DNA of 64,000 bases, taken from the NCBI GenBank assembly GCA_022835595.1, contig BQUP01000003.1, positions 1,660,975 through 1,724,974 on the forward strand, in the 5' to 3' direction. The notes beneath the pieces were generated by a model, which saw nothing but the letters and a program-made list of their open reading frames with translations, was not told where the DNA came from and ran no database searches. Below are positions 1 through 64,000 of this stretch, in pieces. This stretch comes from Cystobasidium ongulense (lineage: Eukaryota; Basidiomycota; Cystobasidiomycetes; Cystobasidiales; Cystobasidiaceae). The position numbers and the translations under genes are program-made. Every line of letters starts with the position of its first letter. Position 1 is the stretch's first letter.

Positions 1-803
1 AAGTAGGCTTCGGGTGAGTCAAGCGAAGTAGGGTGGATAGGGGAGGAAAGAATGCATTGCAGCGAAGAGAAGACAACAAGACTATCCATGCTATGTACAA
101 TCAACCACAATATATCAAAGCTAGCGACTTCAGACGAAGCCGTACCTCATGCTGCGACGGCGCGGCCTCCTCGGCTGCATGGCGGTACAAAGACCACCAG
201 CAGACCAAGAGAGACAGCAGCAGGAGACGAGCGAGTCGTTCCTGGCGCACGTCGAGCCCAAGTCATCGAGCGCTAGCCCGCCGCACCTCTTTGCAGAGAG
301 TGCTCACCCAAGTCGTAAGACAAGAGCTTTTGAAGCGGGCAGCGAAAATAGTTCTCGTTGGTGAGGAAATACTACGGCCTTTGTGCTCATCGTGAGTCGT
401 AGATTGATGTGGCTAATGTAGATTAGCTAGACAAACATCGGAAGTTTCCTATAAAGGATCCTGTAAGAGTTTGGTCTTGTAGAAAGGAAAGAGAGAGTTG
501 CAAGATTTCGCTCTCTTTTATACTCGTCGATAAAAATGATCGACCTTTTTGGGCCTTCCTGCGAGTATCCAGCAGAAGAAATAGACATCTTCGCAGGTGC
601 AGTTCAAGGGAAGGTACAGCCTTCAGAAGCATCACAAGTAGCGGGACGGTCATTGCTTTCGTGCTATACATGTCACCCTCCAAGCTGCGTTACTTCAGGC
701 CGCGAAACCGACACTGGTAGTTGCCACCAAGATTAGTAGTACAAGTAGTAGTGGTGTGATAAAGTCGCGCAGACAGAGTAGAGTCAAGTCGCATTGCACA
801 CCC
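1..803. other. left-edge region without a supported gene
   Basis: Several short open frames occur on both strands, but none shows a recognisable domain, signal peptide or convincing splice structure. The segment from about 420 to 800 is probably the 3' flank of the amidase gene, which ends at 804 on the minus strand. A gene running off the left edge cannot be excluded. Confidence 0.4.
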
Positions 804-3007
804 TCACTTCCACAACTCGTATTGACTCCCAAGTCCAGGGCCGAACAGCCTCCCGTGCTTCCTGACCAGTTCCTCATCCAGTACCTCCATGATCTTAAGC
901 ACCCTCTCTTCGTGCCAAGCAGGACCTATTATCTGTACCCCCACCGGCAAGCCTTGCATAGCGGTTGGGTTGTATACAGTATCATAGTACTCCTTCGCGA
1001 GTAGATGACTGCCTGCATGTCTAAGTTTCTCCTGCTTTAGTTTGGCCGGGAGATCATCCAATTCTGCATCTACGCGTGTGACGGGCATCACTCCCACTGT
1101 AGAATCTACGACGTTCCAGTAGATGGTCTGAAGAGCCAGCGGCGAGAGGCGCTTGGTCGCCCCGTGCGAGACGGCAGGAGATGCCTGTACTGGGCCTGTG
1201 GCATGAAGAATGTCCCGGTCAACACAAATCAAGCTATCAAGCCCATGACCACCCACAAATCACGGTATCCAGATTAAGGTCCTTCCACAGATATTCCTTG
1301 ACCTTTCTTCCATATTCATCACGCTCATTCTGCCAATTCCAAACAATTGCGGTCTTCTTCTCACCAGAAGCTGATATAATCTTAGCGAAGGTTTTCTCGT
1401 CCAAAAACTTGCTTAGGATCCAGGAGGAGAATCTACGCAGCCAGACTGGGATACGTGCTCCAAAGATGGGCAGAAACAGTGCTGGCTCCCTAGTCTCGCG
1501 CTTCAATAGATGCGAAGTGAGCGTGCGGTAGGCATCGGCGGAAGACAGAGCTTGGAAGATCTCCAAAGCTCGAGCAGCTGGTCAGAATCAGGTTCAGTTA
1601 GCATGCATATTAGAAGACGAACTTGGCAGACTTACGCTCCGGCAACGTGATAGGTATGCATTCGTGCCCCGCCGCTCTTGCTGCTTCAACGGCAACTGCG
1701 ACTGCTCGTTCACTTGCAGGTGAGGCAGGTACCAAACCATCTGAACGGGAGCAATCATCGTAGAATGGCATGAGCTACCTGTCGAACAACATTGCACTTC
1801 CTCACGTCTTTCCACTTGTTAATACCACGCACCTTCTGTGTAGTATCCTATCCTCAGCTTGGTCGGCAGCTGTACCTCCCGGTATGGCATGGGCAAGAGA
1901 TTGAGGTTGTATGGGCTCAAAGCTACCGAGGCATGCGCAAATACCTTCATGCAGAGTGCAACGTCTTGAACAGTTCTTCCCATTGGACCCAGAGTAACGC
2001 GAATTGCTGTTCGAACTTGCTCGGCACGTGCCCACTACGTGTGATATGTAAATAGGGAAGCTCACCTTCATACCCTGGTACGACACCTTGAGATCCACGC
2101 CCGGGAAAGCGACCGGCTACAGGCTTGAGTGCATAACATCCACAATACGACGCAGGGATGCGCAAGCTACCGCCAATGTCAGACTGGGAGTTAAGTGAGG
2201 TCATCAGCATGTGCAATCTACAGCCGCTAAACCATAGTCCGAAGATAAAGGCTTACGCCGATGCCCAGAGCTGAGCCGTCCAAAGCCAATGAAGCGGCTT
2301 CGCCTCCTGAAGATCCTCCAGACGTATGATCAGGTGAATATGGATTGGTTGTGCGGCCAAAGACAGGGTTTGAGCATTCAAATGCCAGCATAGTCTGCGG
2401 AACATTGGTCTTGCAGAATACGATAGCACCGGCATCTCTGAGTACTTCAACAACTGCAGAATCGTGTTCGCTTGGATGATTGGAATATCTACGAATCGCT
2501 TGAAAGTCAGTATGACACGCCGTTCGTTCTCTGTACTATGTCGCCGCCACCGGCTCGGTGGTTGCCGTACCTGACAAAGCCTCTGCTATTATCTACGCCT
2601 TTATAGTCGAGGTGGTCTTTGACAGACATAGGCACGCCGAGCAAGAGCTTGTTGTCCAGCTCTTCTTGTGAAGCGCCAGTCTTGATGAAGTCATCCAAGC
2701 GGTCCGCCTCGTCGAGCGCTTGGACGAACATGACTTCAGTCAAGCAGTTTGTCCTAGAATGCGCTCTGGCAGCGCTGCGTACAAACGCTTCCATTACTCT
2801 TCTCGCTGTCCATTCTTTCTTTCTGACCTGCGAAGCGATGTGAGATGCGCTGGCTGAAAAATATTCAATGTCCTCGTCGGCTGTCGCGGCTTCGTTGATG
2901 TTGGCCAGCTTCAGTCCGGTCGCTACTGCTTCAGCGCGCTGATTGCGCTTAGAGGTGATAGTTTCGCTGATGAGTCTGCTCTCTGCCCATGAAGAGAAGG
3001 GCCACAT
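804..3007 (-). CDS. amidase (amidase-signature family)
   Basis: This is a serine hydrolase of the amidase-signature family, which hydrolyses carboxamides to acid and ammonia; the substrate is unknown. The first exon starts with MWPFSSWAES at 3007 and carries the catalytic lysine motif GVPMSVKDHLD. The next exons give the family signature TSGGSSGGEAASLALDGS near 2275-2330 and QSDIGGSLRIPA near 2150-2190, so all parts of the Ser-cisSer-Lys triad are visible. The C-terminal exon ends in GPGLGSQYELWK before a stop at 804. At least five exons are needed, and the length fits the 530-600 residues usual for fungal acetamidase/FAAH-like enzymes. An upstream open frame without ATG was not used for the start. 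It is divergent from the acyl carrier protein gene with about 335 bp between. Family is certain; the specific substrate is not. Confidence 0.9.
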
Positions 3008-3341
3008 GATGGATGAGCTGCAGCTACTTCGAGAGTGTGTATTGTGTTGCAAGTCGGTCGTGCTGAAAGAGCGAGTGTCCCGCACACGTGCACCAGAGGC
3101 AAAGTCATTCTGAAAGCCAGACGGCAAGCAATGCGTAATAAGAGATGAGATCAGAGGTAGACAGTGGTATAAGCACACAATGCAGCAAAGTCATCCGGCT
3201 GGTCTTGCTTCAAGCGTACGGCGCTGATCGAGGAGAAAGAACGATGAAGAAATGCCCTTGTCGAGCTCTTTTCACCGCCAACTCACGCACAGTCGACTAA
3301 AACAACTCCATCACCTTCTTCGCACCAACATTACCTCAACC
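3008..3341. promoter_or_regulatory. divergent promoter region, amidase / acyl carrier protein
   Basis: This interval of about 334 bp separates two start codons facing away from each other and must hold both core promoters. A short pyrimidine-rich stretch precedes the acyl carrier protein ATG. No specific operator was recognised. Confidence 0.5.
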
Positions 3342-4002
3342 ATGCGCTCATTCGCTCGTGTCGCCCGTCCTTTCGCTGCCCAGCAGCTCCGCCAGTTCTC
3401 GGCAAGAGCAGCAGCTCGCCCAACCATCCTCGCTTCACCAGCGATGGTGAGCAGAACACTCGCTGCTCCCCAATGGTCTCAGGTTAGATTCGCGTCCGGT
3501 GGTGCGCTCGCCAAGGACGACATCAAGGCTCGCGTGCTAGATGTCCTCAAGAGTTTCGAGAAGGTCGATCCTGCAAAGGTGCGTGGCCTTTGGAATCACG
3601 GCTCCAAAGCAGCGATGCCGGCAATCGCAGAGACGCTTGTATGCTCACTTGAATACCTGGCTGATGTTACTCCGTGCCCTGTCTCCTCTTGCTCTTCAAC
3701 CACCTGCTTCATCGACTGGCTTCTCATTCGCGCAGGTTACGGAAAGTGCTAGCTTCACCCAAGATCTCGGTCTTGACTCACTTGATGCAGTAGAGGTTGT
3801 TCTGGCAGTCGAAGAGGAGTTCTCCATCGAGATTCCCGATGAGGAGGTAGGCATTTTGATTCGCTGCACCGATTACCGGTCGTCTCCTCGACCCAGATAA
3901 ACTAGCTTGCTGACACATTTTATTCCTGTACGGTAGGCCGATGCTATCACAACTGTTGGGCAAGCCATCGATTATATCAGCAAGACCCCTGAAGGTGATT
4001 AG
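3342..4002 (+). CDS. ACP1: mitochondrial acyl carrier protein (NDUFAB1/ACP1)
   Basis: Acyl carrier protein of mitochondrial type II fatty acid synthesis, which carries the lipoate precursor and supports complex I and Fe-S assembly. Three exons fit exactly: 3342-3578, 3736-3846 and 3937-4002. Residues 1 to about 55 are rich in Arg, Ala and Ser with no acidic residues, a typical matrix-targeting sequence. The phosphopantetheine site is the Ser in [13 protein letters not shown], followed by the acidic helix [12 protein letters not shown] and the last helix [16 protein letters not shown]. The protein is about 138 residues, normal for a precursor. Both introns keep the reading frame in phase 0. 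The ATG at 3342 is preferred over one at 3252 because it directly begins the presequence. Confidence 0.95.
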
Positions 4003-4306
4003 CAGCTCTGCACTATCGTGTGGCCCCGCTGACGTATACACTTTTACAATTTGGCAGCTCATTAAGCTATCACATACAATCTAGTTGGAGTACTCGCTTC
4101 GGGCAAACACGCGGAGAGCTGTGCCTAATGTATGATAGCACAGTTTCAGCACTCCGAAGCAAAGTTCTGCAAGACAAAAGTAGCATACATGCCATTGCGA
4201 GCCTTGTTATAGGATTAGCTAACGAGATTTGGAAGAAGTCTGTGAACTGATGAAGAGTTTGGGTTGATTTATATTTCCTCTCAAGTGGAGGTTTTACTAC
4301 TGGAAT
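4003..4306. other. convergent 3' flank, ACP1 / aspartyl-tRNA synthetase
   Basis: Tail-to-tail interval of about 300 bp between two stop codons. No coding signal or distinct element was seen. Confidence 0.5.
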
Positions 4307-6776
4307 TTACACAGTCTGTTTGAAAGATCTAGGGTCTCTGGGGAACATAGTCGCCCAGCGAATGTTTGGCAAGCCCAAGAAGAACATGACAACTCGCTCA
4401 AGACCTGGATTCAACCTTTGATTAGCGGATGTAACAGTCACTTGCACTCTAGCAAATGTCACTCACCTAGACCAGCACCGGCATGTGGTGGCGCAGCCCA
4501 TCTGAAAGAGTCGAGGTATTCTTGCATTTCCTCAGGCTTGATGCCTACAGCCTTCATTCTTTCTTCTAGCAGAGGTGCGTTGTGTACACGCTGAGCACCC
4601 GATAAGATCTCTTCACCTCGCATGAAGAAGTCGTACGAGTTGGATAGCGACTGCATACCAAATAGCTCAGCTTAGAACATTCGCCTACAGGATTTCCAAA
4701 GGTCCGGTCGAAACTTACAGGATCCTTGGCATCCGGCATAGTGTAGAAAGGTCTCAAAGCCAATGGGAATTTATCAAGGATATAATAATCAGTACCATAT
4801 TTAGCTTTAACCAATCGTCCTAATCTCTTCTCATTTTCAGTATTGATATCAGCATCATCTTCCAACTCTTCAACTCCATCCTCTTTCAGCATCTTCAAGC
4901 CATCCCTGTAATTTAGAATGACTGTCTTCTCAGGGAAGGTAAAGTCTTGCGATGGGAATTGCTGTCGAACGACATCAATTTCTTTGCTGTAGCGCTTCTT
5001 GAGCTCAGTGAAGACGAAGCGGAGCAGACCATCGATCATCTCGAGAGTTTCGTGGTAGTGCTCTTCGATAGTCATCTCGAGATCAAGACCCGTGAATTCG
5101 GTCAAATGTCGGTGGGTACTACACGCAAATCCAACAGGTCAGATTATGTAGGGCAGCGTCGCACGCTCGAGGGTACCTACTTCGAGTCTTCGGCACGGAA
5201 GACTGGTCCAATTTCATAGACTCGCTCCATATCAGCAGTGATGGTCATCTGCTTGGCCAATTGAGGGCTCTGAGCAAGGAAGGCGGGTCCTGTTCAAGAA
5301 ATTACAATTTGTTCAGACCTCAAAGCTTCAATAGTGTAGCGAGATAAAGGGAGAAGTATACTGACGCTTGAAGTAGTCAACCTTGAAGACGGAAGAGCCT
5401 GACTCTGTAGCAGCGCCTTGTAGCTTTGGTGTATGGATCTCAATGAATTCTCTGTTCTCGAGGTATTCTCTGAACAATTTGCTGACACCATGCTGGATCT
5501 TGAAGATAGCTTGGTTGGTAGCGGTCTATGGATGATAAAAACGACCTAGATCAGGACCTGCACAAGGACTCGTCGTACATTGCATGCAATCAGGCTTACT
5601 CGTAAATCAAAGGGACGAGCTTGCAAGCGTGTATTGAGCTCTACTCGAGAGAAGGTTGCATCTTCTCGCTGATAGTCAGACTCTGGTCTCGATGCGTCTT
5701 CGAAGACGAAAGGCATCATAGCAGGAGCTTCTGAGATGGTGTGGATCTATAAGTGAATGGCGCACAGTGTCAGCCAAGTGAATCACGATATCGCAGTACA
5801 CTGCATATTGCCACAGCGAGAGAAAGTACGACACGCACCTTGCTAATCATAATTTCCGCATCTTTGACAGAGCAACTCTTGATAGGTTCAGGAGCAGCTT
5901 GGATAGTACCTTCAACAAGCACAATAGATTCCGAAGTTACACTTTGAGCCCATTTGACCATATGTTTGGACACAAATTCAGGCTTTTGAGACAGTAGACC
6001 TTGAATCGTGTTTGAGCCTGATTGTCTGAATACAAAGAAACACATTTTGCTTCCTTGTGCTCTGGAATTTTGGACTCGTGCTCGGAACTGGACTGTTTCG
6101 CCAGCTCGTGCAGCTGTGATATCGGTGAACTGCTCGCGCTTGACACCTGCATTTTCCAGAGCAAGTAAACATTATGATAGATCAGTCTGCATCCTCGACT
6201 ACCATGTCGCATAGACCGAATAGCATCTTACCGTGTCTCTCCTGCGATTGATGCAATGGTAGTAGGCCATAATTTTGGGTAGCGAAGTCCTGCAGGCATA
6301 CAATCGAGTGTCAGCGACACAAACGATACTGGGGTCGCGCCAGCTCTGTATAGCATAACATTGAGTAACTCACGACATCAGCAGCTTCTCTGGCAGCTTT
6401 GGCAGCAGCCTCTTTAGCTTCTCTTTCGATTCGCTTCTTTTCCTTTTCAGCTTCTTTAGCCATCTTCTTGAGTTCGCTCTTAGAAGGACCTTTCTTTTCA
6501 CCTTCTCCACTCTCAGCTTGAGGATCTACTGCTGCACTGTTTGATGATCTGTTACGGTAGACATCCACATCAATATACCAGCGATACGTTGATTGTTCAA
6601 AGCGTGGTCGATCGAGTCAGTCAATCTTGAGATGCATGGCAATGAAGGTGTAAGACTCACGCAGGTTGGGCATCAGCAGGTGCATTGTGCGTAGGAGCAG
6701 CTGCTGTAGAGGTTGTCTGTTCCGCTTGCTGCGCCTGTGCGATTGCACCGGCGGAATCACTCGCATTGGCGGCCAT
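4307..6776 (-). CDS. DPS1: cytosolic aspartyl-tRNA synthetase
   Basis: Class II aminoacyl-tRNA synthetase that charges tRNA-Asp in the cytosol. It starts at [11 protein letters not shown] (6776), followed by an Ala/Gln-rich leader and a long Lys/Glu helix ([18 protein letters not shown]) that matches the tRNA-binding appendix of eukaryotic AspRS. A middle exon carries the part with [19 protein letters not shown]. The last exons give [14 protein letters not shown] and end in [13 protein letters not shown], the class II motif 3 region and the FPRDP tail shared with yeast Dps1 and human DARS1. The asparaginyl enzyme lacks this tail, which settles the choice. At least eight exons are needed. Its upstream region is partly duplicated behind the neighbouring MARVEL gene. 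Confidence 0.92.
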
Positions 6777-7410
6777 GATTGATGAAGTATAAAAAGTTCC
6801 TGCTCGTAGTCGTGTCGTCGATGGACTATTTGGACTAGCTCGGAGCAGAGGTGATGTTGCTGTTGTTTTAAATGTGACGACGCTTCTGCGCAAAAGCGGT
6901 CGCAGTAGCATAAACTGTGACTTGTCTGATACGTGGTGGTAGGTCAAAAGCAGAGATTGGGAATTTGAGGGCAAGCAGAGGCGAGCAAAGTGGATGGCCG
7001 AAGTCAGGAAAGATGGCCGCTTTGCGATGCAGGCTGATACAGGGACATTAAATGCGAAGCAAGTCTGCTATGCGTTCCTCACAAGCCAAATGGCCTTCCT
7101 AGCTTCACTGCTACGATTTCAGACTATTTAAGCCAAACACGTGATGTCCTGCAATAGGTTCCTGGAAATATAATAACGGACTAAAATGGGCAATTGAAAG
7201 CAAATCAGTCAAGAGGCCTGACACATGAATTGCATCGCAGAAAGCTAGAAGCACGTCGGGTGGCAGATAGAGTCAGAATCATTGCCAGTCAATCGACAAG
7301 GAATCTAGTCAACCATGCTTTGAGTAGCCAGAGAGGACAAAGAATTATCGATATCGAATAGAGCCTTTCGGAATTTCAGAAGGTGAGTAGAGCGATCCCG
7401 GTGTAGACGG
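6777..7410 (-). promoter_or_regulatory. upstream region of aspartyl-tRNA synthetase
   Basis: Non-coding interval of about 630 bp between the AspRS start and the stop of the first MARVEL-like gene. From roughly 6850 rightward it is recognisably similar to 8680-9240, so it belongs to the tandem duplication unit. It contains a perfect CACGTG palindrome at 7138-7143. Confidence 0.6.
7138..7143. promoter_or_regulatory. E-box CACGTG in AspRS upstream region
   Basis: A perfect palindromic CACGTG is embedded in AAGCCAAACACGTGAT. The same 13-bp context recurs in the duplicate spacer at 8954-8959. In fungi this palindrome is bound by bHLH factors such as Cbf1. Conservation in both copies supports function, but recent common origin explains it too. 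Confidence 0.4.
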
Positions 7411-8240
7411 CTACACAGCTTGGCCGTGTGCGCTGGATTTAAGATAGTAGTTGCGACCGTAGATGCCTGTTGATTGTAAGGTAGTAGAGACGGTCAATTT
7501 AAGCGGCTGTGATACAGGAGCGGGCAAGTTTACCGTCTCTCCAGGTTGCTTTCTTGGACTTCTTGACGTAGTACCAGATGCAGGCGACGATGCTGAGCGT
7601 AAGGATGAAGCTGCAGAGATCACCAGTGCCAAAGTTGGCTGCTATCCGCATAACAAAAGAGGCGGGGAGACGAGGGAACATGTGTGTCGTAGGCTACTTA
7701 CTTGATCCAAGCGAAAGCCACCATTGCATCCCAGTTACTATACCCCTTGTAACATAGACTGAATGACTGGGATCCAAAAGTGAGGTTGTTAGTATTCTCT
7801 CTTTGTCGAGTCGACAAGTAGGAAGAAACTGATACATGAGCACTTTCAAAAGACTTACTTCTCCAAATTCCAGATCGATAGATGTGCAAGTGACAGAGGA
7901 GAGTAGAGCTCCAGCTATGAGCCATAGTAAAGCAGTGAAGGCTGTCCAAGCCGCAGCGACGATGAAGGGAAAGGTCCAGTGGATGAGAAGGGAGAGGACC
8001 GTCCAGATAGAAACGAAGAGCGCGAATGCGACTCTTCCATTGTCAGGGAGATTTGGACTGACCCAGCGGCCCGATAAACCTAGCTCGGCGAGACTGAAAA
8101 TGCCTGAATACCGTACAACGACTGGTCAGCTGAAGTCATTTGCAGGAAGGACTATGCCAGGAATGAAGATACTCGCCTAGCAAGGCGAAAGGGATGGCAT
8201 GATACCAGAGTCGAGGCCTGTGGAAGACCTTGCTGGTCAT
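7411..8240 (-). CDS. MARVEL-like four-helix membrane protein, copy A
   Basis: Predicted integral membrane protein with a MARVEL-like layout; function unknown. From the ATG at 8240 the protein begins MTSKVFHRPRLWYHAIPFALLG. It continues after an intron with LAELGLSGRW, hydrophobic segments around FALFVSIWTVLSLLIHWTF and AAAWTAFTALLWLIAGALL, then NWDAMVAFAWI, a last helix and the basic tail KKSKKATWRDG. It ends in YLKSSAHGQAV. Copy B at 9240-10309 has the same exon layout. Compared with B, copy A has lost the original start: the homologous ATG is AAG at 8310-8308. The Pro-rich N-terminal region is readable only in another frame, so the protein is probably N-terminally truncated and begins at 8240. 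Downstream exons look intact. Confidence 0.7.
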
Positions 8241-9239
8241 GGTCTTCCGTGCAGACCGGTGGAGGCTGGATGACCTGCTCGACCTGAGTGGGTGCGCTTG
8301 CCACGGACTTAGTTCAAACTGCTGAGCGAGTGTGAGCAGCAGCAGCAGGTGTAGAATAAGCTGGGTTAGTCAAGATTCAACGTGCACTATTTCATTCAGG
8401 GCACCGCCATTCCGTTCGCTTTGCTTAGGCTTGCTTTTGAGAGGTCTATGCATGCATGCCTTCCTTTTGACAGCGAGCTGTAATGCAGACAACAACACAC
8501 TTGACGCTTCGTTGTAGACGAGGAATGGCTGGCCATCACCATGCTCTTGTCGTCCATTATGCAATCTCTACTGTCGTCCAAGTGTATCGCACTGGCTGCC
8601 ACGCGCTGCTTGTATTCTTCCTGCCTTCTGAAAGCAGGTCAGCTGGAGCACGGTGGACTGTTCAGAGAGCTTTGAGAAGTGACGGTAACGCTGTTGCTGT
8701 GAGTGTGATGACGCTTCTGCGCAAAAGCAACTGCACTATGTTGAGAATTGCTGGTGGTGGGCAAGAAGCAGAAAATGGGGACGGCGAGCAGAAGCGAGCA
8801 AAGTGGTGAATGCATCTCGACTAAAAGGCCAGCTTAATAACGATACAGCTATATCAACGGGCGGTGAATGCGAATTATAGCAGTTGTATATTCCTCACAG
8901 GCTACAGGCCTGTCCTTGCTTCACTATCGAGTCTTTAAAGCATACAAGCCAAACACGTGATACATATACTCCTACAAGAGTCTTGCAAGAGAGGAAAAGA
9001 TTCGAATAAACCCAGTGAAAGCAAGTCAAGCTTTGAGCCCAACAACTGAACTGCATTGCTGACAATGATGAAAAGCTAATGGAGTGGTAGGTAAAGCAAA
9101 GAGATTATCGCTGGTCAACCGTCAAGGGACCTGGCGTAAACTATGCATTTGAGCGGAACAGAAAGGTCAAGGAATTATCAGATTGTACTAGAGACTTGCA
9201 AAGTCTTCTTGTGAGGACGAGCGATATGATGTGCATTTT
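8241..9239 (-). promoter_or_regulatory. spacer between MARVEL copies A and B
   Basis: This interval of about 1 kb holds the decayed N-terminal coding region of copy A (8241-8310), its upstream sequence, and from about 8680 a second copy of the AspRS-proximal spacer. That second copy includes the shared stretch ACGCTTCTGCGCAAAAGC at 8709-8726. The CACGTG palindrome is repeated at 8954-8959. No further gene was found. Confidence 0.6.
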
Positions 9240-10309
9240 TCATACAGCTGCGGGACTGACTTCCTTCATGCCGACCGTATCGCCTCGAAGACCGTGTGCT
9301 CTGGGCTTCAGGTAGTAATTTCGTCCGTAGATGCCTGTTGTACATAAGGTAATCCAGACGGTCAGCTACAGCATGTGTATGACTGAAATAAACGAACTTA
9401 CCGTCTCTCCAGGTTGCCTTCTTGGATTTCTTAACATAGTACCAAATGGAAGCAAGAATTAAGAGGGTGAGGATGAAGCTGGACAAAGATGGAGTTTAGA
9501 ACCTCGCTTTGAATTCTACAGCAAGAGGGGCAGGGAAACAATGCGAGGGAGATTACGCACTTGATCCAAGCGAAGGCTACCATTGCATCCCATTTGCTGT
9601 ATCCTGTGAAACATACTCTTATGGACTAATTGCACGCACATTGAAGGTCAGTACTTATGACAGTATAGCGGTGTATGAAGCTGGGTGCATGAGCAAAGGG
9701 ATGAACTCACTCTTCCGAATCCAGCATCAACATTCGTGCAAGAGGCAGAGGCGAGTACAGCTCCAGCGACGAGCCAGAGCACGGCAGTGAAAGCTGCCCA
9801 AGCTGCAGCGATGATGAAGGGGAAGGTCCAATGAATGAGAAGAGAGAGGACGGTCCAGATGGAGACGAAGAGGGCGAATCCAACTCTTCCATTCCTGAAG
9901 AGAGCCGCGTTGATCCAGTCGCCTGTCAGACCTAGCTCGGTGAGACTGAAGATGCCTGGTTTTTGTAAAGAGCTATGATCAGCTCAACTCGGTCGGGCGT
10001 CTGGCAGTAGCAGGAGTACTGGCACTCGCCTAGCAAGGCAAAAGGTATGATGTGATACCAGAATCGAGGTATGCCGAAGCTCCTGTTGTTGCCGTGTTTG
10101 TTATCGTGTTCTGCTGGGACTGGTGATTGCTGAGGTACCGGTGCTGGCGGAGGGACCGGTGTTGGCTGGGGGAGCTGCTCGACGTGAGTCGCGGTGGCTG
10201 GTGTGGACAGCGGGTGATATTCGACCGGTGGTAGCTGACGGACCAGTCCTGGCTTGGGGAGCTGGTGCTGCTCCTCCTCGACCTGGGTCGTGGTGATTGT
10301 CGTGGACAT
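9240..10309 (-). CDS. MARVEL-like four-helix membrane protein, copy B
   Basis: Full-length paralogue of copy A. It begins MSTTITTTQVEEEQHQ at 10309 with a Pro/Gln-rich cytosolic leader of about 80 residues (repeats such as PTPVPPPAPVPQQ). The membrane part follows: RFWYHIIPFALLG, LTELGLTGDW, VSIWTVLSLLIHWTFPF, AAAWAAFTAVLWLVAGAVL with a luminal Cys, KWDAMVAFAWI, and a fourth helix ending LASIWYYVKKSKKATWRDG. The tail IYGRNYYLKPRAHGL..SPAAV ends at 9240. Spacing of the helices and the WxxxxAF motif resemble MARVEL domains of fungal plasma-membrane proteins; this assignment is by eye. A family role in membrane apposition is known for animal members, not demonstrated here. Confidence 0.75.
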
Positions 10310-10918
10310 CAGGTGAGATTGCTAGTAAGCGAGTGTGGGTGTGTTCAGCAGTAGCAGCGGCAGTGGAGTAAGATGGGTTAGTCAAGAGTCAGGGAGAGTC
10401 TCCATGCAGGTCGATGTCTGTCTTCTTGTCTCCATTCAAGTCTCTTGGTCTGTCGAGGCCTCTGCACCATGCTTCGTTCGACAACAACAACCATTTTGCA
10501 AACAGTCCCCATCCTTCGTCCTCCATTGGAGGCAAGGAGGCCTTCATCAACACCCTTTTGTAGCCAATCTCTTCTCTGCATACCAGTGCTGTATTCGGGC
10601 ATCGCTTGCGGTGCTTCAGTCTTCTTTCTCAATCAGCAGCCAAATGTTTGTGCAGTCTGGACTGGAGCAGCATATGCCTGGACTGCTGTTGTTGATTGTG
10701 CTGCACTTAGCAAGGTCATCGCAAAGTGGACCCTGTTTATCTTGTACTCTACGCTGACGTGCAAAATGGAGAGTAACAGAGGCAAGCAGCATGATGTCCC
10801 TGTCCTGCCCGCAGGTCTCACTAGGTGGCGACAAAAAGCCAATTCACGTTTGCAGCAGGCAAGCACATTTGTGAAGCGCTACATGGATATCACGTCTGCC
10901 CTCACATATATGATATAA
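10310..10918. promoter_or_regulatory. upstream region of MARVEL copy B
   Basis: Interval of about 600 bp. The part just upstream of copy B (10340-10410) still resembles the matching region of copy A (8335-8400), both containing GGGTTAGTCAAGA, so the duplication reaches at least here. The rest forms the 3' flank of the methyltransferase gene. No gene supported. Confidence 0.5.
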
Positions 10919-12664
10919 CTACGGCTGACCAGGCCAAATTTGATCCGCAATAGCTCGAACCAACTTCAATTTATTGACCATATCCTCCTTTTTAATAGGG
11001 TTGCCTTCAGCATGACTAGCGAATCCGCACTGGCAACTCACTCCAACTCTTTCTAGAGCTTGTTCACGCGTCTGATTAGACCCAGAAGCGATCATATCAG
11101 CAGCTTGGTAGACCCTTTCTACCATTTCTTGCTGATCTTCCATTTTTGGGAATTTAGAAGATAGGACTCCAAGGATGACATTCTTGTCTTTTGGAAGGTG
11201 CTTGAGTGGCTCAAACCCTCCAGCACGTTCAGTATCGTACTCTAAATAGAAGGTATCCACATTCACTGCAAGACCAGCCAATACAAGTCGATTAACTTCC
11301 AAAGTCTGCTCCGAAAAAAAACAGAGAAAGCCGAATAGACACCTACAATCTTGGAATAGCTTTTTAGCAATCTTGTCATATGCTCCCTCGGCGAAATGAC
11401 GGCCTCCGATGTAATTTCCTCTGCACAAGTGCAACCCTAGGTGCATGTCGCTTGGTCTTTCGAAGCAAGCATTGTAATACTTGACATACTTATCGAACAT
11501 TTCATCTGCAGTTTCGGTATTATCTTTGTCCTCAGCCCATCCTTTGAGCATGGACTCTGAGCAAAAGTCTGAAATATACAAAAGTACGTTCAGCCCTCTA
11601 TTGCTGTAGTAATGTGAGGAAGTTCCGCGCTGTCACTCACAAGCCAAATTAGGGTCATCGATTTGGACATTTCGAAGTCCAGCGTCGTAAAGGATCTTCA
11701 ACTCTACTTGATATGCCTTAGCAGCGTCTGCAAAGTACTCTTCATCCGATTGATAGACGTCCTTCGAGTATGCTCTTCCTGGTGCATATCGGAAATGGTA
11801 CCAGGAAGGCGAGATGATCTGTGTCAAAAGCCAAGCGAAAACGTTCAGCATGCATCTCTCACAGCACTGAGCCTATAGCTTACGGTCAACTTAATATTCT
11901 TCCATTCGGATTCCGGGACTATACTCTTCATGTATTCGAATTCGGGCATGTTGCTGCTTGTGCCTGTGTGGCTGATCTTGCCAGTACACACAGTGACGCT
12001 ATTTGGTACCGCCTTATCATGTAGGAATGAAGCTACATCTGTGAATATTGAATTTCAAGTAAGCAAGTACAAGTCAGTCTTTGTACTAGAATGGAGCGGC
12101 GGAATTGATGCATATAGTAACTAAAAACCTACCAGGTGCATAAGCCCTGAATATAGAAGAATCATAGCCCTTCATCGATCCAGTCTGGATTTCCTCCATG
12201 CCGTTGAACGTCTCCCATGTTCGTCCCCAGAACATGTGTCTTCGGAACTCGCCTGTAATAATGTAGCATAGACCGTAGAAACACGCCGCGAATCAGTATG
12301 ACACGTCTTCTGGATACTGTATGGCTGCATCGTTCAACGTCGAAATTGGGCCGCGATGTCTTATGCAGCTACACGTCCGGCATGCAAGCCTGCCACTGTG
12401 AGCCGCACTTCGCGACCTCGGGGCAATCGCGGAGACTTGCGAGTATATGGACTACAGCTCACCATCGCTGACAGGGTGTATGCCACACTCCTTCTGGAGC
12501 TTGACAATATCTTTGATAGATTCATCTTCCAGCGGTGCTAGTTCAGAAGCAGGTACTTTGCCATCTGCAACAGCGTACCTAGTCTCTATGAGCTTCTCTG
12601 GCCGAAGTAGACTTCCGACTTGCTCTGCTCGGAAAGGTGGATTGCGCTTTGCGGTGGTAGCCAT
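10919..12664 (-). CDS. MetE-like (UROD/MetE superfamily) methyltransferase
   Basis: Protein of the cobalamin-independent methionine synthase C-terminal-like family. It begins MATTAKRNPPFRAEQVGSLL at 12664, a typical first strand of these short stand-alone proteins. The next exons give HPVSDGEL, FWGRTWETF, SPSWYHFRYAPGRAY and NVQIDDPNLA, then GLHLCRGNYIGG and VSCQCGFASHAEGN. The His and Cys residues in the last two match the positions of metal ligands in MetE. The length of about 400 residues means that only the catalytic barrel is present, so it is not the housekeeping 750-residue Met6. The methyl donor and acceptor are unknown. Exon breaks lie near 11583-11640, 11820-11890, 12030-12130 and 12250-12450. 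Confidence 0.85.
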
Positions 12665-13045
12665 GACGATAAATACCGGCTTGCTAATAAAATGGCTTGA
12701 TCTGTAAATAACAGTCTTAATGTTGGTGCAACACAGTAGTGAGTGCCTGGCGGTGTGGCTATCCGGCCAGGCGGGAAGGTGATCGACCGGCAATGCCGCA
12801 AAATGTAGCAACAAGTCTCTCATGCTTCAAGCAAGTTATCATATGCTCTAGGCTAGCATTGCGTTTTCAGGTGGTAGGAGCTCCTCTGTCTATCTAGATA
12901 CATTGTCACTGAATGTTTTGCGTAAATTGCAGGTTTACTTATTTGTCTATCCTTCTCCACATACTCCATCCGTTACACTGACCAGTGTTTTCGTGTAGGT
13001 CGTGCTCATTTTCTCGACTCCGACGCAACTTATGGTGGTCGCGAT
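12665..13045. other. intergenic, MetE-like promoter and Ddi1 3' flank
   Basis: Interval of 381 bp between two minus-strand genes. No other coding signal or repeat was recognised. Confidence 0.5.
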
Positions 13046-14925
13046 CTAAAACATCAAGTTGGCGGCCATATCTCTGTGAGGGCGAACCAATATTTGCTCA
13101 GTATGCGACAATGTTGACTCAGACTAGGTCAGAATAACTCACACATCGCCATTAGAAGCATCGAGCAGTCTAATTGCTTCGTCCCTCGCAACACCCATGT
13201 TCGTCAACGCTTCGACGCTAGCAGCTGGCCATCGACTACTAGGCGCGGAAGCTGGAGCAGAGGTAGACGATCCGCTAGAGCTTGCACCCAACTGCCTGCC
13301 TGGACCACTGAAGGGAGATGGTTTTCCTGAATTTGAATGACCTGCTCTACCTGCTGCAGCCGCTGCTGCTCCTAGAGCAGCAGATGGATTCGGTGCCGTC
13401 GACGGAATCTTGATATTGCCATTCCTGTCGAGTCAATGATAAATGTCAGACATAGGTACTCAGCCAAGGACAGAAAGCCAAGAATAGAGCACAAGAACGC
13501 ACTCGTCCACCTCAAGCTCTTCCTCTAAAGCATTCCTGGGTAACTCATGCTCGCTCAGGAAGCGCACTTCTCGACCTTGAATAATGAGAGAGTTCTTCCC
13601 GAGATCGATGCATGCTTGATAGCGTTTAAGCATATCCAGTCCGAAGAGAAGTTCGACACCTTTGCCCTAAGACAATCGGAAATCTCAGTGCCAGTTCGCT
13701 GATACTCAACAAAAGGCAATCCGCAGTAGCTTACCTCCATCACGGTGAATGCACAGGGCAAGAAGAGGTCATCTCCAACCTTGATCTGAGCGCTGTGGAT
13801 CCTGCCCAATATCCGAGCTGTCCCCACACCTCGCGCGATACCCGAGAATCTCGTATCGAGCAAGCGCATGATCCTAAAAGAAAATGGCAATGCACTGTCA
13901 GTAATGGGTAGCCGTCTCGACATGTGTAGTCTCTGTACATACCCGCATCGCTCTGCACAGTCTGGACTGACTATTGGGTTGAAAAGTATATATATCATGT
14001 CAGACAGGTACATGACGAACGCGTCTCGGATAGCATAAACCGCTTGAAAGAAGCCTACTGATAGTAGCTTGAGCGCCAGAATCAACGAAAGCTTTGACCG
14101 GTTGGCCATTTACTTCAACATTTACATAAAGCATAGTGACTCTGCCGAAAGATTCAGGAGAGAATTCCATTGCATGTTCCATATTTTCTAAAACTTGCTG
14201 CTGTCGTATCGCTTCTTCAATCTTCTTTTGAGCTTCAATATCGAAAGGGTCCGCCATGAGTAGTTCCTCCATTTGATTCTTCTCTCGTTGCATTGCTGCA
14301 TAGCGTTCTCCTCTTGCATTGTACAGCTCTTTGAATTTGGCAGGGTCATTGCGAGCGGCATCTGCAATTTCCGGTTCGCTCTGTTCCAGCTGTCTCATGA
14401 GATTTGGATCTTGAAGTATTTGTGCCCTGGCATACTCGGCCGCACTGTCTATAGAACCGTCAGGAGTAGGTGCGGCTGCCGATGAAGCTGGGTTGTGCGA
14501 TGATCCCGTGGTCATTGTGTTGCCAGTGGCTGATGTGGAAGCTTGGCGGACATTTCGGAGCTCGAGGACATCGTCTTCTTTTACTTGATAGTCCCGCAGT
14601 GTCTTCTTTGGATCAGTCAGAGGTGTCGTACCGTGAATAATCGATTGAGCGTCTGTGGGAATGCCAGTCTGTCGGATATAACGTTCAATTACGCAACTGG
14701 GGAGCTAGACAAAATGTTCCAAAGCGTCTCACCTCTGCTTCAAGCAGGGCCATAATATCGCCCAGTTCCTTTGAAAGGCAAGCATAAATCAGCATTATCC
14801 CACTCAAAAAAGGCTATTGACCCAGAGCATTGTCTGCTCGGAGGTCGATGAGAAGCGTGACGAACCATGTCTTCGGCGACATCGACGGCATGGGCCTCGC
14901 TGTCGCTGGCAAAGGTCAGACGCAT
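13046..14925 (-). CDS. DDI1: Ddi1, ubiquitin-shuttle aspartyl protease
   Basis: Proteasome shuttle and ubiquitin-directed protease. The N-terminal ubiquitin-like domain is assembled from [20 protein letters not shown] (14925), [12 protein letters not shown], and [16 protein letters not shown] through [13 protein letters not shown] helical linker ([19 protein letters not shown]) precedes the dimeric aspartyl protease fold, with the catalytic motif [11 protein letters not shown] and later [20 protein letters not shown] Ser/Ala/Gly-rich linker leads to a C-terminal UBA domain ([20 protein letters not shown], then [12 protein letters not shown]) that is completed only by the last short exon, with the stop at 13046. 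All three domains of the family are therefore present, as in yeast Ddi1. The protease resembles retroviral ones by descent, but this is an ordinary host gene. Confidence 0.93.
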
Positions 14926-14962
14926 CTTTCGAACTGACGTTGATCCCCTGAAGTGAGTACTC

Positions 14963-15846
14963 TCAGCTTGTCCGTTGCGGCTGGTTGGTGTTGAGTGCAA
15001 GAGCACAATCCTGTATTACTTGGGAGACACAAGTGGTGATCGAAAGGCATGACTTACAGAATCGACCGAAAGATAGCACAAAGCTGCGTGACCGACTTGC
15101 GCATGTCTAGGGAGTACATCTCTCTTGTAACATCCTTGCATTGCCTCTGCGAAAACAGCAACAGACAACCTTGCTCTGAAAGCGTCTTGTGGCGTTCTCA
15201 ATCCCAGGTACCACCGACAAAGCGCGCCACCGCACAAACAGCGAGGAAGACCTGTCAACATCCAAGCTCCCCCCTCTAGAGCTCCAAGTTCACACTTCGG
15301 ACAGATATCATCTTCTAGAATCATCTCTTTTTCTCCTTTCTCCGAAGAATGAAACAATCACCGGGACAATCCATCTTCAAGTGACTCACCCTTCCTTTCT
15401 GAACGCGAAGACGGAGAATCCTACGTTGGACATAGAGAGCGTAAACTTCACATGCTCACCCGCAATGTAAGACAGGTATCCCGGGCGTCGTGAGCCCTAT
15501 TCTACCCATCTTACTGGTCTCCCCTCTATACGCTCCGGCGGGCGCAAAGGGCTATATAGGAAACCAGACTCTGTCAGATATGCGATACATACATACGTTT
15601 ATTGCAGACGATTTGAAAGAGTGTCTTCGGAAGCATGATATGGTCTCATCGGCCATCCAACGAACACCGTCGCGTGTCTCTTTCCGAAGGACATACGACT
15701 GGCTTGAAGAGCCACTGCTCGAAGGTTCAGCTCTGATGACCTCCGTACTGGTGAGCAGGTCGTCTCAGCATGACTTGGGGGACACTAGAGGTATTCGTCG
15801 TCAGGCCGATGAATCTACGTTTGTGACGCGACGAGGCCAGATGTAA
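14963..15846. other. uncertain coding locus, strand ambiguous
   Basis: Both strands carry protein-like frames here. On the minus strand, 15357-15057 reads MILEDDICPKCELG through ALCYLSVDS and splices cleanly (GTAAGT..AATACAG) to DCALALNTNQPQRTS, ending at 14963. A further minus frame at about 15375-15475 reads PGYLSYIAGEHVKFTLSMSN. On the plus strand 15189-15470 and 15490-15846 are open but have no ATG. No family was recognised. The minus-strand model would end only about 40 bp before the Ddi1 start, which is tight for separate promoters. Confidence 0.35.
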
Positions 15847-16428
15847 AGGAGAGGGAAGTGTGTTGGAGGCGATATAATGTTGTCAGCATTCATACGATGA
15901 CATCAGCAATCACCAGAATCCAAAATCAGGCTGTGAAGAGGCCAATGTAGGCGATTGCAGTGTTCGAGCGGTTCAGATGAGTCGGCACCATCATTGATCA
16001 GAATGTGTCACCGAGGATGGCCACTCCAAGCCACTAGAGTGTTCAGCTAGACCGCCAGAGCAGTCTGATTATCTTCCAGCACTATTTAAGCCGTATTCGT
16101 GCTTCTGGGATGTCTTGCGGCTCAGTCTTGTGCATCTCATTGCAGAAATGCGCAGAGTGCCAAAGCGCCTTTTTCCCGGAGAGCAGAGCAGAGCAGAAGA
16201 GCAGGAGGAGGCCGGGTGCAAGTGGACGCGGCGGCATCCACCCATCACATTCAGGCTGATGGAGGACGTCTACCGTCTATTCGCACCTCTGCATGCATCG
16301 TCTCGCCAGGCTTCTCTCTTTCTTCCTCTTCAAGTCGATCGGGAGCGTCCAGCGCTGCCTATACGCCCAAGCTCCCTTCTGCTTCTTCCTTTTGGAAGCA
16401 CGACATCAAGCAGGCATACTGCACGACA
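15847..16428 (+). promoter_or_regulatory. upstream region of C2H2 zinc-finger gene
   Basis: About 580 bp without a supported gene. An open frame continues upstream of the zinc-finger ATG to 16099 but begins with GTG, so it is read as 5' leader. CACTATTTAAG at 16080-16090 resembles a TATA-type element. Confidence 0.4.
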
Positions 16429-18352
16429 ATGCGCACTCGACACGCGCGGCAGCCCCCGCTGAACGCCCACAACGGTCCTGCTTCCGCATCCCTGGACCCG
16501 ACCGCCCTGCCCAGCGCGAAGTCGCCTCCCGCGCCAGCCTTCGAGCCTCGACATGTCGTTGATGGAGGTGCCTCCAGCTCTGCGAATACCGCTGCGCATT
16601 CAATGGACCTAGCTGCCCTCCCCAGCGTGACCTTGACACCGTCCATGGTAGCGCATCTCCTCCAGAACATACAGGAAGGAAGCTCTCCTGCTGCTCAGGA
16701 CACAGCTTCAGCGTCGACATCTTCGTCGAGCCAACCCAAACGCAATACGCGCAGGAAAGCAGTCAGACCGAGTGAGCCTTCCAAGACCGATAATTACACG
16801 ACTCTCTCGTCTGCTGCTGTTGGCGCAATAAGCGGCGGACAAGATCGCCTTCGCCCATCCCACAACATCTCACCCTCTACAAGCACTGCCAAACAAAACA
16901 TTCGCGATAGCGAAGACAATACTGCTGATGATACGACAAGTCTCGATACAGAGGTCCGGGAAGGAGCTGCTGGAGTAACGCGGCGGACTTGCTCTCATTG
17001 TGGCCGTCTCTTCAAACGCGCTTCCGACTGTCGACGCCACGAGCGCATACACACCAACGACAAGTGGGTGGAAGGCAGCTTATCGCTCCATTGACCCGTT
17101 AGCTGACTGTTGTACCATCGCTTCAGACCACATCCATGCCCTATACCCCATTGCGGAAAAGCATTCGTTCAAAAGTCGGCCCTGACAACCCATTTACGCA
17201 CTCACACGGGAGAGAAGCCTTATACTTGTAGAAAGGGCAATTGCTCGCGCATATTCGCCGATGCTAGCTCTCGAAAGAAGCATGAATCCACGCATGACAA
17301 GGGTAAGTAGCTATTCTACTCGCTGCAATCTCCGTCCCCTTTGCATGCAACGCTTACGCTTTGCCTCGCTCGCAGACGATAAGCGCTACCCCTGCCCAGT
17401 CTGTCCTAAGCAGGCTTTCAGAAGGAGAGACGTAAGCACTCGATATTCCGCTTTTTCATTCACTCAGCTCTCTAATACAATCTCGTACATACTACAGACT
17501 TTAAGCCTGCATATGAAGCGCATGCATCCCCAAGTCGCCTTTGTTGGGTTCAGCGATGACCCGGAAGGAGACTTGGACATGACTTCGGAACCCGATGCCT
17601 ATGCGACATCAGAGATGGATATGGACATGGACTTTGAAGAAAATGTCATACATCCGGACGAAGAATCCCTACTTCATTTCTCGCTACAACCTACCGATCA
17701 TTCCGTCGCAAGCACGATATCAGAATTACCACAAACATCTGACCTATCTGCTCCGTACAATACGATGTTTGAAGAAGATTATACAATCACGTACAAGGAC
17801 CCTCTTACTCGCTCTCAGTCTGCTCCAGCGGACGACCACCCCCCTTCATCTCCCGGCCAGTCGCGTGCTCTTTCCGCACCCATCACTGAGACTGTCATCG
17901 AACCATCGGATTCTCTTGCCGATATCGCTTCCCTCTTCTTTGAATCCTCTGGATCTGGATCAGTCTCTTCTTCTTCGCAATCCTCCTTTACCACAATGGC
18001 AAGCAGTAGCCAAACTTCCTCTCGTTACCCATTCACATATAATGCTCCACCCTTGCACCGAAGCACCAAGGGCAACAACAGTGATGGAGAGAACGATCGT
18101 ACACTATCGCGAAATACTAGTCGCCCTTCGACATCATCTGCGCAAGATCTGTTCGAGCTATTGTATACCCCCTCTACGCCACGCCAGAAAAACGGTAATG
18201 TAATTTCGCAACATCACCCTATTTACCGGACTGCTCCGCAAGCTCGACAACCTCTCACTAGAGTACCTAGCTTTGGCACTCCTTGGGCACCAGGTAGCCC
18301 GCCAAAAGTCCAGAATCACCTCTTCCGCGAAATGGGCGATATGTTCACTTGA
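16429..18352 (+). CDS. C2H2 zinc-finger transcription factor (four fingers)
   Basis: Nuclear DNA-binding protein. The first ATG in frame is at 16429 ([14 protein letters not shown]). A disordered N-terminal part of about 190 residues precedes four C2H2 fingers that are split across exons. Finger 1 is [21 protein letters not shown]. Finger 2 has [10 protein letters not shown] with THLRTH, joined by the classic linker TGEKPYTC. Finger 3 is [15 protein letters not shown], and finger 4 is [13 protein letters not shown] plus LSLHMKRMH after an intron. Exons join with good GT..AG sites near 17061/17128, 17302/17376 and 17431/17499. The C-terminal half is acidic ([12 protein letters not shown]), then Ser-rich, consistent with an activation region. 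The target genes are unknown. Confidence 0.88.
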
Positions 18353-18663
18353 GGCTATTCTTCAATCACCAGAGGTTTACCGCGGAGTTTAATTTACGGT
18401 TCTTATCATCAGTAGACAGTGCAGTATTGGCACAAACAAAACCTTGCCATGCAGTTCAAAGAAAATCAGTGCTCAAAACGAAGGATTGTCTCATCCCGAA
18501 AAGCAGGCCATTCGTTCTCATCAGACGAGTCCTCCTGCATACCTGTATCGATCCGAAATCACAGGAACGAAAGCAGATCTTTTTGCCAGTTTTTGTAATT
18601 TTAACTATATCATAGATTGCAATGCATGCCCCTAATGCCATCCTATTACGCGCATATCTCTTG
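18353..18663. other. convergent 3' flank, C2H2 factor / uL1m
   Basis: Tail-to-tail interval of about 310 bp. Nothing distinctive seen. Confidence 0.5.
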
Positions 18664-19634
18664 CTATTGAGCAATCATTGTTTGAAAGTCCGTAACTTCT
18701 ACACTGAAAGACTTGCTCGTGCTCAAGTATATCTTGTCAATTCCACCACGTTTCTTCTTTCCCGCTGCTCCTGTGGCTTTAACCTGAGCTTGTGTGCCGA
18801 CTCCATTTAGCACATCTTCAACTTGTCGCGAAAAGTTGACTAGGTTTGTCTTGATTTGTTCTTCCGAGAAACCAACTCTTGCAATTGGGACAGCTACCAT
18901 TCCTTTATCTGCACTATCAGCTTTTGAGCCTGCTTTATGTGGTCCAATAGGTACACCTAACCAATCCAAACCTCCTTTCGCTTCCCTAATTGCTTTTGCT
19001 ATTTCTGTAGTTACTGTGCCTCGCTTTGCTGATGGCATGAGACCTTTTGGTCCGAGGAGTCGCGGTAAGGTAGAGCGAGTGATGTTGGCGAGTTGATCTG
19101 GAGCTGCGATGATTTTGGTAGGTGATATCGTTCCATTGACAATCTGCAGTGCAAATGACCAGAGTGAGCTGTACAGGCCAGTGGTGTCGGAGTATGTCTA
19201 CCACATACCTCGTCAATCAGCTCTTTCCCTCCGACAATGTCAGCACCCTCTTGTCTCGCTTGTTCAGCAAACTCTCCCTCTGCGAAGACTAGAATGACTT
19301 CTTTCTTCTTCGAACTGCTTGCATCATACGGTAAGAATGCTCGACCTCGTAACGAGTTGATATTGACGCTCGCTGCGAGTTTGGAGAGGATAACGAGATC
19401 GAAAGCCGACGTTGTGTCTCCGAGAGAGACGGCTTTCAGCGTACGAATAGCTTCTGAGAATGGCAGAGCTGTAGGTGAAGGTGCTGATGGCAGATGTCCT
19501 GCTTTTGCTTTTGATTTGCGCTTGCCTGGACCACCTGCAGCCGTCGATGCGAGTCTCGATGGATTTGCTCTAGCGCGTGAAGGGAAAGCGGCGCGCGCAC
19601 ACTGCCATGCGCACTTTGACGTTGAAGCTTGCAT
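18664..19634 (-). CDS. MRPL1: mitochondrial large-subunit ribosomal protein uL1m
   Basis: Protein of the L1 stalk of the mitochondrial ribosome. It begins MQASTSKCAWQCARAAFPSR at 19634, an Arg/Ala-rich presequence without acidic residues. Exon 1 carries FSEAIRTLKAVSLGDTTSAF and a Lys-rich strand ending VGGKELIDE. One intron (about 19130-19210) leads to INGTISPTK-like sequence and RLLGPKGLMPSAKRGTVT, the L1 family signature GPxGLMPSxKxGTV. The last part SKSFSVEVTDFQTMIAQ ends at 18664. The length of about 300 residues and the two-domain layout fit fungal uL1m. It shares a promoter region of about 200 bp with the divergent U1A/U2B'' gene. Confidence 0.93.
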
Positions 19635-19829
19635 GATTGCAATGGCCGAGTGAGATGGGAGCGCACGCTTGCTTGCCTGCGTGTCGTGTCGTGTATTTCT
19701 GATTGAAGCAAAGGCAAAAAGACGAGTCCGATTGATTGCCTGGCTTCTTCAAGATAGACGCTTCCAACCCTCGACCTTGTCCCAAACCACAGTCTCGCGT
19801 CTGCACGAACTAAGACTAGGTAGCAGAGC

Positions 19830-20926
19830 ATGGCTGAAGTAGCCGCAGTCCCCGCTGTGGAAGAGCCAGCAGCTTCGACGTCGACGGTAGTCATGGATGG
19901 CCAGCTGCCCGAAGCAAGCAGCACAGAAGCAGCCGAAGCAGGAGCAAAGCCAGAAGAGCCAGCACAGGCAGATGGCGATGTAGCAGCAGCAGAAGAGCAA
20001 GAAGAAGAAGCTGAAGAAGTGCCGTCGGGTCCTCCTCCCGTCGAGACGCTGTATATCAACAACCTGAACGAGAAGGTCTCGCTCAAGATCATGAAAGAGA
20101 CGCTCAAGAACCTGTTCAAGTCGTACGGTGTGGTACTGGATGTGGTCATGCACAGGAACCTACGCATGCGAGGACAGGCTTTCGTAGCCATGACTAGCAG
20201 ACAGGCAGCTGCGCGAGCAGTCGAGGAAGTCCAAGGATTCCCTCTGTACGGCAAGCCTTTGAATGTGTCGTTTGCGAGGACACCGAGCGATGCTGTCGTG
20301 ATACGCAAGACGCCAGACTTGATTGAAGTGCATCTGGAAGAGCGGAAGAAGCGCAAGAGTGCGTCGTTGAATGCTCGTCTGGCTTTGCACACGCTAATCT
20401 CTTGTCCTTGTAACATAGAAATGGCAAGAGCACGGAATCCTCTACGCAAGAAGGCAGCAGCTGCAAAAGGAGCAGCAAAGCGAGGTAGGCCGTTGATATC
20501 TGTTGTCTTGATAGGACCGCTGCTGACTCTGAAACGATACGCCTGACCAGCCGCAGCAGGAGAAGGTCCATCAGCAGCACCAAAACGAGCCAACAATATC
20601 GTCCAAATGCCAGACGAGTACCTCCCACCCAACAAGATTCTCTTCATCCAAAATCTACCCGAAACAATCACAAAAGACGACCTCGAGAACATCTTCAAAG
20701 CGCATCCCAACTTGCACGATATCCGTCTCATTCCTGGCCGAAAGGGTATTGCTTTCGTCGAGTATACGGACGAAGCATCATCTACGGTTGCAAGGGAGGC
20801 TCTGCACAATTACAAGGTGGACGAGGAGCACAAGATGAAGGTGAGACTGATTCCCTTGGAGGTCTGCATGCGTGGGATATAGCTAACAATGTTGATTCTC
20901 CTCAGGTCACGTATGCGAAGCAGTAG
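19830..20926 (+). CDS. U1A/U2B''-type spliceosomal snRNP protein
   Basis: Two-RRM protein that binds the loop of U1 or U2 snRNA. An acidic Ala/Glu-rich leader of about 70 residues comes first. RRM1 begins VETLYINNLNEKVSLKIMKE with RNP2 LYINNL and RNP1 RGQAFVAM, the signature of U1A and U2B''. Basic linker exons (EERKKRK, KKAAAAKGAAKR) follow. RRM2 starts ILFIQNLPETITKDDLENIF with RNP1-like GIAFVEY. A last exon adds VTYAKQ and the stop at 20924-20926. Introns lie near 20356-20418, 20485-20549 and 20840-20905. Fungi often keep one protein for both roles, so U1A and U2B'' cannot be told apart. A long antisense open frame across this gene is a codon-bias shadow. Confidence 0.92.
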
Positions 20927-21122
20927 TGGAATTGCAAAGACTGTCAGGCTGTACTGTATCATTATCGTGTAATAACAGAGCAGAGAAAGGCTAGTCAACC
21001 TGCCTGTAGTGTAAAAAGCACCTGATCAATCGTTTGCATGACGTTCTTCCTTCAATCGCTTTGCCTAGATGCCTGTTGCTTTTGCTATAAACGATTCTCA
21101 AACTAGAAAATCACAATTCAAT

Positions 21123-22486
21123 ATGGTTGGACAATATGAATTCCTGTCGATGGGTAACCCGTGAGTAGATGTGTACCAGACGCAGCCATTATGTGCGCCG
21201 TTCCTGACATTGAACAATGCTTTCCCAGCCTGCTCGATATGCAGGTCACAAACGGCGAGGAGCTCCTCGAAAAGTACAGCCTGAAGGCCAACGACGCTGT
21301 TCTCGCCGAGGGCAAGCAGAAGGAGATGTGAGTGTGGCTTGCTGTATGCTTGCTTTGATGACCCTGCTGATAGTGCCCGATTCTCAATGCAGCTACAAGG
21401 ACCTCGAGCAAAACTACAAGGTCACCTATGTTGCCGGTGGAGCTGCTCAGAACTGCGCCCGTGGTGCTCAGGTGAGTTCGTATGGCGCATACACGCCGCT
21501 CTAGCTCATGCTCAACCGGTTCTCTTTCTCCAGTACGTCCTCCCACCCAACTCAACCGCATACATCGGCTGCGTTGGCAAGGACGGCCTCGCAGACCAGC
21601 TCAGAGCCGCCAACGACAAGGAAGGACTACACACTCCTTACCAAGTCATTGATGGTGCTCAGACAGGTGCCTGCGCCGTCGTCATCACCGGACACCACCG
21701 CTCGCTCTGCACCGAACTAGGTGCAGCCGAGAAGTTCGACAAATCTCACCTCGAAACACCAGAGGTCAAGAAGATCATTGACGGAGCCAAGTTCTTCTAC
21801 CTTGAAGGATACTTCCTCACCCACGGACTTGAAAGCGCCATGATCTTGGCTAAGCACTCGAAGGAAAACGGCAAGGTGAGTCCCCGCTCCCTTTCCAATA
21901 CATTGTTTATCAAGGCTCCAGCTGACGTCTCTCACTATACCTCACCGACAGACCTTTGCCATGAACTTGTCCGCCCCCTTCATCGCTCAGTTCTTCAAGA
22001 GCCAGGTCGACGAAATCCTTCCTTACATCGATGTTCTCATCGGTAACGAAGCTGAAGCCGATGCCTTTGCCCAAGCTCACGAGTACGGAGTGAGTACTTT
22101 CCATTAACCATTGGAGTGGAGCGCAGTATCTCATGACTATCCTTTCACAACAGACTTCTGACCTAGCCGAAATCGCAAAGAAGATTGCTACTTCACCAAA
22201 GGAGAACTCCTCCAAGCCTCGTGTAGTTGTCATTACTCAGGGACCTGACAATACCATTGTTGCAGAGGGCGAGAAGGAGCACGTCATTCACGAAGTCGAC
22301 ACCATCGCCGATGACAAGATTGTCGATACCAACGGTGCAGGTGATGCTTTCGCCGGTGGATTCTGCGGCGCCCTAGTTGCCGGCAAGTCTGTCGATGAGG
22401 CTGTCGCTGCTGGGCACAAGATGGGTGCTATGTGCGTCGGACAGGTCGGACCTGCTTACAAGTTCCCCAAGGAGCAGATCCTATAA
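21123..22486 (+). CDS. ADO1: adenosine kinase
   Basis: PfkB-family ribokinase fold enzyme that phosphorylates adenosine to AMP and keeps the methylation cycle running. Exon 1 is MVGQYEFLSMGNP and is completed by CLLDMQVTN-type sequence (NPLLDMQVTNGEELL) after a GTGAGT intron. The substrate-binding strand reads VTYVAGGAAQNCARGAQ, followed by IGCVGKDGLADQL. The C-terminal exon carries the PfkB signature DTNGAGDAFAGGF with the catalytic Asp, then GHKMGAMCVGQVGPAYKFP, and ends EQIL at 22486. Length is about 345 residues, as in yeast Ado1 and human ADK. Six exons are needed. It lies only about 200 bp after the snRNP gene on the same strand. Confidence 0.95.
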
Positions 22487-22689
22487 GTTTAGTAACTATG
22501 TAGCATTTCGAAATTACTAGAGTCGATATACCCCCAAAAACACTGCATCAACTGCAATAGACAATACAACAAAAGCTTGAGCTTATCCTCACAAAACATC
22601 TCCCTTACTAAACTTCATTTGCTACATGTTTTCCTTTGTATGCTTGAGTGATACACTCCAGCGTTTGCTTCCGTGCTCTCGTCCGTGTT

Positions 22690-23325
22690 TCAGTCTTCTG
22701 GCGACAAATCGAGTCGTTTGTAAACTTCGATGATTCTGAAAGCATGAAACTTGTGATAAGCTTGTTGCGAGGAAGACGGAGCGGGAAAAAACAAACGTAG
22801 TCCGTTCGATGTCTGCTATCTGAAGAAAGGAAGGAAACGCGTCAGGACCGTACTGACCGCCACTGAAAACAGCAGCAGACGGACCTTGCCGATGAGTATT
22901 GAGCATGCATCCTGTTGCGACATTTTAGCTTAATGCAGACTTATTCATCATAAACTGTTCACACCTTGCGTTCATTGTACTGTCCCAGCGCGTTGCTAGT
23001 AAATCAGTAATGTCTTCCAAGTGTGAAGGTAATTCTTACACAACCCACCTCATTCAGGGCTCTGATATGCTCTTTTACCACCTGCTCGCAATCTACACCT
23101 TGTAATTCAGCTTCTAGCTGGATGATTTCTGCTTTTATAGTCTGGTATCGATTATAGCGAGCCTGGTCAACCTGATTGTGGCGCGTATGAAAGTGTCGCG
23201 AAAGAAACGTCAACAATGCGACAAAGCCGCAAGACGTGAAAGCAGGAACATCACAGTCAGGTCTTGCAGCACTCCGAGGTCACAGACGTCCCGCAGCTTA
23301 CCTTTGACAACTTCTGGGAAGCCAT
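22690..23325 (-). CDS. SWI5: Swi5/Sae3 recombination mediator, six exons with a 15-nt microexon
   Basis: Small coiled-coil protein that, with Sfr1/Mei5, loads and stabilises Rad51 and Dmc1 filaments. No single open frame shows it. Exons are 23325-23302 (MASQKLSK), 23171-23049 (VDQARYNRYQTI..VVKEHIRALNE), 22979-22965 (YNERK), 22911-22885 (DACSILIGK), 22819-22797 and 22735-22690. Joined, they read in one frame to IADIERTTIIEVYKRLDL and SPED. All introns are GT..AG and the sum is 258 nt, giving 85 residues, the size of fission yeast Swi5. The family hallmarks HIxxLxxYNExKDxxxxLIGxxAxxxxxTxxEVYxxxxL are all present. The gene lies 288 bp upstream of the RecQ helicase stop on the same strand. Confidence 0.85.
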
Positions 23326-23613
23326 GCTTGGTTGCTCGAAAGCAGAGAGAGCACTACCGCTGGCCGCAAGCCCGAGGTTCCGCAAAAAAGGTGGCAAATA
23401 GTGGTTAAACAGCACGAGGTATTTCCCAGCAGAACAACAGAACCCTCATTAAATAGAGTGGATATAGGAATAAATAGTAGCTACACTGTTTGAACATCTA
23501 GATTTCTGCAGTACCAATGCAACGTGCAGTGCATAGGATCGAGAAAGACAGCTACCGTACTGCCTGCACATATATACGGACCAACGAAAAACGCGCATTG
23601 TCACATTGACTGT

Positions 23614-27794
<4,181 letters not shown>

Positions 27795-28313
27795 GGCAAC
27801 TCCACCATATGCTGCAAGCTGGCCTGCTTCCTACCTTGCTGCTAGTGACCGTGGTCAAAAGAGAAAAGGAAAGGCACTTTGGAGAAAAGCAAACTGCAAA
27901 GGCGTGCGGCCTGGCAACCGCGTAAAGAGCTTTAGGCTAGCGGGACTTGAAGATACAGGCACTAGCCCGCAGCGGGAGTCAAGTCATACCCATAACATTC
28001 ATGGCTATCATTCGAGCACACGACTATACGCAACTGCTGACTTCAAGATGTTCCCCAAGTTCTCCAGCAGCAACGTGATCGAGAAGGCTTCGGCGAATCA
28101 TGGCGGGAGTAGCTATGTTGCGCTTGAGGTGGAAGTAGTGTGAGGGTGAGGAACTAGTCTTACAATGTTATCGACATCTCAGCTCGCTCGTAGAACTGTC
28201 CAAAATGCAAACTTCCTTGTTCGCCACAATCTCCCCGAACCGAAGTGACTCTCTAGTCAATTTGCTCGTGCTGCTCTCTTTTCCTCTACCTTCCCCGCTT
28301 GCCATCAACGAAG
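27795..28313. promoter_or_regulatory. divergent promoter region, RecQ helicase / epimerase
   Basis: Interval of 519 bp between opposed start codons. A pyrimidine-rich tract (28270-28300) lies just before the epimerase ATG. An open frame reading through from 27538 to 28143 is taken as a shadow of the RecQ first exon. Confidence 0.5.
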
Positions 28314-29638
28314 ATGAAAATCGCTATTACAGGTGAGTCTTGGATTATTGGAATATGAACGCGATAGTTTTGTCTGCCTTTATCGCTCCTGCACTACCCA
28401 TTGAAACACAATGCCTACATTCTTTTCGCTGATACTGCTCCCATTGATGTGCTCGTCTAGGAGCGAATGGTCAGCACGAAATGCTTCAGTGGCTAGTCCT
28501 CGGCTGAATCTGTGCTTCAGGTCTCGTGGGTAAACATGTTACCAAATATTGTCTGGACAGAGGACATCAGTAGGCGTCATTCGAGCCGCTGATCGATATG
28601 GGAGTGCCATCTAACGAGCTCCCTAAAATCTATGTCAAAAGTGTGGTGAAGATTGATTTGCCAAACACAAATACGAATGAGCAAGAAAACAGCGAATTCC
28701 ACGCTATTAATGTCGCCACAGATTACGCTGCTTTAAAAAAGGCATTCGAAGGAGCCGACGCCATTATTCATCTAGCAGCGATACCTTCCCCGGGAGGTCA
28801 AGACCAAGACCCTGCTGTAAAGTATTCTGCAAGCCAGTGTTAATACAAGACTGATAATGAGTTCACAGCTATACGCAACGAACTCGAATGCCAGTTTCAA
28901 TGCCTTGCATGCAGCCGGTACACTCGGCATCAAGAAAGTCTGTCAAGCAAGCTCCGTGAACGCTCTAGGTCTAGTATACTCGCAGAGGCCGCTAGTATTC
29001 GACCATTTCCCGTGAGCGCATCAATCTGAATCACTTGCGAGTAAACTGACGTAGGTGATGTGCGTTGTTCTCATCCAGTATTGAGGAGGTTGGTCAAGTA
29101 CCCCGCGGCTTAACGCGACAAACTCAATACTGATAACGTAATTGATTCTCCAGAATGATACGCCACGCATATCGGACGCCTATGCACTTTCTAAGCAGGT
29201 CTGTGAAGTGCAGGGTGAAGCGTTCGTTTACTGGTTCCCTGGCATGTCCATCGCATCTCTGCGCTTCCACCATGTCAATCCGCGTGAAGTATGCAGGAAG
29301 CGTCTCGAGGATGACCCAGATGTCGGGATACGGGAATTGTGGTGCTGGGTCAGTCCAGAAGCTACAGCGAGGGCATGCTTCATGTCTATCGATGGCGATC
29401 GTTTCACTGGACATGAAGGTAAAGAAACAAATTTTAAGACTTGCGAGGCACTGACGCGTCCCCTCCAGCTTTCAACATTGTCGCCCCCTCTATCATACAA
29501 GAAGGTGTCTCGAGTGCTGAACTTGCGCAGAGATATTACCCTGATACGGAGCTGAATAACCTGCAAGGTAGTCAAGGCTTTTGGAGCATCGAGAAAGCGA
29601 AGAGAATCCTGGGTTGGGAGCACCCAGAAACCTCCTGA
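28314..29638 (+). CDS. NAD-dependent epimerase/dehydratase (extended SDR) with two microexons
   Basis: Extended short-chain dehydrogenase, probably acting on a nucleotide sugar or similar substrate. Exon 1 (28314-28332) gives MKIAITG, a 9-nt exon (28461-28469) adds A-N-G, and exon 3 starts at 28521 with LVGKHVTKYCLDRGH, so the NAD-binding loop TGANGLVGK is formed only by splicing. Later exons give VVKIDLPNTNTNEQENSEF, AIIHLAAIPSPGG and VCQASSVNALGL with the catalytic Ser. A 10-nt exon (29079-29088) then supplies part of FPIEE before NDTPRISDAYALSK with the YxxxK pair. The C-terminal exon ends RILGWEHPETS at 29638. Total length is near 300 residues. The family is sure, the substrate unknown. 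Confidence 0.88.
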
Positions 29639-29750
29639 GTGTATGTGACTTATTACGGTATTTAAAGGTCATAGTTCCCTCGAAAGGATGTAGTTGAGAC
29701 ATGAATACAGATGATCTGAAATTCAGACCTGAGAAAATTTCCCGAGAATA

Positions 29751-31074
29751 TCATACTACACTACATAATATTGAACTTCGACATCTGTACCACTCATCAA
29801 GATCATGAATAACATCGCAGATCGTTTTACGTTCTTCGCATGACGCAGCTGGTTCCGTCGTCGGACAGGCGTGTCCCAGAAACACAGCTGACTGATTCCA
29901 GTAAAAATCACGTCAATAACATCGGATGAAATGTTGCAAGCGAAAGACTCACCGATTCTGCACTTGCCATTGTCGCAGTACACTTCGTTAACAAAAGGGA
30001 GATTCGTGCAATCCGTACCAACAATCTGGTTTGTAGCGTTTTCATCGTAGATTTGTGGGCAGCCGCCGCAAGATTCCAAAGATGAACTTGTATCGATGCA
30101 CTGTCCACATGCAAGAGAATCAGCCCAGTTCCTTGCGGCGAGGAATGAAGGCGACTTTTTACCTCATATCCTCCTACAGTGGTGCAAGCCGTCTGGCCGG
30201 TCGCGCAGTATCCATGGCTTCGAAACCACGAGCTGACTTTTCCTCTTCTTTCTTTCGGGTTATAATGCGAGCTTCCGTCTCGTTTCGCGCGCATCCTTGC
30301 AGCTTGACTCGGGGCCAGAGCTAGACCTTGTCTACAGAGGAAGGTCTCGCTGTCGCAGCTTCGGCTCTCGCAGTTAGTATCCACTGAGCATGCCATGCCT
30401 ATTGAGACGCCTTCTGCTGGAGGATTCGAGCATACGCCGGATGTCGCTGAACCTATTTTTTCGGAACAGCTGTTTGATAAACAGCCTTCGTTGCCACTTA
30501 TGCATTTCGCACCACCCCCTCCGCACTTTCCGTCTGTTCCGCAGAAGAAGTACGCTGTTAGGAAGAAATGGATTATGGGTGGAGTGAGTAACTCTCTTCG
30601 ACTGTATGCAAGTGTCATCTCAGAACTCACCCATGCAATCGAAATCATCTGAACAGGTCGAGCCCATATATCCAGAACATCTGTTTTCAGTGTTGCAGAC
30701 ACCGAAATCGCAGTCTGCGGACGTTCCGCAAGGTGCTCCTATGTATCCGCCTGTACGAGAAGATGGCGCGTTTGCTTTCAATGATTGACTGAATTCAAAT
30801 AACCAAGCACGTGCAGTACTCACAGTAACCGTATTCAGGGTGAAGAGGATCTAGACATTCCAAGCCAGTAGAATGTCAGTTATGCACCATCACAAGACTG
30901 TCTAGCAAATTCAAGCTCACCTGGTACACAAGTAGAGTTCGAACCGATGTATTGGAAGTACTCGGTGGCGCATTGCTTGTTGTCTACGCAGGCATAGTCG
31001 CCTTGCGCTTCTATCAGAGCAGGCACGACTACCAGAAATAAAGAGAGAATAGCTGGTGTGTTCATGATTGCCAT
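29751..31074 (-). CDS. PriA/CPL1-like cysteine-rich secreted protein
   Basis: Secreted Cys-rich protein. It begins MAIMNTPAILSLFLVVVPAL (31074; a second Met at 31065), a clear signal peptide ending near IEAQG. Exons then give repeated six-to-eight-Cys modules: CVDNKQCATEYFQYIG.., APCGTSADCDFGVC, GSTCSDDFDCMG, CGGGGAKCISGNEGCLSNSC and MACSVDTNCESRSCDSETF. The C-terminal domain reads HGYCATGQTACTTVGGYE, then SLESCGGCPQIY, GTDCTNLPFVNEVYCDNGKC. That pattern matches the CPL1-like domain of basidiomycete PriA and Cryptococcus Cpl1. The exact 3' end is uncertain because the last intron (GTGAGT near 29950) is inferred. Roles in fruiting or in the cell surface are known for relatives only. Confidence 0.8.
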
Positions 31075-31845
31075 GTTCGTGTTTCTTTGGGCTTTAGCAA
31101 CTTCGATATTTTGCACTCAAAGCCCGTCTGTCCAAGCTCTTGAGGTGGCTGCAGGAAGTCCGGAAAGATACCGACCGAGCGTAGGCAACAGAGCCTGGAG
31201 AGGGCGTACGATGTGCCGATGTGGGAGCAACAGTGTAGGAAGGATGCAAGTAGAGTATATAGATGCAGATCAGACGAAAGAGGCAGAGCCAAGCACCAGC
31301 TCTGCTTCGCGTCGCCGAGTGCTTTTCTGTAATGTGCGAGAAGTTCATTCGCAATAATGAAGCTCGATCAACCCATGGACAGCCAGAGCTGCTTCAACAC
31401 GCTCAACTCTCGACGAACAGGAGCATGGCATGAGTTACTGCTGGGGTCCGTTATTGTGCTGTGGGACTGGCAGAGAGTTGCGTTCTTTCCGACTCACTCA
31501 AGCCGCCCTGCCTTTACTGTGTGGCAAGAATTGCAAACAAAATACATACATTCACACGAACATTCGACAGAAGGTCAACTCAGACTCGAAAGCGCGTAAA
31601 AAGGGCTCCGGACAGCAGAAAACACCATGCTTGGCTTATACAGTACGTATACATGCGTCGACCATAACTCAGCCAGAGCTGCGTTCTATCGTTAAAAGGC
31701 CTATTACGCGAGACGATGAAAGGGTACAGGACAGTGCACATGATTCCTACGTGAAAGCAGTACATCGCACGACGTTATCCATCTAGCTGCCGTTCCGGTG
31801 ATAAAGCGGTTCTGCCTAGGTACTAGCTATGGGAGCAAAGTCCAT
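31075..31845 (-). promoter_or_regulatory. upstream region of PriA/CPL1-like gene
   Basis: About 770 bp between the PriA-like start and the Sec14 stop. Open frames here have no recognisable domain or splice logic. No defined element seen. Confidence 0.45.
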
Positions 31846-33494
31846 TTATACATCAACTTTGCTCTCCACGACTGTCATCTTGACATTGGCGAGATCTTGC
31901 TGAATCTTGTCGACTGTCGAAGGTTCAGGCAATGGTGTTTCGACAGCAGCGGGCTCGACAGCTGGCACAGGTGCTGATGATGTCGAAGCCGCGGGCGCGG
32001 CTGCAGGCGCAGCTGCAGGGACAGGGGCTGCTGCTGCTGCTACTGGTGTTGCAGCTGCGGCAGGTGCGGTTTTCTCGGCGGCAGGAGCTTTGGTAGTCCC
32101 ATTAGCATGATCTTTGGCCGCTCTGTTCTTCGCCAAGACCCTCTGAACAAGTGCTTTATCCTCCCATGGTCCTGCATTGGAGAGTGTGCATCCACCTGGG
32201 CACTCGCATTTGCCGCCTAAGAATTTGGGCAAGTTTTCCAGAGGAATCTGCTGGGCTAGTGTCTTGACATAGTCTGAGGACAAAATATCGATCTTGGAGA
32301 CTGTGACTTCATCTAGCCATGGCTTAACGAAACCCCAGACAGTCTTGAAAGCCCATGGTGCATTGATCTGTCACGTTAGGCAAACATCAGTATTCGTATT
32401 GACTGGACCTACTGAAAGAAGTTGTGACTCACAATATAGAATTTGCCCATTGTTTCAGGGTAATTGTTTTGCGAGACTGGAGGGAGATGAGTGTTCGTAA
32501 GATATGTACCTGGGAGAAGCAGCACCGACGTTACCTACCATCAGCAGCAGACTGCACGAAGGCCTTGACGTTCCAAAATTGGCTGATACCGACACCCTTG
32601 AGGTCCATGATTGTGCAAGAAGTCTCGACGAGCGTACCGGTAACTTCAGAGCAGACGGGCAAACTGGTATTTGCAGCGGTTCGTCAGCAACGTTGATCAA
32701 GAAGGGGAAGGGGTAGAAACCGCTTACCGCTCTCGCAGAAAGCGTTCGTATTCAACGACTAGGCGCTGTAACTGACGTTCTTGTGTTGTCACTTGGTATA
32801 GCTTGGTTACGTCGATTTTGCCAAGAATCTCGATATATACGGGCCTTCCGTCCTGATACCAGCAATCATTCTTAGCACGTTCCACATATTTTTGCACAGT
32901 GTGTTCGAAAGCTCACCTTGTCTGTCTTGTGGTAGAACTTGGGGTATAGCTTGTCTACCTCGACGAGTTCGGGGTATTCAAAGTGCTCATATAGCTCGTC
33001 GACCTTGAACTCGGTTCTCCACTTGATAAAGTCAATCCACATGATCTTTGCCTTTGCAAGGTCGAATTTACGAGCTCGGAGGAAACGTCTGTAGACTAGC
33101 CGTCAGCACCCGTTAACCGAAGGGTGTTTTAGGTCGATCGTGTGAGCGAGCCAGCCAGCCGACAAGACTTACAGGAGCATGGCATCGTCGAACTTGTCGG
33201 TATCTAGATACCCCTCAGCGGTGAGCTCTGTCTTGAACTTGCCGAGTACATGGTTTTGCTCGACGTTGAGATGACCGGGGTGGCCGGATAGAGGATCCTG
33301 GGCGCAGTCGAATGCCATCAACGTGTCAGCTGGTATGTTTTGGTGAATAGGGGCCTGCTTCGAGCCCAGAACGGTCGCAAGATACAAGCAAGCAGCCTTC
33401 TAACAGCATGCTGCTTTCCCGACCCCACTTGCTGAACGACTGGGCTTTGCGTTGAGGCTCATCGGTCGCTCACCTTAGGCGCGTGGTGAGACAT
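31846..33494 (-). CDS. SEC14: Sec14-type phosphatidylinositol/phosphatidylcholine transfer protein
   Basis: Cytosolic CRAL-TRIO lipid-exchange protein that maintains Golgi PI4P. Exon 1 is only MSHHAPK (33494), joined to [18 protein letters not shown]. The CRAL-TRIO N-terminal helices carry [16 protein letters not shown]. The lipid-binding domain shows [52 protein letters not shown] and [15 protein letters not shown], the Sec14 hallmark. After residue 300 an Ala/Pro-rich tail of about 100 residues ([19 protein letters not shown]) ends TVVESKVDV at 31846. Yeast Sec14 lacks such a tail. At least six exons. The gene is divergent from eIF3d with 468 bp between. Confidence 0.93.
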
Positions 33495-33962
33495 GGCGAG
33501 GTGTAGTGTGGCTTGAAGCAAAGGCGAGGAGAGGTGTAGAGAAGGCTTGATGACTGTTCAACCACGTCGTCCTGCTGCGAATGCCGTTGCCGACTTGTCC
33601 TGACGTTGTCGAGAGTTGCAGTATTGATGGTCTGCGAGGCGCGACTATCGAGGCTGTTTGGGGCGGATCAGTATCTGGCGGGACGAGACGAGCGGCCGAC
33701 AAGCACAAGGACGTGGAGTATGGATGCAATGCTGTGCTCACTGCTGCTGTGTGCCGTTGTATGGATGTCTGCTGCGTACTGCCTGCTCGCTGCTGCCCGT
33801 CGTGTTGAATGGCAGCAGAGCACGCCCGCCAGAAAAGAAAGACCTCTGAGAAAATTCCAGGATGGATTCGACCCTCGACTCTTCTTCGCTCATAGCACAC
33901 CAGCAAGCGAATAGCTCGATAGCAGCTACACACTTCAACTCGATAGCCCACTGCTCACAGCC
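33495..33962. promoter_or_regulatory. divergent promoter region, SEC14 / eIF3d
   Basis: Interval of 468 bp between opposed start codons of two housekeeping genes. No TATA box is obvious. Open frames inside it are short and unsupported. Confidence 0.5.
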
Positions 33963-36126
33963 ATGGGCTTCAAGCTGCCCCAATTCACAGAGGCATCGAC
34001 CTCGAACGGCGTGCCATTGTTCGGTCCTGCAGCCGCCGCCATCCCAGCAGAGTTCACAGAGATCCCATACGAGAGCTTCAGCAAGTCGGACAGAGCACTC
34101 GCCTTCCCCAGACCTGCAGACTGGTTCAGCAACGATCCTGCATACGCTACGTCTGGCGGTCCCCCAGGCGGCAGCAAGCGAGGTGCTCGAGCAAATCTCT
34201 ACGAGGGCGCACCAGAAGATGAAGAAGGCGCTTTCAGCCTAGTCGACAAGAGCGTCACCTCCAAAACCCGAGGCGGACCCGGTGGAGGTCCTGGATTCGG
34301 AAGAGGCGGCTTCCAGCGCGGTGGTGCTCGAGGCGGACGAGGTGGTCCTGGAGGTGCAGGTGGCGGCAGAGGTGGATTCGCCAGAGGTGGTGGAGGCAGA
34401 GGCAGAGGAACACAGGTCCTGCGAGGTGGATACGGTTCTTACAGCTACAGAGGCAACAGATGGGGCGATCAAAATCAGAAAACCCGTACAGCTACCGTGC
34501 AAGTCAGGAGCGACTGGCAAATGCTCGAAGAGATTGAATTCCCCAGACTCAGCAAGCTTCGCTTGGAGGTTGATACCGACGAGCCTGATGAGGTGGCCCA
34601 ATACGGCTTCGTCTCCGAGTACGACAAGTCCTACGACCGCGTTTCAACCAGACAGCCTGTACCTCTGCAAGTTATTGACCGAGTCCACTATAACCCTACC
34701 ACTTCCGATGATCCAGTTATTCAAGAGGTGAGTGCCCAACGACACTGCCTTGCATGACCGTTTTCGTATACTGAATCTACTCTCCACAGATCGCTGGCAA
34801 GATTAGCGCTAAAGTGTTCGCGACCGACAACATTCTCTCAGTCCTCATGTGCTCCACTCGTTCAGTCTACCCTTGGGATGTTGTTGTCGTCAAGGATGGT
34901 GAACGCGTCTACTTCGACAAGCGAGATGAGGAAGAGGGACCATTCGGTAAGTTAAACAATGTCGCTTTTCAAAGTGCACTTTATGATAGAATATTACGCC
35001 GCAGATTACCTCTCCGTCAACGAGAACGCTGCAGATCCCCCAACGGAAACCGAAAAGCCCAAAGATGTTCGCCCTCAAGATTTCAAGGACATTAATTCGC
35101 CCGCTGCCCTTGCCCTGGAGGCTACATACGTCAACAACGTCTTCGACTGGCAGGCAGTTCGAGACGATGCACCAGAAAGCAGAGTCGACTTTGCCAATCC
35201 AAATCCCTTCTACTCGAGCGAAGAAGTCAATCCACCTGCATCGTGCGGATACAGATATCGCAAATTCGATCTATCAATCAACGAAGAGGAGGAAATGGAT
35301 CTCGTCGTTCGTACCGAAGTCGATAGTTTCATCCGTGGAACCCCTGCAGCTACTTCTACAGTCTCTACTGCGGATCATAACCGTGGCGATCCTCAAGATG
35401 TTACATACATTACTATCAAATCACTCTTCGAGTTCGATAGCAGAGCTACTGGTGCTGGTGGTGCTCCTGATTGGAGGGCAAAGCTCGACACTCAGCGTGG
35501 TGCCGTTATTGCCACTGAGATGAAGAACAACTCCTTCAAGCTAGCTCGATTCGCAGTTCAATCCATTCTTGCTGGTGCTGAGCAGATGAAGATGGGGTGA
35601 GTCTGGGTAGCGAACTCTTGCATGCAGAGGCCGTTGTATTGACCAGTGTTTCCTCGCTTCTTCAGATACATCTCCCGAGCGTCACCAAAAGACGATCAGC
35701 GCCACGTCGTTCTCGGAACACAGTGGTACAAGCCACGCGACTTTGCCCTTCAAATGAACGTCAATCTCGCCAATGGATGGGGTATTGTGAGAACAATTGT
35801 CGACCTGGTAATGAAGCAGCCCGACGGCAAGGTTAGTTTGGGTTCATTTATACTACTGTCTCGCTTACTGAATTATACGCGAACTGACCTAATCACCCGT
35901 TGCATTCCCTCAGTTCTGCCTTGTTCGAGACCCCAATGCAGTAAGTCGACCGGCTATCCGAAACAGTTCATCGAGGCGTCGCGCTAATGTCTCTGTCCCA
36001 TTCTCTCTCTAGCCCGTCATTCGTCTGTACCGAGTGCCTGAGGATGCGTTCGATGCTACGGAAGATGGAGAGGAAGATCGATCTTCTTCAGGCGATGATT
36101 CGGACAGAGATGGATTCATTGTGTAG
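33963..36126 (+). CDS. translation initiation factor eIF3 subunit D
   Basis: Cap-binding subunit of eIF3 (Moe1 in fission yeast). It starts [16 protein letters not shown] with the conserved [21 protein letters not shown] region. A Gly/Arg-rich stretch at about residues 100-160 ([15 protein letters not shown] and similar) follows. Then come [20 protein letters not shown], the hallmark of eIF3d, and the cap-binding core with [20 protein letters not shown]. Later exons include [20 protein letters not shown]-like sequence, [30 protein letters not shown]-type and [13 protein letters not shown]. The acidic end [18 protein letters not shown] stops at 36124-36126. Introns lie near 34731, 34948, 35598, 35833 and 35942. 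Length is about 570 residues, normal for fungi. Confidence 0.93.
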
Positions 36127-38854
36127 ATCCACTTCTTTGACGTTGCAGTACTGCTGTAACCCTTCTTTCTCGTCGTCTTCACTGTCGTTCTTTCTTCTAC
36201 CTCAAAAGCAATCCTTAGCGATTTCATTCCTTTGGTGGCTTCGAAGCGGACTGTCTCGCTGAGGGTGATTCTTACGCGGAAGAAAACACGACCTAAGCCG
36301 CTGGGGGCTTCTTGATAACGCATTGGAGAGGTTCCTGAACTGGCTGCCGTGCCTGTGAACACATTGAGCGTCCGTTCGAGGGCCGGGTCTCCGCCTGTTC
36401 GAAAGCAACTGCTTGCGACCCCATAGCTTTCACTGTGACATGCCTTAGCACACTGAAGGCCCAGCTCTAACGTCCTAACGAAGTTGGTAAAGATGCGATC
36501 GATGGGCTTGTACCGGTAAGTCAAGACAGATTAGCAAAACTTGAAGGCGATGTATTGGCTTCGACAACTGATCAATGGCCATGCGTGATGGCGCAAGTGG
36601 CCTACACTACGGTAGCTGCCTACATTTGGCGAGGATGCGCAAGACTGGAGTTGCGGCAACCCGGTGTTACATGTCCAGGGCAGTGATAATTAACTTGCTT
36701 TGACTTCACCAGCAGACACTTTGCTCATTCCGCGCCACGGTAGCCTGGTTATAACCCTGTTCTTTAGGCAGATACAGTACCGGCACTTGGCTAGCGGAAA
36801 TGGGTGGGGGACGTGAAGGTAAACACCGGGAAATCTGGCACTCTCCCCTACGTATATGGCAACCTCCAATAATGTCTGTCGCGAAAGCCGCTGGCTTCTG
36901 ATTCTTTTATGGCTGCGATACCGTAAGATATGGAAGATACTGTATCATAGGTAGGCCGCAACGATCAGGAACATTCATTCGATCGACGCGTTCGAAAAAA
37001 GCCATGCCTGTCTCGCAGAACTTGTCTCAGGAACATTCAAAACAACGTGGTCAATCATGGAATGCTATAGCTGCGGAGATTCCCCGATGCCGGAGGGAAT
37101 AATGCCATCCTTCCCATCATGCAAGGTGCCAGATGTCCGATGAAGAAGTTTTGATTAAGATGCCGATCGTAAAGTGCGAGCACCATTGTCTGATTGGCTG
37201 CCTCGAATCCGGTTTTCTGCCACGATAACCTGCAATTTGTAAATTGGGTTGGCAAGGAGCACTTTCATAAAGGTATGCATGGCTTTCCTCGTTCAATTTG
37301 CCTGCGTGGCATCTGTAACTGAAATACGTCGGCATAGGCTCTCAGCGCCCGAAACAAACAGGATCGGTAGTGGTGCCAGATATTGCTAAAGGACGGTATT
37401 ACGGTAGAGACCTGCACAGCTGTTCATTTGTTCTCTTATTGTTCTCATTATTGCAAGCCTTGCGGTACAGCAGCCCAAGGAAGATGACGCAAAAACATGT
37501 CTCTGATGGATAAGAGACAGTTTCTGTGTTCATCAAGACACGCGACACAAGAGCAACGGTAAAGTTAGGCAACTGGAAGGTAATCTAAAGCTGTCCCTCA
37601 TTATTCTGATGCAACTGGAGGAGACGAATCGTGATGGTGTAGGTGTTGATGATGCGGTACTGTACGGTATTATTACCACCGTAGACGGTATTAAATTATT
37701 ATTGCGGATGCCGGCAGCGATAGACAGGAAACGCTTGGGTGCGCATATCAGCCTGCGGTATTTACCTATTTGTTGGCAAACCAGAAGAGGTCGGCCTAGC
37801 AAGAGCAGCAGTCAGCAGCGGGGCACACAACCCATATATATACATAATCTCCGCCTTTAAATCATTTCATTCGTTGGCCAGTAATAATAAGCCATCACAA
37901 GAAGGCAGGCTACGGTTGGTGCCTTTAGTTAAAGTACAGTAAAGCAGTCAGAGACAACTTCATTACGTGGGTGAGTTACGGTCGAAACAAAATACGGCTT
38001 TCAAAGCTGAATAACTTGGATATCATCGCCACGGTTCATGACACACCTCTCATTCTTTTCTCGCGTTCTCTGGGCAGGTCACCATATCACCGGCATTGAT
38101 GGAAAAGTAGACTGTATGTCATTACGCCCCCCGCATAAAATGCTGGTACGGTAGCTTCAAACTGAATCCCCACGTTTTATCCAGCGCTAAACCGGTTGTC
38201 CGATTTACTCGCCCCTTGACTTTTTCATCATCAAGCTTGAGGAAGAGGTATTCTGAGAAACATCACTCTGAGGGGAATAGAATCAATTGGGTATGTGCTT
38301 CTTCTCTTGCTTTCATACAGACTTGGCTCTGACAGGCATCGATAGCAGCGGCATAGAGTATCGATTGATCCGCAATCCACCCTTCCCACCCGACGAAAAT
38401 CACAGTACATAAAGATACAATCCACCATTACTTTCAGCAACGTGATTCAACAACAGCTAGGAAAGACAGTTATACTCTTTCATAGCCCTGAGGCTTGGAC
38501 CTTTCGAAAATTTAACAAGCCGACAATAATACTTTGTTGATACGCGATTGTCCCTCAATTCTGCAAGACTTAGTTAGTGTCCAGCTCCACCTTTGCGCAT
38601 TGTCACTTAGAAAAACAAGAGTGGGTTCGAACGCCTCGAGCAGTTTGGCTCGGGGTTCTTTTGAGAAAGAACAAAACAAGTACGAGTAAAGACCAAAAAA
38701 AGACGGAGCCCCAGCGGAAGAGCGAGACGATACGACAGATCCCTGAAGACGAGGGAAAAAACACCTCAAAAAATACGAACGCAGAAACATCAAGAAGGAC
38801 ACCAGGGCGGAACGTGCAAAAGATTGCACAATATATACACGATATTGGTTTCAG
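36127..38854. other. gene-poor region of about 2.7 kb, enriched in ACGGTA
   Basis: No open frame here has a recognisable family, domain or coherent set of splice sites. The hexamer ACGGTA (either strand) occurs at 36609, 36737, 36919 (reverse), 37393, 37401, 37664, 37685 and 38148, against an expectation near one for this span. The best pair is GGACGGTATTACGGTAGAG at 37391-37409. It could be an upstream regulatory region, a noncoding RNA locus or decayed sequence. An in-frame stretch at 38755-38854 upstream of the next exon may be coding but has no ATG. Confidence 0.45.
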
Positions 38855-39109
38855 AATCTCCTGCCTCGACGTTCTCCCAGCTCTTCCCACTCCCGCCTGC
38901 TGGAACAAGAATATACCGTCTCACTAGCAGCTCGTGACTTCATTGAAACAGGTCCGGCCGCGTCGTTTGAAGAAGCATTGAATATCAAAAGGGAGAGACA
39001 GGAATATTGGACGCCAGAACAAGTCGGCGGTACACAGTTCGACAGCCCTGGCAGAGGTAGTGTTGCGGAAGGCAAATCAGGCCCTGAAGCTGCTTCAAAG
39101 GCCGCTTGA
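38855..39109 (+). CDS. putative terminal exon of an unidentified gene
   Basis: From an AG acceptor (TTGGTTTCAG, ending 38854) an 84-codon frame begins NLLPRRSPSSSHSRLLEQEY. It continues with TVSLAARDFIETGPAASFEE and ALNIKRERQEYWTPEQVGG, and stops at 39107-39109. The composition (mixed hydrophobic and charged, acidic helix EEALNIKRERQEYW) looks like real protein. The start of the gene was not found; upstream exons would lie in 38.2-38.8 kb. The frame is open upstream for about 33 more codons without ATG. No family recognised. Confidence 0.4.
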   Translation, partial: NLLPRRSPSSSHSRLLEQEYTVSLAARDFIETGPAASFEEALNIKRERQEYWTPEQVGGTQFDSPGRGSVAEGKSGPEAASKAA

Positions 39110-39995
39110 TAGAAGTAAGAGGCAGGCCATCCGGACCGAAGAAATTTGGCGGAAGGTGGGCCGCAGTGAAGTGCAGTACCAAGGTCTGCAGGATTTTCAG
39201 TCGCAGTTTACAGGTGAGCTGTCAGTCGTGCCGAGTCTCTGGACTTTTCAGCCCTGCTGTGGTCCTCTTGTTCGGAGGCGTCGGATCCATCCGAACATGG
39301 ATGGCTGATGCGCAGGACCATGGCGGGCATGGCTGTTCATTTAGAAGTGACAGAGGCTGATGTTGTTCGTATCATGCTGTGCTTGCTTGTTGTGGGCAGG
39401 CTTTTCCGCCGTCAGAACACTGGCAAGCAGGGCAGCGCCAGCTTGAAGAGGCGCACCAGAGCTACACAGCAAGTGGCGAGGCAGGCGGACGGGTGCAGCA
39501 AGTGACAGCCAGCACAGCGAAACACAGCAGCAGCAGCAGCAGTAGCAGCAACGCGGTGCATCACCGCAGTGTATAGAGGTCGACTCCTGCTCTTCCTCGG
39601 TCTCGTTCTTTACCTCTTCATTGGCCTGCTCGTCACCTGGACTGCCCCGGGCTCGGCTGAAGCAACAGGAAGCACGACTCTGGAAGCGACACAAGCCAGC
39701 AACAGGAAAGCACAAACGCGCCGGAGATCACTTTATTCCACCTCCTTTTCCAATCAGGACTGCATCTGGCTACCTGTGCCTGGCTGCCTGCTCGTGCCGC
39801 ACCCCGTCGCCTGACGGAGAGGCTGCAGCCGATAGCGGAGGACTTCCACCTACGATATCCGTCGAGGCTACTGGACCCGATCCTGAATACCGAAGCTATT
39901 ATCTACACTCTTCCCCATACGATATGGCGTCAATTACTGTCTTCTAGACTGATCCTACGCCGCTTCACTCATTCGTTATCTGATAATATCAATAT
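39110..39995 (+). promoter_or_regulatory. upstream region of NRG1-like factor
   Basis: Interval of about 890 bp. It contains a CAG-rich microsatellite at 39521-39550 (CAGCAGCAGCAGCAGCAGTAG) and a TATA-like run AATATCAATATATGG just before the ATG. Short open frames on both strands are unsupported. Confidence 0.45.
39521..39550 (+). repeat. CAG-type trinucleotide microsatellite
   Basis: Six to nine near-perfect CAG/AGC units in the presumed 5' leader of the NRG1-like gene. It is a simple repeat, not translated in the model proposed. Confidence 0.7.
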
Positions 39996-42253
39996 ATGGG
40001 AGCCATCAGGACCATCCAGCCCGACAACATACATACTATGGAATCTCACCTCTCCGACACAACCCGTGCTTCGGGTACAGAACTCGCTCATCTAGTCGTA
40101 GAGCAAGGCACTTTGCTCAGCGCGAGCCAGCGTGAGTCCTCCCTCTCTGTTGTAAAATTTTAATAAGCTCTCTCAGCATACTGATATGATACTGCTGTGG
40201 GATGTATCCGCAGCCTCCTCGTCTGCTTCCACCCCTGCTCCCTCCACTTCGACCGCTTCAACTGCGTCAACAAGCACCTCCTCAAAAGCTGCAGCAGCTG
40301 CTGCAACAATAGCCCGCAATAAGCGCTTCGTCTGCTCGCACCCTGGATGCGATAAGACATTCAGCACGTGAGTCAATCCCTTGCTCAGTCCTATGATGCT
40401 TCTCGGCTTGCACACATGCACATGCTGACTCTTGCTTCCTCAACTGCCTTCTCTTTTTCAATTTCGTACAAATACAAACTACTCCATTACCCCGCTCCTT
40501 CTGCATTCATCTCACTGAACTACAGTTCCGGCCATCTAGCACGACATGTACGCGTACATACGGGAGAGAAAGCCTTTCAATGCACTTTCCCTCAATGTGA
40601 TTCGAAGTTTTCCAGGCACGACAACATGCTTCAGCAGTGAGTTTAGCTAATCGAGTCTGGCAGTGCATGCTCTCGACCTATCTTGCCTTTACTGCCACAT
40701 GTTCATGATAGCATGGACGCGCACATATTATTGATTAATGCTGATTTTCCTGCTGCTCCCTCTTCCGTCGTCATTTCCACAGTTATCGCAACCACATCGT
40801 CCGCAACGCGCGGCGGCGGAAGAAAGCTTTCGCAATGGCAGTAGCTACTGGCGCTGTTGGAATCACAGACAATATCCCGTACGACGATACACTCGCAGGA
40901 AGGTCAAAAGATCGTTCCGAACCCGGAGCTCCAGTCTTTGTCCATTCCGCGTATAGCTCCCTTTCCCAGGCCGTGCCTCAGACGAATCAATCACAGCACC
41001 CTCAAGCGCATCATCAACCTCACAGCGATGGCCTTGCTTCTTACGAAACCGTACCGTCCTATGCTGGTCCTTCATCTCGCCGTGGAACTGGTGGCTCGCC
41101 CGTTCTTGGTCTCCGGCCTCAGCAAGCTTCTTCATCGTCTTTGTCTCGGCCCACCCACCTAAATCTGTCCTCTCTTCATCCTAGAGATGCGCATCTCACA
41201 GGACCGCTGACTACTTCATCGATACGTTACTCGCACCTCAGTCCTCCACTTGCATCCCCCTCCATTATGGAACGACCTCATACAGCGACTACTTCGTTTT
41301 TCCCAGTCAATTTAGGAGGAATTGGAGAAGACGTACCCGTTACCACGTTACACCCTCCACCTTTGACACATCGACACTCATACTCCGCTCTAGCGAGTCA
41401 ACATGTTCTCGAACCTATGACACCTACATCGGAACTGCCTCATTATCCCTATCATCAGTATCCCACTTCTCCTGGACCTATTGATCCTAGAGACGTGTAT
41501 TCTCCCACTTTGACTACATCTCCTCAACTGATGGGTGGAGGTGTTACTACGCCAACATCTGAAATCGGAACGTACTTTCAACCAATGCATGGGACCAGAC
41601 CTCAGCCTTTGCAAAACCCATATGGCCAGCCGCTGGTGCATCAGAGCGTTCCGTCAGTTTCATATCAAGCGGAGCATCCACATCCGCATTCAAACTCTAC
41701 ACCAACCTACTTTGCTCACTCTCACGAAACTCCCACTATTACTCCAAGACAAGCTGCCTCTTATCCATCGCTTGGGTCACATGTCGCTCTTTCAGCAGAA
41801 ACAGATCCGGGAGACGATCCTTCACTATCTACCTCATCCAGAAGCACGAGTATAGGAAGTTCCGGTGCACATCATCTGGCAACTTCAGGCAATACGCTGG
41901 GCTTCGAAGCGGCGCAATACGCAACATATCCTTCTTCTTCAGCTCCAACAGCAAATTGGCTCCGAAGTCCTGGAGCGAGTCTGGAGCATCGCGATCGTCA
42001 GCAGCAACAGCAGCAGCATGTTCATTCTCGCTCCTATCCTCCGCATGGGCATACTCATGTACACGGACATGGACATGTTTGGCAACCGCAACCCCATCTG
42101 AGTAGTGGATTTGCCGGTCCCACACTGGAACATACAATGGCTCCGGACGCCTCAGTAGCTGAAAACTATAGGTTGGCAACGCCGGCCGATACCGATCAGG
42201 GGTATGCTTATCAGGAACAACAGCAGTCTTGGAACTCTTATCAGGGTCCTTAA
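39996..42253 (+). CDS. NRG1-type C2H2 transcription factor
   Basis: Nuclear DNA-binding protein with two fingers. It starts MGAIRTIQPDNIHTM (39996; second Met at 40038). A Ser/Thr/Ala-rich stretch follows the first intron. Finger 1 is FVCSHPGCDKTFST joined across an intron to SGHLARHVRVHTGEK. Finger 2 is FQCTFPQCDSKFSRHDNMLQ joined to HYRNH. This TSGHLARHxRxHTGEK..FSRHDNxLQHYRxH pattern is typical of yeast Nrg1/Nrg2, repressors responding to glucose and pH; in basidiomycetes relatives act in capsule and mating control. A basic patch RNARRRKK follows. The 450-residue tail is Ser/Pro/His/Gln-rich with HGHTHVHGHGHVW and a short poly-Gln. It ends SWNSYQGP at 42253. Four exons. Confidence 0.87.
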
Positions 42254-42855
42254 AGACTAAAACAAATGTCTTCATTATGAAGGCAGACATACGCGAGAAA
42301 GATCTACTCTTGCCTGAAACTTAAACAAAAAGACGCATAGCTTTGAACCCAAGAATCCCGCTTGCAAGATTTTAAAGTGAACTCGATCCTCGTCTTCACA
42401 ACCCAAAGCATTGCAGTGCGTCTCTGACCTCTCACCATTCGTCAAACAGCCATTTGTCCACAAATGCATACTTTTATGCCGTTCTCACACGCCAGACTAT
42501 AGCGTCTCGCTCGTCAGATCCCCCAGGACCTTCTGTGATTCTTCAGCGGACGTCGTCACAGATCTCTCTAAACTGGAATCTTTGTATTTCACAGTAGTTT
42601 GTTCTAAAACAAATCCACACAATTGCAGGAAGTGCCTATGTAACCTTACCCATACAATCATTGAAGCGTACATAACGAGGTACTCCGTTCACAGTCTTCT
42701 TCCCCGAGAGCGAGAATGGCGGACGCGCAAAAGCCCAACCGCAGGCGCTATCTGCTATGGCAGAGTGCACCAAGACTGAGAATTGCGAATATATGACACA
42801 GCTTGCAGAGGCTATGATATACTGTCTACAGGCGAACATTCAGGAATACCGCATT
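42254..42855. other. convergent 3' flank, NRG1-like / cdc14
   Basis: Tail-to-tail interval of about 600 bp. No coding or repeat signal beyond short shadows. Confidence 0.45.
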
Positions 42856-45017
42856 TCACCGACACCTCAAAACCTCAAAGCGGTGTAGTAATTGATCTAA
42901 GTTACCCAAATGTTGACCTAGTATTTGTCTTCTTCTCTCATACGTATTACCTCTGCCATCTGTTTTGCCTTCATTCTCAGGTTCCCCTACCTTCATGATC
43001 TCAGTCTCTACCACTTCATCCATCTCCGGCGTCGCGACCCTACTATGCGAAGCGAATAAACCTTTGGTTTGTCCTGATACACCCGGCAGTCCAGTCAGAT
43101 TTCGATATGGCTGTCCAACAGCTCCCCCAACCGCTGAAGCATGAAGTGATCTCGAGAGCCTTCTTCGAATCGCATCTTTAGCGTCATTTGAAGTTGTGCG
43201 ACCCAGTGCAGGCGATTCGGAGGTTCTTTCGCGCAGATTGACAGCAGGCGTGTCTCTGCTGCGTTGTCTTGATAGAGCTGGAGACTCGCGACTACGCTGC
43301 CTTTCGAGAGCAGGTGAGTATCTACTCGTAGGCCTATCGAATGCCGGTGATCCGGACGGATATGCACTCTTGGATGGTGACCAGGGGAATCTGGGTGGGG
43401 GCTTGAAGTAGTTCTCCTCTGATACAGAAGAGGGAGCGACTCGGGTTTGAGACGTCTTCTTCTCATTGCCTATTTCTTCTTGCGGCGATATGGGTGGGAT
43501 ATTATTGGCACTTGACGATAGTCGGACACTAGAGGCTGCTAGGATAGATTTAGGCCTACCGCTAGGTGAAGCGGGCGGAACACTTCGTATCGGTCGAGAA
43601 TCTGCCATGCTCGCTGGTGAAGCGCTTTGCGGCCTGCTGGATCGTTTTGCTCTTGGGCTGCCGTCATCCACGTGACTGTCGCTAGATTCTACGCCTACAG
43701 ACACGTGCAAAGGTCGCTTGCGAGGTGACGCAGCAACGGCAGCTGCTGATCTCGATAGCGCCAACTGTGTTTTCTCAAATGTCCGTGCAGGCTTGGAGGG
43801 CGTTGTCGGCGTCCATGCGTCATGTGCCGATTCTAGCATTGCACGCAGTCGATTGTCTGTAGGTGTTCTCGGCGCAGCTGTGCTTGAGGAAGCGTGTGCT
43901 ATGGATGGCCGTACTCTATCTTGACGTGGTGTAGAAGGCGTTGCTGGAGTTGGTGGTTCTCGCATAGAAGCCTGGGCTTTAACGGCTGCTTGACGTTCTG
44001 TCTCTGGGTATAGCCAGAAGTAGAGGAACTCGAGACATTTGACTCTGCATATAGACTCTTCGTCAGCTTCTCGAACCTGTATGTGACATACATGTATGTA
44101 GACTGACTTGGCAGCTTTTCCAGCATCAACCTTGCCACGGAGAAGTCGCGATACCTCGACAATACCATTGCACGTCTCGAAGAGCTTCACATTTTCAGGG
44201 CTATCGACCAGTGCGCAGAGTAGTGTTTCAAGCGTAAGTTCAGCCAGTGTCGGTGCTGCTTCATTTGCATCAGATTTACTAAGCTTCGAGCCGAAGACTG
44301 ATTGTCCAAAGTCAAAGTGGGTAGATGACAGTCGTGGTGAGGCTGATGCTGTTGATTCGGGAAGTGAAGATGTTGTGTGAGTAGCTGTTGCGGGTGTCGA
44401 GTGATCGGGCAGCGTCAAGCAAGTCACGAGCAGCTGGATGTAGAAACTGATTGTCAACTGTGTTGTGGCAGACTATTGCGATGAATGACACACCTCCATG
44501 TTGCACTGTATCCCGAACAGACGCCTGCTTGATGCATGCAGAAGCAGGAAGCCTTGGAGGAGCTGCATTGTTTGTCCGAGTTGCGCGAAGATAGCCTGGT
44601 AATCGTCTGAAGGAGGAGAGCTGGTGCATAAGCTGGCAGTCTCAATCTACTCTCCTACGTCTGCATTGCTGCTCACCTCCATACTTGTGGTACTGCAGCC
44701 TGAGAAGACACCTCGCGAGGAAGTCGATCAGCCTCGCTACCACTAAACAAAAGGCAGGACAGACGGCCATTGAAGCATCATCAGCTTTCTAGACTTGCTT
44801 GGAGTTGATATCTTTGGAAATGATATTTACCGTTGTGCAAGAACGACTCTTGCAGCTGGAGGAATCCAGCTCTCGTGATTGTCGAGCCATCTCGCAGGCC
44901 ACTCTCGAGCGCAATTGCAGTGAGGACGCCTCGGAGACGGTCGAGTGCGTTGCTGAGTTGGCTGCTAGAGGCTCGCAAGGACAGCAAGTCTGATAGGACA
45001 GCTTGAAGCTCGTCCAT
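42856..45017 (-). CDS. cdc14: Cdc14, septation initiation network component (fission-yeast type)
   Basis: Non-catalytic partner of the Sid1 kinase in the septation initiation network, which controls cytokinesis; it is not the Cdc14 phosphatase. The first in-frame ATG is at 45017 (MDELQAVLSDLLSLRASSSQ). Later exons give AGFLQLQESFLHN and, from about 44290 on, TLAELTLETLLCALVDSPEN, VKLFETCNGIVEVSRLLRG and VKCLEFLYFWLYPE, the conserved helical repeat core. The C-terminal 300 residues are disordered and rich in Ser-Pro and Thr-Pro, with a repeated motif (RQRSRESPALSRQRSRDTPA). It ends at 42856. Frames upstream of 45017 lack ATG. A broken second copy is at 49.0-51.8 kb. Confidence 0.82.
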
Positions 45018-45077
45018 TTGAGCTCTTGAGTCTGCTCTCGAATTGCCGACAACAAGAAAGCCATTCAACTACAACAT

Positions 45078-45083
45078 CACGTG
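45078..45083. promoter_or_regulatory. E-box CACGTG upstream of cdc14
   Basis: A CACGTG palindrome in ACAACATCACGTGTTYGTAT context, 61 bp upstream of the cdc14 ATG. The same context is kept at 51829-51834 in the duplicated copy. Confidence 0.4.
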
Positions 45084-45183
45084 TTTGTATTCGCTTGCCA
45101 CTCCGGCATACGTCGTACTGCTGCTACACCTGGAAGCCCTATCATGACTGTATAGTGTGTGAATGCTGCTTGGGCCATCGGTA

Positions 45184-45420
45184 TCAAGCTTGCTTTCTGG
45201 TTCTCCTTGTCCTGCTGCTCAAGCAGTGATCCCGATTGCCGGCGAACTCCAACGCAGCATTCGCAAGGTCAGTCTCTCTCTTCACCTTCACCTTCTGCCA
45301 CTGTGCGTGCAAACCAGATACAAAGTGGTCCACACGGCCCGTCAGGTATGTACAGCATGACTGCCGCCCCTGTTCGTGCATTGCACATCTCGCTGAAGGA
45401 CATGTCATTGTTTATGAGCT
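45184..45420 (-). pseudogene. 3' remnant of the tocopherol-cyclase-like gene
   Basis: On the minus strand the frame ending at 45184 reads QKVKVKRETDLANAALEFAG before diverging. The intact gene at 51930-53135 has WKKVEETELENAALEFGGDW at its end. DNA similarity continues through the spacer into cdc14. Only the last 60-70 codons remain, altered by frame changes, and the rest of the gene is absent. Confidence 0.75.
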
Positions 45421-45504
45421 TTACTGCATGGCTGACATCTATCATTCGCTTCATCAGGCAAGGCTGAAAGCTGTGCATTCCTTGCCCTGTTATCAACAGC
45501 CAAG

Positions 45505-46286
45505 CTATGGCGAGGGTACCGAGAGTACTCCTTGTTCGAACTGTGCCACGGAAAGTGTTACAGTCAGTCATTTAAAATACATGCACTCGAGCAGTGCGGG
45601 TCAGCTTACATGCCAGACGCGAATCCGAAGAACCAAATTCTTCTCATTCAGCTTTGGCGTTGCAAGCGTGGTGTTGAGGATGGGGCGAGTGACATCCTCG
45701 ATGAGGCCATATCCTGCAACAGCAATCATCTAAGACGTAGGCCAAAGTGCGCCATCTTGTCTCACTCACCGACAACGTTATTGAGCCAGGCGTAAGAGCC
45801 GTCGAGACTAGTCTCGAAGCGGGCTTCCAAATGGCCCGATGTATCAGCCTGATAGGCTCCGTTCGTACGGATATACACATTATGTCCATCATCGGTGACT
45901 AAATTGTATCGAGTGTCGGGGTAGAACGCTCCGCTGGAGTATGCTAATCCCCAGTCAGCGCCCAAGTTGAGGACTTTGCCTGGAATGCAGCAAGATTGTC
46001 AGTCAACAACAATGTGAAGTACTTTGGATCGTCGCCAGGGATCTTGTCAACTCAACGTACCCGATATTTTTGGTCCTGAGAATACACCACCGACGATGGG
46101 ATAAACGGCGCGATCTCCTTGAGGTGTATTCGGTATAACAAACCCTGTTTCCACCTCTACGAACATTTCGTAGAGAAATTTCAATGGCGGTGGGTTTGGA
46201 TCACTAGCATACCCAGAAACAGCGGCAGCTGAGATCATTGGAAGCACCCATGTAAATAATGCAGTGGATGGCAGTAGGAACTTCAT
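45505..46286 (-). CDS. secreted DUF3237-family protein
   Basis: Small beta-barrel protein of the DUF3237 (UPF0311) family; function unknown. It begins MKFLLPSTALFTWVLPMISA (46286), a clear signal peptide. The mature part reads LKFLYEMFVEVETGFVIPNT and RAVYPIVGGVFSGPKISG, then KVLNLGADWGLAYSSGAFYP, VYIRTNGAYQADTSGHLEAR and LDGSYAWLNNVVG. These match the family's alternating strands (GGxFxGPxixGxVLxxGADW, YAWLNxxVxxG). The final exon starts at YGLIEDVTRP and can be spliced once more to end FEQGVLSVPSP at 45505, or stops at 45601 unspliced. Length is about 190 residues. It is one of the genes between the two halves of the segmental duplication. Confidence 0.8.
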
Positions 46287-47302
46287 CGTCTTGTTGCTTT
46301 CAGATCGACTTGAGCGACTCTTCCGAAAATCGGTGAGAGCAAAAGTGTAGTGGAGAGAAAGCGACCAGAAGAGGGACTCTTAAGCTGTGTGTGATTTTGG
46401 GTGAAGCCAGACAGCTATCAGCCGGCACCTTCTTGACGCTGAAGGTCTTTACCCATGTGGATTGCCGCCGAGGAGGGTGGGTGGCTCATCGTATAGCCAG
46501 TGCAGTCTGTAGGGAGCCGCGAGCAAGTGAAAGCTAGGCGGAGACGATGCTCACACAGCAGGTGGTGGTGGAGACGACTAGGCACGACGGGAAGGGCCTC
46601 GCAAAGAATGGTGGCAAATTTAGGCCTCGACGTCTGCAGCCGGCGAGCATGCAACATCTTACCTCCAGCTGACTACATCGAGAACTGGATCATCTTCGTA
46701 GCCTAAGCGTAGGCAGGGGCCAGGTCAACCGGTATCGGTGTATTCCGGGTCTTTGCGGCTATCTCGACTTTAGCGAAGTTAAGCGAAGGTAAACGAATCT
46801 AAGCGAATCTAAGCGAGAGTCAGGCATACTAAAGAGTCATGCTTTCGGCCTCTGACATGCCAGATGCCAGTAGTACTGAGGGCCTCCGCGAAGGTAATTT
46901 TACAGATATTCAGCTCCGGAGACTACCCCGATAGCTGTTGCGACTGCGCGCGTGCGTGCAACATGTGTCCCGAAAGCGAAAGAAGGCCTCCCACTGGCGA
47001 AATCTTCAGCCGGGAAAAAGGACTGATTGTCGCTAGAAGAGTACAAACACTGCGATCCTTTGTCTTGCGTCTTTCTCTTCTTCTTCTCACTTCCAAGCTA
47101 CCTCACTCCCTATCCCTTTTCCTCTGTGTGGACCGACCGGGACCTATAGTTGCACGAAACACGAGGCAGACGACCTCTTGAGACTGAGCATTGATACAGC
47201 ATTGTTCGTAAGCTCCCCACAGTCATTATCCAAGTCTCCTGAACATGCTCAAATGCTAATATAAGTACATGTTTGGCATACTTACATAGCTCGTCCATCG
47301 AC
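46287..47302. other. intergenic, DUF3237 and lipase promoters
   Basis: About 1 kb between opposed starts. It holds a 10-bp tandem repeat (46771-46820) and a pyrimidine-rich tract at 47060-47130 before the lipase gene. No gene supported. Confidence 0.45.
46771..46820 (+). repeat. five tandem 10-bp units, consensus AAGCGAANNT
   Basis: The units read TAGCGAAGTT, AAGCGAAGGT, AAACGAATCT, AAGCGAATCT and AAGCGAGAGT, in exact 10-bp register. The period equals one helical turn, so the sites would face the same side of the DNA. A related AAGCGAAGTA occurs at 21-30. Confidence 0.8.
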
Positions 47303-48774
47303 ATGCTCGCCAGATTTGTCACAGTGGCTTTGGCTGCTTCGCACTTGGTTGCCTCTACCGCCTTGCCTCTACATGCGCGTCAAAATACCAACGGCAGCAC
47401 CGACCTAGGCAGCCTGGAACAAGAATATACTGCTTTCTTGGAACAATATAATGCGAAGGCGAACGCAGTGAACGTCTTCAATGAATCGTTTTACGAAACT
47501 CCATCGAATTTCAGCAAGAGTATGAAAGCTGGCGAAGTCCTCAAGCTCGACCGAATCTCTGGTACCGATCTTAATAAGCAATATGGTTACCCAGCTGGGT
47601 TGACCTTGTGGCGTCTCATGTACACATCGCGGGACGTCTTCAACCAGACAGTGCCGGCAACAGCATTTGTTCTGGCGCCGTATACAGAATCAAAAGGCGC
47701 TGTAGCATGGACGCATGGAACCAGTGGAATAACACGAGACTGCGCTCCCTCGATACAGCGAACGCTTTATTACGACTTCGATGGACTATTCCAGCTGGTA
47801 TTGCAAGGGTACATAGTGGTGGCAACTGACTACGCGGGTCAGGGCAGCGATACCCAGGTAAGCTGACAGATTAAACCTGCTGTTCAAGGGCTCCTTCTCC
47901 ACCATATTGGATCTGATGCTCTACTTTCGCCAACCAGTTTAATTACATAGCCGGCGTCAGTCATGCCGATGACGCATCCTTCTCAATCGTAGCGGCGCGC
48001 AAGGCTTTACCAAAGCTAGATCTCACAAAGTGGGCTGTGGTGGGTCACAGTGAAGGCGGTATGTCTGCATGGGCAACAGCCGAGCGGGAGGCACACTCTC
48101 CCATCGGCGGCTATCTAGGCGGAGTATCTCTGGCGCCCTCAATGGACCCTACCGAAATCAACCGAAGGGCTTTCTTGACCGAATCGTCTCGACAAGCTCT
48201 CACAGACAGCGGCTCAGTCTTCTATCCAGTCTTGTTCGCTGAGACAATCCGACGCGTGTTCCCTACTCTAGTGCTTTCGGACTATCTCACAGACACCGGT
48301 CTTCAGCTTCTCAAGCTCAATCTGCAAGGCGGATGCTATGCTGCTGCTGCCACATTCTTCCCGACCTTCTCACTCGAACAAGTTTGGAAGCGAAACGATC
48401 TTTGGACCTCTGAACAAGCCCTTGCTTGGCAGGCTATCACTAAAGATCAGGGCAAGGGTAAACTCGACAAGCCACTCTTGGTCATCCAAGGTACAGCGGA
48501 TGAAGCTGTCAGTCCAGCCGTCAACGAAGACACGTTTGATGCTCACTGCAAGCGATTCAACAACAATTCACCCATTGAATACATCAAATATCCTGGCTTC
48601 AGACATGGCCCGGTCATCCTTGCATCGATTCAGAAATGGACTCCCTTCCTCGCCAGCCTTTTTGCAGGTGAAAAACCAAACGGATTCGGGTATTGCCAGA
48701 AAACGACAATTGAACCCAAGATCTCAGCTGCGAGCACTATGGAAAACTACGCTGTGGCATATGCTGGCCGATGA
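47303..48774 (+). CDS. secretory lipase (LIP family, alpha/beta hydrolase)
   Basis: Extracellular triacylglycerol lipase of the secretory-lipase family known from Candida LIP genes. It starts MLARFVTVALAASHLVASTA (47303), a signal peptide followed by an N-terminal cap. The family region shows AGEVLKLDRISGTDLNKQYG, GAVAWTHGTSGITRDCAPSI and GYIVVATDYAGQGSD. After one intron (47859-47937) the nucleophile elbow is VVGHSEGGMSAW. The acid is in QGTADEAVSP and the His in YPGFRHGPVILA. It ends NYAVAYAGR at 48774, about 460 residues. Two exons only, unusual here. It lies between the two halves of the cdc14 duplication. Confidence 0.92.
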
Positions 48775-49583
48775 TAGAGATAGGGTGGTCCGAACAACTT
48801 GACGTGGAAATGTCTGTCCCAATACATACCTTTTACATGAGCTGGAAATGCAGGATAGCTGCTGAGGAAGACTCATCCCTGTATAGCTAGCTATCACAGT
48901 ATCGTGCTATGTCGAAATGCAGAGCAGCTCTATTAAGACAGGCCACTCAAAGTTGGGATTTCCAGCTGCTTTGCCCGAACAGTAATACTTTCACCATACT
49001 TATAGAGGCTGCCAGGATAAATGTAGGCCGACGTCAGGGAGCAAGTGTCGGTGCTGCCGCGCATGCATCGGATTTAGCAAGCTTCGGACCGAGGACTGAT
49101 TGTCCAAAGTCAAAGTGAGTCGATGCTAATCCTGGTGAGGCTGACGCTGTTGATTCCGAAAGTGAAGATGTTGTGTGAGTGGTTGTTGCGGGTGTCAAGG
49201 AATTGTGCTGCGATAAGTAAGTCACGAGCAGCTGGTAGTAGAATTTGCTTGTCAAGCGTATTCTGTCAGACTATTGCGACAAATTACACAGCTTTGAGTT
49301 TGCTTGTACACTCCCATGGTGATGCTGTAGATGCCGCGGGTTTACTGCCTGAAGATATATCAGTTATTTGGGAAGAGCCATTACCCGGAGAAACATTGGA
49401 GCCCCGCCTCCCCGCCCGAAGGTGGCGCTTCAGACAGGAAGCAATGCCTTTTTTTGGACGATAGCGGGCTTCGATTTCACACCAACCGTGATCCAATCTG
49501 ACCTGTTCATTTGGAAGCCGATTCACTGGAACATCCATACTGGCCTTAGTATCTGCACTGGCACTGCCAGAGCGACCCCGAGC
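48775..49583. other. lipase 3' flank with cdc14 remnant and Zn2Cys6 upstream region
   Basis: Holds the left cdc14 remnant (49005-49285) and about 300 bp upstream of the Zn2Cys6 ATG. The upstream open frame starting at 49368 lacks ATG. Confidence 0.5.
49005..49285 (-). pseudogene. cdc14 remnant, middle part
   Basis: Minus strand matches cdc14 44240-44490 at DNA and protein level: TATTTHTTSSLSESTASASP, THFDFGQSVLGPKLAKSDA against STHFDFGQSVFGSKLSKSDA. Similarity stops abruptly near 49285, where the Zn2Cys6 locus begins. Downstream cdc14 exons, including the helical core, are absent except a short match near 49005 to 43535. Confidence 0.85.
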
Positions 49584-51415
49584 ATGGAAGAAGCGATCAC
49601 CAACAGTATTATTGTGGGTGGTAGCAGCAGGAAGCGCAGGACAAAAACAGGATGTCGCGAATGCAGGGAGAGGCGCATCAAATGCATTGAAGGCGCTGTG
49701 AATCAAGATGGCGACCGGACTCAATGCGTCAAATGCTCGCATCGTCGGCAAGCATGTCACTATCCAGATTTCACGACAATGCAGGGCCAGTACGGCGATG
49801 AGGGAGATGGGAAACGTACAACTCTCTGGAAGCTTGCTCCGATAGCACAGTCAAGATTGCTGGTTTCGCGATCTCAGCCTACGTCCCAATCACAACCACA
49901 ATCACAATCGCCGTCCAGCATGTACGGCAATCAATATAGTACTTTCGATGCGGTATTCGCTCCGCCACATCGACAGGCTCACCTACAAGGAGGAGTAGGA
50001 CCGGGAAGCTTGTCAATCTGTGGACTATCTCCAGCATCTCGAATCTCTTTGTTCCGCGGCATCGAACCCGATAGTCCCGCCCACTTCCTTGTGACTTACT
50101 TGTTCCAAGGCAAATTCAGTCGTATCGGTGCTTTTGGAGAATCTGATCCATCCGTCGACCATTTTCAAACCAGTACACTCCCCTTTTTAGCCTATCACTT
50201 TGCATCTACAACTCTTGGGGTGAATGATGAAGATGATCTACTCTATCATTCGGCTTTACGTCTTAGTGCTACAACCGCCAAGCGCAATCAGCCCCAAGTC
50301 CCTCTAGCGGAGTATACTGCTGAACATGCTGAAGCTGGTGAAAAAGCTTTGGCAAGAATCAAGACAAATAGGCGCAAGAAATCAGAGAAATACGTGTGAG
50401 TTCTTGCCTGCTTTGTATTGGGCCGAGCGGAAAAGTAGGGTCGAATGACAAAGACGTCGTCTTCGGAACAACCAGGGTCGGTCTTACTCTCCTCAATCTT
50501 GCCGCTCTGAGCGACAACGCCCCGATATCGGAGCTGGTTGCTGCCGATTTTCAAGCAGGATTGAGCAGTCTCCTGGGTCATCAAATTTACGACGTGATGT
50601 GCATCTATGCCATCCAGCTGGCGCTAGTCAATGGCACACGTCCAGTCGTCAACGTCCCTTTGGCTGGTGATGTGAATCTCGAGACTACCTTTGGCATCTC
50701 CCGAGAAATGTGGAGCGCGACAAATACAACGGTGATCCTACTTTCTCATGCGAGGACACTGTACGCCCTGCCAGGAGGTATCAGCGAGGATGTGCTGTAC
50801 CACGATGCTTGTTCGACACTCGAAGAGAGCGAAGCTGCACTGCAGGCTGCGCTCTACTCGAATACAGCTCTGCGCATCGCGCAGGGAACACGGGTAAGGG
50901 AAATCCTCCGCATGCTTTCGACACGCTTCCCAGTGTGACTGACTTGCGGTGTACATGTGGACAGATGCAACACCTGGCCTTGTCGATCTTGATTCTATGT
51001 GAGGTGTCCAGGACGAAACCAAGCGAACCAATCATCCAACAGCATTGCCATGATATTCTTTCGACTTTCCAAGCCATCATACCAGAGCAACGTTTGGTCG
51101 GCTGTGACTTACCCATGACGGTGAGGAGCATCCGATCCTCGGAGGCCGATGAATGCCTATACGTTGCTTAGTTTACTCACATATACGTAATTCGAACAGA
51201 TTGCCGCTGCCTACTGTTCAGATGAGCAAGTTCGAGGTGAAATCATCACGGCGATAAAGCAGAGCATGCTCACGAATTTGCCTATCGAGCAAACACCGGC
51301 ACCAGTAACTATTGCAGAGATATGCTTGTCTTTACACGGGCACGGCAAACCTGCGGCCTCGTATATGCCATGGCGTGAAGCTGCCAAATATGCCAATCTG
51401 TCGATGATTTTTTGA
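49584..51415 (+). CDS. Zn2Cys6 fungal transcription factor
   Basis: Fungal-specific zinc-cluster regulator. The first in-frame ATG is at 49584 (MEEAITNSIIVGGSSRKRRT). The binuclear cluster is TKTGCRECRERRIKCIEG, followed after a longer loop by TQCVKCSHRRQACHYPDF; the six Cys are all present. A Gln/Ser/Pro stretch (SQPTSQSQPQSQSPSS) leads to the regulatory domain, with LFRGIEPDSPAHFLVTYLFQ, HSALRLSATTAKRNQ, VGLTLLNLAALSDNAPISEL and HQIYDVMCIYAIQLALVNG. Exons join near 50398/50459, 50893/50966, 51000/51008 and 51119/51201. The last exon ends AAKYANLSMIF at 51413-51415. It occupies the place where a 240-bp part of the duplicated cdc14 should lie. Target genes unknown; the adjacent lipase is one candidate. 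Confidence 0.85.
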
Positions 51416-51484
51416 GAACCAACGAGTGAAGCAGGTCTGGCTCCTGAATTGTGGGTGTCTGCGGCTTCTTGGCCTATCGACAAC

Positions 51485-51819
51485 CAAGTAACTAAACAAA
51501 GGCAGGACGGACCGACAGCAATTGAAGCATCACCAGCTTTCCAAACTTGTTCGAAGTATGTATATTTGGAGGTATCCTTACCTTTGTGCAAGAAGGACTC
51601 TTGGAGCTGGAGGAATTCAGCTTTCGGAGTTTTCGAGCTATCTTGCAGCGTTTGACCCGGGGCGCTTACAGTGAAGACGCCTCCGAGACAGTCCAGTGAG
51701 TTGCTGAGCTGGTTGGAAGAGGCTTGCAAGGACAGCAAGTGTTGCAAGACACCTTGAAGCTCGCCCGTTCGAGCTCTTGAGCGTGTTCTGGAATTGACCG
51801 CAAGAAGAAAGCCGTTCAA
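51485..51819 (-). pseudogene. cdc14 remnant, 5' part
   Basis: Minus strand reads GELQGVLQHLLSLQASSNQL, SNSLDCLGGVFTVS and AEFLQLQESFLHK, matching the first exons of cdc14 at 45017-44820. The start Met of cdc14 (AQMDELQ) corresponds to Thr here (ARTGELQ; ATG to ACG). Non-coding similarity runs left to about 51485 and right without a break into the tocopherol-cyclase-like gene. Broken and without its core exons. Confidence 0.88.
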
Positions 51820-51929
51820 TCACAACATCACGTGTTCGTATTGGCTTTGCCACTGCGGCCTACTACTGCTACACTTGAAGCTACCTATCAAGACTACGTA
51901 GTGCACTACCATTACTTGAGCCAATGCTA

Positions 51930-53135
51930 TCAAGCTTTCTTTCTTTGGTTCTCTTTCTCCTGCTGCTCAAGCCACCAGTGATCCCAATCACCGCCAAATT
52001 CCAAGGCAGCATTCTCGAGTTCGGTCTCTTCCACCTTCTTCCAGGGTGCGAACCAGCCTTTTTCGTAACATTCTATCTTGTAACGAGAAACAAAACTTTC
52101 GTGACAGTAGTGCGTTGTATGACCTTGTGGTAAAGGCGCCGACATGGTCTTGAAAGAATCGATAGGCGCTTTGGCTGAAATGACTAATTTTCTACCGAGG
52201 AAAGGATTCGAGCATTCGAGGCGAAGTTCGCCCGATACACTATCGCATTTTGACAGATTTGTAAGGGGTCTAAAACCAAATAGAGACATTGTAGAAGCCG
52301 GTCCAAAATTCCAGTTGCGTTGCGAAGTAGGCGAACGATAGGCCACCATAAAAGAGCTTAGGAATGAAGTTAATTTCCCACCAGCTATCGCGAGAGAGCC
52401 CTTTCCAGAGTCGGAAGGGAAACCTTGACACCATATCCAGGCGGTGGGGAAGCCTGCATTATTTATCACGTGGGGCTCAAGTCAGGATAGCTCAAATCTT
52501 TCTCAGGCCAAAGCATAAAGTGACATACCGACACCCCAGTTCTTCTCCTGGTGGCACAGACCGTTTTTCTGAAGGAGCGTCCTTTCGCCTTCTTTGATAG
52601 TAAGGCTACACTTAGATCGAGTCGAAAAGATGTGCCATTTTAGAGGGAGAGGCAGGAATCTACTTATCCACATCGGCCCAAGCAGTGAATGTGGCGTTGC
52701 ATCGGTGATAGCTAGCTGTATGTCGAGCTTCTGCTTGGTTTCAGGATGGGTAAAGTGCTGTCGGTATAGTTGATGACTCGGCTGCACATCCAAGCTGAAA
52801 GTCGCTTGCTCTTCCGGTATGCTCGCATACAGTTGGAAAGCAGCCACTCCATTTGCGTCACGCTCAGCTTTCCGAGTAGGCACCATATCTCGAGGAAAGA
52901 AATCACACGAGAAGGGATGTATCTCGTTCTTGTCTTCAACTGCTTGATTTGGTGTAGCATAGTACCCTACGTGGCATAGATGCGGACGGCTCTTTGCTCG
53001 CCAGACACTCGACATGATCGTCACAAAGGTCGATCCATCATCCAGCTGCACACGCGTGTACGGACCATCGAAGCCCCACCAGGTATGCGGCTGATACAGG
53101 TCTCGCAGGACATGCTTGCGGAGGAAGTCGAGCAT
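51930..53135 (-). CDS. tocopherol-cyclase-like beta-barrel protein
   Basis: Conserved fungal protein resembling tocopherol cyclase. It starts MLDFLRKHVLRDLYQPHTWW (53135). The family motifs are WGFDGPYTRVQL near the start, HVGYYATPNQAVEDKNEIHP, LDIQLAITDATPH in the middle and, after one intron near 52500, the EKNWG box followed by SFPTAWIWCQGF, which is the tocopherol-cyclase signature. Later sequence reads YRSPTSQRNWNFGP, FGFRPLTNLSKCDSVSGELR and VSRYKIECYEKGWFAPWK, ending QQEKENQRKKA at 51930. Fungi do not make tocopherol, so the function is unknown. The neighbouring copy at 45.2 kb keeps only the 3' end. Length is about 385 residues. Confidence 0.8.
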
Positions 53136-53426
53136 GTTGGTGGTTTTCCGAGGTTATGGGAAAGATAACGCTGTTAGTAGGCAAGCTGATCGAGCAGGCT
53201 TTCTTTTGCGCGAACTACTACGTATAACAATCTGGATTACCAAGTCAAGCGAGTTCGTTCTGGATTACCTTACTGCGCTATCGTACACCCAGACACACAT
53301 TGAAGCACAATCATGGCTGTATGAAAGTCAGGTCAATTCGCTCTGAAAGGCCAACTGGCTGGAGGTTGCGTACTGGCCCTCCCCCTAGAATAGAGAGGCT
53401 AGTCATCTGCTTTATCTGATAGCACA

Positions 53427-56134
53427 ATGTCAAGTATGCTATCCAATCAGCCAAAACCAGACTCCTTCAGCTCGAGCACTTCTCGAAGCCAAACGCCACA
53501 GGAGCAACTAGCGGAGCGAAGAGAACGATTGAAGCGCAAAGCTGAAGAAGAGTTGCATGCCTCTCGACCTCGGACAGTCGGCGATACATTGTCTCCACTA
53601 CATGCCCCTAGAGATGCCAAAGGGAAATCGCGTGAGGTGCCAGTACCTCCTTCAGTCACCGTCGACCCCGGCAACAATGAAGTGTCAACGAGACCACAGA
53701 CAACCGAGCTGGATCTGGACATGCTTCTAGATGGATTAGGAATGGATGAAGGTCTTAAGCAAATGGCTAAAACGGATCCCGTATTCCGTGAAGAGTTGAT
53801 CAGCCAGCTAATGACTATCCCTCTGGCTGGAACTGGTGAAGAAGCCTTTGATTTGGATGAAAGTGATGACGAAGCTGGCATTGAGGACTACGATTTTGAT
53901 CCAAGTACAATCTGTAGGTTTGACTAGCCCCGCCGTACGACCGCTTCTTGCCAGCCTGCTGACAATTGGGTTCGATGTTTTTTTGCCTAGATGGTCCACC
54001 TCGTCCACCTATACCTTTCAAGTTCAAGAATGGAGCGCTCAGAATGACGAGGACGCCAGGTCGAGCCGAGAGGAATACCTCGAACTGCATATCGATGGAA
54101 GAGCTCATAGATAAGGACACTCTAGTGACATGTTGCTGTTTTGCCTTCTTCATCGGAGAGACCGAATTCTATCGCTATTTACCGATGCAACCTCAAGCTA
54201 GAGTACCTGTAAGTCAGATGAATTCTCCAATCAAAATAGGCTGTTATATTCTGACATATGCGATAGATCTATGTTGGCAGAGATGTCAATCTGGATCCGG
54301 TCGCACCGCAAGTCATGAAGGTTCTCGGCGAGGAAAGAGGCTTTTTTGGTAAGGGCAAAATATCTGCGAGGCAGCTGGAGAAGATAAAACCCTACATGAA
54401 CGAGGCGTATAGAAAGCTATACGGTACGTTGTTCTCACAGCGAGTATTTCAGTGCTATGCACACTGAGTCATTTGACGATGCGACGTATTATAGGGGAAA
54501 ACTTTCATCCTTTCTATCCTCGCTGTGCTGGATGTGCCCATTCAAAAATTCTACTACTCGTTTATCCTACATACTTACGGCTTGTAATTACATCGTGCAA
54601 CTTCATGAACATTGATCTTCGAGAAGGTGACAATCACTGGTACGTATGCCAGTGTATTCGTTCTTTTGAAAAGTAGCTGAGTTGCAAATCCCAACAAACA
54701 AAAAGGTATATACACGACTTGCCTCGCTACGCATCCAACAAAGCCCTATCACCGAACACCTCTTTTGAAAAACTTTTCACCGTTCATTTGCGAGATTTAA
54801 ATGTTCCAACAAGCTTCCTCGATTTACATTTCAGCGGTCGATTCGATTTCAGTGCAATCAAAGTACATCTTTTAACGTCTCGACCAGGATTGTCTAGTGG
54901 TATACTATCCGAAAGTTCAGGTTTATTAAGATTAAAGAAAATAATATCAGAATACTTAGTTGAAGAAAGGATAGAAATGTTAAAGAATGGAATACACTTA
55001 GAAATCTGTTCTGGAAGTATTGGACATTTGAACGATAAATGGTTGAAAGAATTTTTTGATTGTGCCAGTGGCAAGAAATTTTTAAAATTAGCTAAATTAG
55101 ATTGTGATATTCCGTCTATTGAAATTGTTTTTCCAACTTATACTGATGTTGAAAAATGTGATGAACTGGCAAGAACTGTGAGCTTTTTCAATCTAATAGT
55201 CTCTTTCCCAGGGTTTCTCGCATCATGAACCTGGTCCTCATGAAGGCTAAATTCCGTCTTCTGTGTGGTATTAGGTCGCTGCTAAGAATATTGGGTGTCA
55301 TATGAACTGGGGAAATGCAAGAGAAGAAATAAGAAGATTATTTATGCATTATAAATCTAAAGATCCAGGGAAGTTGTTTCATATGAAATTAATGATAGCT
55401 ACAAACGCGCAAGATTATCACGCTCCACCTTTTTATATCTATGTTGGGTAAGGTTTCCTAAACTTTTTTTCAAGATTGACGTGTATGAGAAAGTATCAGC
55501 TGACGATTTGGAGCCTTTTCGTCTCATTTTCCATTGTTACAGATCCGCAAATTTCTCCAACGGAGCGTAAGGTCTACTTCCTTCCTGTGACCCGACGAAG
55601 GAAGTTGGTTGATGTGATAGTTACTTATGTCCGCTCTAGGTGGGGAAGACTTGGCAAAGCACCTAAGGGAGACAGAACTTCACCGCCTGGTGCACTTCGG
55701 GTAGAAAAATGTAAGTCATTTGGTTGCTTTCGTTTGTTCCTTCCATTTTCGTTCGTCTACAGTGTTTAGGCTATCTTAAGCTGATGACTTTTCATTCTGT
55801 TCTCTTGTAACAGGTGTCAATTATGAATGCGGAGTCATTATACCACGTTCAGTATTGATGACTCTCCTTGAACCGGGATCAGAATGGCAAGATATCGTTC
55901 CTTACGATAGACCAGCAAAACCATACAAGTGAGTTGCTCATATCTGCGCTACGATAACGCCGAATTATGGCTCGCTCTTGGAAACTACCTTCTCATCTGA
56001 CGCTTGTATTGACATTGAATCTTTTCGCGTGTGATGCGTGTGATTCCCTGATATAATTTTCAAGCATACATGAGAGCGATGGATCTAATATGCCATACCT
56101 CAAGAATCCGAATGTAGAGCCAGATGACTACTAG
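53427..56134 (+). CDS. TDP1: tyrosyl-DNA phosphodiesterase Tdp1
   Basis: Phospholipase-D-superfamily repair enzyme that removes topoisomerase I and other adducts from DNA 3' ends. A disordered leader begins MSSMLSNQPKPDSF (53427), with Lys/Glu-rich and acidic stretches (FDLDESDDEAGIEDYDFD). The catalytic region follows over many exons: PRPPIPFKFKNGALRMTRTP, then the first HxK motif in GCAHSKILLLVYPT and TSCNFMNIDL, and the second in KLFHMKLMIATN with YVGSANFSPT and AWGRLGKAP-type sequence after splicing. The end reads CGVIIPRSVLMTLLEPGSEW, YDRPAKPYN.., stop at 56132-56134. At least nine exons. Several central exons (54880-55170) are visibly richer in A and T than neighbouring genes. Confidence 0.88.
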
Positions 56135-57791
56135 ACCGAACATAATACCAGGGTTCAAGTCGGCTTCCTTTTCTCGACATAACGACTGGAAAACAGGAAG
56201 TAGATGAGCAGAATCAGTCTTCAATAGATGTAATACAAATCAGCTTGTAAGCTCATGCAGATTCTCGCCACAATCAGAAGTTACTGGCAATAATGCAATC
56301 TCGCAAACATGGCCTTCGAAGTGTAGCTATAGTATACGAATACAAACTGTCTGCTGCTTATGCTCTTCAGGGTGCTAGGGTGACGAGATGTCATGTGCAG
56401 AGAATCGCTCGATGGACAATAATGACAATGATGACCTTTGCATGCTAGTTAGAGCATTAGCCGAACACGACTGACTACACGACTCGGACCGCAGTAGTAG
56501 TATGGATATGATCTGATCTTAAAACACGACGTGAATGATATTTTGTGAGAAGAAACGCGACTCTGGAAATTTCCGCAATAATCAAAAATGACTCACCTGT
56601 GTTTTCCCCGCCCAAGACAAGAAATTTCCCGATATTTGAGAAATGACGCGAAATTCTCCGAACGACGACGCGACTGACTTTTTGGAGTGATGTGATTTGA
56701 TTTCCGCCCGCTTAAGGGCTTGCGGCCCGCATACGTTTGTAGATACGGTAAGTGAGGTGTGAGCATCCTACCTCTACTCGTGTACTCAATGGATGGGTGA
56801 TGGCAGCTACCATGCCGGTCGCCTGCATCTCTGGACGGCTAGAACTTCGCGCACACGTGCTTGGAACCCGCGCTGCGCTGCCTTTGTTGATTGCTGCTGG
56901 TGTATCATAGTCGAGCGTACAGTAGGAATGCTCAGGTTGTGTTGCTGTGTGTTCTGTAATTTACATGTCTCCCGCACCCACTCTACACGTTAGCATTGTT
57001 GCCACTCTGGCCGCAGCAAGAAGGTCAAGAGAATGAACAAGCATTCCTGGACTGACGAGCATGTAGCCAAGAACACCCATCGAGGTACGATACGGTGCGG
57101 TACTCGGTGCTGCCTGTGTGTTTGTTTACCGTGGGTCCGACTCTGCTTGCGCGTCTTGGATGGCCCTCGAAGCTGTCGCTCTATCATAGTATGTATCGGG
57201 GGTGCGGGTGTGCGGATGCATGTCAGGATCTGGCGGGCCGGGGCAGCGAGACAGTACGACGAGAGAGTGAAGAGATTGTTGTTGTATGCATCTACACCAC
57301 ACCGTATATATGCCTGCAGTGCATCCTACTTCAGTGCTTTATTACATATTACTCCCGCCACACCACACGCCCGTGTCCAAGGCTAGGTCGAGAGAGAGAT
57401 CACCTTTTCGACGACGAGCGACAAGCAATCCTCGACTCCAACTCGACCGAATCGACGCGACACTCGTCGACCACAAACTGGATATACCCTCGGCAAGACT
57501 GTCCACTCGCTTGTTCTGGACGGGCTCAGTACTGCAAGCTCGCTCGCTCGCTCGCTCGCTCGAACAAGGCGTCGCAGCTAGCTGGCTCTCTTTGCATCCA
57601 TTCCATCCGCATACATCGCATAGCAGCACCAAGCAGCGGCAGGGATATACACAGCAGCAGTACAAGGGCACAGCGACACATCGACACACACTCACTGCGT
57701 CCCCTACTCGTCGGTCATCCACTCCGCAGCCATGCGTCGACCTTCGCTTGGCCTAGAGACGCCAGAGAGCAGAAGGGAGCGCCGGGAGGAC
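56135..57791 (+). promoter_or_regulatory. long upstream region / leader of KRE6-like gene
   Basis: About 1.66 kb without a supported protein. The part from 57090 is pyrimidine-rich with several open but unsupported frames, and a GCTC repeat at 57538-57562. Around 56560-56700 there are several A/T-rich stretches with TTTCCCG and ACGCG words, similar to cell-cycle (MBF-type) sites; this is only a word match. Confidence 0.4.
57538..57562 (+). repeat. (GCTC)6 tetranucleotide repeat
   Basis: Six perfect GCTC units in the presumed 5' leader of the KRE6-like gene, about 230 bp before its ATG. Confidence 0.85.
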
Positions 57792-60700
57792 ATGACTGAG
57801 ATGGGCAGGTGAGTTTGGACTTCTCTCATCCTTGGTGTACTGTGCTGCTTGCTGACGTCCTGCTCTTTATGTATCCATTCATCTCCGACTCGTCTCGTCT
57901 CGTCGTCAATCTGGCGCTCAATGTGTCGCTGCTCGTTTTCTTACGCGCCTCGATCCCATCCACTACAACCCTATACAGAAGCCTGCTCGGCAGCAGCACA
58001 GACAGGAACAATAACAATCTCTACAACAGCAGTCCTCTGTCCGCCTCTGCTTCCTCGGATGGCTCAGGCTCATCCCAACAGCAGCATCAACGCTTCAATC
58101 CTTTCCTCACTTCACCCACTGCTTCCACAAGCAGGAGTGGGCCTTCTGGTCCTTCTGCTGCCTTTCTACGAGTCAACGACCCTTCTCTGAGAGACGATGT
58201 CGATGATGCCGTTCGCATGCGCAGTGGCCAAGCCGAGTTTGTGAGTGGCGTCGGGAGAGCGCGAGTTTGAAATAGTACAAAAGAGGGGACACTGACATAG
58301 ATTTGTGGATTGACTTACAGGCCCCCATCCAACTCCAAATGCACAATCACAACTACTCAACCGCCTCTTTTGGTCCATCAAGCAGTTCTGCGAATCTCTT
58401 GGCCCCGGAAAGCGGTTTCATGTCGCGCTCAAACAGTATTTCTTCAACAGCAACAGGTCATTCATCATATGATCACACTAATACTGGAGGGTTTAATGGG
58501 AGTACAAATGCATTAAATGCAGCTAAAAAAGCAAGACCAAAAACAAGATATGAAGATTTTATTGTTGGAGAAAAGAAATTGATTACTCAAAATAATTCAA
58601 ATGCTTATGATATTATGCCCGATATTGATTTATTGAATAACAATATGCCGGAAAAAGATGATGCTCTACATGATCCTGGTACTTTGGCACCTAGATTTGG
58701 TCCGGATAGAAGAATTGGTGAACCTAAGAACTACAAGAGGTCGGGCAATCCTTTTAGTTCGAGAGGGTTATTGAATGCTGGTGCTCTTGTTATCATTCTG
58801 TGTGCGGTAAGCGGGGAGACTAGCCAGAGATGGTATAATCTTACGAATTGAACGTTGTGCTGACGGCTATCTGTCTAACAGCTCATTGGAGTGTTCGGTG
58901 CATACCCAATCATCGACAACATCGTCCAAGCAACAGCACAACTGTCGTTTGTCAATTCAACAGGGCAAATACCTGAAATTCAAGGTTATAGAGGTTTGAT
59001 AGATAGAGATACACCTGATTCTGTTATGAAGAGAACTGGCTTTGATGGACAAGAATACTCTCTTGTCTTTTCGGATGAATTTGAACAAGACGGAAGATCG
59101 TTTTGGCCCGGTGATGATCCTTATTGGACTGCTGTCGATGGTCATTATTGTGAGTCACGCCTGATGATATCTTGGAGTGGCCATGAAAGAAATTCATGCT
59201 GATATCTACATGCTCATATCTACATGCTCATTTCATAGATGCCACAAATGATTTAGAATACTATGATCCGAGAGGAGCAACAACAGGCGACGGATATCTT
59301 CTCCTCAACATGACACGCCAAGATCCAGCTGAAAATCACGGCTTTAATTTTTCATCTGGCATGATTCAAACATGGAATCAATTCTGTTTTACAGGTGGTT
59401 ATATTGAAGTCGCAGTAAACTTACCTGGTAATCCTTCAATTGCTGGTTTTTGGCCAGGTGCTTGGACTATGGGGAATTTAGGTAGAGCTGGATATGGTGC
59501 TACGAATGAAGGAGTTTGGCCTTATTCCTACGACGCATGTGATGTCGGTGCCCTACCGAATCAGACTACACCTGATGGAACGGGACCAGCTGCAGCACTG
59601 CAACCTCCCACTATATACGATAAAGGTCTCAGTTATTTGCCGGGTCAGAAACTATCGGCTTGCACTTGTAAAGGTGAAGATCATCCTGGCCCATGGTTAG
59701 ATGATGAAGATAGATATAGAGGTAGATCAGCGCCGGAAATCGATATTCGTGAGTATTATATCCTCCTCGCAGTTCCTTGTTGGTTTTGTTAAGAAAGGAC
59801 TTGAACTGACGCACATGCCCTCCTTTTCTGAATGTCTCATTTGTTGCCGTATATGATCTATTATCGCGAATAGTGGAAGCTGGTGAGTTGCGATCATCAT
59901 GAAATGTCCATATGATGTGGAGGCTTGGCTGACTCTTTTGTACATTTGCTCGTGTTCTCAGTCGTTGAAGCAGACGCGGATACTGGTAGAATGCATGGAA
60001 CTGTTTCCATGTCTGCTCAATTCGCTCCTTATGATGCAGAATATGGTATGTGTACCTTCTCCAAAAAGGCTCTGACTTTTTTTTTCTTTGTCGGACACTT
60101 TGCTAACTGACTCGCGACCCAACAGAATGGAATGAAGTCATCCCAGAAGGATATGAAATTTGGCCAGACAATTACAAAGCCCATATCAACACATACAAGG
60201 GTGGTGTACTTCAACAAGCTGTTTCTGCACTTCCCGAAACGGATCAGTTGTCGTATGAATTGCTAAACCCCACCAGATTCAACACTTATGGATTCGAATA
60301 TCAACCTAGTGTATGTCTCTTCCCCCCTCATTGCTATCTCTGCCTCCCTCCAGTGGTGCTCGCGGAGAGATAGGAGAGCCTCAAAGGGCTATTCATATCA
60401 GCACTAATGCCTCGTTTAATTCCACCCTCTCAGATGTATGGAGACGGCTTCATTACATGGCAACAAGGCGGAGATCCTATCTGGACGCTGAAAGAGGCTG
60501 GAATGAGACCCAATAATTTGACTATGGTCAGCCAGCGTCCCATTAGTAATGAGCCAATGGTAGGTTTCTTTTCCGCTCGTCCAACAGATTGTTCATGCTG
60601 ATATCCCTCTTTTCTTCTCCTTCTCCAGTACGCCATCCTCAACTTCGGTATGAGTCCAAATTTTGGTAGTGTCGATATGGAAAACCTAATATTCCCTGGC

Positions 60701-61064
60701 CTTATGAAAGTAAGTATCCCAATAGATTCTTTACTTTTGTCTTTTATCCAAGTTATTCAGCAGCTGATACCTCATTCTGTTCCTCCAATTTGTCTTAGGT
60801 CGATTACATCCGGATATACCAAAAGTCCAATCAGATCAATATCGGAGTAAGTTGATAAGGGACCTCGTTTGGCTTTTGCGGTGAATGTTAGAATTTGGCA
60901 GGGTGGCTGATATTGTTTCAATGAAATAGTGCGATCCCCCTGGATACCCTACGACGGACTATATTCAAAGACATATCGAAGCGTACACGAATAGTAATTT
61001 GACTATTTGGGAAGATTATACAGATGCTGGTTTCCCCAAGAATAAAATGCTGGACCAATGTTAA
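57792..61064 (+). CDS. KRE6/SKN1-type beta-1,6-glucan synthesis protein (GH16) with a 9-nt microexon
   Basis: Type II membrane protein of the secretory pathway needed for cell-wall beta-1,6-glucan. Exon 1 is MTEMGR, joined by a GTGAGT intron to [20 protein letters not shown] Ser-rich cytosolic part is followed by a membrane anchor [20 protein letters not shown]. The luminal GH16-like domain shows [40 protein letters not shown] and [10 protein letters not shown], then APEIDI. The catalytic LEA is supplied by a 9-nt exon at 59874-59882, after which [20 protein letters not shown] follows. The SKN1 family end reads [35 protein letters not shown] and [19 protein letters not shown]. The stop is at 61062-61064. 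More than ten exons. Confidence 0.93.
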
Positions 61065-62055
61065 ATTTGTTGACAAGGATATCAAAATATACTCATTATT
61101 CGACCAAGTTTTGCAATACACTGCAATATCTCATTACGTACCTTCCTACCTCTTTAAGAGGTAGCCAGCTAGAAAAGGGGCTCTCGCCGAACAAAGCATC
61201 ACATCATACGCAGGAAAAGTTCTATATCCATCGCACGGCATTGTAACATCAAAAATACTAAAAAAGATTGATTCCGTCATAGCCTTCAAGAGGCCGGGGC
61301 TTTCTTTTACTTCTTTCCTTCTTTCTTTCAATAAAAGCATTTAGTGTCTAGAGATAACATTTCGTAAAGTATTCTTCTCTTGCATCTGCTTATGCGGAAA
61401 ACTGTAATATTTATGAAAGTTTTCTGTTCTTTCAGATTTCAGAGTTCCTTCAGCTTTAATTTGATTTCCTCCCACCACAAAATGAACTTAGCTTTTTCCT
61501 TTTTTTCCAGTAAATATTGCTTAAAAGGAAAGCAATGTTGTTGTAGCATTTTAGTCTTTCTTTAGAATATACCATATCTTGAAAGGACTCGGCTATTTCA
61601 TCTTTTCTTGTTTTTTTGCTCGTGCTTCTTCCCCCTTCTTGATCTAGCTCCTTCGTCATTGAATCGGGACGATGCAGTTGTATAAGTTTGTGAAGCCTCA
61701 TATAAGAAGAGATGTTCGCTTCACATCAACGATATGATTGGAAGATATGTTCTAAACATTCGTTTCATGCGAGATCTCGTCCGTGGCTTTGTACTTCGAT
61801 TGTGGACTTTCCGCTTGGTGCCTACGACATCTGCTTACCGTAAGGCAAAGCTTTCCTTTGACCTATATGCCTGTTTTATACTCTCTGGGGCTGTTGTTAG
61901 TCAAGGAGTTGGCAGGGCATGTACATTCATAGATCATGTCAGAGCAGCGAGGGAAAAAGCGAATTCCAGCGATTGTATGCATAGATGCGATTATGTTACA
62001 TAGGAACCACTTTAGATCTCGTGGTAGCAACTGTACGAGTACGTCTAGATCGTCT
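61065..62055. other. intergenic, KRE6-like and ubiquitin-fold-like 3' flanks
   Basis: About 990 bp, tail to tail and A/T-rich with poly-T runs. Short open frames occur on both strands but none has a recognised domain. Nothing else seen. Confidence 0.45.
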
Positions 62056-62655
62056 TTAAAGGTCTTCTTCGCCCATTTCGTTCTCCGGCAGATCCGCGTT
62101 CGCGATGACTGGATCGCTGTATTGACCTATAATTGCGATAAGATGGACTTCAGGGGGTTGCTTTGACGTGGAAGATACAGCTTTCCGTGCGAACTAGGAA
62201 GGACTCACCACCTCTTTCGAAAGAGACACCGACTACATGACCTTGATCTAAGCCCGCTTTGTCGACATTAGTAGAGTCATCCAAAGGTATCCATTTCTCA
62301 TTTCCTTGATCATCTTCACTTTGTTTGAACAACTTTATTGTCTTTACTGTAGGATTAGAACTTAATCCTTCTGATTCTTGTAGTGATTCAAGAGATGATG
62401 ATATAGCTTCGATAAAGGTGGTTTTGATTTCAGAGACTGTCGTTTGTTTCGTTACTGGTATAGCGACGGAGACTAGAGAAGACAAGGGATGTAGCAAGTC
62501 AGTCTCAGTTAGTCAGTGTAACTTCCTCCGGAGATAGACTATGCGATGATGCACTCTTGCCGCATTTCAGCTTGACCGATATAGTGACTGGAAAGACCTG
62601 CGAGCTTTCGTCAGCTCAAGTCGACCCACGTCGAGCGAGCACGAGGACGCACCAT
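62056..62655 (-). CDS. small ubiquitin-fold-like protein, start codon on its own exon
   Basis: Unidentified small acidic protein of 131 residues. Four exons fit: 62655-62653 (ATG alone), 62597-62540, 62472-62209 and 62126-62056, sum 396 nt, all introns GT..AG. The joined frame reads MVFPVTISVKLKCGKSASSH, then SVAIPVTKQTTVSEIKTTFI, TVKTIKLFKQ, KWIPLDDSTNVDKAGLDQGH and VVGVSFERGG, ending DPVIANADLPENEMGEEDL. The order of strand, helix and strands with a late hydrophobic GHVVGVSF resembles a ubiquitin-like fold, an inference without a family match. The Leu/Glu/Asp-rich end could bind a partner. An alternative is a start further upstream. It is divergent from NDUFA8 with about 500 bp between. Confidence 0.6.
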
Positions 62656-63158
62656 GCTAGAACTGTCACCGCATGTATAGAGATGAGATGAGATTGCAAA
62701 GAGCATACAAGCTCAAAGAGCAGTTGCAACTTGACGAGCTCAACTTCCTCGATCACGCTCGCACACACTCGACCTGAGGTGTGATTGCTGTGGAAGGTCG
62801 AGTGGTTTGAAGCTCTGTTGTAGCTGTGGAAAAGGTCAAATGAAGCGTGCGTGGATCAGCTGTGTCGGTGTCGGCTGGAGTCGCTGACCTCGACGAGCCA
62901 CTTGCAAGAGCTGTGGTTGGCTTCTCGCCCGTGGTTGCCTCAACTCGCACTGTCCAGACTGCATTTGTTATACCAACGACAGGCTTGTGACCTCTGCGCC
63001 GTGTCAAGAGTCCTAAAGGCGCGCATCGTTCTATCCGACCTCGTTTCTCTCCCAGTCGGGCCAGTAGCCAATCTTCAAGATGGCAACGCACAGAGAAGCA
63101 AAGCAAGTCCCCGTCACATACGCAGGAGAGAGAGGGATGGATAGAGCACAACGTGCTG
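62656..63158. promoter_or_regulatory. divergent promoter region, ubiquitin-fold-like gene / NDUFA8
   Basis: About 500 bp between opposed starts. An ATG at 63080 opens a frame that reaches a stop after 36 codons without joining NDUFA8, so it is an upstream ORF candidate or leader. Confidence 0.45.
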
Positions 63159-64000
63159 ATGCTTCATCACAACCTCTGCAGATTCCCTGATATTCCATAC
63201 ATCGACCCAGCGCCGCTGCCCAAGAGCGTTCCTCCAGTAGATGAATTGGGCGTCACTTCGGCACCGCTCAAGAGCGCTTCCTACTTTATTGGAGCATACT
63301 GCAAGCCTTACAATGGTGCGTGAGAGGAAATAAAGGTCGTGGCTATGCTACAGCAGCGCTGACTCTTGCACGTAATCGCTGGTCCGACCTCAATCCATGC
63401 CTCCATTCTCGATTATCAAATGGCAGAGGACTTCATGCTATGCAAACAGGAGAACCGAGATCCCGAGCATTGCTTGAAGGAGGGTCGGAGGGTGACGAGA
63501 TGTGCTAGGGAGCTGTAAGTTACATTCTCACTCAAGGACGGTGCATATGCCTCCACGAAGCCTGGTACTAATCCTGAAGTATCCATTTCATTCCATTCCC
63601 TACCTCGTCCATACAGAATCAACAAGATGAGAGAGAATTGCTTAGCAGAATTTGATGCGCATTGGAATTGTTTGGAGAAGAACAACCAGGTGGGCTGCCC
63701 TGCAGTGACTCGTCGGGGAGACACCAGACTGATCACTCTTCGAATATACCAGGAATTATACCTGTGCCGAAAAGCAGAGAAACCTCTGAACAAGTGCATG
63801 TTTGAGAAGATGGTGAGCTAAGCTAGGTGTCTTCAACCAAACAGTACCCGAGCTGACTTTTGGCTGTCTGCGACACTTAACTCTCGCAGGACCTGAAAAA
63901 GGAGATTCCCGGAACACCTGCGGGCAAGGCACCCATACACGAGAAGAAGGTAATGCATGATGCTTCTACGTCGCAGTAGTCGAGCGATTGGGTCACACTG
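63159..64000 (+). CDS. NDUFA8: complex I subunit NDUFA8 (nuo20.8 type), partial at right edge
   Basis: Accessory subunit on the intermembrane-space side of respiratory complex I. From the ATG at 63159 it reads MLHHNLCRFPDIPYIDPAPL, PKSVPPVDELGVTSAPLKSA and SYFIGAYCKPYN. Splicing adds EDFMLCKQENRDPEHCLKEG, RRVTRCAREL, INKMRENCLAEFDAHWNCLE, ELYLCRKAEKPLNKCMFEKM and DLKKEIPGTPAGKAPIHEKK. Four CX9C motifs are complete (CKPYNEDFMLC, CLKEGRRVTRC, CLAEFDAHWNC, CRKAEKPLNKC), the twin CHCH arrangement imported by the Mia40 pathway. Each is regular, and the first is created by a splice junction. The gene continues past the window end after a GTAATG donor at 63950. Confidence 0.93.

What the first reader, a model, noticed from the sequence alone, without database searches (positions are those of the whole stretch)
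42856..53135. Reciprocal decay of a duplicated cdc14 / tocopherol-cyclase-like pair
The order cdc14 - spacer - cyclase-like gene, both on the minus strand, occurs twice: at 42.9-45.4 kb with intact cdc14 and a short cyclase remnant, and at 49.0-53.1 kb with an intact cyclase and broken cdc14. The spacer with its CACGTG is conserved in both. Each locus kept one gene, a textbook reciprocal loss captured within 10 kb. Similarity is still clear in noncoding DNA, so the event is not ancient.
Basis: partly seen in the sequence, partly recalled or inferred. Interest (0 to 1): 0.75.

Follow-up and report, generated by a model that had tools for sequence, protein, structure and literature searches.

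The report
Split gene pair with duplicated junction
In a fungus, a stretch of DNA spanning the join between two neighbouring genes was copied in place and other genes now lie between the copies, leaving each gene intact once and broken once; this is an ordinary local duplication and need not be two whole gene pairs that each lost one member.

Summary
Minus-strand cdc14 (SIN component, PF08045), a ~160-bp spacer and a tocopherol-cyclase-like gene (PF14249) occur twice: copy A with intact cdc14 and only the last ~49 cyclase residues, copy B with intact cyclase and a shattered cdc14. Coding and noncoding DNA are alike at 76-82%. I found a third cdc14 piece in B (49003-49032); a transcription-factor gene sits where B's exons 2-3 should be, and a 3.7-kb stretch with DUF3237 and lipase genes lies between the copies. 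Equal contig lengths in two protein searches imply that three relatives carry both genes together, one within 4,486 bp against 10,280 bp here, so a close pair is probably ancestral. 'Textbook reciprocal loss' is not shown: a tandem copy whose ends fall inside both genes leaves each gene intact once from the start, with the broken ends facing each other as here. B's cdc14 later lost more. Codon positions show no constraint on the remnant (25/29/26). The conserved CACGTG is no more than chance. A minor, ordinary event; a sister genome would decide.

The parts
42856..45017 (-). intact cdc14 gene (copy A), SIN component; 45017-44831, 44742-44677, 44606-44494, 44457-42856 (last stretch probably holds one more small intron)
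   Evidence: PF08045 E 1.1e-14; splice model
45018..45183 (-). spacer of copy A with CACGTG at 45078; right limit approximate
   Evidence: about 76% identical to B spacer; site
45184..45318 (-). cyclase 3' remnant of copy A (about the last 49 residues, frame broken); limits approximate
   Evidence: tblastn residues 328-373, E 9e-6; 77% identity up to 45330, 44% in 45331-45420
45319..49002 (.). segment between the two copies
   Evidence: no significant similarity to the missing gene ends or outer flanks
45601..46286 (-). DUF3237 gene, signal-peptide-like start (by eye), inside the middle segment; limits read by eye
   Evidence: PF11578 E 3.7e-11 and 4.5e-6 on two exons
47303..48774 (+). secretory-lipase-like alpha/beta hydrolase gene inside the middle segment; start read by eye
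   Evidence: PF00561 E 2.3e-6; some relatives are named secretory lipase
49003..49032 (-). cdc14 exon 5 piece of copy B (matches 43530-43559)
   Evidence: 26 of 30; score 22, 0 of 3000 shuffles as good, best of 146 control comparisons 15
49040..49293 (-). cdc14 exon 4 (5' part) and intron 3 of copy B; matches 44242-44495
   Evidence: 82%, no gap
49584..51414 (+). fungal transcription-factor gene in the place of cdc14 exons 2-3 in copy B; open (513 aa) in one four-exon splice model
   Evidence: PF11951 E 2.5e-5, above cut-off; PF00172 Zn2Cys6 E 0.02, below cut-off; model
51491..51768 (-). cdc14 intron 1 and exon 1 of copy B, start codon lost; matches 44742-45017
   Evidence: 77-78%
51769..51929 (-). 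spacer of copy B with CACGTG at 51829
51930..53135 (-). intact tocopherol-cyclase-like gene (copy B), 376 aa, two exons
   Evidence: hits up to 90% identical over 54% of the length

Best explanation
The ancestor had one tight pair, cyclase followed by cdc14 on the same strand with a ~160-bp spacer (inferred). A segment of at least 1.8 kb straddling that junction, from inside or beyond cdc14 exon 5 to inside the cyclase, was duplicated in direct orientation (similarity shown). At least one, probably both, of the broken genes were born truncated, because a tandem duplication with breakpoints inside two genes leaves each gene intact once: the left gene in the left copy, the right gene in the right copy (inferred). 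The copied junction kept the promoter side of cdc14 in copy A and the 3' end of the cyclase in copy B, so both genes could survive while a 3.7-kb segment with DUF3237 and lipase genes came to lie between the copies, with the duplication or afterwards (inferred). The inert cdc14 piece in B then lost about 680 nt between its exon-4 and exon-5 pieces and had exons 2-3 replaced by a transcription-factor gene (present state shown, order inferred).
For: Similar divergence in intron 1 (78%), exon 1 (77%), spacer (76%) and cyclase 3' end (77%), with exon 4 at 82%, points to one event. Similarity ends sharply near 45318. Other pieces of the missing ends were not found: leaving aside the 30-base piece, the best match of each of the seven comparisons was equalled by 40-99% of shuffles. 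Changes by codon position are 25/29/26 over 134 codons, dN/dS 0.74 (bootstrap 0.43-1.32), as expected for one constrained and one unconstrained copy. Relatives: cyclase and cdc14 hits share contig lengths 4486, 16503 and 123888, all from source 'lgn' (3 of 10 cdc14 hits, against 68 cyclase hits); 4,486 bp cannot hold the 10,280 bp seen here. None of the 41 lipase hits has a contig length seen in those two lists (compared by eye). At 15 sites where the intact cyclase differs from all three of P0001-P0003, the A remnant agrees with the intact gene at 9 and with a relative at 1, so the duplication is younger than that split.
Against: The original breakpoints are not seen; the exon-5 piece shows that B once reached further into cdc14 than the main block suggests and that deletions have happened, so full duplication is possible. 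Exons 1 and 4 of the remnant have no gap (0 in about 400 nt) while intron 1, spacer and cyclase end have 8 events in 384 aligned bases: a mild hint (hand estimate, p about 0.04) that the frame was kept for a while. Absence of stops is unremarkable (probability 0.18-0.38). The right flank 53136-54500 scored against the middle segment at a level reached by only 6 of 100 shuffles on each strand; with the flank extended to 55500 it was 40% of 300 shuffles on the plus strand, so I count it as noise. Contig identity is inferred from equal length and source, only the longest contig of each cluster is shown, and the cdc14 search scored only the 7,993 candidates sharing most words.
Confidence: 0.58

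Rival explanations
1. One reading: the whole pair was duplicated in tandem and both copies worked; then cdc14 was lost from B and the cyclase from A (reciprocal loss), by separate losses or by one deletion across the inner junction.
For: The B remnant holds pieces of cdc14 exons 1, 4 and 5, spanning the counterpart of 1.49 of the 2.16 kb of cdc14; no indels in its exons 1 and 4.
Against: The missing ends are the inner, facing ones, which one event explains; no significant remains of the rest of either gene or of the outer flanks beyond the 30-base piece; dN/dS 0.74 and flat codon positions show no clear constraint, though the interval is wide.
Confidence: 0.2
2. Mixed: one gene (most likely cdc14) was copied whole and later decayed, while the other (cyclase) was truncated from the start.
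For: Long spread of cdc14 pieces in B against a single short cyclase end in A.
Against: No further piece of the last 674 nt of cdc14 was found in B (next best match equalled by 99% of shuffles).
Confidence: 0.18
3. Remnants are independent insertions or chance matches.
For: None found.
Against: Collinear, same-strand similarity of coding and noncoding DNA, E down to 3.8e-108.
Confidence: 0.01

Closest known systems
Insertions joined to tandem or partly tandem duplications at repaired breaks (Vaughn and Bennetzen 2014 on rice; known here only through passages of the review PMC7407515; the paper itself is not held)
   Same: direct duplication near a break, sometimes with other DNA added; no complete extra gene needed
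   Different: the rice insertions are 10-1000 bp by the review's passage; here at least 1.8 kb is duplicated and 3.7 kb with two genes lies between
Reciprocal gene loss after duplication (recalled from work on yeasts after whole-genome duplication; only a search listing seen)
   Same: one intact and one broken copy of each of two genes
   Different: here two neighbouring genes within 10 kb, with the missing ends on the inner sides; two complete pairs are not shown
Ordinary tandem duplication with truncated copies (general knowledge)
   Same: direct orientation, same contig, truncated copies
   Different: other genes lie between the copies and inside one remnant

Membership tests
partial tandem duplication | two copies in direct orientation, collinear, coding and noncoding alike | tested here: met
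partial tandem duplication | left copy keeps the left gene, right copy keeps the right gene; missing ends on the inner sides | tested here: met
   B has internal losses besides
partial tandem duplication | breakpoints inside the genes, joined directly at birth | tested here: inconclusive
   ends now flank a 3.7-kb segment; B has later deletions
reciprocal gene loss | two complete copies of both genes existed | tested here: inconclusive
   no significant remains of the missing ends or outer flanks beyond a 30-base cdc14 piece; no sister genome DNA read
reciprocal gene loss | both copies under selection before loss | tested here: inconclusive
   dN/dS 0.74 (0.43-1.32), codon positions 25/29/26; no indels in exons 1 and 4
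reciprocal gene loss | single pair in relatives before duplication | tested here: inconclusive
   equal contig lengths imply linkage in three relatives; contigs not read; copy number there not known
insertion with long target duplication | added segment exactly between the copies, absent there in relatives | tested here: inconclusive
   45319-49002 lies between the copies; a 4,486-bp contig has no room for it; lipase hits have other contig lengths; donor-site search not answered

The most novel reading that the evidence does not exclude
One event both inserted a two-gene segment (DUF3237 and lipase) into a tight gene pair and duplicated at least 1.8 kb of the target, so that the junction's promoter and 3' end were supplied twice and neither neighbour was harmed: a long 'cushioning' target duplication that lets gene cargo enter a compact fungal genome.
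Probability: 0.2. Interest if true: 0.45.

Novelty: new member of a known kind. Interest (0 to 1): 0.25.

Why it matters
It is a readable case of how a compact fungal genome splits a tight gene pair without losing either gene, and a caution: mirror-image remnants look like reciprocal loss but can follow directly from one partial duplication. Biologically it is minor.

Tried and rejected
Chance or independent insertions: rejected by collinear similarity. Selection on the CACGTG: not supported, the identical run is no longer than chance. Further pieces: cdc14 exons 2-3 against the transcription-factor block (26 and 10 of 100 shuffles as good on the two strands; 84% and 90% of 300 for its two edges), the rest of the cyclase against 45316-47000 (85 and 26 of 100) and the whole window by tblastn, and the outer flanks (left 54 and 92 of 100, right 6 and 6 of 100; right, longer flank, 40% of 300): nothing that I count as significant. 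My first idea that the duplicated unit ended at 44242 fell when the exon-5 piece was found; that piece first showed as a score reached by 1 of 100 shuffles, then 0 of 300 and 0 of 3000. Inverted repeats: five pairs of 14-25 nt, none a convincing terminal repeat; the one nearest the edges of the transcription-factor block (49317-49341 / 51511-51535, 72%) has its right arm in cdc14 intron 1. dN/dS could not be polarised: I saw no relative's exon 1 or 5' part of exon 4 that would serve among the cdc14 proteins fetched. A donor copy of the middle segment elsewhere in the genome: search not answered (below). Organism not identified. Papers: searches were seen as listings only (6 of 6, 12 of 22, 12 of 137 and 8 of 19 papers listed); the 8 titles listed name no cdc14-cyclase pair. 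PMC7407515 was seen in passages only.

Full report
What is there. The window lies on contig 3 of a 19.8-Mb genome in 19 contigs; the gene families and introns say fungus (inference), the species is not identified. On the minus strand, reading from high to low coordinates, an intact tocopherol-cyclase-like gene (53135-51930, two exons, PF14249) is followed by a 161-bp spacer and pieces of cdc14 (copy B), then a middle segment with a lipase gene and a DUF3237 gene, then the last part of a cyclase, a spacer and an intact cdc14 (45017-42856, PF08045) (copy A).

Similarity. Blocks 44242-44495 / 49040-49293 and 44742-45289 / 51491-52038 match at 82% and 76%. By part: intron 1 78%, exon 1 77%, spacer 76%, cyclase end 77%; in 45331-45420 it falls to 44%. 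A further piece, 43530-43559 / 49003-49032 (26 of 30), sits 7 bases from the second copy of exon 4, same strand and order; 0 of 3000 dinucleotide-preserving shuffles score as high and the best of 146 control comparisons scores 15 against 22. So B once reached at least into the last cdc14 stretch (called exon 5 here; the intron before it is probable, not proven) and has since lost about 680 nt between its exon-4 and exon-5 pieces. Genome searches with 43000-45000 and 49040-53200 as DNA found only these copies (the tool warns that its counts are lower bounds).

What is missing and where. In B the stretch from exon 2 to exon 3 is not found, and a plus-strand transcription-factor gene (49584-51414, PF11951; the Zn2Cys6 match is below its cut-off) stands in its place; the ends of similarity lie within a few bases of the exon borders, which I cannot explain and treat as coincidence. 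Between the copies, 45319-49002 showed no similarity that I count as significant to the missing cyclase part, the cdc14 3' end or the outer flanks. The least clear case is the right flank: 53136-54500 scored at a level reached by 6 of 100 shuffles on each strand, but a longer flank gave 40% of 300.

Relatives. The protein searches give the length of the longest contig of each hit. Of 10 cdc14 hits (only the 7,993 candidates sharing most words were scored), three share length and source with hits of the cyclase search (68 hits): 4486 (P0071/P0008), 16503 (P0070/P0007) and 123888 (P0077/P0001). I read this as the same contigs; the tool gives no contig names, so it is an inference. The 4,486-bp case holds the last cdc14 exon and the first cyclase exon, whose counterparts here span 10,280 bp, so that relative would lack about 5.8 kb of what lies between them; gene order and orientation there were not seen. 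The A cyclase remnant agrees with the intact gene at 9 of 15 sites at which that gene differs from P0001-P0003, and with a relative at 1, so the duplication is younger than their split.

Age and selection. dS is 0.29 and dN 0.21 over 134 codons; changes by codon position are 25, 29, 26; dN/dS is 0.74 with a wide interval (0.43-1.32). This fits one constrained gene and one remnant without constraint but does not prove it. Against it, remnant exons 1 and 4 show no indel while intron 1, spacer and cyclase end show 8 events in 384 aligned bases; by hand I put this near p 0.04, a mild hint of some frame retention. Lack of stops is unremarkable (0.18-0.38).

Reading. A tandem duplication whose ends lie inside two neighbouring genes leaves this picture without any later loss of a working gene: left gene whole in the left copy, right gene whole in the right copy, the broken ends facing each other. 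A mixed history, with cdc14 copied whole and then decayed, remains possible. I prefer the partial duplication (0.58), with full reciprocal loss at 0.20 and the mixed case at 0.18; these odds are judgement, not computed. The middle genes may have come with the duplication or later; a donor site could not be searched because the genome search stopped answering. The copied junction would explain why both genes survived: cdc14 keeps its upstream spacer in A and the cyclase its downstream spacer in B (inference).

Verdict. Confirmed observation, partly supported interpretation, ordinary event; interest 0.25.

Noticed in passing
7424-8216 and 9292-10069 (also 6859-6993/8690-8806 and 8274-8379/10273-10391): A second direct duplication (68-69% identity), apparently older, of minus-strand open frames; one frame of one copy has a weak, below-cut-off MARVEL match (PF01284, E 0.002).
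   Followed up: partly
49294-51490: The transcription-factor block replaces almost exactly exon 2 to exon 3 of the cdc14 copy, with the ends of similarity within a few bases of exon borders.
   Followed up: partly
47303-48774: Lipase gene whose closest database relative is 95% identical and the next over most of its length only 64%, which may mean a patchy distribution.
   Followed up: no
51930-53135: Tocopherol-cyclase-like gene in a fungus: the hits of 44% identity or more bear no species name; the hits with a fungal name are 25-33% identical, and from recall (not looked up) all are ascomycetes.
   Followed up: no
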